From: Chloroflexota bacterium
GTDB lineage: Bacteria; Chloroflexota; Dormibacteria; CF-121
Direction of reading: 5' to 3'
Assembly: GCA_005880615.1 (NCBI GenBank)
Contig: VBID01000128.1
Coordinates: forward strand, 1-36,777
DNA: 36,777 nucleotides
The translations under genes and the position numbers were made by a program. How positions within the stretch are numbered: the stretch's first letter is position 1; every line of letters starts with the position of its first letter. The notes beneath the pieces were generated by a model. It saw only the letters and a list, made by a program, of their open reading frames with translations, did no database searches and had not been told where the DNA came from. Shown one piece after another: positions 1 through 36,777 of this stretch.

Positions 1-5
1 GGCCG

Positions 6-3000
6 TTAGCCCAGGCCAGCCACCCTCGGATCGGCGCCCAGCTCGGCATGCACGGCCATGGCGCGCAGCCGCCCGGACCTGCGCACCAGCAGGCTGTAGA
101 CCACCGGGATAACCACCAGGGTGAAGACCGTCGAAGTGATCAGGCCGCCCTCCACCACCACGGCCAGCGACTGCGAGATCAGGCCTCCTCCCCCACTGGT
201 GCTGACGCCGATGGCGACCGGCAGCAGCGCCACCACGGTGGCCACGGCGGTCATCACGATCGGTCGCAGCCGGGTCGAGCCGGCGATCAGCAGGGCGTCC
301 TTGGTGGACTTGGTCTCGCGGGCTCGCTCGGTGAAGTCGACCAACAGGATGGCGTTACTGACCACGATCCCGAACACCATCAACACGCCCAGCAGCGCCG
401 GCAGGCCCAGCGATCGGTGGGTGATGAGCAACGCGGCGATGGCGCCAATCAGGGCCAGCGGCATGCTGACCAGGATGACGAAGGGGGTGACCACCGACCG
501 GAAGAAGATCACCAGGATGATGAACACCAGCGCGATCGCGATCCCAATCGCCTCGAACATCGATTGGAAGGACTGGTTGATGTCCTCGCTGGTGCCCCCG
601 GTGTCCAGCTTGACACCGGCCGGCAGGCTGACCGATTGCACCAGCGCTGAGGCTCGGGTGGACGGCCCGGTGGTGTCGCTGCCGTTGATGGTGCCGCCGA
701 CGGTGACCAGGCGTATGCCGTCCCGCCGGCTGATGCTGTCCGGCGCCACCTCGTTGCTGATGGTAGCCACGTCCCGTAGCAGGGTGCCCGGACCGACCGC
801 GAGGTCGGCGATCTTCTGCGCTGTCACCGCACTCGGGTCGAGTCGAAGGGTGACGGCTGGTCCGCTCCCTCCCAGATTGCCCAGGGGCATGGGTGACAGC
901 GCGCCGGCGACGATCTGCGCGATCGCCCGCGGGCTCAGGCCGTGGGCGGCTGCTTTGGCCGGGTCCACGGTGACCGACATCTGTGGCTTGGCCGGGGCCA
1001 GGTCGGACTGCACATTGCTCAGCTCGCTGTCCTGCTGCAACTTGGCGAGCAGCAAATCCGACGCTTGTCGTAACGCCTGGTCGTCCTGTCCGCTGGCGCG
1101 GGCCTCGAAGCGATTTGAGCCCGGGCCGAAGGTGTTGACCACGATCCGGGCATTCCCAACGCCATAGAGCTCGTTCAGCCTCTGCTGGAGGCGAGCGGCG
1201 ACGGCGGGCGAGCGAAGCTTGTCCTTCACCACGACCAGCAGGCGTCCCTGGTTGGTCACGAACCCACCGGTGTAGCCACCGTAATCACTGCTGGCGATGG
1301 TGACCTGAACCGTCTTCACGTCCCGGTCGGCCATGGCCGCCGTCTCAAAGGCTTTGAGCTGCGCGCTGGTCTCTGCGGCCGAGGTGCCGGGCGGGAGCGT
1401 CACACCTCCGACCAGTTGCTCGGAGCTGCTGAAGTCGAAGAAATTCTTGGCCACCAGTGGCGACGCGACGGCCCCGATGGCACCCGCGAACAAGACACCA
1501 GCGATGGCGAGCACCGCGACCTTGGTGAGGCGGTTGGCCAGGGCCCAGCCGAGCACCGGCTGGTAGGCGCGGTGCAGCCAGTCGCGATGCTCTGCCGGCA
1601 ACGACGCCCGCCGCTGCAGGAAGAAGCTGACCAGTACCGGGATCAGGGTCAACGCCACCAGCAGGGAGGCCAGCAACGAGATGGTGACCGTCACCGAGAA
1701 GGGTACGAAGAACTTGCTGATGATTCCACCCACCACGGCGATCGGCAGGAACACGGCGACCGTGGTCAGGGTGCTGGAGACGACCGCCTTGGACACCTCG
1801 GCCGCGCCGTTGAGGGCGGCTAGTTTTGGTGATTCACCCATCTGCAGGTGGCGATAGCTGTTCTCCAGGACCACGATGGCGTCGTCGATGATGCGGCCGA
1901 CGGCAATGGTCAGGCCTGCCAGGGTCAGGATGTTGAGAGAGAAGCCGCCAAGATTCGTGCCGAGCAGCGCCACCAGCACGCTGGTGGGGAGCGAGACCGC
2001 GGTCACTAGCGTGGCCCGGACGCTGCGCAGGAACAGGAAGATGACCAGGATGGCGAGCAGGGCCCCGATCAGGCCTTCCAGCAACAGGTCGTTGAGCGAG
2101 GCTCGGATTCCCGTAGCGCTGTCCTCGATCAACGACAGCCGGTCATTCGAGTCCAGCTGGAGCTTGGCCATCCGGGACCGGATGTCATTGGAGAGCGAGA
2201 TGGCGTTCCCGCTCGGGTCGCGGACCACCTGGATGCTGAGCGAGGGCAGGCCGTCGGTGCGCGTAATGCCGTTCACCGGAGCCGGTGCCTCCACCACGCT
2301 GGCCACGTCGCCGAGCGTGACAATGGTCGGCGGCTCGCCGGGCTTCGCCAGCGGCCCGGCACCCACCGGCAGGACCCGGAGATCGGCGGCGGTCTTGACC
2401 GCACTGACGACTTCGACGGGCACGACCTTGTTGCCATCGAGCGACTGGCCGGCGGGGAGGTCGACCTGGGCGCCAGTCAGGGCCTGCGACACCTGGAACG
2501 GCGCCAGCTGATGGGCGGCCAGACGGCTGGCATCCAGGGTGATGGTGATCGCGTTCTGCTCACCGCCGATCACCTTGATCTCGGCCGCCCCGGTCGCGCC
2601 GGCCAGGGCGGGCGCGATGATCGTCTTCGCCTCCCGAGTGACCCGGCTCAGGTTGCCGTCGGCGGCCGCCAGCGCGTAGGTCATGCTGGGGATGGCGCTG
2701 AATGAGAACGTTTGCGCCAGCGGCTTGCTCGCCCCTTCGGGGAGCTGCAGCTGGGCGAGTCGCTGGTTCACCGCGTCCAGGTCGTCTTTGGCATTCGAGT
2801 CCACTGCAAACTGGATCTGCACTTCGGAGAAGCTCTGGCTGGACGAACCGAACACGTGCTGGGCATGGGGAAGCCCGTTCAGCGCGTTCGACAGCGGCAC
2901 CGTGAGGTCCCGGTCGACCACGGCCGGGTTGGCGCCCGGATCGCTGGTGACGATGTACACGGTGGGGAAATCGACCGGGGGGAAGAGCTCCTGGTTCAGC

Positions 3001-3095
3001 CGGAAGATGCTGAGCACCCCCGCGCCCATCAGGACAAACCCGAAGAGCAGCACGACCGCCCGGTTCTCCAGGCACCAGCTGACGACCCGTCTCAC
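6..3095 (-). CDS. RND-superfamily efflux transporter (AcrB/HAE1-like)
   Basis: This is a proton-driven inner-membrane exporter of the AcrB/HAE1 type, 1029 aa, full length for the family. A first membrane helix (about residues 12-30) is followed by a large periplasmic-type porter domain. The TM4 relay motif GRIIDDAIVVLEN, with two adjacent Asp near residue 400, matches the proton-relay aspartates of AcrB. A second porter domain and C-terminal helices follow, with GIVVSNAILLVDF in TM10, where AcrB has Lys in place of the Ser. The start is GTG at 3095, fixed by a strong AGAGGAGG ribosome site 5 nt upstream. No membrane-fusion or outer-membrane partner gene lies beside it in the window, which fits a monoderm or a stand-alone pump. 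The substrate (drug, lipid or other) cannot be told. The family call is secure. Confidence 0.95.
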   Translation of the reverse strand: MRRVVSWCLENRAVVLLFGFVLMGAGVLSIFRLNQELFPPVDFPTVYIVTSDPGANPAVVDRDLTVPLSNALNGLPHAQHVFGSSSQSFSEVQIQFAVDSNAKDDLDAVNQRLAQLQLPEGASKPLAQTFSFSAIPSMTYALAAADGNLSRVTREAKTIIAPALAGATGAAEIKVIGGEQNAITITLDASRLAAHQLAPFQVSQALTGAQVDLPAGQSLDGNKVVPVEVVSAVKTAADLRVLPVGAGPLAKPGEPPTIVTLGDVASVVEAPAPVNGITRTDGLPSLSIQVVRDPSGNAISLSNDIRSRMAKLQLDSNDRLSLIEDSATGIRASLNDLLLEGLIGALLAILVIFLFLRSVRATLVTAVSLPTSVLVALLGTNLGGFSLNILTLAGLTIAVGRIIDDAIVVLENSYRHLQMGESPKLAALNGAAEVSKAVVSSTLTTVAVFLPIAVVGGIISKFFVPFSVTVTISLLASLLVALTLIPVLVSFFLQRRASLPAEHRDWLHRAYQPVLGWALANRLTKVAVLAIAGVLFAGAIGAVASPLVAKNFFDFSSSEQLVGGVTLPPGTSAAETSAQLKAFETAAMADRDVKTVQVTIASSDYGGYTGGFVTNQGRLLVVVKDKLRSPAVAARLQQRLNELYGVGNARIVVNTFGPGSNRFEARASGQDDQALRQASDLLLAKLQQDSELSNVQSDLAPAKPQMSVTVDPAKAAAHGLSPRAIAQIVAGALSPMPLGNLGGSGPAVTLRLDPSAVTAQKIADLAVGPGTLLRDVATISNEVAPDSISRRDGIRLVTVGGTINGSDTTGPSTRASALVQSVSLPAGVKLDTGGTSEDINQSFQSMFEAIGIAIALVFIILVIFFRSVVTPFVILVSMPLALIGAIAALLITHRSLGLPALLGVLMVFGIVVSNAILLVDFTERARETKSTKDALLIAGSTRLRPIVMTAVATVVALLPVAIGVSTSGGGGLISQSLAVVVEGGLITSTVFTLVVIPVVYSLLVRRSGRLRAMAVHAELGADPRVAGLG

Positions 3096-3169
3096 GCGAT
3101 CCTCCTCTCTTCGGACATCGACGGCCTATCTACGGACCAACGGCCAGTCTAGTTACAGGCTTGCTTCCT

Positions 3170-3185
3170 CCCCTCATTTGAGGGG
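3170..3185. promoter_or_regulatory. Perfect 16-bp palindrome upstream of the RND gene, possible operator
   Basis: CCCCTCATTTGAGGGG is a perfect inverted repeat. It lies about 75 bp upstream of the RND start codon and downstream of the terminator of the preceding gene, so it sits in the RND leader or promoter region. It could bind a dimeric regulator. It could also be a short member of the CCCTCCCC/GGGGAGGG palindrome family seen elsewhere in the window. Function is inferred from position only. Confidence 0.35.
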
Positions 3186-3235
3186 AACTTGGTCTCCCTG
3201 CTTTAGGCGAAGGCCCGAGTAGGGCTGGAATAAGA

Positions 3236-3273
3236 GACGACCGCGGCGGGTAAGGAGAAACGCCGCGGCCGTC
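3236..3273 (-). terminator. Rho-independent terminator
   Basis: Read on the minus strand, this is a 13-bp GC-rich stem (GACGGCCGCGGCG pairing with CGCCGCGGTCGTC, one G-U pair) with a 12-nt loop, followed by TCTTATT. It lies 25 nt past the stop codon of the secreted-protein gene ending at 3298, and it separates that gene from the RND transporter. Confidence 0.8.
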
Positions 3274-3297
3274 TCGGCTTGTGGGGGGTCTGCCTGC

Positions 3298-3993
3298 TTA
3301 CAGTCCTGGCGTCGGTGAGGACGCCGCACTCGGAACCTTGTGATGCCGCTTGGTCGCGTCCCAGAAGGGAATCGGGCCGGTCTGCAGGTGCTGCAGGATC
3401 TTGGTCTCTTGGGTCTTGGTCAGCTTGCCCTGGGCGACGGCTTGGTCTAGCACCAGGGTCAGGTTCGTGATCAGCGCCGCCCGGAACTGCGCCTCGCTGA
3501 TGCCCTTGGAGTCGGCGATCTGGTGCAGAGTGTGGCCATTGGCCAGGGCCGTCTTCAGCTCCGCGGTCGTCATGCTCAGGGACTTGGCCGCCGCGTCGAG
3601 CACCGCCGGCAGCTCAGCTCTCCCCTTCTCGTGGAAGCCGAACGAGCCCGCAAACCGGCCACTGCAGACGGGTCCGCTGGCCAGCCTGGCCTTCAGGCGG
3701 TCGGCCTGCGCCTTGGTCAGGTCACCGGAGGTGACGGCGTCGTCGATGGTCTGGGTCACGGCCTTGCCCACCGCCGTGGCGACCTCGGACTGGGACTTGC
3801 CCAGGTTGCCGGCGAGGTGCGAGAGAAACTTGTTGCAGTAGGCCTCGGCCTTCGCCTTCTCGCTGGTAGCGGCGGGGGCGCCGGCTGGCTGAAGTCGCCC
3901 GCTGGCGGCGAACGCGCCAATACCGATCGTGACCGCGGCGACACCCGCCACGGTAACGCCGGCCGCGACTCGCGGAATCCTCGAAAAAGTCAT
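3298..3993 (-). CDS. Secreted helical protein with two LTK-x-Q repeats, function unknown
   Basis: Predicted 231-aa exported protein. The N-terminus (MTFSRIPRVAAGVTVAGVAAV...) is a signal peptide or anchor ending near an Ala-rich stretch. The start is ATG at 3993, because AGGAGG lies 7 nt upstream; the ORF track's start at 4023 lies upstream of that ribosome site. The mature part is alpha-helical and repeats a motif: DLTKAQADRLKARLASGP and later KLTKTQETKILQHLQTGP, with an additional SMTTAELKTAL / ISEAQFRAAL pattern. Such repeats occur in small secreted proteins of uncharacterised families in Actinobacteria and Chloroflexi. Two Cys residues (one in the AYCNKF segment, one at GPVCSG) may form a disulfide. 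It ends at a strong terminator and appears monocistronic. No function can be assigned. Confidence 0.75.
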   Translation of the reverse strand: MTFSRIPRVAAGVTVAGVAAVTIGIGAFAASGRLQPAGAPAATSEKAKAEAYCNKFLSHLAGNLGKSQSEVATAVGKAVTQTIDDAVTSGDLTKAQADRLKARLASGPVCSGRFAGSFGFHEKGRAELPAVLDAAAKSLSMTTAELKTALANGHTLHQIADSKGISEAQFRAALITNLTLVLDQAVAQGKLTKTQETKILQHLQTGPIPFWDATKRHHKVPSAASSPTPGL

Positions 3994-4023
3994 GAATATC
4001 CTCCTGAAGTTAGAACGGGGCAC

Positions 4024-4154
4024 ACGCGTGCCTTCCTCATCGTAGGCACCGGCGATAAGAGGACGATGAGAGACCCCTTAGAATTCTCCCTCCCCTTACC
4101 TCAGGGAGAGGAGGGGGGGTGGTATCCCCTCCCCCACCCGTTGCCAGCTCTTGC
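4024..4154. repeat. Intergenic palindromic C/T-G/A element (REP-like copy)
   Basis: The core at about 4087-4139 alternates CTCCCTCCCC, AGGGAGAGGAGGGGGGG and CCCCTCCCCC tracts that can fold in several ways. It resembles the copies near 6915, 17527, 22770, 31341 and 34015. It lies between two co-directional minus-strand genes, downstream of the phosphoesterase stop codon, so it may also slow or end transcription. No coding content was seen. Confidence 0.5.
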
Positions 4155-5858
4155 TTAGCCGCTCCCCCCGTCATCGAACGCCTTCGCCGTGTATGCGGTG
4201 GACAGATCCTGCACCGCTGCATCCCGTAAGCCAAGAGGCGCGAGGCCGAACCGGTGCTCGATCGTGGCCAGGATGGACGTCGTGTCGTACTGGGTGTGGT
4301 CAATCACGAAGTTCCCCCGTAGGAAGGGCGAGACGATCAGGGCTGGGATTCGTGTGCCCGGGCCCCAGACGTCGTGCGGGCCAGCCTGGCTACCCTGGCC
4401 GGGAGGCGTGACGTGGTCCCACTGGCCGCCGAACTCGTCGTAGGTCACCACGACCATGGTGTTCTTCCGGCAGGCCCCGCCCTCAATGGCCCGCAGAAGC
4501 TGCACGAGGTGGTCGCTGCCGACGCTCTCGCTCGTGTAGCCGGGGTGCTCGTTCTCCGTGCCGAGGGGCTTCACGAAGCTGACCGGCTTGAGGTTGCACC
4601 CGTCCTCCGACGATTGGGCGAGCCCCGTGAACTCGGCTTCGTCGAGCAGGTGCGCTTTCCGGTTCGCCAGCCCGGTTGGCGTCGATGGATTGAAGGCGGC
4701 GTAGTAATTGAAGGCCTGATGGTGGTACTGGAATAGGTTGCTTGGGCAGCGCGGATAGCTGGCCACAATCGGGTCCACATTCGGATCCGAGCAGGCCGGA
4801 CCGCTGCCGTTCGTCCAACCCGGCGCGTTGACATCGCCGTTGGCGTTGGACCAACCGCCCGAGTACCAGGCCCAATCCATGCCAGCCGCGTTGAGCCGGT
4901 CGCCGATGGTCGGGTTCGTCTGCGCGGGGATCTTGGTGCCGAAGGCCCCAGACGGCTGGAACGCCGGCTGGGTGGTGTTGACGGCAAAGTCCCCGCAGAC
5001 CAGGCCGTCCACTGGGGACGGGCACGCCACCGTTAGCGGTCCGTCGCGGGTCACAGCCACCGTCGGGGTGTAGAGCGGGAATCCTCTGGGCATGCCCTTG
5101 GTGTCCACGATGGAGTGCAGCCCGCTGGGCGCACCGGGGTAAGTTGGGCTGGCCGCCGCGATCAGCCACTGGTGGTTGAGGAACGAGCCGCCAAAGGCAG
5201 CCTGGAAGAACTTATCCGCAATCGCGTAGTGCGGGTGCCCGTCCTGGTGCAGGTACTGGTAGATCGGGAGCGCCCGGGTATCGTACACGCCCATAACCAG
5301 GCCGATGGCGTCGCTGCCGGTCACGTACCGGTTCTGCTGGCCGCCGTTGAGCTGGTACTGCTCCTCGTAGAAGCGGTGCACCAGGTCACGGGTGCAGCCA
5401 CCTGGCAGGCCGGTCCCGTTGAGGACCCCGGTGGGAAAGGCGAAGGCCTTGAGCACCGATGGGCAGGTTGTGGCGGTGGCAGGGATGAAGGCATCGATGT
5501 TGAAGGACCCATTCGAGAAGTGGCTGGTGAAGCCCCTCGGATCTGTGCAGTCCGCCGACAGCGGCGGCGAGGTGAGGTTGACGTCGTTCTGCTTGAGGCA
5601 GGCGTAGGCCCTACCCGCCTGATCGACCTGAGCTGTGCGCGCGACCTGGGCACTGCCGAGGCCATCAACTCCCTCCCAGCCGCCGTAGAGGTTGTCAAAG
5701 CTGTGGTTCTCCTCGTAGATGACCACGATGTGGTCGATGCGGCTGAGGGCGTTACCCTCACCCTTGTTGTCGGCCGCCGTGGTGGTCATGCTGGCGAGCT
5801 GGGCGCCGACCCCCCAGACCAGGCTGATCGCCATCGCGGCGAGTCGTAGGCGGACCAT
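4155..5858 (-). CDS. Secreted phosphoesterase (acid phosphatase / non-haemolytic phospholipase C family)
   Basis: 567-aa exported enzyme of the phosphoesterase family that includes AcpA acid phosphatase and phospholipase C (PF04185 type). A signal peptide (MVRLRLAAMAISLVWGVGAQLAS) precedes the family hallmark DHIVVIYEENHSFDNLYG at about residues 43-60. The C-terminal metal-site region VVTYDEFGGQWDHVTPPG is intact. The start is ATG at 5858, with GGAGGGG 5 nt upstream; the ORF track's TTG at 5873 overlaps that ribosome site. Expected role: hydrolysis of phosphomonoesters or phospholipid head groups outside the cell, for phosphate scavenging. Substrate class cannot be resolved from sequence alone. 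No Pho-box-like repeat was recognised upstream. Confidence 0.9.
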   Translation of the reverse strand: MVRLRLAAMAISLVWGVGAQLASMTTTAADNKGEGNALSRIDHIVVIYEENHSFDNLYGGWEGVDGLGSAQVARTAQVDQAGRAYACLKQNDVNLTSPPLSADCTDPRGFTSHFSNGSFNIDAFIPATATTCPSVLKAFAFPTGVLNGTGLPGGCTRDLVHRFYEEQYQLNGGQQNRYVTGSDAIGLVMGVYDTRALPIYQYLHQDGHPHYAIADKFFQAAFGGSFLNHQWLIAAASPTYPGAPSGLHSIVDTKGMPRGFPLYTPTVAVTRDGPLTVACPSPVDGLVCGDFAVNTTQPAFQPSGAFGTKIPAQTNPTIGDRLNAAGMDWAWYSGGWSNANGDVNAPGWTNGSGPACSDPNVDPIVASYPRCPSNLFQYHHQAFNYYAAFNPSTPTGLANRKAHLLDEAEFTGLAQSSEDGCNLKPVSFVKPLGTENEHPGYTSESVGSDHLVQLLRAIEGGACRKNTMVVVTYDEFGGQWDHVTPPGQGSQAGPHDVWGPGTRIPALIVSPFLRGNFVIDHTQYDTTSILATIEHRFGLAPLGLRDAAVQDLSTAYTAKAFDDGGSG

Positions 5859-5967
5859 ATGAACCCCTCCCAAGTGAGCTACGGCTGCCGTCGCTGCGGG
5901 CAGACTAGCGCCCCCGTCCGAACACTGTCAAGCGTAGGTTAAGTTCTGTGTTAGGTGCGGCAAAGGT

Positions 5968-6894
5968 TCAGTGCCCGCGCCGGGCTGGGGCCCCACCTCG
6001 AGGGCGAAGCTCTGGGCCCCCCGCCTCCCGGCGGAGCCAGAGGTGAAGCAGGACGGTCGTCCACATCCGGTAGGGTCGCCAGTTCTCGGCGATCTCCAGA
6101 ACGCGCGCGTGATCGGGTTTCCTGGCCAGGGTGTAGGCGTGTTGGACGGCCTGTTTGGTGACGTCGTCGTCGGGCACACCGTCTACCAGCCCGGCCCCGC
6201 GAAAGAGCGTCCCCTGCGCGCTGAACGGACCGATGCCGTGCAGCGCCCGCAGGGCATCCAGGGCTTGCTCCACTGGTATGGCACGCAGGTGGGCGCGGTC
6301 GAGAAGGCCCTCCATGGCGGCGCGTGCCACCACGTGGAGACGCTCGATCTTCTCCGCGCTTATGCCGGGAAAGTTGGCCAGCGTGGCCAGCACCGCCGGC
6401 TGGGGAAACGCATACAGTCGCTCCTCGCCCACTCGGATCTCGTCGCCGAACTCGCGAGCCATTGCCGCTCGGGTTGCCCGCGCCTGTCGGATCGAGCTTC
6501 GCTGGCCGATGACGAAATTCGCGGCCGCCTCATAGGGGCCGTGAAAACACACCGGGCGAAGGAACCGGTAGGTTTGCTGCAACCGGCCAATGACCGGGTC
6601 GCGGCGGCCGACTTCCGGGAAGCCGGTTCCATCGACATCGAGCGACAGCACCGCCAGGGCCTGGTTCCAGGCCGCCTCGGCATCCCGGCCGGTTGCGCCA
6701 CGGACTTCTCCGGTGATGGCGGCGGACCCCTGGCGGACCAGGACGGCGGCCGATGTTCGCCAGCCTTCGACCGGAAAGGCCATCGCCACGGCCGAGGGGT
6801 CCGCCGGCAGCGGCGGCCAGCCGCCAAAGAACTTGCTCTCGTCGCGCAGGCTGAAGGGCCCGCGCGCTACCAGCTGGAATCGCGTCTCGATCAA
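5968..6894 (-). CDS. alkA: DNA-3-methyladenine glycosylase II-like (AlkA/HhH-GPD family)
   Basis: 308-aa base-excision repair glycosylase that removes alkylated purines from DNA. The helix-hairpin-helix motif LRALHGIGPFSAQG (about residues 215-228) is followed by GVPDDDVTKQ (about 239-248). This matches the LPDDYLIKQ segment of E. coli AlkA that carries the catalytic Asp; one of D242-D244 should be the equivalent. WRPYRMWTTVLLHLW matches the AlkA WKPWRSYA...HIW segment. The start is TTG at 6894: the in-frame ATG at 6909 is followed directly by a stop codon. No good ribosome site is visible, so the start is uncertain. A second alkyl-purine glycosylase (Tag) is encoded at 21.3 kb. The N-terminal half resembles AlkA less clearly. 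Annotation as a general HhH-GPD glycosylase is the cautious alternative. Confidence 0.88.
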   Translation of the reverse strand: MIETRFQLVARGPFSLRDESKFFGGWPPLPADPSAVAMAFPVEGWRTSAAVLVRQGSAAITGEVRGATGRDAEAAWNQALAVLSLDVDGTGFPEVGRRDPVIGRLQQTYRFLRPVCFHGPYEAAANFVIGQRSSIRQARATRAAMAREFGDEIRVGEERLYAFPQPAVLATLANFPGISAEKIERLHVVARAAMEGLLDRAHLRAIPVEQALDALRALHGIGPFSAQGTLFRGAGLVDGVPDDDVTKQAVQHAYTLARKPDHARVLEIAENWRPYRMWTTVLLHLWLRREAGGPELRPRGGAPARRGH

Positions 6895-6914
6895 GCGGGC
6901 AGACTACATGAATC

Positions 6915-6950
6915 TCCGTCCCCCCTGCGGGGAGGATGGGGGTGGGGGCA
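6915..6950. repeat. REP-like palindromic element copy
   Basis: GTCCCCCCTGCGGGGAGGAT followed by GGGGGTGGGGGC sits in the 87-bp gap between the lipoprotein and AlkA genes. It shares the CCCCCT-N-GGGGAGG-N-GGGG pattern with the copies at 17527-17566 and 31341-31378. It lies directly upstream of the alkA start, so it may affect that transcript. Confidence 0.5.
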
Positions 6951-6981
6951 GTCCGAGAGGCTCCGGTAATGAACCAGGCGT

Positions 6982-7518
6982 CTACCCGACTTGCGTACAC
7001 GCCGTGGCATTGTGGTAAAGCGCGCCTGGCGGCGATTCCGGGCCGAGGAACTTCCAGGTGTGGCTGAAATTCGCGGATAGACTCGGCATTTCGATCGTGA
7101 CCCGGTAGGTGCCGGGCGGGCCCGCAAAGCCCACACCCTTGGCCTCCATACCGGGCAGCACCCATGAGGGCAAGCGGAGCGCCGTGTCCCGATCACCATC
7201 GAAGAGTCCCGGCGACGGAACGTCGGATGGAACATGGAAAACGCCCGCACAGCGCCAGTGCTGCGGTCCGCGGATGTCGAGGGTGCCAGGCGTCTGATCG
7301 GAGACATCCGCGTAGGCCTCGATCACCGTGACCCCCGCAGGCGTGCCGGCAGCAACATACTGGTTCAGGGCGATCAGCTTGCTGCCATCGAAGGTGCCGG
7401 TCACGATGTTTTCCCGGTAGTGATCCGCCGGGCTACAACCGCCGACGACCACGGCGACCGTCGCCCCCGCGACTGTGACAGCGAGCCGCGCCGGCACCCT
7501 CGTCACCGTCCGCCTCAT
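6982..7518 (-). CDS. Putative lipoprotein, function unknown
   Basis: 178 aa. A positively charged N-terminus (MRRTVTRVPARLAV) and hydrophobic stretch end in the lipobox VVGGC at about residues 24-28, so the mature protein should be lipid-anchored at Cys28. The remainder is predicted beta-rich with no recognised catalytic motif (for example TFDGSKLIALNQYV, FAGPPGTYRVTIEM). The C-terminal Cys (ATACTQVG) and the Cys in HWRCAG could pair. Start is ATG at 7518. It stands between AlkA (same strand, downstream) and a DinB pseudogene (divergent, upstream). I do not recognise the family. Confidence 0.7.
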   Translation of the reverse strand: MRRTVTRVPARLAVTVAGATVAVVVGGCSPADHYRENIVTGTFDGSKLIALNQYVAAGTPAGVTVIEAYADVSDQTPGTLDIRGPQHWRCAGVFHVPSDVPSPGLFDGDRDTALRLPSWVLPGMEAKGVGFAGPPGTYRVTIEMPSLSANFSHTWKFLGPESPPGALYHNATACTQVG

Positions 7519-7596
7519 CCGTCCTCAGGCCTCCTATCCGCCAAGACGCTGTCCACGACGGAGAACTTGCCCAGGGCGAGCGGCTAAGATGCCTCG

Positions 7597-8090
7597 GTGA
7601 CCGAGGCCCACAGGGTGCCGCATCAGCCACTCCCGGTTCCCCGAACCGGCGACGAGAAGGCCATGCTGACCGCCTTCCTCAATCGGTACCGCGAGACGAT
7701 CGTCTGGAAGCTGCAGGGCCTCTCGAAGGAGGAGGCATCACGCCATCTGGTCCCGTCGGCGACGACCTTGCTCGTGGTGGCCAAGCACCTGGCACTCGTG
7801 GAGCGCGGCTGATTTCAGGCGGACGTCGCGGGCCAAGTCACCGAGGAGACAGGGAACGATTTCGTGATCGAGCCCACCGACACCATCGACAGCATCCTCC
7901 AGCTGTACCAGGCTGAGATCGCCAAATCCCGCGCCATCGGTAGCCCGCACATCCCTGGACGATCTTTCGCATGAGGCCGTGCCGCACAGCGTGCGCTGGA
8001 TCCTGGGTCCATATGATCGAGGAAACCGCGCGTCACGCCGGTCACGCCGACATCCTGCGCGAGCTGACGGACGCCGCCGTCGGCTATTAG
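7597..8090 (+). pseudogene. Decayed DinB/DUF664-family gene
   Basis: The reading frame starts at GTG 7597 (MTEAHRVPHQPLPVPRTGDEKAML...) and gives ETIVWKLQGLSKEEASRHLVPS and KHLALVERG, typical of DUF664/DinB-like thiol-dependent proteins. It is broken in three places. A TGA at 7810-7812 replaces the Trp expected in VER-x-WFQ. A frame change near 7945-7955 falls after AEIAKSRAI, and SLDDLSHEAVPHSVRWIL then continues in another frame. A third shift near 8007-8012 restores the conserved ending MIEETARHAGHADILREL with TAG at 8088. The downstream parts remain recognisable, so decay is recent. A recoded product is unlikely because of the two frameshifts. The 3' end overlaps the thrC stop by 4 bp. 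Confidence 0.85.
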
Positions 8091-9151
8091 CCCTTCCGAC
8101 GCCCTCGGCTGACCAGCTTTCGGATCCGGTCCACACTGGGCACTACACTGGCCGGCAATTGGAGTCCCCTGGTCAGTGTCGTCGGGTCTTTCAGGCCGTT
8201 TCCGGTGACGATGCAGACGATCCGCTCGTGGTGCGCGATCAGGCCCTGGTCGACCATGCGGATCAGCAGCGCCAGTGGGGCGGCCGAGGCCGGCTCTGCC
8301 AGCAAGCCTTCCTCGGCGCCGAGCCGGCGCTGCGCCGCCAGGATGGCGGCATCGGTGACGGCTTCCAGGCTGCCGTGCGACTCATCGCGGGCCCGAATCG
8401 CCCCCTCCCAGGAGGCCGGATTCCCGATGCGAATGGCCGAGGCGATCGTGCGCGGCCGGGCCACCGGCTTCCCGGTCACCAGCGGAGCCGCCCCCGCCGC
8501 CTGGGCGCCGTGCATACGGGGCAGGGGCAGTCCTTCTCGCTCGTGCAGCTCGCGGAAGGCCCGCCAGTAGGCCGTGATGTTGCCGGCATTCCCGACGGGC
8601 AGGAAGACGCGGTCGGGCACCGCGCCGAGCTGCTCTACGACTTCAAAGCCGGCGGTCTTCTGGCCCTCCAGGCGGAACGGGTTGATGGAGTTGACGATGG
8701 CCACCCCGGGCACGTCGGCCAGCGCCCGCACGAGCTTCAGCGCATCGTCGAAGGCGCCGCGGACGGCGACGATCCGAGCCCCATATGCCATCGCCTGCGC
8801 CAGCTTTCCCTTGGCCACGCCACCGGCAGGGAGCAGCACGAACGCCCGCAAGCCATACCGCGCCGCGTAGGCGGCAGCCGAGGCACTGGTGTTGCCGGTC
8901 GAGGCACAGAGCAGGGTGTGGGCCCCGGCCTCCATGGCCTTGGCGGTGGCCAGCGCCATCCCGCGGTCTTTGAACGATCCGGTTGGGTTCAGGCCCTCGT
9001 ACTTGAAGAACAACTGCGGCAGGTCGAGGCTGGGACCGATTCGTCTGGATCGGATGAGTGGCGTCCACCCTTCCCCCAGGCTGACCTCGGGAGTCGCGTC
9101 ACTGACCGGCAGATAGCGCCCGTAGCGGGCGATGACCCCGGCTCGGTACAA
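8087..9151 (-). CDS. thrC: Threonine synthase
   Basis: 354-aa PLP enzyme converting O-phospho-L-homoserine to threonine, the last step of threonine synthesis. Visible family motifs: SLGEGWTPL near the N-terminus, the PLP Schiff-base lysine in NPTGSFKDRG (K61), CASTGNTSASAAAYAARYG, the phosphate-cradle-type VGNAGNITAYW, and the C-terminal CIVTGNGLKDP. Length is normal for the short bacterial form. The ORF start is TTG at 9151; an in-frame TGA lies 12 nt further upstream and no clear ribosome site is present, so the start may be imprecise. Homoserine kinase (thrB) lies 3.8 kb away on the same strand, separated by unrelated genes, so the thr genes are near but not in one simple operon. Confidence 0.95.
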   Translation of the reverse strand: MYRAGVIARYGRYLPVSDATPEVSLGEGWTPLIRSRRIGPSLDLPQLFFKYEGLNPTGSFKDRGMALATAKAMEAGAHTLLCASTGNTSASAAAYAARYGLRAFVLLPAGGVAKGKLAQAMAYGARIVAVRGAFDDALKLVRALADVPGVAIVNSINPFRLEGQKTAGFEVVEQLGAVPDRVFLPVGNAGNITAYWRAFRELHEREGLPLPRMHGAQAAGAAPLVTGKPVARPRTIASAIRIGNPASWEGAIRARDESHGSLEAVTDAAILAAQRRLGAEEGLLAEPASAAPLALLIRMVDQGLIAHHERIVCIVTGNGLKDPTTLTRGLQLPASVVPSVDRIRKLVSRGRRKG

Positions 9152-9177
9152 CTGGGCGATTCACAGAGGATAGGAGT

Positions 9178-9206
9178 GGAGGGAGTCCTCGCGCTCGACT
9201 CCCTCC
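9178..9206 (-). terminator. Perfect 10-bp hairpin between the Ig-like protein gene and thrC
   Basis: GGAGGGAGTC - 9-nt loop - GACTCCCTCC is a perfect stem, just past the stop codon of the 9214-10938 gene and about 27 nt before the thrC start. No long U-tract follows, so it may be a weak terminator, an attenuator-like element in the thrC leader, or another copy of the window's palindrome family. Confidence 0.45.
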
Positions 9207-9213
9207 CCTCAAC

Positions 9214-10938
9214 CTACGGACAGAGCACGGCGACGATGGTGCCGGTACCGGGGAATGCCGGGTCGGGCGCATAGCCCGGATTCGTCTGGACGATCACCAT
9301 CGCGGGGGCGCCGCCGGAGATCACCGAGCCCGACTGGCTGACCGGGTTGGCGACCACCACCGCCATGTAGGACGGCACATTGGCTGGCGCGTTCGAGCTG
9401 TTCCCGGTGTCGGTCGACCAGCTGGCGCCGCAGTCCGTGCTACTCGTCGTTTCGGCGAAGCCCTTGAAACTGGCTGGCGCCGACCCGCTGCTGAGCGGGT
9501 TCAAGGTTGCCCATTGCGCGCCCCAGAACGTGACCGGTGCGCCGGCGCTGGCGCCCTTGTTGCCGACCACGAAGGATCCGCTGGTCAGGAACTCGAAGAC
9601 CAGCGTGGTACCGGTTGAGCTGGCGGGCACATAGAAGCCGTCGCCCGTGAAGCTGGCCAAGACGCTGCCCGGTCCAAGCGGTTGACTCACGCCGGCGATC
9701 ACACAGCTGGCGCTGCCGCTGGCGTCGGTCAGGCCAGCGCAGCTCTGGGCGCCAAGACCGGTCCCTTGCGTCAGGGTGATGGTGCGCCCCGGGATGGGTG
9801 TGACCCCGTCCTCCTTCAGGGTTGCCGACAGGGTCACCCCGCGGGTGTTCGCGATCAGGCTGGGACCCGTGTACTGGATCACGGCCTCCTCCAACGTGAC
9901 GGTGAACGGGGTGGCCGCGCTACTGCCCCGGAATGGGCTGGCGGCGGGCGGGCTGAACGTGGCGGTCAGCGGGACGGTTCCTGCGGCCTGGTTGGGGACA
10001 AGGGTGCAGGCGGCGTTCCCGGCCCCATCCGTGAGACCCGAGCAGGTCTGGGTGCCGAGGGTAAAGCTGACGCTCTGGTCGGCCAGCGGGGTGCTCGGGG
10101 TGGTCGAGGCGTCCGCCAGCTGGGCGGTGAGGGTCGCGGCGTCACCAAAGTCCTGGTGGGTGGGACCCGTATAACTCAACGCCGTGGCATGAGCAGCCCC
10201 GGTGGCCGGGATGGGCCCCAGCCCCTGATCGGTACCCAGCAGGAGGACCAGCTCCCCAGCGCAGCATTCGCTGTAATCGACCTCGATCGGGTAGACACCG
10301 GCGCTGGGAAAACTGACCGTCACCGGCCGAAGGGTTGGTGCCGACAAGGTGTTGTAGGCACCGATCACGGGAAACTTGGTGGCGAAACCAGACGGAGGCG
10401 CAAACTGCAGCGAGCCGGAGACAAAGGCTGGCTGCGAGCCCGAGGCCGACGGCCCGGCCGCCAGCACCCAGCCGTCATCGGCGAGGACGTTGAAGGTCAC
10501 CAGGCCGGCCGCTCCCACCGTCAGGTCGGCGGTGAAGGCGGCCTCAAATGAGGCCAAGGGGCTGACGCCGGCCTGTCCGCCGGGGCCCTGCGCCACGATC
10601 GGCGAGCAGGTGCCATCTGGATTGGGGACCACGTCGGTGAACGGCCGGGTGGCGGTGTTCACCCCCGTGTTGTTGGAGCAGACCTGTTGGCTGGGCGGCG
10701 AGTCAAACGCGATCACCGGAAAGTCCTGGCTGAAGGCAGAGAACGCTGGGAGGTGCGCCGGGTCAAAGCCTCCCGTATCGGAGGGATTGGCGTAAAAGGT
10801 TCCGTGGACGGTTCCGATCGTCACCGAAGGGGCGGTGGCCTCCGCTGCGAGTGGCGCCGAGGCCAGGGAAAGCGTTGTCGCGAGCACGCCGGAGATGCCG
10901 AAGAGAATCGATCGCTGAAGACTGGTTGGAGCCGCCAT
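9214..10938 (-). CDS. Secreted PA14-like / Ig-like-repeat surface protein
   Basis: 574-aa exported protein. A signal peptide (about residues 1-32, ending ASAPLAAEA) is followed by a roughly 200-residue beta-rich region (VTIGTVHGTFYANPSDTGG..., FNVLADDGWVLAAGPS..., VYPIEVDYSECCAGELVLLLG). The DDGW and IEVDY-x-E patterns are typical of PA14-like carbohydrate-binding folds. Two Ig-like/bacterial big domains follow, each with the repeated core (TCSGLTDGAGNAACTL and SCAGLTDASGSASCVI), at about residues 255-345 and 350-445. The C-terminal domain, about 120 residues, is unassigned. It likely acts as an adhesin or a carbohydrate-binding surface protein. Start is ATG at 10938 with a GGGGGA-type ribosome site. 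No LPxTG or other anchor was seen. Confidence 0.75.
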   Translation of the reverse strand: MAAPTSLQRSILFGISGVLATTLSLASAPLAAEATAPSVTIGTVHGTFYANPSDTGGFDPAHLPAFSAFSQDFPVIAFDSPPSQQVCSNNTGVNTATRPFTDVVPNPDGTCSPIVAQGPGGQAGVSPLASFEAAFTADLTVGAAGLVTFNVLADDGWVLAAGPSASGSQPAFVSGSLQFAPPSGFATKFPVIGAYNTLSAPTLRPVTVSFPSAGVYPIEVDYSECCAGELVLLLGTDQGLGPIPATGAAHATALSYTGPTHQDFGDAATLTAQLADASTTPSTPLADQSVSFTLGTQTCSGLTDGAGNAACTLVPNQAAGTVPLTATFSPPAASPFRGSSAATPFTVTLEEAVIQYTGPSLIANTRGVTLSATLKEDGVTPIPGRTITLTQGTGLGAQSCAGLTDASGSASCVIAGVSQPLGPGSVLASFTGDGFYVPASSTGTTLVFEFLTSGSFVVGNKGASAGAPVTFWGAQWATLNPLSSGSAPASFKGFAETTSSTDCGASWSTDTGNSSNAPANVPSYMAVVVANPVSQSGSVISGGAPAMVIVQTNPGYAPDPAFPGTGTIVAVLCP

Positions 10939-11067
10939 GTTGTCCCCCTATGGTGTGATCCGCCTCGCCCCTGACGCTCGAGATGATACCTCCCTATACG
11001 GTGACACTGGGGGCCGAACAGGCGGGCAACAAATGACCGCCCGGCCCGTCACAAGGCAGTGGCTGGA

Positions 11068-12558
11068 TTATCCCGGACCGCGCCCACGGGCCAGGCGACC
11101 GACGAGACGGAGGACCCCGGGCAGTCGCTTGGCGACCGCGACGACCCCGCGATCCATGCGGGTCATGTGCTCGCGTGGTCCGGGCAGTGTCGCCGGCCTG
11201 GAGGCAGGACCCACGCCCTCGCCCGCCACCGCAAAGAGGTGCCAGGCTCCCTGCACGCCACGGAGCTCGTGGCGGCCCCGGTCCTGGAAGCGCAGCCGAG
11301 ATCCGGCCACCAGGTCTCGAACGGTCCTCGACACCAGCACCTCGTTGGGGCCTGCCGTGGCCGCGATCCGGGCCGCCACATGAACGGCGAGCCCGCCCAG
11401 CTTGTCGCCGATCCGCTCACACTCTCCAGTGTGAACACCCGCCCGGACCTGCAGCCCGAGGGAATCGACTGACGCAACGACGGCGCGGGCGCATTCCACC
11501 GCTCGGCCAGGACCGTCGAAACTGGCAAAAAAGCCATCCCCGGCGGTGTCGAGCTCGCGTCCGCCGAACCGTCCCAGCAGCGCACGGACCTGGGCATGGT
11601 GGGCTTCCAGCAAATGGTGCCACCGCTGGTCGCCCAGCGCGCTAGCTCGTTCCGCCGACCCGACGATGTCGGTGAAGAGCAGCGTGGCCAGCACCCGGTC
11701 GGGGTCGGCCGCGGCAGGAGCCGCGCCTGTGAGAAAGCGCTGGATCTCGTCGACCACGGCGTCATAATCGCCCGCCCAGAACGCATGATCGTTGCCGGGA
11801 AGCTCGACGAACTCGGCCCCCGAGACTAATCCGGCGAAATAACGGCCGCCGGCGACCGGAAAAATGTCGCCCGTGCGATGGAGGACGAGCGTGGGCACCC
11901 GCACAGTCGGCAGGATCCCGGTGACGTCGGCCTGCTTGGCCGCCTCGACAAGCGCGCGGGCCATGGCCGGGCTGGCCCCCGTTCGCTCGAACACGCCCCA
12001 GAAGCTCCGCTGCAGATCGCTTCGGGCGCTGGGGGCGAGCAGGTCGCCGAGGCGTCCCTCGCCCCAGTGGGCAAGTACATCGTCGAACCCGGCGATCGTG
12101 CGCTGGTACTCCTCAAGCCTGACACCGGCCTCGCGCAAGGTCGCATCCGATGGCCGGCCCACGGCATAGGAGCCGTAGACGATCAGCGCGCTGGTCCGCT
12201 CCGGCCAGGTGGCGGCGAACATGGCGCAGGTGGGCCCGCCCTCCGAAAAGCCGAGGAGGGCGGCGCGCTCGCAGCCGGCCGCATCGAGGACGCACCGTAC
12301 GTCGCTGATCCGCTCTTCCAGGGTCGGCACGTGCTGGATCGGGTCGGAGAGGCCGGTCCCTGGCTTATCGAAGAGGACGAGGCGGGTGAAGGAGGCCAGC
12401 CGCGATAGGAACCGGCTAAAGCCGAGATCCGTCCACTGCAGGTCCAGGTGGGAAATGAAGCCGGGGACGTACACTAGGCAGGGCCCGCTCGAACCAACGA
12501 CCTGGTAGGCGATGCTGAGATCGCCGTTTCGCGCATATCGCGTCAGTGGCTGCCTCAC
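11068..12558 (-). CDS. Alpha/beta hydrolase - class III nucleotidyl cyclase fusion
   Basis: 496 aa. Residues 1-280 are an alpha/beta hydrolase: LVYVPGF (oxyanion region), nucleophile elbow GFSEGG with Ser105, LVLHRTGD for the acid loop, and GNDHAFW carrying the likely catalytic His. Residues 290-445 are a class III cyclase homology domain: LLFTDIVGSAERA (first metal Asp), ELDTAGDGFFASF (second metal Asp), RAGVHTGECE and AVHVAARIAATA (transition-state Asn replaced by His-Val-Ala, Arg kept). The C-terminal 50 residues are basic. This arrangement is known in mycobacteria and Chloroflexi, where the hydrolase part may sense or process a small molecule and control cAMP production. The dimer could be active because both metal Asp residues are present. 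The gene diverges from the selenoprotein gene, with 63 bp between starts. Confidence 0.9.
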   Translation of the reverse strand: MRQPLTRYARNGDLSIAYQVVGSSGPCLVYVPGFISHLDLQWTDLGFSRFLSRLASFTRLVLFDKPGTGLSDPIQHVPTLEERISDVRCVLDAAGCERAALLGFSEGGPTCAMFAATWPERTSALIVYGSYAVGRPSDATLREAGVRLEEYQRTIAGFDDVLAHWGEGRLGDLLAPSARSDLQRSFWGVFERTGASPAMARALVEAAKQADVTGILPTVRVPTLVLHRTGDIFPVAGGRYFAGLVSGAEFVELPGNDHAFWAGDYDAVVDEIQRFLTGAAPAAADPDRVLATLLFTDIVGSAERASALGDQRWHHLLEAHHAQVRALLGRFGGRELDTAGDGFFASFDGPGRAVECARAVVASVDSLGLQVRAGVHTGECERIGDKLGGLAVHVAARIAATAGPNEVLVSRTVRDLVAGSRLRFQDRGRHELRGVQGAWHLFAVAGEGVGPASRPATLPGPREHMTRMDRGVVAVAKRLPGVLRLVGRLARGRGPG

Positions 12559-12621
12559 GGTGTGAGCTTACGTCCCTCAGGCTCGTACGATAGAGAGGTC
12601 ACCAAGACTAGGAGAACCGCG

Positions 12622-12984
12622 ATGGACCAAGTCCTGACGATCTCAACCACAGTGGGAACCAGCGACCCAACCAGGGCCACGATTCCCTTTCACCTGGCTC
12701 GCGGTGCCAAGCAAGCGGGCACCCAGGTCCGGATCGTCCTCGCCGGGGACTCAGCCGACCTGATCCGCGCCGGCGTGGCGCAAGGGGTGCAGGGCAAAGG
12801 GGTGCCGCCCCTGAAGGAGGTCCTGGACTTTGCCCGGGACAACGGCATCACCATCCATGTCTGAAAGGGCTGCGCCGAGGCCCGTGGGGTCTCGCAAGCC
12901 GAGGTTGACGCGGTCAAAGGTTCGTGGCTGGACCCGCAGGGCTGGGCGCGCCTGATCATGGAGGGGCGCAACATCGCCTTCTAA
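12622..12984 (+). CDS. DsrE-family selenoprotein (in-frame UGA read as selenocysteine)
   Basis: 120 aa if TGA at 12862-12864 is read through. The start is ATG 12622, preceded by AGGAG 7 nt upstream. The fold is DsrE/DsrF-like: MDQVLTISTTVGTSDPTRA, FHLARGAKQAGTQVRIVLAG, GVPPLKEVLDFARDNGITIHV. Family members then have Cys in a V-C-K-x-C-AEARG segment. Here the codon for that Cys is TGA, giving a U-K-G-C redox motif (Sec81, Cys84). The frame continues intact for 39 codons (CAEARGVSQAEVDAVKGSW ... MEGRNIAF) to TAA. A hairpin with bacterial SECIS geometry follows the TGA. Conventional callers stop at 12864 and lose the active-site region. DsrE proteins carry or transfer sulfur or act as small redox proteins. 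The gene ends exactly against the thrB stop, convergent with it. The alternative, a simple nonsense mutation, is less likely given the site and the intact downstream frame. Confidence 0.78.
12868..12900 (+). promoter_or_regulatory. Putative bacterial SECIS element
   Basis: Immediately after the TGA at 12862-12864 the RNA can form CGAGGCCC-GTG-GGGTCTCG (12876-12894), an 8-bp stem with one G-U pair and a GTG loop. A lower stem GGCT/AGCC (12868-12871 with 12897-12900) and a small internal loop extend it. The first loop base is G, 19 nt after the TGA. This agrees with the known bacterial SECIS pattern: an apical loop about 16-37 nt past UGA, with G in the first two loop positions. It would bind SelB. 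The pairing was worked out by eye, not by folding software. Confidence 0.65.
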
Positions 12985-13878
12985 CTAGCCGGCCCCTCGG
13001 GGAGCGGCCCCCATCCGAAGAATTCGGGCCCCGGTCTTATGCTGGCGGGCAGCTTCCGCCATGGCGCGACCCACTGACACCGCCTTCCGGTCCACGACGG
13101 CCAGCACGCTGCCCCCCGCCCCGCTGAGAGCCGCCCCCAGGGCCCCCGCAGCCAGGGCGGCCGCGATCACGTCATCCAGATAGGGGTAGGCCTGGCGGCG
13201 TCCCGGCTGGTGCAGCCGATCCTGCATGGCGCTGGCCAGCAGTCGACCGTCCCGCCGGCTGCAGGCGATCACCCATTCGGCGACGCGGGCCATATTGAAG
13301 ATGGCATCGGCGCGAGCGGGTTGCTCTGGGACCAGCCGCCGGGCTTGCTCGGTCGGCGAAACGGCGTCCGGCACCAGGATGACGCAGCGCCAGGCCGCGG
13401 GCCAGGTCAGGCGATGAACTCGGACGCCGCCCTGGTCGGGGACCGCCACGCAGAAGCCGCCGTGGAGGGCGGCTGCCAGGTTGTCGCCATGGCCCTCCAG
13501 GGGGAAGCCGAGTTCCAGGGCGCGCTGGGTGGTCAGCCGCAGGCCGCGCAGCCGGGCGCCCAGGAGGACGCCGGCCGCGATGGCGGCGGCGCTGCTGCCC
13601 AGCCCCCGCCCGATCGGGATCTTGCTCCCCACGGTCAGTTCTAGGCCCTCCAGGGGACGCGCCCAGCCCCGGAAAGGCTCCTCGGCCGCCCGAACAATCA
13701 GGTTGGTCCCGTCCAGCGGCACTTCCCGGGCGCCCTCGCCGAGCCACCGGATCTCGGTTTGGGCCGCCTCGCGGCCGGAAACCCAGAGCTGGAGATCCAG
13801 CGCCAGGGCCAGGACATCGAATCCCGGCCCCAGGTTGGCGGAGGAGGCAGGCACCCGGAGCCGGATCGCTCGAGCCAT
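12985..13878 (-). CDS. thrB: Homoserine kinase
   Basis: 297-aa GHMP-family kinase that phosphorylates L-homoserine, supplying the substrate for threonine synthase. The N-terminal RVPASSANLGPGFDVLALAL is the classic ThrB signature. The ATP-binding motif is PIGRGLGSSAAAIAAG, and the C-terminal motif is GAALSGAGGSVLAVV. Length is normal. Start is ATG 13878 with GGGAGG 6 nt upstream. It is followed head-on by the selenoprotein gene, with no gap between the two stop codons. Homoserine dehydrogenase is not in the window. Confidence 0.95.
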   Translation of the reverse strand: MARAIRLRVPASSANLGPGFDVLALALDLQLWVSGREAAQTEIRWLGEGAREVPLDGTNLIVRAAEEPFRGWARPLEGLELTVGSKIPIGRGLGSSAAAIAAGVLLGARLRGLRLTTQRALELGFPLEGHGDNLAAALHGGFCVAVPDQGGVRVHRLTWPAAWRCVILVPDAVSPTEQARRLVPEQPARADAIFNMARVAEWVIACSRRDGRLLASAMQDRLHQPGRRQAYPYLDDVIAAALAAGALGAALSGAGGSVLAVVDRKAVSVGRAMAEAARQHKTGARILRMGAAPRGAG

Positions 13879-13893
13879 AAAGTGCCTCCCATC

Positions 13894-13922
13894 TTGACAG
13901 CGTGGGTGTGAGGGGTTACTTA
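13894..13922 (+). promoter_or_regulatory. Possible sigma-70-type promoter of the permease-ligase operon
   Basis: There is a perfect -35 hexamer TTGACA at 13894-13899. A 17-bp spacer leads to a poor -10 (TACTTA, 13917-13922). It lies in the 79-bp divergent gap between thrB and the permease and points toward the permease start at 13958. Only the -35 match is strong. Confidence 0.35.
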
Positions 13923-13957
13923 TGGCTCACACAAGTACCGGAAGGAGGAGGTTCTTC

Positions 13958-15415
13958 ATGGCCACTACTACCATCGCCGCGCCCAGGACGGGGGAGCTGC
14001 TCTCGGAGCGAATTGCTCCCGGCATCCTGCCCAAGGTCCTGGGCCCGTTCGACATGGTCGCCATCTTCGTCGCCATTGTTCTCTTCGCGAATCAGGGTTC
14101 CGTCATCCAGGCCGCCGGCGCCGCCGGCTTTGTCTACTGGGTCATCGGCTTCGTCACGTTCCTCATCCCCGGCGCCATCGTCACCGGCCAGCTCGGCCTG
14201 ATGTTCCCCGGCGAAGGCTCCATCTATGTGTGGACGAACAAGGCGCTGGGCGGCTTCTGGGGCTTCTTTGCCGGTTTTGCGGCGTGGTGGCCTGGCGTAC
14301 TCGTAATGGTCGCCACCGCCGACTTGATCGTGACCATGCTCCAGTTCCTGAACGGGAACTGGCTGCAGCAACCCTGGCAGCAGGGACTCGTCATCCTGGC
14401 GGTGATCTGGTTCAGCACGGTCCTTTCAATCCTTCGTTTCCGCGTCACCCAGAACATGGTGAACACGGTCTTCGTCATCTACGGGGCCGCCATTGCGGCG
14501 GTCGGCCTGGCCGGCCTGGCCTGGCTGTTAGGCGGGCACCCGGCCGCCAATGACTTCTCGCGGAACGCCTTCGGGCTGAACGGCGGCAACGCCACCTTCT
14601 ATGGACTGGTCATCCTCGCCCTGCTGGGCATCGAAGTGCCGCTGAACATGGGCGTCGAGATCAAGGACCGGCGGGCGATCACCAGTTACCTGTTCTGGGG
14701 CTCCATCGTGGTCATCGCCGGCTACCTCCTCTTGACCTTCGGGGCGATGGTCGTGGTCCCGCAGGCCAGCGCCAACTCGACCACCGCCATCCTGCAAGCC
14801 GTTCAGATGTCCCTTGGGAGCGTGGTCAGCACCATCGTCACCCTGATCCTGATCGCGTTCTTCCTCTTTAACACGACCGTGTACAACTACTCGTTCGCCC
14901 GACTGCTCTTTGTCTCCGGACTGGACCGTCGCCTGCCCGGCGTGCTGGGCAAAGTCAACCGGAACAAGGTCCCCCACGTCGCGGTCTTCACGCAGGCAGT
15001 GATCACCTCCGTTATCACGGCGATCACGTTTATCGTCTTCGGGTTTGGCGCGAACGTCAATCTTGGAACGCAGATCTATCTCATCCTGCAAGCCTCTGTG
15101 ACGGTGATCTGGTGCGTGTCGATGGTCCTGCTTTTCGCAGACGTGCTGGTCATCCGAGCCAAGTACCCTGAGGAATTCAAGCGCGAGCAACTGGCGCCAA
15201 TTGGCGTCTTCGTCGTGGCATCGGTGGCCGGCGCTATCGCCAGCGCGGTGGGCATCTGGGTCACCCTGACCGGCTCCTGGAACGGGCAGCTGATCGGCAA
15301 TCGCGACTGGCTCTGGCTGGTCGGGGGAGTCGGCGTCATATCCCTGGCGGTCGCCGTCGTCGTCTATGTGCTTGGCCTCAACCAGGCCCGTCGGGCCCAG
15401 GCGGCCCAGGCCTGA
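13958..15415 (+). CDS. APC-family amino acid/amine permease
   Basis: 485-aa integral membrane transporter of the amino acid-polyamine-organocation superfamily, with about 12 predicted helices. The first helices contain ILPKVLGPFDMVAIFVAIVLFANQG and PGAIVTGQLGLMFPGEGSIYVWTNKALGG, in which the GEGSIYVW segment matches the APC TM2-TM3 signature. The start is ATG 13958, chosen because GGAGGAGG ends 6 nt upstream; the ORF-track ATG at 13922 lies before that site. The stop TGA overlaps the next gene's ATG by one base (TGATG), so translation of the glutamine-synthetase-like ligase is coupled. That pairing suggests uptake of an amino acid or amine that the ligase glutamylates. Substrate is unknown. 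Confidence 0.9.
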   Translation: MATTTIAAPRTGELLSERIAPGILPKVLGPFDMVAIFVAIVLFANQGSVIQAAGAAGFVYWVIGFVTFLIPGAIVTGQLGLMFPGEGSIYVWTNKALGGFWGFFAGFAAWWPGVLVMVATADLIVTMLQFLNGNWLQQPWQQGLVILAVIWFSTVLSILRFRVTQNMVNTVFVIYGAAIAAVGLAGLAWLLGGHPAANDFSRNAFGLNGGNATFYGLVILALLGIEVPLNMGVEIKDRRAITSYLFWGSIVVIAGYLLLTFGAMVVVPQASANSTTAILQAVQMSLGSVVSTIVTLILIAFFLFNTTVYNYSFARLLFVSGLDRRLPGVLGKVNRNKVPHVAVFTQAVITSVITAITFIVFGFGANVNLGTQIYLILQASVTVIWCVSMVLLFADVLVIRAKYPEEFKREQLAPIGVFVVASVAGAIASAVGIWVTLTGSWNGQLIGNRDWLWLVGGVGVISLAVAVVVYVLGLNQARRAQAAQA

Positions 15416-16809
15416 TGGCCTCCACCATCACCAACACGGTGCGCGCGGCGGGCCCGGAGGTCCGCCGCGGCGAGATCGTGGCCCGGGCGGAGACGGCGGG
15501 ACTCCGCCTGGTCCGGTTCCTCTACTGCGACAACGATGGGATCATTCGCGGCAAGGCCACCGGCATCGCCGGATTGAAGGACCGGCTGGAGACGGGCATC
15601 GGCCTGACGGTCGCCATGCAGGCTTTCACCATGCTCGACCACCTGGCCCCGGTGGAGGGCATGGGTCCGGTGGGCGAGATCCGCCTGGTCCCGGACCCCG
15701 ACACCTTCGTGATTGCGCCCTACGCACCCCACACCGGCGTCCTGCTGGTCGACATGGAGACGCTGGACGGCAAGCCGTACGCCGCCGACGGCCGGGCCTT
15801 CCTGCGGCGCACCATCGAACGCGCCGCTGAGAAGGACCTGGAAATCGTGGCGGCCTTCGAGCCCGAGTGGTCGCTGGCGCGCCAGGTGGACGGCGCTTTC
15901 GTGCCGCTGGATGACGGCGGCTGCTTCACGACCACTGGCATGGACGCGGCCCAGGACGTGATCGATGAGATCGTCGCCGCCCTGGAGGCCCAGGGGCTGA
16001 CGGTCGAGCAGTACTACGCCGAGCTGGGCTGGGGCCAGCAGGAGCTCTCCATCCGGCACGCCCCGGCGCTGCAGGCCGCCGATCGTCACCTCCTCTACCG
16101 GGAGACGGTGCGGGGGGTGGCGCTGAAGCACGGGCTCTACGCGTCCTTCGCCCCCAAGCCGTGGGCGGACCAGGCCGGCAACGGCTGCCACCTCCACTTC
16201 TCCGGGTGGAATCGGGAGCGGACCGTGAACCGCTTCTACGACCAGAACGCCCCCTACTACCTCTCCGAGCTGGGGAAGCAGTTCATGGCGGGTATCCTGG
16301 AGCACCTGCCCGGGCTGGTGGCGCTGACCTGTGCGTCGGTCAACTCCTACCGCCGCCTCCAGCCGCAGATGTGGGCCTCGGCGTACCGGGTGTGGGGACC
16401 CGATAACCGCGAGGGCGCGCTCCGACTAGCGTCCACCTTCCGCGGCCATGAGGCGGAATCGATCAACATCGAGCTCAAGTCGTCCGACTCCAGCGCCAAC
16501 CCCTACGTCGCGCTGGGCGGGGTGATCGCCGCCGGGCTGGATGGGATCGAGCGACGCCTCCCACTGCCGCCACCGGTAACGGTCGATCCCCACACCATGG
16601 ACGAAAAGGCGCGCCAGGCGATTGGCGGCGACCGCCTGCCGCAAAGCTTGAAGGAAGCCGTGGGCAAACTGAAGCGCGATCGGGTGCTGACGGAAGCGCT
16701 CGGCGACCGCCTGGCCACCTCCTACATCGCGGTCAAGGAACTGGACATCGACGCCTTCGCCGGAGCGGACGAGGCGTTCGAGTTCCGCCAACACATCTAC
16801 AAGTACTGA
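15415..16809 (+). CDS. Glutamine synthetase family ligase (gamma-glutamylamine synthetase-like)
   Basis: 464 aa, full length for the GS fold. The N-terminal beta-grasp region has VRFLYCDNDGIIRGKA. The catalytic domain has the E-x-G-x-GQ-x-E motif (ELGWGQQELSI), the glutamate-site motif GNGCHLHFS, NSYRRLQPQMWAS, RVWGPDNREGALR and ELKSSDSSANPYVALG. These mark an ATP-dependent carboxylate-amine ligase. It differs from housekeeping GlnA (GSGMHVHQS is changed, and no adenylylation-site NLY motif was seen). It sits in an operon with a permease and near a FluG-type amidohydrolase, so it more likely makes gamma-glutamyl amides (as PuuA or IpuC do) than glutamine for assimilation. It overlaps the permease gene by 1 nt. 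The exact amine substrate is unknown. Confidence 0.85.
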   Translation: MASTITNTVRAAGPEVRRGEIVARAETAGLRLVRFLYCDNDGIIRGKATGIAGLKDRLETGIGLTVAMQAFTMLDHLAPVEGMGPVGEIRLVPDPDTFVIAPYAPHTGVLLVDMETLDGKPYAADGRAFLRRTIERAAEKDLEIVAAFEPEWSLARQVDGAFVPLDDGGCFTTTGMDAAQDVIDEIVAALEAQGLTVEQYYAELGWGQQELSIRHAPALQAADRHLLYRETVRGVALKHGLYASFAPKPWADQAGNGCHLHFSGWNRERTVNRFYDQNAPYYLSELGKQFMAGILEHLPGLVALTCASVNSYRRLQPQMWASAYRVWGPDNREGALRLASTFRGHEAESINIELKSSDSSANPYVALGGVIAAGLDGIERRLPLPPPVTVDPHTMDEKARQAIGGDRLPQSLKEAVGKLKRDRVLTEALGDRLATSYIAVKELDIDAFAGADEAFEFRQHIYKY

Positions 16810-16921
16810 CTCCCTGCTGAGAGCACGCCAGCCCCTGGATGTCCCTCCCATTCAGGGAGCAGGCAGTGTGGGGGTGAGCTCATGTGGAACCAATCGGCCC
16901 CTTCCGGCGTTATACCGTCGC

Positions 16922-17509
16922 ATGACCACTCGGCCCTTGTTGCTGGCGATCGCCCTGACCCTGGCGGCCTGCGGGACACCCCAGGCCACCGTCACGCCGT
17001 CTTCCACCCAGCCGGCATCGAGTGCCTCGTCGTCCCCCAGCCTCGGTCCCTTCGCCTGCACCGATCGCTCGGGCGGCGTCACCAATGCGTTCGCCGACCT
17101 GCGTGCCATCCGCGTGGCGCATCAGACCGGCTTTGACCGCATCACCTTTGAGTTCACGCCCTGGCCCGATGCGCCGGCCCAATCACCCGTCGGATTGCCT
17201 GCCTATCAGCTGACCCAGCAAGCCACCGCCAGGTTCTACAAAGACGCCAGCGGCCTGCCGCTGACGCTGATCGGAACAGCCGGCCTCAAGGTGGTCTTCC
17301 ATGGGGGCAGCGGCTACGGCACGTACACCGGCAGCCAGGACTTGAAGCCGCCAGTTGTGCTGATCACCGAGGTGGCTCAGCTTGGCGACTTCGAACGGAC
17401 CCTGAGCTGGGGCATCGGGCTGAACCCCTCGGCCTGCTACCGGACTGTCGAGCTGAGCAATCCCACCCGGCTGGCGATCGACTTCCAGACCCCACCGGCC
17501 GCCGGCTAG
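16922..17509 (+). CDS. AMIN-like-domain lipoprotein
   Basis: 195 aa. The start is ATG 16922, giving MTTRPLLLAIALTLAACGT with lipobox LAAC, so it is a lipid-anchored protein. The upstream ORF-track start at 16868 would add 18 residues before the signal peptide. After a Ser/Thr/Pro linker, the mature domain has GFDRITFEFTPWPD, YQLTQQATARFYKDASG, GDFERTLSWGIGLNPSACYR and NPTRLAIDFQTPP. These match the AMIN-like domain found in actinobacterial and Chloroflexi lipoproteins. Such domains are beta-rich and thought to bind cell-wall or periplasmic ligands. It follows the ligase gene after 112 bp. Co-transcription with the permease-ligase pair is possible but not shown. Confidence 0.75.
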   Translation: MTTRPLLLAIALTLAACGTPQATVTPSSTQPASSASSSPSLGPFACTDRSGGVTNAFADLRAIRVAHQTGFDRITFEFTPWPDAPAQSPVGLPAYQLTQQATARFYKDASGLPLTLIGTAGLKVVFHGGSGYGTYTGSQDLKPPVVLITEVAQLGDFERTLSWGIGLNPSACYRTVELSNPTRLAIDFQTPPAAG

Positions 17510-17526
17510 AAAGCTTCAAGCCATCA

Positions 17527-17566
17527 GGCACCCCTCCCCGCCCCTCCCCAAGGGGGAGGGGAAAAA
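17527..17566. repeat. REP-like palindromic element copy with perfect 9-bp hairpin
   Basis: CCCCTCCCC (17541-17549), loop AAG, GGGGAGGGG (17553-17561) is a perfect stem, preceded by another CCCCTCCCCG tract and followed by AAAAATAAT. Its reverse complement aligns closely to the copy inside the amidotransferase gene (31341-31378). No U-tract follows on the plus strand, so it is not a standard terminator for the lipoprotein gene. Confidence 0.6.
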
Positions 17567-17570
17567 TAAT

Positions 17571-17607
17571 GGCGATCGACTTCCAGACTCCGCCAGCCGC
17601 CGGTTAG
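17571..17607 (+). repeat. Duplicated 3' end of the AMIN-like lipoprotein gene
   Basis: GGCGATCGACTTCCAGAC followed by a near-identical TCCGCCAGCCGCCGGTTAG repeats the last 37 bases of the lipoprotein gene (17473-17509), with four single-base differences and the stop codon kept. The two copies flank the palindromic element at 17527-17566. This looks like the remnant of a tandem gene copy or of an element insertion with flanking duplication. Confidence 0.75.
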
Positions 17608-17667
17608 GCAAGACTCGCACCGGGGCAGGACTCCGGCGAACGCCGGCGTTGCACCGGCGTGCAAGCG

Positions 17668-20184
17668 ATGGCCCGCCGTCTCCGGGCGGCCGGGATCCTG
17701 GCCATGGCTCTGGGGGCGGCATCGGCAGGCGCTGCCCATGCCCAGGTTCCCTCCCCCCAAATACCGGAGTTTGTTCCAGCAGAGCTGACCGTAACCAACC
17801 CGCCCGGCCAGCCGGTGATCACCCCCGAGCAAGCGCGGGTCGTGACCAACCTGATCTGGGTGATGCGAGAGTACAGCCGCGCTCTCAAGCAGGAGAACTG
17901 GATTCCCTTGATCGAGACCGGCGCCGCCAAGGAGCTCGACCATAACTGGATGCAGGGTCGACTTAGATCCTGGGCCGCCGAGCGCGCCCCGCGTCAGGCT
18001 GAGGAGGTCTCCGTCGTGCTGTCGCGCCAGTACCAGTTTCCCGCTTTCTTCATCGCCCACCTCAACTCCTCGGGCGAGCACACGAGCACCGAACGCTTTG
18101 GGCAGTTCCTGGTGTTCACCAGGGTCACGGCGGACGCCCCCTGGCAGCTGGCCATCGAAACCTTTACCCGCGACTACGACAGCGAGCCCCTCGTCCTCCC
18201 CCGCCCCGACGACGAGGGGTATGTCCCGGCGGCGCCTCTGGCGACGCCGCCCGCGGTCAATGTTCCGCGGGTGGTTGCCGAGTTCTTGCAGCACTCGTTC
18301 ATGGCCGGGACGCCCCCTCCCGGGTCGCCCATTGTCGCGACCCCAGACGCCACCCGGCGTGGACACATTCTCTTTGACCGGACGCATGTGGCAGGCATCG
18401 CCATTACCGATGCGCGGGTCGAGCTGCCCGATCGCCTGCTGCCGGATGCCCTCTTCGAGATCGACAGCCCCAGCGGAATCAGCCTCCTCTGCTTCAGCAT
18501 GCACTACGCCGAAGGTCGCGACGGATCATGGTGGCGACCGGTGGGCCTCCACTGGAGCCAGGTCGGGGAACCACCGGACGGTGCCTATCTCCGCCTTCGC
18601 GCTCCGGTGCTCGAGCAGGACTGCGTGGCGGTGAACGCCGGATCCAGGATCACCCTGATCGCGGACCAGACCGCCTACGAGCCGCGCATCGCGGTGGCGG
18701 CCCCGGTGCCGTGGTTCCCCATCGGTGCCGCTGGTCTGGCGCTCATGGGTATGGTGGCAATTCTTGTCCTCGTGCTCCGTCCCGGGGGCCACCCGGCCAC
18801 TCCGACCTCACCCACCCCGTATCGCCAGCTTGGGGTCGATACCCGGGTTCGCGCCCTGGGGACCGCCCTGGCAGCCGGCCTGGTGTTCGCTCAGGTGGAA
18901 GGCACCTTGCTCCTGTACCTGCCTCTGGCCGGCGTGGCCCTCGCAGTGCTCGTCATCGGCTGGCTGGGCCTGCGGCTGTGGTTGCGACGGCGTCGAGCCG
19001 TCACCATCAGCGCCCGGATCGAGATTCCACGCACACCAGACAAGATCTTTGATTTTGTCGCCGACCTTGGCAACCATCTCGTCTGGTCGACCGACCTCGA
19101 AGCCGTCGAGCCCTTAACCCCCGGCCCACCCGGGGTCGGTTCCCGGTACCGCTTCCGCCAGCGTCTGGGCGACGATCGCCGGATTGAATTCGTCTCCCAG
19201 GTGATCGACTATCAGCCGGGCTGGCGCTTCGAGACCCTGCTGGACGACGGGCTGCATCACCAGACCACGACGTACACGCTGCGCCCCGTCAAAGGGGGGA
19301 CCGAAGTGACCTCCGCGCTTCGGATCGAGCTGGGACCACTGGGGGCGGTGGCCGGTGACGAGACCCGGAGCGGCGTCTTCCGGCGCTTCATCAAGACGCA
19401 CCGGATGGAGGGTCTGCAGCGCCTGCGCACGATCCTGACCGATCCGAACGGGGTGGCCCCCGCGCCGGGTCCGCCCGAGGGACCGCCACTCAAGGGCCCC
19501 AGCCTGCTGAAAGTGGCGGTAGTCATGTCGCTCGTCACCGGGTTGGTCACCCTGAGCCGGTGGTGGCCCCTCACCCTGGTGTGCTGGATCCTGGAGGGCT
19601 TTTGCCTCATGGTCTGCATCCACGAGTTCGCCCACTTCTTCGAGGCCCGGCGGCAGGGCAACCACCCCGATCCTCCTGTGCTCACCGGGTGGACGGGCGC
19701 GGCCGTCAAGCCCCACCCGCGCCCATCGACCGGCGTTGGCCTCGCCCAGATGGCCGCGGCTGGACCGATCGCCGGGGCGGTCACCACCGCCGCCAGCCTG
19801 ATCCTCTATGCCAGATACCCCTGGTCTGGGTTCCTGTGGTGGGCCGTCGGATCGAGCGTGGTCACGGTGGCTCAACTCTATCCGTGGACCGGAACCGATG
19901 GCCAGAAATTCCTGGCACCGAGCGCCCGCTGGTTCGCGCCAGTCGGACTCGCGCTGGGGATCGGCGCCTACGTGATCCTGATGATGGCGGGGCTGACGAG
20001 CGTGCTGCTGGCGGCCGCGGTGGTGATCAGCGTGGGCGCCCGGCTGGCACCTCTCGTTCGCGTCCCATACGCGCAGGCTAGCGCTCCGGTTGGGCTGACC
20101 CTCGGCTTCAGCTGGGCCGCGGTGTCGCTGTATACGGGCTTCGTCCTCATGATCGGCGTGAACTGGTTGCTCCCCCTCAGCTAG
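17668..20184 (+). CDS. Membrane protein: extracytoplasmic domain + SRPBCC domain + M50 site-2-protease-like domain
   Basis: 838 aa from ATG 17668; GTG 17659 is three codons earlier. A signal peptide (MARRLRAAGILAMALGAASAGAAHAQ) precedes a roughly 330-residue exported domain of no recognised family, then about three helices (PWFPIGAAGLALMGMVAILVLV; AGLVFAQVEGTLLLYL; AVLVIGWLGLRLWL). An SRPBCC/polyketide-cyclase-like domain follows at about residues 448-600 (ISARIEIPRTPDKIFDFVADLGNHLVWSTD...). The last part is polytopic: HEFAHFFEARRQG gives the HExxH zinc motif near residue 652, then MAAAGPIAGAVTTA, and PWTGTDGQKFL supplies a third-ligand Asp near residue 744. These three are the order of site-2 (M50) proteases. 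Predicted role: intramembrane proteolysis coupled to a ligand- or lipid-binding domain. It sits upstream of the FluG-like gene with a 31-bp gap. Each domain call is visible in the sequence; the joint function is inferred. Confidence 0.75.
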   Translation: MARRLRAAGILAMALGAASAGAAHAQVPSPQIPEFVPAELTVTNPPGQPVITPEQARVVTNLIWVMREYSRALKQENWIPLIETGAAKELDHNWMQGRLRSWAAERAPRQAEEVSVVLSRQYQFPAFFIAHLNSSGEHTSTERFGQFLVFTRVTADAPWQLAIETFTRDYDSEPLVLPRPDDEGYVPAAPLATPPAVNVPRVVAEFLQHSFMAGTPPPGSPIVATPDATRRGHILFDRTHVAGIAITDARVELPDRLLPDALFEIDSPSGISLLCFSMHYAEGRDGSWWRPVGLHWSQVGEPPDGAYLRLRAPVLEQDCVAVNAGSRITLIADQTAYEPRIAVAAPVPWFPIGAAGLALMGMVAILVLVLRPGGHPATPTSPTPYRQLGVDTRVRALGTALAAGLVFAQVEGTLLLYLPLAGVALAVLVIGWLGLRLWLRRRRAVTISARIEIPRTPDKIFDFVADLGNHLVWSTDLEAVEPLTPGPPGVGSRYRFRQRLGDDRRIEFVSQVIDYQPGWRFETLLDDGLHHQTTTYTLRPVKGGTEVTSALRIELGPLGAVAGDETRSGVFRRFIKTHRMEGLQRLRTILTDPNGVAPAPGPPEGPPLKGPSLLKVAVVMSLVTGLVTLSRWWPLTLVCWILEGFCLMVCIHEFAHFFEARRQGNHPDPPVLTGWTGAAVKPHPRPSTGVGLAQMAAAGPIAGAVTTAASLILYARYPWSGFLWWAVGSSVVTVAQLYPWTGTDGQKFLAPSARWFAPVGLALGIGAYVILMMAGLTSVLLAAAVVISVGARLAPLVRVPYAQASAPVGLTLGFSWAAVSLYTGFVLMIGVNWLLPLS

Positions 20185-20215
20185 CTTTCGCCCGCGCCGT
20201 TAACCTAGAGCGGAC

Positions 20216-21358
20216 ATGCCGACCGACCCGGTCGTCCTCCTGCATGCCTGGGAGCAAGAGCCGGCGGTTGATCACCACTGCCATCCGCTGCGCCGCTGGC
20301 CGTTCCAGCTCACCGCTCTCGAGCTGCGGGCCGCCTTCACCGAAGCCATCGACCGTCGGATACCCCAGGAGCATGTGCTGCAGACCGCCGGGTATCGCGC
20401 CGCCCTCCGGCGTCTCGGCGATGCCCTGGGCTGCGAGCCGACCGAAGCCGCCATCCTGGACCTGCGCAACCGGGCCGAGCCCGCCGAGTTCGCGAACCGA
20501 ATCCTGCAGCGCACCAACACCGGCCTGCTGCTGCTCGACTACGGATTCAGCGGCGGCGACGGGTTCTCGCCCCATGAGCATGCCCGCGTGGTGCGGGTGC
20601 CGCAGCGCGAGATCGTGCGGCTGGAAACGGTGGCCGAGCGGCTGGTCGCTGGCACGAGCGATCCGCGCGAGTGGCTGGCGGCCGTGCGGGGCGCGCTGCG
20701 CAGCGCCGTGCAGGCCGGCGCAGTGGGAGTCAAGACCATCTGCGCCTATCGGGCCGATCTTCGGCTCCGGCCGGTCGACACCGACCAGCTGGGTGTCGCC
20801 TTCACCATGCTGCGCCACAAGGCCGAGCGACAGGAACCCATCCGGGTGACCGGGGCGGCGCTGTGCCATGCCCTGCTGTTCGAGGCGGCCGCCGAGTGCC
20901 GTGAGCTGCGCGTGCCGCTGCAGGTGCACTGTGGGTTTGGCGATCCCGATGAAGACCTGGCCGAGGCCTCCCCGCTGGGGCTCCGCCCCCTGCTGCAGGA
21001 CAAGCAGTATGCGGGTCTTCGGCTGGCGCTCCTGCATTGCTATCCGTACCATCGCGAGGCCGCCTACCTGTGCGCCGTATACCCGGACGTGTACATGGAC
21101 CTATCGCTGGCCATCCCGATGGCGGGTGATGACGGCGCGCAGGCGCTGAAAGAGGCCCTTGGGCTGTGCCCATTTTCCAAGCTGCTCTACGCCACCGACG
21201 CCGCCCGCTACCCGGAGGTCTATCTGGTCGCGGCGGCGGCGCATCGCGAGGCCCTGGTCATCGCCTTGGGGGAACTGTTTGACCCGGCAACAGCGCTGGA
21301 CGCCGGCCGCCAGGTCCTAGCCGCTAATGCGAAGCGACTCTACCGTCTCGATGGCTAG
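20216..21358 (+). CDS. FluG-type amidohydrolase (amidohydrolase-2 family)
   Basis: 380 aa. Metal-binding motifs of the amidohydrolase superfamily are visible in order: DHHCH near residue 19, GVKTI with a possible carbamylated Lys near 178, VPLQVHCGFGDPDEDL with His near 240, LLHCYPYHREAAYLCAVYPD with His near 275, and LLYATDA with the final Asp. This matches the amidohydrolase part of FluG-like proteins, which is found fused to or next to glutamine-synthetase-like ligases. Here the ligase gene lies 3.4 kb upstream on the same strand. The enzyme may hydrolyse the gamma-glutamyl or a related amide. The start is ATG 20216. The stop overlaps the first codons of tag by a few bases, indicating translational coupling. 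Confidence 0.8.
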   Translation: MPTDPVVLLHAWEQEPAVDHHCHPLRRWPFQLTALELRAAFTEAIDRRIPQEHVLQTAGYRAALRRLGDALGCEPTEAAILDLRNRAEPAEFANRILQRTNTGLLLLDYGFSGGDGFSPHEHARVVRVPQREIVRLETVAERLVAGTSDPREWLAAVRGALRSAVQAGAVGVKTICAYRADLRLRPVDTDQLGVAFTMLRHKAERQEPIRVTGAALCHALLFEAAAECRELRVPLQVHCGFGDPDEDLAEASPLGLRPLLQDKQYAGLRLALLHCYPYHREAAYLCAVYPDVYMDLSLAIPMAGDDGAQALKEALGLCPFSKLLYATDAARYPEVYLVAAAAHREALVIALGELFDPATALDAGRQVLAANAKRLYRLDG

Positions 21359-21962
21359 TCCAAAGACCGGCGTCGCTACGGGAGAGGACGGCATTGCCCG
21401 CTGTTGGTGGGCCGCCGGGGATCCCGCGTATGCGCGTTATCACGACCTGGAGTGGGGCCGGCCGGTTGCCGATGACCGGCGCCTGTTCGAGAAGCTTTCC
21501 CTGGAGGGCTTTCAGTCGGGGCTGAGCTGGCTCATCATCCTCCGCAAACGGGAGGCCTTCCGGAAAGCGTTCGCCTCCTTCGATATCCCCACCGTCGCTG
21601 CGTTCGATGGCCGCCGCGTGCAACGCCTGCTGGCCGATCCCGGCATTGTCCGCAACCGCGCCAAGATCGAGGCGACCGTCAACAACGCTGGGCGCTGCCT
21701 GGAGCTAATCCAAGAGTGCGGCAGTCTGGCCGCCTACATCTGGTCGTATGAGCCGCCGGCGCGTTCGGACCCGCAAGCCCAGGCTACGGCGTTAAGCAAA
21801 GACCTCAAGCGACGGGGGTGGTCGTTCGTGGGCCCGACCACGGTCTACGCCTTCATGCAGGCGATGGGCCTCGTCAACGACCACCTGAAGGGGTGCGACT
21901 CCTACCAGGGGGTGGAACGACTGAGGGCCGCCTTCCGCCGGCCGAAGGCTAAGCCTACGTGA
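21351..21962 (+). CDS. tag: DNA-3-methyladenine glycosylase I
   Basis: 203-aa Tag family glycosylase that excises 3-methyladenine. Signature segments: RCWWAAGDPAYARYHDLEWGRP, LFEKLSLEGFQSGLSWLIILRKREAFR (containing the catalytic Glu and the aromatic base pocket), LLADPGIVRNRAKIEATVNNA and GWSFVGPTTVYAFMQAMGLVNDH. Start taken as ATG 21351, which overlaps the amidohydrolase stop. The ORF-track ATG at 21327 would extend the overlap to 32 bp, and neither start has a clear ribosome site. The 3' end overlaps the convergent 4-Cys protein gene by 8 bp. With AlkA at 6 kb, the organism carries both types of alkyl-purine glycosylase. Confidence 0.93.
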   Translation: MASPKTGVATGEDGIARCWWAAGDPAYARYHDLEWGRPVADDRRLFEKLSLEGFQSGLSWLIILRKREAFRKAFASFDIPTVAAFDGRRVQRLLADPGIVRNRAKIEATVNNAGRCLELIQECGSLAAYIWSYEPPARSDPQAQATALSKDLKRRGWSFVGPTTVYAFMQAMGLVNDHLKGCDSYQGVERLRAAFRRPKAKPT

Positions 21963-22251
21963 GCTTGACCGCGGGTTCGCTGTCGGCGACCGCCTGTTCC
22001 CGACTGGCGATCCGATCCTTGAGCCATTGCAGCCGGGCGGTGGCGTCGCCCAGGGCGCATCGGCCGTACTTGTGCTGAAAGCCCTCGGTGTAGGCGCCGA
22101 TCCCCAGGTGCTTGCACGTCCACGACGGCGTCAGCGGCGCATTGGCCAGGGTGGCGGGCTGGAACTCGACCGCCTCGTACGTCGAGCATTCGCTAAAGCC
22201 TTCCGGGAACGGTCGGCTGAACGGACACGCATCTGCCGGCAGGGTCCCCAC
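21955..22251 (-). CDS. Small 4-Cys protein (paralog of the 30.2-kb protein)
   Basis: 98 aa from GTG 22251. The pattern ACPFSRPFPEGFSEC, then PSWTCKHLGIG, then HKYGRCALGDATARLQW is shared with the N-terminal half of the 214-aa protein at 30150-30794 (CPYPRPFPTDFAAC, AVWTCAHLEV, HFYGSCSLGNAAARQHW). Four cysteines, the RPFP and WTC-x-HL motifs and the G-x-C-x-LG ending are all conserved between the two, so this is a real protein family. The Cys pattern could bind zinc or an iron-sulfur cluster. No known domain name came to mind. The product is probably cytoplasmic: no signal peptide. The last codons overlap tag, head-on. Confidence 0.7.
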   Translation of the reverse strand: MGTLPADACPFSRPFPEGFSECSTYEAVEFQPATLANAPLTPSWTCKHLGIGAYTEGFQHKYGRCALGDATARLQWLKDRIASREQAVADSEPAVKLT

Positions 22252-22296
22252 ACTACCACCCTAGTTCGGGCAAAAAAGCTGGTCAAACGTCCGAAT

Positions 22297-22656
22297 TCAG
22301 GGTCCTATTTGACCGGGACTTTCGCGGAGGGCCTCAGGCGGCCTCTGTGTCCGCCTGTCCAAGGGGCTGCCACACCGGGTGACTGACCCAGCGTTCGATC
22401 TCCTCGCCGGAAGGGCCCGGCTGATGAGGAATCCCTGCCCGGTTTCGCACTGGCAGGCGATCAGCAGCTGGCGAGTGGCCTCCTCTTCAACGCCCTCCGC
22501 CACGACGTCCAACCCCAGGCTGTGGCCGAGTTCGACCATGGCCCGCACGATGGTGGCGCTCCCGGAGTCGGTCGCCATCTGGCCAACCAGGGACTGGTCG
22601 ATAGGCAACACTCCCCCGTCCCACTCTTTGGATTCCCCGCTATCTCGCAGACCCAC
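22297..22656 (-). pseudogene. EAL-domain remnant
   Basis: The reading frame (IDQSLVGQMATDSGSATIVRAMVELGHSLGLDVVAEGVEEEATRQLL...CETGQGFLISRALPA) is the last third of an EAL cyclic-di-GMP phosphodiesterase domain. The catalytic EAL, DDFGTGYSS and N-terminal parts are missing. The segment just before it (GESKEWDGGVLPIDQ) seems to be a deletion junction. The tail past ALPA is out of family. It is therefore a truncated, presumably inactive copy. A complete GGDEF-EAL protein lies 3 kb downstream. If translated, the 119-aa fragment would lack all catalytic residues. Confidence 0.8.
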
Positions 22657-22910
22657 TTACGAGGGGTAGATACCAGTCGGCGTGCTTACATGCCCGCGGC
22701 AGTGTGGCCGACGTCCAGTTACCTAGGCATCAGTTCTTCCTCCCCCCGTTGCGCGCAGCCCACAGGCTTCCCTCCCCGTCGGGTGGAAGGTCAGGGAGGG
22801 GGGTTTTTGGCGGCGCCCGACTTTTCTCGACTACCACAATTGTCGACGTCGCAAATTTGTTACGGCCATCCTGCCTTCCTTGACGTCACTCGCAGTTGCA
22901 CTGACACGCG
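22657..22910. promoter_or_regulatory. Intergenic leader of the signalling operon, with palindromes
   Basis: This 254-bp gap has no convincing gene. It contains a CCCTCCC...GGGAGGG pair (22770-22776 with 22794-22800) followed by TTTTT, a member of the window's palindrome family that might act as a terminator on the plus strand. It also contains an AT-edged dyad, AATTGTCGACGTCGCAAATT (22838-22857, 16 of 20 positions symmetric), about 55 bp before the kinase start. The dyad could be an operator. No -10/-35 pair was convincing. Confidence 0.45.
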
Positions 22911-24767
22911 ATGGCTGCTCTCCTCCAGGTCCTGCAGGCGGCCACGGCGGCCGGGTTTGTGGCGATTGGCGCTCTGGCATTCAAGGATTGGCTCAGGCGG
23001 CGTGACCCGGGCCGTGGCTACCTGGCGCTGGCGGTCGGGTGTCTGGGCGTTGTCTCCGCCATGGGCCGGCTGACTCCGGAAATCCCCGCGGTCCTACGCC
23101 CGGCCTTCAGCGACCTGAGTCTCGTGATCTTCATGATGTCCGGGCTGGCCCTGCTGCTCTTCCGCGACACCGTCATTCCCCTCGGCCGCCGCGTGAAAAC
23201 GGGAGCCGTGGCGATCACCGGCGTCGTGACGCTGGCGGCCGCAGCGGCGCAGCTACCCTCGGGAGGCTCCCCCCGGTACACGCCGTTTCAGTACGGCGTG
23301 GTGCTCGCCCTGATAGCCGTCTGGTGCCTCAGTGTCGGCGAGCCAAGCGTCCGCATGTGGCTGGTGTCGCGACACCAGCCGGCCGTGCAGCAGGCTCGCC
23401 TGCGCGCCCTGAGCTTTGGATATGGCGGGATCGTCGCCATCCTGCTGAGCGCGGTGTTTGCCGGATCGGCGGCCAAGGCGCCAGCGATTCAGCTCGGCTT
23501 CGCCCTGGCGGCCCTGGGCCTGGTCCCGGTGCTGTATGCGGGGTTCGCCCCGCCCGGCTGGCTGCGTCGCGTCTGGCGCCGCAAAGAAGAAGAGTTGTTT
23601 CAGCAGGCCACCCGCGACCTTCTCATCTTTTCGCCGGACACGCAAAGCCTCGCCGCCAAGTCGCTGGAGTGGGCGCTGCGCATGGCCGGCGCCAAGCAGG
23701 GGTTCATGGCCTTCCCCGGGACAACGGTCATAGCCCGGCACGCGATCGCCGCCGAAGAGGCGGCCCGACTCTGCGGCGAAATCGGGAACCAGACTGGAAT
23801 CCGGCTCCTCCGATCGGGGCGGGACGCGACCCAGACCGCGATCGCCAGTCCGCTGGTCACGGCGAAATCTACCGGGATGCTGGTGCTGCTGGCTGGCCCA
23901 TTCACCCCGGTCTTTGGCGCCGACGAGGTGTCCTGGATCGGCCAGTACGCGACCCTGATGGCGACCGGCCTGGAGCGGGTGGCGCTGGTCGAGCAGATGG
24001 CCGGCCTGAATCAGGAATTGGCCGGGACTGTAGGCAAGGTCACTGCGCAGAAAGCAGAGCTGGAAGCGGCCAACCGCGAGCTGGAGGCGTACTCCTACAC
24101 GGTCTCCCACGATCTGCGCGCGCCGTTGCGAGCCATCAACGGATTCACCACGATCCTTTTCGACGAGCACGCGGCTGAGCTCTCCGAAACTGCCCGGGAC
24201 TACCTGGAGAGGGTGCACGAGAGCGGAAAACATATGGGCGAGCTGGTGGACGACCTGCTGGCCTTCTCCCGGCTGGGCCGTCAACCCATGCGAAAGCAAT
24301 CCCTCAACACCAGCGAGGTAGCCAGCAATGCCTGGGCGCAAGTGAGTGCCGGGCTGGAGGGGCGCCAGGTCACCATTCACATCGGCGACCTCCCCACGTG
24401 CGAGTCCGACCCGCTCCTGCTGGAGCAGGTCTTCGTCAATCTGCTGAGCAACGCCGTCAAGTACTCGCGTCCCCGCGAGGTCGCCACCATCGACGTGGCG
24501 GCCGAGGTCAAGGCAGGGGAGACCGTCTATTCCGTACGCGACAACGGCGTCGGATTCGACATGCAGTACGCGGATCGTTTGTTCAGGGTCTTTCAGCGGC
24601 TGCATCGGGCGGACGAGTACGAGGGAACCGGCGTCGGGCTGGCCACGGTGCAGCGGATCGTGGAGCGACACGGCGGGCGCGTCTGGGCGGAGGCGGAACC
24701 CGATAAAGGGGCGACCTTCTATTTCACACTCAAAGGAGCATCGGAATGGCAAGCAGCGGCAGCCTAG
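22911..24767 (+). CDS. Membrane sensor histidine kinase (phytochrome-like kinase core)
   Basis: 618 aa. About seven N-terminal membrane helices (residues 5-220, e.g. LSLVIFMMSGLALLLF, GAVAITGVVTLAAAAAQL) form an unassigned membrane sensor. A GAF-like region covers about 235-360 (LLIFSPDTQSLAAKSLEWALRMAGAKQGFM...). A short coiled coil (KVTAQKAELEAANRELEAYSY) follows. HisKA has VSHDLRAPLRAINGF with His400 as phosphoacceptor. HATPase_c shows the N-box EQVFVNLLSNAVKYS, G1 DNGVGFD and G2 GTGVGLATVQRIVERHGG. The kinase core is the type paired with small Rcp1-like regulators, and such a gene overlaps its 3' end by 22 bp. The stimulus is unknown. Start is ATG 22911 without a clear ribosome site. Confidence 0.93.
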   Translation: MAALLQVLQAATAAGFVAIGALAFKDWLRRRDPGRGYLALAVGCLGVVSAMGRLTPEIPAVLRPAFSDLSLVIFMMSGLALLLFRDTVIPLGRRVKTGAVAITGVVTLAAAAAQLPSGGSPRYTPFQYGVVLALIAVWCLSVGEPSVRMWLVSRHQPAVQQARLRALSFGYGGIVAILLSAVFAGSAAKAPAIQLGFALAALGLVPVLYAGFAPPGWLRRVWRRKEEELFQQATRDLLIFSPDTQSLAAKSLEWALRMAGAKQGFMAFPGTTVIARHAIAAEEAARLCGEIGNQTGIRLLRSGRDATQTAIASPLVTAKSTGMLVLLAGPFTPVFGADEVSWIGQYATLMATGLERVALVEQMAGLNQELAGTVGKVTAQKAELEAANRELEAYSYTVSHDLRAPLRAINGFTTILFDEHAAELSETARDYLERVHESGKHMGELVDDLLAFSRLGRQPMRKQSLNTSEVASNAWAQVSAGLEGRQVTIHIGDLPTCESDPLLLEQVFVNLLSNAVKYSRPREVATIDVAAEVKAGETVYSVRDNGVGFDMQYADRLFRVFQRLHRADEYEGTGVGLATVQRIVERHGGRVWAEAEPDKGATFYFTLKGASEWQAAAA

Positions 24768-25198
24768 AGATCCTGCTGGTCGAGGACAACGCGAACGACG
24801 AGATGCTGACCCTTCACGCCTTCAAGAAGCACAACCTGACGAACCGGGTTCACGTCGTCCGCGACGGAGCCGAGGCGCTCGAGTTCATCTTCTGTACGGG
24901 GAAGTATGCGGACCGCCACATCACCGATCTGCCGAAGGTCATCTTGCTGGACATCAAACTGCCGCTGGTCGACGGCCTGGAGGTCCTGCGTCGGATCAAG
25001 GGCGACCCCCGCACCCGGACAACCCCGGTGGTCATGCTCACCTCGTCGCGCGAGGAAAGCGACCTGGTGGAGAGCTATCGCCTGGGCGTCAACAGCTACA
25101 TCGTCAAGCCGGTGAACTTCGAGCAGTTCACGGAAACCGCCCGGTCGCTGGGGATGTACTGGCTCCTGCTGAATAAACCTTTGGCGAGCGCGGCCTAG
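24746..25198 (+). CDS. Stand-alone CheY/Rcp1-like response regulator
   Basis: 150-aa single receiver domain with no output domain. Acidic pair VEDN (E13, D14), phosphoacceptor Asp69 in VILLDIKLP, Thr99 in MLTSS, and Lys121 in YIVKPVN are all present. The insert around FIFCTGKYADRHITDLPK matches Rcp1-type regulators that take phosphate from phytochrome-like kinases. Start ATG 24746 lies inside the kinase gene, with AAAGGAG about 6 nt upstream, so the two are translationally coupled. It probably relays to the downstream GGDEF-EAL protein or to other partners. Confidence 0.95.
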   Translation: MASSGSLEILLVEDNANDEMLTLHAFKKHNLTNRVHVVRDGAEALEFIFCTGKYADRHITDLPKVILLDIKLPLVDGLEVLRRIKGDPRTRTTPVVMLTSSREESDLVESYRLGVNSYIVKPVNFEQFTETARSLGMYWLLLNKPLASAA

Positions 25199-25286
25199 AG
25201 TCGGATCGGGGATCATCCTGGCTCGCCTGCGCGGCCACAGCTTCGTCCTGGCTGCCATTGCGGTCGCGCTCACCGCGATAAGCTGT

Positions 25287-27908
25287 TTGGCCTGGATCCA
25301 GCTGCGAATCGGCGGGCCGACGCTGACCACTGCGGCCGACGACGGATATTCAACGCTGGTCCCCATGGCGGCGGCCCTGGCCTGCTGGTGGGCTTCGCGC
25401 CGCTACGCGGGGCGCAGCCGGGCGGGATGGATCCTGCTGGGCGCGTCGGCACTGAGCTGGGGGCTGGGCAGCGCCATCTGGTCCTACTACGACTTTGTGC
25501 TCAAGCAGACCGTCCCGTTCCCCTCGCCGGCCGACGCCGGCTTTCTGCTCGCGGTGCCGCTGGCGGTGGCGGGACTTCTCTCGCTGCCTGGGGCCGCCCT
25601 GGCCCAGACCTCCCGACTCCGAACACTCTTCGATGGATCGATCATCGCCATCGCGCTGCTCTTCATCAGCTGGTCGACGGCGTTGGGCGCTGCCTACAGC
25701 CAGGCGTCAGGGGGCTTGTGGGAGAAGGCGATCGGCCTCGCCTACCCCATGACCGATGTGGTGATGGCGTCAATCGTCCTGTTTCTCCTACCCCGTGCGC
25801 CGGCGGCACGCCGGGTGCCGCTCCTGCTGCTCGGCGCCGGCATCCTGGCCAACACGGTTTCCGACAGCGTCTTCACCTACTTGCAGCTGGCCCACACCTA
25901 CGGGAACGTCGGCAACGCGATCGACGCTGGCTGGGTCCTGGGCTTTGGTCTGATCGCCCTGGCCGCCGTGCGCGCCAGCTCTGGTCGGTCCCTGCCGGCA
26001 AGCCGGCCAGATGAGCGCATCAGCCGAGTCGGCATCCTCCTCCCCTACGGCCCGGTCGCCCTGGCCGGGATCTTCGCCATTATCCGCGAGGCCACGGTCG
26101 GATCCTTCGACCTCTTCCTGTTCATCGCTGGCCTGCTGGTCGCCGCCCTGCTGGTGGTGCGGCAGCTGCTCACCCTGTTCGAGAACCTCTCCTTGAACCG
26201 CTCGCTGGAGGCCAAGGTCGAAGCGGGCACGGCCGAGCTGCGCCGCAGCGAGGAGCGCTTCCGCTCCCTTGTCCAGCATTCGTCGGACGCGATCACGATT
26301 ATCGACGCCGGGTACATCGCCCGCTATGCCTCACCCTCGGTCGAGCGGATCTTTGGCTACCGATCCGATGCCGCGGGCCCCATCTTCGACGTGGTCAACC
26401 CCGACGATCGGCCCGGCCTGCAGGCCTTGTTGGAGAGCCTGGTTGCCCGGCCGGGGTCCACCGCCACGATCGACGCCCGCCTGCGGCACAGGGACGGGAG
26501 CTGGCGGTACTGCGAGCTGACCATCACCAACCTGCTCCAGGATCCGAGCGTCGGCGGGCTCGTCATCAACGCCCGCGATATCACGGACCGCAAGACTCTC
26601 GAAGAACAGCTGACCCACCAGGCCTTCCACGATTCCCTAACCGGGATCGCCAACCGGGCCCTCTTCATGGACCGCCTCCGCCAGACGATCGCCCGCGCGG
26701 CGCGCCGCACAGAAAAGCCGGCGGTCATGTTCCTGGACCTCGACGGCTTCAAGACCGTCAACGACTCGCTGGGCCACGGGGTCGGCGACGAGCTGCTGGC
26801 CGCGGTGGCGACTCGCCTCCGGGTCGTGGTTCGCGCCGGCGACACCATGGCCCGCCTGGGTGGGGACGAGTTCGGCATCCTGCTGGAGGACACCGAGGGT
26901 CCCGAGGTCCTGGTAAATGTCGCGGATCGGTTGACCGAGCAGTTCCAGGCGCCCTTCGCTTTGGATACCGGCGAAATCTTCATGAGCGCCAGCGTCGGGA
27001 TCGCGCCATTCACCGGTCGCGAGACCGCGGATGATTTGCTCCGCAACGCCGATATCGCCATGTACACGGCCAAGGCAGCCGGCCGGGCTCGCTATCAGAT
27101 GTTCAATCCCTGGATGCGCGAGGCTGCGGTCACCCGGTTGCAGCTGGAAACCGACCTCCAGCGTGCCCTGGAGCGGCACGAGTTCTTCCTCGTCTACCAA
27201 CCCCTGGTCGCGCTGGATAGCGGCGCGGCCCTCGGGGTCGAGGTCCTGCTTCGCTGGCAGCACCCCAAGCAGGGTGTGGTCGCCCCCATGGAATTCATCC
27301 CGGTGGCGGAGCGGACCGGATTGATCGTGCCCATCGGCCGGTGGGTGCTCCGGGAGGCTGTCCGGCAGGTCAAGGCGTGGCAGGCGACCCGCGCCACCCT
27401 CGGGCTGAGCGTCAATGTCTCCGCCCGCCAGCTCCGGGATGCGGACCTGGTCCAGGACGTGAGGCAGATTCTGCAGGAGTCCCAGCTCGATCCCCAAACG
27501 CTGACCCTGGAGATGACCGAGAGCATCCTGATGGAGGATGTGGAGGCCACGATTCGGGTCCTTCAGGCGCTTCATGAGCTGGGGGTGCGGCTCGCCATCG
27601 ACGACTTCGGCACCGGCTATTCATCGCTGAGCTACCTGCGCAAATTCCCCTTCGACAGCATGAAGATCGATCGCTCCTTCGTGGGCGGCCTGGGCACCGC
27701 CGAGGGGGAGCCGCTGGTGGGCACCATCCTGCAAATGGCCGAGAGCTTGAAGCTGGAGGTCGTGGCGGAGGGCATCGAACGGCCCGAACAGCTGGCCGAG
27801 CTCAAACGGCTGGAGTGCAAGGGCGGCCAGGGCTTCTATTTCAGCAAGCCTATCTCGGCCGAGGCGATGGCGGCGTACCTGGCACAGCCCCAGGCGACCG
27901 CGGCCTAG
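25287..27908 (+). CDS. Membrane PAS-GGDEF-EAL cyclic-di-GMP enzyme
   Basis: 873 aa in the ORF track from TTG 25287. About eight helices cover residues 10-290, followed by a short coiled coil and a PAS domain (about 315-430: FRSLVQHSSDAITIIDAGYIARYASPS). The GGDEF domain has intact RLGGDEFGIL at residues 525-529, and the N-terminal D-x-D metal site is in FLDLDGFK. The EAL domain has EVLLRW near 652 (EAL variant EVL, Glu kept) and DDFGTGYSSLSYL near 772. Both synthesis and breakdown of cyclic-di-GMP therefore look possible. The true start is probably upstream: the frame stays open to 25173 and encodes a hydrophobic helix (HSFVLAAIAVALTAISCLAW) with no ATG, GTG or TTG. A CTG at 25218 preceded by GGGGA is one candidate. 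It lies 88 bp after the regulator gene, probably in the same operon. Confidence 0.92.
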   Translation: MAWIQLRIGGPTLTTAADDGYSTLVPMAAALACWWASRRYAGRSRAGWILLGASALSWGLGSAIWSYYDFVLKQTVPFPSPADAGFLLAVPLAVAGLLSLPGAALAQTSRLRTLFDGSIIAIALLFISWSTALGAAYSQASGGLWEKAIGLAYPMTDVVMASIVLFLLPRAPAARRVPLLLLGAGILANTVSDSVFTYLQLAHTYGNVGNAIDAGWVLGFGLIALAAVRASSGRSLPASRPDERISRVGILLPYGPVALAGIFAIIREATVGSFDLFLFIAGLLVAALLVVRQLLTLFENLSLNRSLEAKVEAGTAELRRSEERFRSLVQHSSDAITIIDAGYIARYASPSVERIFGYRSDAAGPIFDVVNPDDRPGLQALLESLVARPGSTATIDARLRHRDGSWRYCELTITNLLQDPSVGGLVINARDITDRKTLEEQLTHQAFHDSLTGIANRALFMDRLRQTIARAARRTEKPAVMFLDLDGFKTVNDSLGHGVGDELLAAVATRLRVVVRAGDTMARLGGDEFGILLEDTEGPEVLVNVADRLTEQFQAPFALDTGEIFMSASVGIAPFTGRETADDLLRNADIAMYTAKAAGRARYQMFNPWMREAAVTRLQLETDLQRALERHEFFLVYQPLVALDSGAALGVEVLLRWQHPKQGVVAPMEFIPVAERTGLIVPIGRWVLREAVRQVKAWQATRATLGLSVNVSARQLRDADLVQDVRQILQESQLDPQTLTLEMTESILMEDVEATIRVLQALHELGVRLAIDDFGTGYSSLSYLRKFPFDSMKIDRSFVGGLGTAEGEPLVGTILQMAESLKLEVVAEGIERPEQLAELKRLECKGGQGFYFSKPISAEAMAAYLAQPQATAA

Positions 27909-27922
27909 GCGGTGAGTGGCCC

Positions 27923-29209
27923 CTAGCGCTGATAGGCGAAGGGGTTCACAAACGCGACGGTCCCGCTACACGAGCCGGCCTGGTGCTCGATCGTAATTGT
28001 GGTGTCGGTGACCAGCTGGATCAGGATGCGACCGGGCATCCCCGCCGACTGGTAGCAGTAGATCGAATCGCCGGGCGTGACCTCCGAAAATTCCCGGTTG
28101 ACGGTCCCAGCGTGGGTGGGGTCAAACCGCCACTCGGTCCGTGGCGCAATCGTTCCGCCGATTGAGATGGCGCCGATTCTCGGATCGTAGTTCTCATGAG
28201 CCAGGGCGAGCATCTTGGCGATGTTCCCATTGGTCTGGGCGGCCGTGCCGTTGAACCAGTTGCCCTGCAGGGTCCCCGCCTTATCCTGGAAGACCGTTCC
28301 GCAACCCTGGGCGAGGTGCGTCCCGTAGCCGTGGCCGAGCACCCCCCGGAGGCTCTGGGCCAGGTCGCCCTGATAGTAGTCGAGCGCGCAGCTTGCCCTG
28401 AGATCGTACTGATGCTGAGGATTGGCTACGTACGGCGTGGGCAGGCGCCAATCGTCGCTGTCGAAATCCAGGCCGAAGGACATCGCGCCACCGGCGGTCC
28501 CGATCTGTTCGCCCGCTGGCACGGGGATATTGACATTGGCGGTACAGTGCACATACAGGCTGCCGTCTCCGATGGAATAGGGCTGGTCGCAATTGTCGAA
28601 GGTGATGGCGGCCAGCCGGCCCGTGAGACTCGTCAGGTGAGCGAAACCCCCGCGGACCTCTCGACAGGGGGCGAAGTACATGTAGTAGTCGGTCTTGACA
28701 ATCTCCCCGTTGGTGGTCTTGACCTGCCGTCCGACCTGAAAGACGGTGATGTTTCCGGGAGCGAACACGTTCACCGTTTGGGTCGGGGAGTTGGGGGCAG
28801 TGGCACTCTCGTGGGCGATCAGGAAGTACATATGATCACTGGGAAGCGGGGTGAAGGTGCCCAGCGGCAGGATGTAATCGAGCTGGTCGAGCGCGATCGG
28901 CGATGCCGAATAGAGCGCTCCGCTCGAACAGCTGGGCAGGGTCGCCTGCACGCCACCAAGGTCTTTCCATGTTTGCGTCCCGACGGAGGGTGACGGTAAG
29001 CCCGGGGACGTGTGGTCAATGGCGGTGAAGGGCCGGTTCGGCTTATCCCGGGACGCCAGGACCAGCCCGCCGCCGACCACCAACACCAGTAGCACCCCCG
29101 CCCCGGCCGCGGCGGCAAACCGGCGTCGTGTCACCCACTTGTAACTGCCGCCTTTGGTCGTTCTTGCCGGCCTCCACCGTGCCTCCGCTCGAATTGGGGC
29201 TGATCTCAA
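27923..29209 (-). CDS. Membrane-anchored extracytoplasmic protein, function unknown
   Basis: 428 aa. A basic N-terminus (KWVTRRRFAAAAG) leads into one strong helix AGVLLVLVVGGGLVLA at about residues 36-52. The rest, about 370 residues, would be outside the membrane. It is beta-rich with several Cys (LPSCSS, FAPCREV, FDNCDQ, VHCTAN, ASCALDYY, QGCGTVF, IYCYQS, AGSCSG) that could form disulfides. Segments such as DQLDYILPLGTFTPLPSDHMYFLI and NVFAPGNITVFQV resemble peptidase-linked beta domains in secreted proteins, but no catalytic motif is clear. The ORF start is TTG 29209; a GTG at 29134 directly before TRRRF is an alternative. Stop codons of this gene and the GGDEF-EAL gene face each other with 14 bp between. 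Family not recognised. Confidence 0.75.
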   Translation of the reverse strand: MRSAPIRAEARWRPARTTKGGSYKWVTRRRFAAAAGAGVLLVLVVGGGLVLASRDKPNRPFTAIDHTSPGLPSPSVGTQTWKDLGGVQATLPSCSSGALYSASPIALDQLDYILPLGTFTPLPSDHMYFLIAHESATAPNSPTQTVNVFAPGNITVFQVGRQVKTTNGEIVKTDYYMYFAPCREVRGGFAHLTSLTGRLAAITFDNCDQPYSIGDGSLYVHCTANVNIPVPAGEQIGTAGGAMSFGLDFDSDDWRLPTPYVANPQHQYDLRASCALDYYQGDLAQSLRGVLGHGYGTHLAQGCGTVFQDKAGTLQGNWFNGTAAQTNGNIAKMLALAHENYDPRIGAISIGGTIAPRTEWRFDPTHAGTVNREFSEVTPGDSIYCYQSAGMPGRILIQLVTDTTITIEHQAGSCSGTVAFVNPFAYQR

Positions 29210-29299
29210 CCCACTCGGCCCCTGAAGGACTCAGCGGCTCCCCTCCGTTACACCGGCAGCCACCCGGCTTGAGTTCACCGGGACGGCGGGGAGGATCGC

Positions 29300-30082
29300 A
29301 TGAGAGGTACGTGGCCTCGCTCGATTCTGCGCTTCGGAGTGACGGCCGGCCTCAGTGCGGCGGTGGTGCTGCTCTGTACCTCGACGCCCGCCCGGGCGCT
29401 CGCTTCCGGTGATGACTATCCGTATCGAGGTACCGTCAACCGCCTGGATGCCTTCGGCTTCTACACCGGCTACTGCGCGTCCTTTGCGGCCTGGCGGCTG
29501 AGCCAGCACGGCGTCCGGTTCCAGAACGCTACCCTGCGCGGCCCCAACGGCCAGACCCAGTTCTTCGGCAACGCCGGCGACTGGGATCGCAACGCCCTTG
29601 CGGTCGGCTACGTGGTCGACACCCACCCGACGGTGGGGGCCATCGCCATCTGGCACGCCGGCGAGGACCACGCCTGGTCTACCGGCCACGCCGCGTATGT
29701 GGCGGCCGTCGATGCGGCCGGCAACGCCACCGTCGAGGAGTACAACTGGAGCGCCCTGTACGCGTATGACCTGCGGGTGGCGAGGGCTCCGCGCTACGTC
29801 CACTTCAGCGGCCAGGGACCGATTGCCGCGCCCGCTCCGGCCTCTCCCCTCTTCCATACCACGCATGCGGTCAACGAGCGGACCGGCCCGGGCTTCGGCT
29901 ACGCCGTGGTGGGCATCCTTCCCGCCGGCGCCAGCGTCCGGGTCGGGTGCCAGGTTCGGTCGGCCAGCGTGGTGAACGGGACCGCCATCTGGGACCGGCT
30001 GACCGATGGGCGCTACGTAACCGACTTCTACGTCTCCACCCCGGCGTATGCGACCTTCAGTCCAGGCCTGGCTCGCTGCTAG
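29300..30082 (+). CDS. Secreted CHAP-domain / SH3-like cell-wall hydrolase
   Basis: 260 aa. A signal peptide (residues 1-35, ending STPARALA) precedes a CHAP cysteine peptidase/amidase domain: GFYTGYCASFAAWRL with nucleophile Cys near residue 59, VGAIAIWHAGEDHAWSTGHAAYVAAVDAAGNATVEEYNW with the catalytic His and Asn. A bacterial SH3-like domain follows (VNERTGPGFGYAVVGILPAGASVRVGC, about residues 190-250), which would bind the cell wall. CHAP enzymes cleave peptidoglycan cross-links, so this is probably a wall-remodelling or lytic enzyme. Start ATG 29300 has GGGGAGGA 4 nt upstream. No immunity or secretion-system gene lies beside it. Confidence 0.88.
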   Translation: MRGTWPRSILRFGVTAGLSAAVVLLCTSTPARALASGDDYPYRGTVNRLDAFGFYTGYCASFAAWRLSQHGVRFQNATLRGPNGQTQFFGNAGDWDRNALAVGYVVDTHPTVGAIAIWHAGEDHAWSTGHAAYVAAVDAAGNATVEEYNWSALYAYDLRVARAPRYVHFSGQGPIAAPAPASPLFHTTHAVNERTGPGFGYAVVGILPAGASVRVGCQVRSASVVNGTAIWDRLTDGRYVTDFYVSTPAYATFSPGLARC

Positions 30083-30149
30083 CCCGGGTCCAACGGGTCG
30101 AACTGCCTATTGAGCGCGCGGCGCCCGCGCTCGATCCTAGACTGAGACC

Positions 30150-30794
30150 ATGCCCCGACCGGCCGACGAGTGTCCCTATCCCAGGCCCTTCCCCACCGAT
30201 TTCGCGGCCTGTCCCGCCTACCAACCCAGGCAGTTCCTAACCTACGACACCCTGAACCGGCCGTCGGGCGCTGTGTGGACCTGCGCCCATCTCGAGGTGC
30301 ACGAGATGCCCGGCTCCGGATGGGGGCATTTCTACGGGAGCTGCTCGTTGGGGAACGCGGCGGCCCGCCAGCACTGGGCCGAGCTACTGGGCACCGATCG
30401 CCTGCGGACGATCGAGAGCCTCCGCCAGTTGATCCTCCCCATGACGGAGGAGCTGTCCCGCCGGCTGGTGGCCGCCAAGGCCCGGGAGATGGTGACCCGG
30501 ACCGAGGCGCAGCGCGACGCCATCGGCCTGGAGATGGAGGTGATCGGTGAGCGCTACCTGGCCGAGCTGGAGGCGGTGCTGGTTCGCCAGCAGGACCTGC
30601 TCGACCGGGCCGGCATGCCGCTCAGCTTCACCCTTGAGCTGAGCCAGAACTGGATCCGGAACTTCATTGCCGGTCGATCGCTGGAACTCGCCCGCCGGGC
30701 CAGCCCGGACCTGGTCGACCGCTTGCCGGAGTCGGTCCGGCTCTTCTACGGGTACGGTCCTAAGCCGGTGCCGAAGGAGTCGCCCGCGCGCTGA
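30150..30794 (+). CDS. 4-Cys domain protein with helical C-terminal extension
   Basis: 214 aa. The first 85 residues repeat the 4-Cys domain of the 21955-22251 protein (CPYPRPFP..FAAC, WTCAHL, HFYGSCSLGNAAARQHW). The following roughly 125 residues are helical and charged (RRLVAAKAREMVTRTEAQRDAIGLEMEV, ERYLAELEAVLVRQQDLLDRAG), with coiled-coil character. No signal peptide or membrane helix was seen. The four Cys could hold a metal. The last 35 bp overlap the convergent glutamine amidotransferase gene. Start ATG 30150. Domain name unknown; the family is supported by the paralog. Confidence 0.72.
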   Translation: MPRPADECPYPRPFPTDFAACPAYQPRQFLTYDTLNRPSGAVWTCAHLEVHEMPGSGWGHFYGSCSLGNAAARQHWAELLGTDRLRTIESLRQLILPMTEELSRRLVAAKAREMVTRTEAQRDAIGLEMEVIGERYLAELEAVLVRQQDLLDRAGMPLSFTLELSQNWIRNFIAGRSLELARRASPDLVDRLPESVRLFYGYGPKPVPKESPAR

Positions 30795-31515
30795 CCAGGC
30801 CGGCAAAGGCCAAAAAGAGCCCGCGCGCCCGCCGGCCCTGGGCGGGCAGATGGGTGGCTGCCTCCAGCAAGATCTCCTCACTCGTCCGACCCCACTGCGA
30901 CTGGACCGGCCGCAGCCAGGCAGCCAGCTCGGCCGCGTCGACCTCGGGATGGAACTGGACCCCCCAGCCGCAGCCGCCGACTCGGTACGCCTGGGTGAGC
31001 ACGGCGCGCCCGGTGGCCAGCAAGGTGGCGCCCGCGGGCAGGTCGAAGGTGTCCTCGTGCCACTGGAAGAACTGGTCCCCGGGGGTGAGCCCGCGAAGGA
31101 GCGGGTCGCTGGCCGCGGCCTTGGTCGGCCAGACCGGCACGAATCCCAGCTCGCGCACCGGTGCCCGAGTCACCGCTGCGCCGAACGCGCGCGCCAGGAG
31201 CTGCGCCCCCAGGCAGATCCCGAGGGTGGGGATGCCGTGGTCGACGGTGTCCCGCATCAGCTGGCGGACTCGGAGCAGGTACGGGTAGCGGTCCAGCTGG
31301 TCGACATTCATCTCTCCGCCGAACACCACCAGCCCGCCAATTTTCCCCCCTCCATCGGGGAGGGACAGGGGAGGGGGCATCTCCGGCCAATGCGCCGCGG
31401 GATCAAACGCATCCAGCACGGCCACCTCGCATCCTGCCTCACGTAACAGCTGCGGCGCGACTCCGAGCGTGTCCAACGGGTCGTGCCGGATACAGAGGAC
31501 CCTGGGCGCAGCCAT
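30760..31515 (-). CDS. Class I glutamine amidotransferase
   Basis: 251 aa from ATG 31515. The ORF track's start at 31725 would run over the adenine deaminase start and is rejected. The catalytic triad is visible: GICLGAQLLARAFG with nucleophile Cys101, and GVQFHPEVD with His189 and Glu191. GLVVFGGEMNVDQ is the usual oxyanion-side segment. As a free-standing type I amidotransferase, it resembles GMP-synthase-like proteins that hydrolyse glutamine or act on gamma-glutamyl compounds. Residues 46-58 (PPPLSLPDGGGK) are encoded by a palindromic repeat copy inserted in frame. The gene diverges from adenine deaminase with 22 bp between starts, so the two may share control of nitrogen or purine use. 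Confidence 0.88.
   Translation of the reverse strand: MAAPRVLCIRHDPLDTLGVAPQLLREAGCEVAVLDAFDPAAHWPEMPPPLSLPDGGGKIGGLVVFGGEMNVDQLDRYPYLLRVRQLMRDTVDHGIPTLGICLGAQLLARAFGAAVTRAPVRELGFVPVWPTKAAASDPLLRGLTPGDQFFQWHEDTFDLPAGATLLATGRAVLTQAYRVGGCGWGVQFHPEVDAAELAAWLRPVQSQWGRTSEEILLEAATHLPAQGRRARGLFLAFAGLVSARATPSAPA
31341..31378. repeat. REP-like palindromic element copy inside the amidotransferase gene
   Basis: TTTTCCCCCCTCC followed by ATCGGGGAGGGACAGGGGAGGGGGCA aligns to the reverse complement of the 17527-17566 element with few changes. Here it is read as coding DNA on the minus strand (residues 46-58 of the amidotransferase), adding about 13 residues in frame between the N-terminal strand region and GLVVFGG. 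It resembles how Rickettsia palindromic elements sit in genes, by analogy only. Confidence 0.6.
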
Positions 31516-31534
31516 GTGGCGCCTATCATCCTGA

Positions 31535-32542
<1,008 letters not shown>

Positions 32543-32587
32543 CCTACGTAGGAGTTCCGGCGGGGGCGCCGGGAGAAGGAGGACAGC

Positions 32588-33988
32588 ATGCGACTGACCG
32601 GACTGATTTCGGCCTTCGCGATCGCGCTCGCGGCTGGCAGTTCCAGCGGGTTGGCGGTGTCCGCGGCGGCTTCGCCGACGAATGTCGATGTCAGCCAGCG
32701 GCACACCAACGAGTCGGAGGAGGCCATCGCCGTCAATCCGACCAATCCCAAGAACATCGTGATGGTCACCAACGTTGACGTCCCCGCCGCCGGGATGTTT
32801 GAAGGCGTGAGCTTCGACGGCGGCAAGACCTGGACCACGTCGCTGATCGGGAACAACGACAACCTGGGCGCGGCCTGCTGCGACCCGAGCCTGTCCTTCG
32901 ACAACTACGGCAACCTCTTTCTCGCCTACCTCTACAACGTCGGGAATTTCGTCCCGGTGGCCCTCAGCACCGATGGGGGCCTTCACTTCAACCTGATCGC
33001 GAACATCGCCAAGCCCGCCAGCTCCAGTAGTTCAACCGCCAGTGAGCGGAAGGGCCTGTTCCGGTTCGTCGACCAGCCAACCATCACCGCGGCGCACAAC
33101 GAAGTCTGGACGGTGTTCAACGGCGGTGGTCCGATGGTCGCCACGGGGGCCGCCGTCACCGGTCTCGGCCAGGTGGGCAGCTTCAGCCCGGTCGTCGTCG
33201 TCCCCGGGTCGAACAATTGCACCTATGGCGACGTCGCCATCGGCCCGAATGGCCAGGTCATGAATGTTTGCACGCTCACCGAGAGCGGCCAGGGCGGCGG
33301 GCGGCTCTACGTGAGCCTCGATCCCGACGGGCTGGGACCGGCCCCCTTCGGCGGCAGCGTCTTCGTCGCCGAGACGCACGTGGGCGGCTTCGACTTCATC
33401 CCGGCGCAACCCGACCGGTCGGTCGACGCGGAACCGGGGCTGGCGTGGGACCGGACCGGCGGTGTCCACAACGGCCGCGTCTACCTCGTCTACACGCTCG
33501 AAGTGAAGAACGAGAGCGACAACATGGACATTGAGGTGAGCTATTCGGACGATCAGGGCGCGACGTGGAGCGCTCCTGCCCGGGTCAACGACGACGCCAC
33601 CAAGAACAGCCAGTTCCTGCCGAAGATCTCGCTCGATCCCACCTCAGGCAACCTGGCGGTCGTCTGGTACGACTCCCGCAACGACCTGGGCTTGGGCGGC
33701 CCGGGCGACACGGATGGCATCCCCAATGACGATGCCCAGTTCTGGGGCGCCTTCAGCACCGACGGCGGGCTAACATTCACCCGCAACAGCCAGATCAGCG
33801 CCGGCACGTCCAACTCGCACGACTCGGGCAATCACATCGACTACGGCGACTACACGGGCCTGTCGTTCTATGGTGGGATCGCCCACCCGGCGTGGTCGGA
33901 CAACTCGAACAGTACGGGCACCAACCCGGACGGGACGCTCCACCAGCTGGACGTCTTCACGGCGGCGGTTCCCGTTCCAAGCCGATAG
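32588..33988 (+). CDS. Secreted BNR-repeat / sialidase-like protein
   Basis: 466 aa. A signal peptide (MRLTGLISAFAIALAAGSSSGLAVSAAA) is followed by a beta-propeller-type domain with Asp-box (BNR) motifs: SFDGGKTW near residue 75, STDGGLHF near 127, SDDQGATW near 320 and STDGGLTF near 390. The repeat IAVNPTNPKNIVMVTN is typical of exo-sialidase-like secreted proteins. Sialidase catalytic residues (Arg triad, Tyr-Glu pair) were not confirmed, so it could also be a non-catalytic propeller or another glycoside hydrolase. Start ATG 32588 with GAAGGAGG 5-6 nt upstream. It begins 46 bp after adenine deaminase and may be read through from it. The 3' end meets a strong bidirectional hairpin. Confidence 0.85.
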   Translation: MRLTGLISAFAIALAAGSSSGLAVSAAASPTNVDVSQRHTNESEEAIAVNPTNPKNIVMVTNVDVPAAGMFEGVSFDGGKTWTTSLIGNNDNLGAACCDPSLSFDNYGNLFLAYLYNVGNFVPVALSTDGGLHFNLIANIAKPASSSSSTASERKGLFRFVDQPTITAAHNEVWTVFNGGGPMVATGAAVTGLGQVGSFSPVVVVPGSNNCTYGDVAIGPNGQVMNVCTLTESGQGGGRLYVSLDPDGLGPAPFGGSVFVAETHVGGFDFIPAQPDRSVDAEPGLAWDRTGGVHNGRVYLVYTLEVKNESDNMDIEVSYSDDQGATWSAPARVNDDATKNSQFLPKISLDPTSGNLAVVWYDSRNDLGLGGPGDTDGIPNDDAQFWGAFSTDGGLTFTRNSQISAGTSNSHDSGNHIDYGDYTGLSFYGGIAHPAWSDNSNSTGTNPDGTLHQLDVFTAAVPVPSR

Positions 33989-34014
33989 ATCTCGCCGTCC
34001 TTGCGGACGTTGAT

Positions 34015-34043
34015 CCCCCTCCCCCTCGTGTCAGGGGAGGGGG
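34015..34043. terminator. Bidirectional terminator-like hairpin (palindrome family copy)
   Basis: CCCCCTCCCC - 9-nt loop - GGGGAGGGGG is a perfect 10-bp stem followed by GTTTCG on the plus strand. It lies between the convergent sialidase-like gene and the MBL-like gene, so it can end transcription from either side. By sequence it also belongs to the dispersed CCCTCCCC/GGGGAGGG family. Confidence 0.6.
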
Positions 34044-34050
34044 GTTTCGC

Positions 34051-34875
34051 TTACCCTGCCTCTCGCCGACCCTCGACCCAGCGAACGTATCGATCGGCAG
34101 AGCGCTCGATGGCCCCCTGCCCATCCGACTCGACCACTCGATCCCACCAGCCTCCATAGATCCGGTCAAATTGGTAGGGCCGCACGGACGACGCGATTCG
34201 CTGGACGTCGGCGGGCGACAGGGGAATTTCGTTCGGATAGCTCCGCATGAAGCTCACAAACCGCCGGTCGGCGACCACGGTGATCGTGTCGCCCGTGAGC
34301 AAGGCGCCTTGCCCATTCGCGCCGCCGGCCCAATGGAGGACCGCGCTGCCTTCGAAGTGACCCCCCGACTGCACCAGCGTCAGACCGGGGAGCGGGGCGA
34401 GGGTGCCTTCCCAATAGGTCACGGCGGGATCGGGCCGCATCACCCATTCCCCATCGGCCCGTGGAATGTAGATTGGCGCGCCTCCGAAGGCCTGGCTCCA
34501 CTCCACGCAGACACCGTAGAAGTGTGGATGGGAGAAGGCGATTCCGTGAAGGCCACCGCGCTCTTTGACTGCGGCAACGCCCTTCTCGTCGATGAACCCG
34601 AGGCAATCCCAGAGGAAGTTGCCGGCAGGCGTCTGGACCAGGAGAGCCCGCTGTCCGATCCCAATTGGCGGATCGCCGCCGATGCCGGTGAGGCCGGGCT
34701 CGAGGTCGCGGACTTCGATGTGGCGGCCTTCCGCGCCCAGCTCGGCCAGCGTGGCCCACCGCTGACCCTGGGGTGGGACGTACTGGCGCTCGTCCTGGCA
34801 GATCGCGCAGGCCGCCGGGGGTGCAGCCGTTGGGGCCTGCTGGACGCCGCAGGTCCGGCAGACCCAGGCTTCCAT
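34051..34875 (-). CDS. Zinc-ribbon plus metallo-beta-lactamase-like protein
   Basis: 274 aa. The N-terminus has a CxxC...CxxC zinc ribbon (C6, C9, C23, C26; VCRTCG and CAICQDERQYV), a rubredoxin-like knuckle. Residues 55-260 follow the metallo-beta-lactamase fold: ALLVQTPAGNFLWDCLGFID, SHPHFYGVCVEW in the place of the HxHxDH motif (SxHxxG, so at least two ligands are missing), VQSGGHFEGSAVLHW with the third-position His, and LLTGDTITVV with the Asp. This subfamily with a degenerate metal site is common in soil bacteria, and its chemistry is not established. Start ATG 34875. It ends at a shared hairpin. Confidence 0.82.
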   Translation of the reverse strand: MEAWVCRTCGVQQAPTAAPPAACAICQDERQYVPPQGQRWATLAELGAEGRHIEVRDLEPGLTGIGGDPPIGIGQRALLVQTPAGNFLWDCLGFIDEKGVAAVKERGGLHGIAFSHPHFYGVCVEWSQAFGGAPIYIPRADGEWVMRPDPAVTYWEGTLAPLPGLTLVQSGGHFEGSAVLHWAGGANGQGALLTGDTITVVADRRFVSFMRSYPNEIPLSPADVQRIASSVRPYQFDRIYGGWWDRVVESDGQGAIERSADRYVRWVEGRREAG

Positions 34876-34933
34876 GGATTGACTCTACCCCGCCTTACAG
34901 ATCCCAGAAGATCGCCCCGTATACTCTGCCCAA

Positions 34934-35539
34934 ATGGTCCGGAACCGGCGATCCCGCTCGATCGTGATCCTGGTTCTACTGGGGGCGCTGCTGGAGCCCC
35001 TGGGCCATCAGCTCGCGTACCTGCTCCGCTACGGGCCCTCGCAGGCAGCTCGGGTGGAGGCCGTGGGCGCCCATACCTATTTCCCGCGCCTCGCCTCGTT
35101 CACGACCATTACCGTCGCCCTGGTGCTCGCCGCTGCGTTGCTGGTCGCGTTGGGCGTCCGCCTGACGCTGGGCCGGCGATCGACATCCACACCCGGCATT
35201 GGCCGGATCTTCTTCGTGCTGGCGGCGGTCCAGTGTGGGCTGTTCGCGATCCAGGAATCAGTTGAAGCGGCCGCCATCCAGGCGACGCCCGACTTCCTGA
35301 TCATCGCTCTCCTCGCCTTCAGCGCCCAGCTGCCAGTCGCGGCGGTCGCCACCTGGCTGGTGAGCCGGTTGCACGGCATCCTGGCCCTTGCCCCAGAAGC
35401 GGCCCGGGTCATCCTGGCCCTGCGACTTCCGCGCCCGGCTCGACCGATCAGGCTGCAGCCGCGCCCGGGTCTGGTCACCGGCGCCGCCAGCCGCGCTCCG
35501 CGGCAGCATCCGCGTCGCGGTCCTCCCCTCCCCGTCTGA
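34934..35539 (+). CDS. Predicted 4-TM membrane protein, unknown function
   Basis: 201 aa. Four hydrophobic helices are visible (IVILVLLGALLEPLGHQLAYLL; FTTITVALVLAAALLVALGV; GRIFFVLAAVQCGLFAIQESVEAAA; FLIIALLAFSAQLPVAAVATWLV), followed by a basic Arg/Pro-rich tail (RLPRPARPIRLQPRPG). Start ATG 34934 is 58 bp from the MBL-like gene's start, divergently. It precedes the next membrane protein by about 60 bp in the same direction, so the two may be an operon. No family was recognised. Confidence 0.7.
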   Translation: MVRNRRSRSIVILVLLGALLEPLGHQLAYLLRYGPSQAARVEAVGAHTYFPRLASFTTITVALVLAAALLVALGVRLTLGRRSTSTPGIGRIFFVLAAVQCGLFAIQESVEAAAIQATPDFLIIALLAFSAQLPVAAVATWLVSRLHGILALAPEAARVILALRLPRPARPIRLQPRPGLVTGAASRAPRQHPRRGPPLPV

Positions 35540-35600
35540 CGTAATCCTGGCCGCACGCCGACGGCGGCGCGGCTCGAAATTCAGTCAGATGGAGATGCCC

Positions 35601-36777
35601 ATGATTCTCACGCTGGTCCCCCTGCACGCGTTTGGAACCCGCTACGACTTGCCGGCTCCGCTCTATTTGTTCCTCCTTGGCGCCGGTGCGGTCGTCTTCG
35701 CGTCCTTCCTGCTGGTCCTGCGGCGACCCATCAATCGGGAGGTGGCTGCCGGCGCGGACGTACCCGCCCCCCCGGTCACACGCATGTGGCCGCAGGCGGC
35801 TGCCCTCGTCGTAGGGCTGCTCCTGGTCGCCGCCGGTCTGTTTGGCTCGCAGAGCGTTCCCGACAACATCGTGCCGACCATGTTCTGGCTGGTGTTCTGG
35901 ATCGCAGTGCCGATCAGCATCGCCGTCATCGGGAACTACTGGGCCTACCTCAGTCCGCTGAACCTGATCGCCAGGATCGCCGGGCCGCGGCCGCGCCTCA
36001 CGTATCCGGAGGGCTTCGGCTACTGGCCCGCCACCGTGCTCTTCTTCCTCTTCGCCTGCGGCGAGCTGGTTTTCAACGCGGTGACGACCACGCCGGCCAA
36101 CACGGCCCTGATCACGCTCGAGTACGGCGTCCTCACCATGATCATGGCGGCGATCTTCGGGGCCGACGTCTGGCTGCGACATGGTGAGGTCTTCTCGGTG
36201 CTGTTCGCCACCTGGGGCCGGCTGGGCTGGTTCCGGTTCGGGGCGCCCGGCCGGCGCGGCTTCTTCGGTGGCCTGGAGCGACCGTTCACCCCCAGCCTCA
36301 GCCGCCTGACCTTCGTGCTGCTGCTGCTGGTCTCAGTGAGTTTCGATGGCCTGCTGGCCACGCCCGCGTGGAAAAGCTTTGCGGGCTCACTGCCCAGCGG
36401 TCTGCGTTCCGCTGCGGGTGAGTTTCACTGGGGCTACGCCATCGTCGAGCTGGTGGTCTTCGTCGGGCTGATCGCCGCCATCTGGGGACTCTTCACGGGA
36501 TTCGCCGCGGCCGTGCGGGCGGCCGGGCACCTGGATGCGCCGCTAATCTCGGTCGTGGCCGGACTGGTCCCCTCGCTGGTGCCCATCGCCTTTGGCTACC
36601 TGGTGGCCCACAACTTCGGGTACCTGGCCATCAATGGCCAGTTGCTGATCCACCAGGTCTCCGATCCGCTGGGCACCGGGCTCAACCTGTTCGGGACCGC
36701 GAACTACGAGGTGAACCGCAACCTGGTCCCGACGGCGTTCATCTGGTACTTCCAGATCGCCCTGATCATCACGGTGC
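35601..36777 (+). CDS. Large polytopic membrane protein, 3' end beyond window (partial)
   Basis: The frame starts at ATG 35601 (GGAG 6 nt upstream; in-frame ATGs at 35589 and 35595 are alternatives) and stays open to the window end, 392 codons. It is missing from the ORF track because no stop codon is present. MILTLVPLHAFGTRYDLPAPLYLFLLGAGAVVFASFLLV begins a protein of about ten or more helices. Conserved-looking segments are NYWAYLSPLNLIARI, FGYWPATVLFFLFACGELVF and NLFGTANYEVNRNLVPTAFIWYFQI. The N-terminal HAFG-x-RYDLP-x-PL-x-L pattern resembles membrane proteins that databases sometimes label fenitrothion hydrolase (FedB-like), from memory and unverified; the real role is unclear. It is likely co-transcribed with the 4-TM gene upstream. 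Confidence 0.75.
   Translation, partial: MILTLVPLHAFGTRYDLPAPLYLFLLGAGAVVFASFLLVLRRPINREVAAGADVPAPPVTRMWPQAAALVVGLLLVAAGLFGSQSVPDNIVPTMFWLVFWIAVPISIAVIGNYWAYLSPLNLIARIAGPRPRLTYPEGFGYWPATVLFFLFACGELVFNAVTTTPANTALITLEYGVLTMIMAAIFGADVWLRHGEVFSVLFATWGRLGWFRFGAPGRRGFFGGLERPFTPSLSRLTFVLLLLVSVSFDGLLATPAWKSFAGSLPSGLRSAAGEFHWGYAIVELVVFVGLIAAIWGLFTGFAAAVRAAGHLDAPLISVVAGLVPSLVPIAFGYLVAHNFGYLAINGQLLIHQVSDPLGTGLNLFGTANYEVNRNLVPTAFIWYFQIALIITV

Follow-up and report, generated by a model that had tools for sequence, protein, structure and literature searches.

A site-2-protease-like membrane core fused to exported and SRPBCC domains in a Dormibacterota family

In this study, we describe a protein in which an exported N-terminal domain, an SRPBCC domain and a membrane core resembling site-2 proteases (S2Ps) are joined in one polypeptide, an arrangement that recurs in further genomes of the same Dormibacterota family. 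The best explanation of the fusion, to which we give about even chances, is that it is a one-polypeptide membrane sensor-protease. An S2P-type core with this domain set was not found described in the literature searched; no paper contained both 'site-2 protease' and 'SRPBCC', and wider searches returned nothing on such a fusion.

Architecture and recurrence of the fusion

The gene is one open frame encoding 838 aa at positions 17668-20184 (+) of the window, i.e., the whole 36,777-nt stretch of DNA that was analysed. These coordinates include the stop codon (17668-20181 without it), and an alternative GTG start is possible 9 bases upstream. From N to C terminus, the protein consists of a signal peptide, the exported domain, a TM segment, a TM hairpin, the SRPBCC domain and the M50-like membrane core. 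An earlier sequence-only reading had proposed that an exported domain, an SRPBCC domain and an S2P-like core were combined in one protein, and this was borne out by the single frame and the PF10604 match. The order of S2P motifs proposed in the same reading also held, with HEFAH followed by MAAAGPIAG (residues 695-703) and TGTDGQ. HEFAH is predicted to supply two zinc ligands and the catalytic Glu. The features are as follows.

17668-20184, +: fusion gene (frame and codon composition; full-length order kept in L005/L070, L067+L072 and L071)
17668-17745, +: signal peptide, about residues 1-26 (Arg-rich start, hydrophobic core, AHAQ cleavage region)
17746-18702, +: exported N-terminal domain, residues 27-345 (about 53-167 modelled as NTF2-like)
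18709-18786, +: TM segment 1 (tether helix), residues about 348-373 (hydropathy; an Arg-containing loop then follows)
18856-18975, +: TM hairpin, residues about 397-436 (hydropathy; RRRR directly after; SRPBCC would thereby lie in the cytosol)
19000-19431, +: SRPBCC domain, residues 445-588 (PF10604, E 1.3e-12)
19468-20181, +: predicted M50/S2P-like membrane core, residues 601-838 (homologues, profile and fold matches)
19621-19635, +: HEFAH, residues 652-656 (aligned to HExxH of 50 standalone relatives; helix in the model)
19873-19875, +: Gln736 (Asn at the same position in 50/50 standalone relatives)
19888-19905, +: TGTDGQ, residues 741-746 (D744 is the presumed third zinc ligand; Asp in 50/50 relatives and all fusions)

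The full architecture was found in three more genomes (G012, G013, and G014) of the family to which this genome (G000) belongs, all of them soil Dormibacterota MAGs, and the four carriers fall into two genera. The entire protein is encoded in one frame in G013, is split over two contig ends in G014 (C109 ends at 3903 inside the gene and C101 begins inside it), and retains the N-terminal and SRPBCC domains with a broken core in G012. With three more genomes sharing this order at identities of only 27-30%, the fusion is not an assembly accident. The modules do occur as separate genes in the class, where the exported domain is carried by anchored proteins or a lipoprotein, SRPBCC domains are found in TM + SRPBCC proteins, and the M50 enzyme stands alone; the concern that the fusion might for this reason be artefactual was answered by its recurrence in the same order in four genomes, and the modules are truly fused here. 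That they are common as separate genes, and that L071 is frameshifted, would fit a reading in which separate genes were joined by an assembly or frame error, or in which the gene is a decaying pseudogene. We consider this very improbable, given that four genomes from two genera share the fusion, that the coding composition is uniform (G+C by codon position is coding-like over the entire gene, with no break at domain borders) and that the zinc residues are retained; on the conserved fusion and the coding composition, we reject an assembly or frame artefact. As for the G012 fusion itself (L007, 2541-2840 of G012:C186; L071, frameshifted), the HExxH helix is missing, and this loss and the broken frame may reflect decay or an assembly error.

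Beyond the four carriers, no further fusions were found among 110 genomes of the class and 400 of the phylum. A search of named genome contigs with the whole protein found no full-length relatives, and a plasmid search returned only SRPBCC matches. As far as searched, the architecture is restricted, judging from these comparisons, to one Dormibacterota family.

The membrane core and its active site

Of the two domain matches expected from the sequence-only reading, that of the SRPBCC domain to PF10604 stood, at 48.6 bits relative to a curated cut-off of 27.4, but the fusion protein itself matched PF02163 only at E 0.58, which is below the cut-off. The core is nonetheless a predicted member of M50 by its homologues, profile and fold matches, although Pfam alone misses it. 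Many genomes of the class encode standalone proteins, about 300 residues long, that match the core (phmmer, E down to 1.7e-21); two of these proteins scored 1.3e-12 and 1.8e-14 against PF02163. The family profile, when run against PDB sequences, retrieved MjS2P (1.9e-12), SpoIVFB (3.6e-8), and RseP (3.8e-6). An AlphaFold2 model of residues 601-838, built from 54 sequences, reached a pLDDT of 82.9 and a pTM of 0.80, and the only confident Foldseek matches to it were MjS2P and two SpoIVFB entries (probability 0.99-1.00), these being modest by other scores (E 0.009-0.04, TM-scores about 0.4). We make the M50 assignment because the standalone relatives match PF02163 and because both profile and fold searches find S2Ps. 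In the model, HExxH does lie in a membrane helix, as an intramembrane protease would demand, within one long helix (638-662) and a hydrophobic segment, and the Asp of the core follows another TM helix. In the alignment, this residue, D744, falls on the Asp of LDG in 50 relatives, whose profile in turn aligns to MjS2P.

The active site was compared between 50 standalone relatives and the three fusions with an intact core. The standalone M50 proteins of Dormibacterota and Ktedonobacteria (about 300 aa; L008-L033, L076-L095, and L096-L125) have a core homologous to that of the fusion over its whole length, but are without the SRPBCC or exported domain. Twenty-two columns are near-invariant in the 50 relatives, 11 of which are kept in all three intact fusions, and H652, E653, H656, and D744 are all among these 11 (p 0.045 if retention were random). 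The surroundings of the Asp have changed. Where the extended motif is N-x-x-P-x-x-x-L-D-G, the fusion described here reads Q-L-Y-P-W-T-G-T-D-G, with Asn and Leu changed and Pro, Asp, and Gly kept. Among positions invariant in 50/50 standalone relatives, the Asn at 736 (eight residues before the Asp) and the Leu at 743 are changed in all three intact fusions, and the Gly at 745 in two of the three. In known S2Ps, mutations in HExxH and LDG lower activity, and within the extended LDG motif it is the Asn that has been implicated in substrate interaction (review, PMC10202637). Since the His, Glu, His, and Asp residues are kept while the Asn/LDG context is altered, the zinc site of the fusion looks maintained but modified. 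Peptidase activity is likely but not safe on these alignments, because the Asn and the Leu and Gly of LDG are wholly or mostly changed. The natural loss of an otherwise invariant Asn with His, Glu, His, and Asp retained provides a test of that residue's role.

Distribution and genomic context

Records that matched the relatives were soil MAGs labelled Chloroflexi or Candidatus Dormiibacterota, and it is on these labels that we place the family in the Dormibacterota. Within the family, 17 of 18 genomes possess only one of the two proteins, fusion or standalone enzyme: G000, G012, and G013 have the fusion only, 14 have the standalone protein only, and G014 has both. By Fisher's test, this exclusion has a probability of 15/3060 = 0.005, a hand calculation on genomes that are incomplete and related. 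The pattern is a hint that the fusion replaced the standalone M50 enzyme in part of the family. On a quick tree, the fused cores group together with weak support (58), and their end branches measure 1.9-3.1 changes per column relative to a median of 0.11; a single origin of the fused cores is likely from this tree but not secure, given the weak support and the very long branches.

Upstream of the fusion gene are an amino-acid permease, a glutamine-synthetase-like gene, and an AMIN-like lipoprotein, and downstream is an amidohydrolase. The glutamine-synthetase-like (15415-16809) and amidohydrolase (20216-21358) genes adjoin directly in eight relatives, including G012-G014, and in this genome the lipoprotein and fusion genes lie inside this otherwise contiguous pair, which suggests that the two were inserted into an operon. 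A general link of the fusion to the glutamine-synthetase and amidohydrolase genes is ruled out, as the pair adjoins without the fusion in those eight relatives. The link to the upstream lipoprotein raised by the sequence-only reading also failed, and we rejected this protein as a partner: it was not found in G013 and G014, i.e., in two of the four carriers, and it is present in 14 genomes without the fusion. The other carriers hold the fusion at different loci. Since no conserved neighbor is common to the four fusion loci, no substrate is suggested by context.

Two further observations concern the window itself. The AMIN-like lipoprotein (16922-17509) belongs to a family that often has 2-4 copies per family genome, several of them close together on one contig. 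At 11071-12567, a single frame encodes a fusion of an alpha/beta hydrolase and a guanylate/adenylate cyclase domain; similar hydrolase-cyclase fusions are known in mycobacteria.

Accessory domains and a possible mechanism

The AlphaFold2 model of the exported domain (11 sequences; pLDDT 74.9, pTM 0.79) has two alpha-beta halves. Several of its best-probability fold matches are NTF2-like (e.g., AtzH and a domain of ARC6/PARC6), with probabilities of 0.9-1.0, TM-scores by target of about 0.5, and E-values of only 0.01-0.2; a PDB sequence search with the domain found no match. NCBIfam model NF053531 (lipo_SCO2278) matched the same region weakly in all five domain-bearing proteins scanned (8.8e-5 to 0.11), the best score among them being 21.5 bits, far below the curated cut-off of 210 bits. 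By sequence, the exported domain is akin to SCO2278-type lipoproteins, though only distantly, and by its model one half would be NTF2-like; unlike the fusion, the NF053531 model includes neither SRPBCC nor M50. Because of the NTF2-like fold matches, a binding role outside the cell is plausible for the modelled domain. For the SRPBCC domain, the PDB sequence search gave weak matches only (best, Rv1546 at E 0.12), and a TM + SRPBCC paralogue is encoded elsewhere in the same genome (L034). SRPBCC domains often bind or process hydrophobic molecules, and that of the fusion may bind a ligand as well. The positive-inside rule predicts a cytosolic location for the loops at about 373-396, 437-443, and 661-694, and it is these positive charges that would place the SRPBCC domain and the zinc site on the same side, both presumably facing the cytosol, with the exported domain opposite.

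It is plausible that the exported NTF2-like domain, the SRPBCC pocket, or both bind a ligand, probably a hydrophobic one, and that binding outside or inside the cell would change the access of membrane substrates to the zinc site. Such gating would be comparable to that exerted in RseP by PDZ or in SpoIVFB by its CBS domain, except that here the gating domains are part of the chain on the N-terminal side, and the fusion, with an altered substrate-binding loop, might stand in for the standalone M50 enzyme of most relatives. Ligand-controlled proteolysis would be a plausible function. In S2Ps, accessory domains are known to govern how substrates reach the active site, and the S2Ps treated in review are under the control of PDZ or CBS domains or of separate inhibitors (PMC10202637, PMC9042235). 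In favor of a sensor-protease are the order kept in four genomes, the M50 homology, the S2P fold matches, the retention of His, Glu, His, and Asp, and the near-exclusion with the standalone enzyme. Against it are the Asn, Leu, and Gly changes, the extreme divergence of the core, the one carrier without the HExxH helix, and the lack of a conserved neighbor.

Much of this contrary evidence would also be expected if the core had kept its fold and metal site and ceased to cut. As a pseudoprotease or zinc-binding scaffold, it might serve to anchor the protein in the membrane, or as an adaptor that binds substrates and relays a signal between the exported and SRPBCC domains. The lost Asn and LDG context in three fusions, the very long branches, and the carrier without the HExxH helix all agree with this serious though somewhat unlikely alternative; zinc binding alone does not require the catalytic Glu, which is however kept together with both His residues and the Asp in all three intact fusions. 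The change of an Asn linked to substrate interaction could also point to a zinc-dependent membrane enzyme other than a peptidase, to which the SRPBCC domain, of a type associated with hydrophobic molecules, delivers a lipid or other hydrophobic substrate. We regard this as improbable, since all confident structural and sequence neighbors of the core are peptidases, and we know of no conversion of an M50 protein to a non-peptidase enzyme.

If the sensor-protease reading is compared with known systems, MjS2P (3b4r) and SpoIVFB (8vjl/8vjm), both M50B, are the best sequence and fold matches of the core and have in common with it the membrane core, HExxH in a helix, and an Asp carried by a different TM segment. 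If they have an accessory domain, it is a CBS domain that follows the core, whereas the fusion has its SRPBCC and exported domains before it, as well as an altered Asn/LDG context. RseP (S2P group I) resembles the fusion in its zinc motif and in the idea that substrate access is governed by an accessory domain. It carries a PDZ domain, whereas in the fusion a Pfam scan, read up to E 1, gave neither PDZ nor CBS, the domains that go with S2P groups I and III, and the accessory domains are of other folds. We propose tentatively, and with considerable doubt, a new regulatory class of intramembrane protease: one S2P core that would be controlled, within a single chain and with no site-1 protease involved, by an exported NTF2-like sensor together with a cytosolic SRPBCC ligand domain. 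In part of the Dormibacterota, it would have taken the place of the standalone enzyme. With a ligand-binding type of domain on the cytosolic side of the core and a sensor-like domain outside, small-molecule control of intramembrane proteolysis would become directly testable in one protein.

The exported-domain family was found in 11 of 110 genomes of the class. At two loci (L127, 1435-2865; L128, 1027-2508), a single TM segment links the domain to an N terminus that is rich in Cys and resembles a zinc ribbon, possibly another signalling arrangement.
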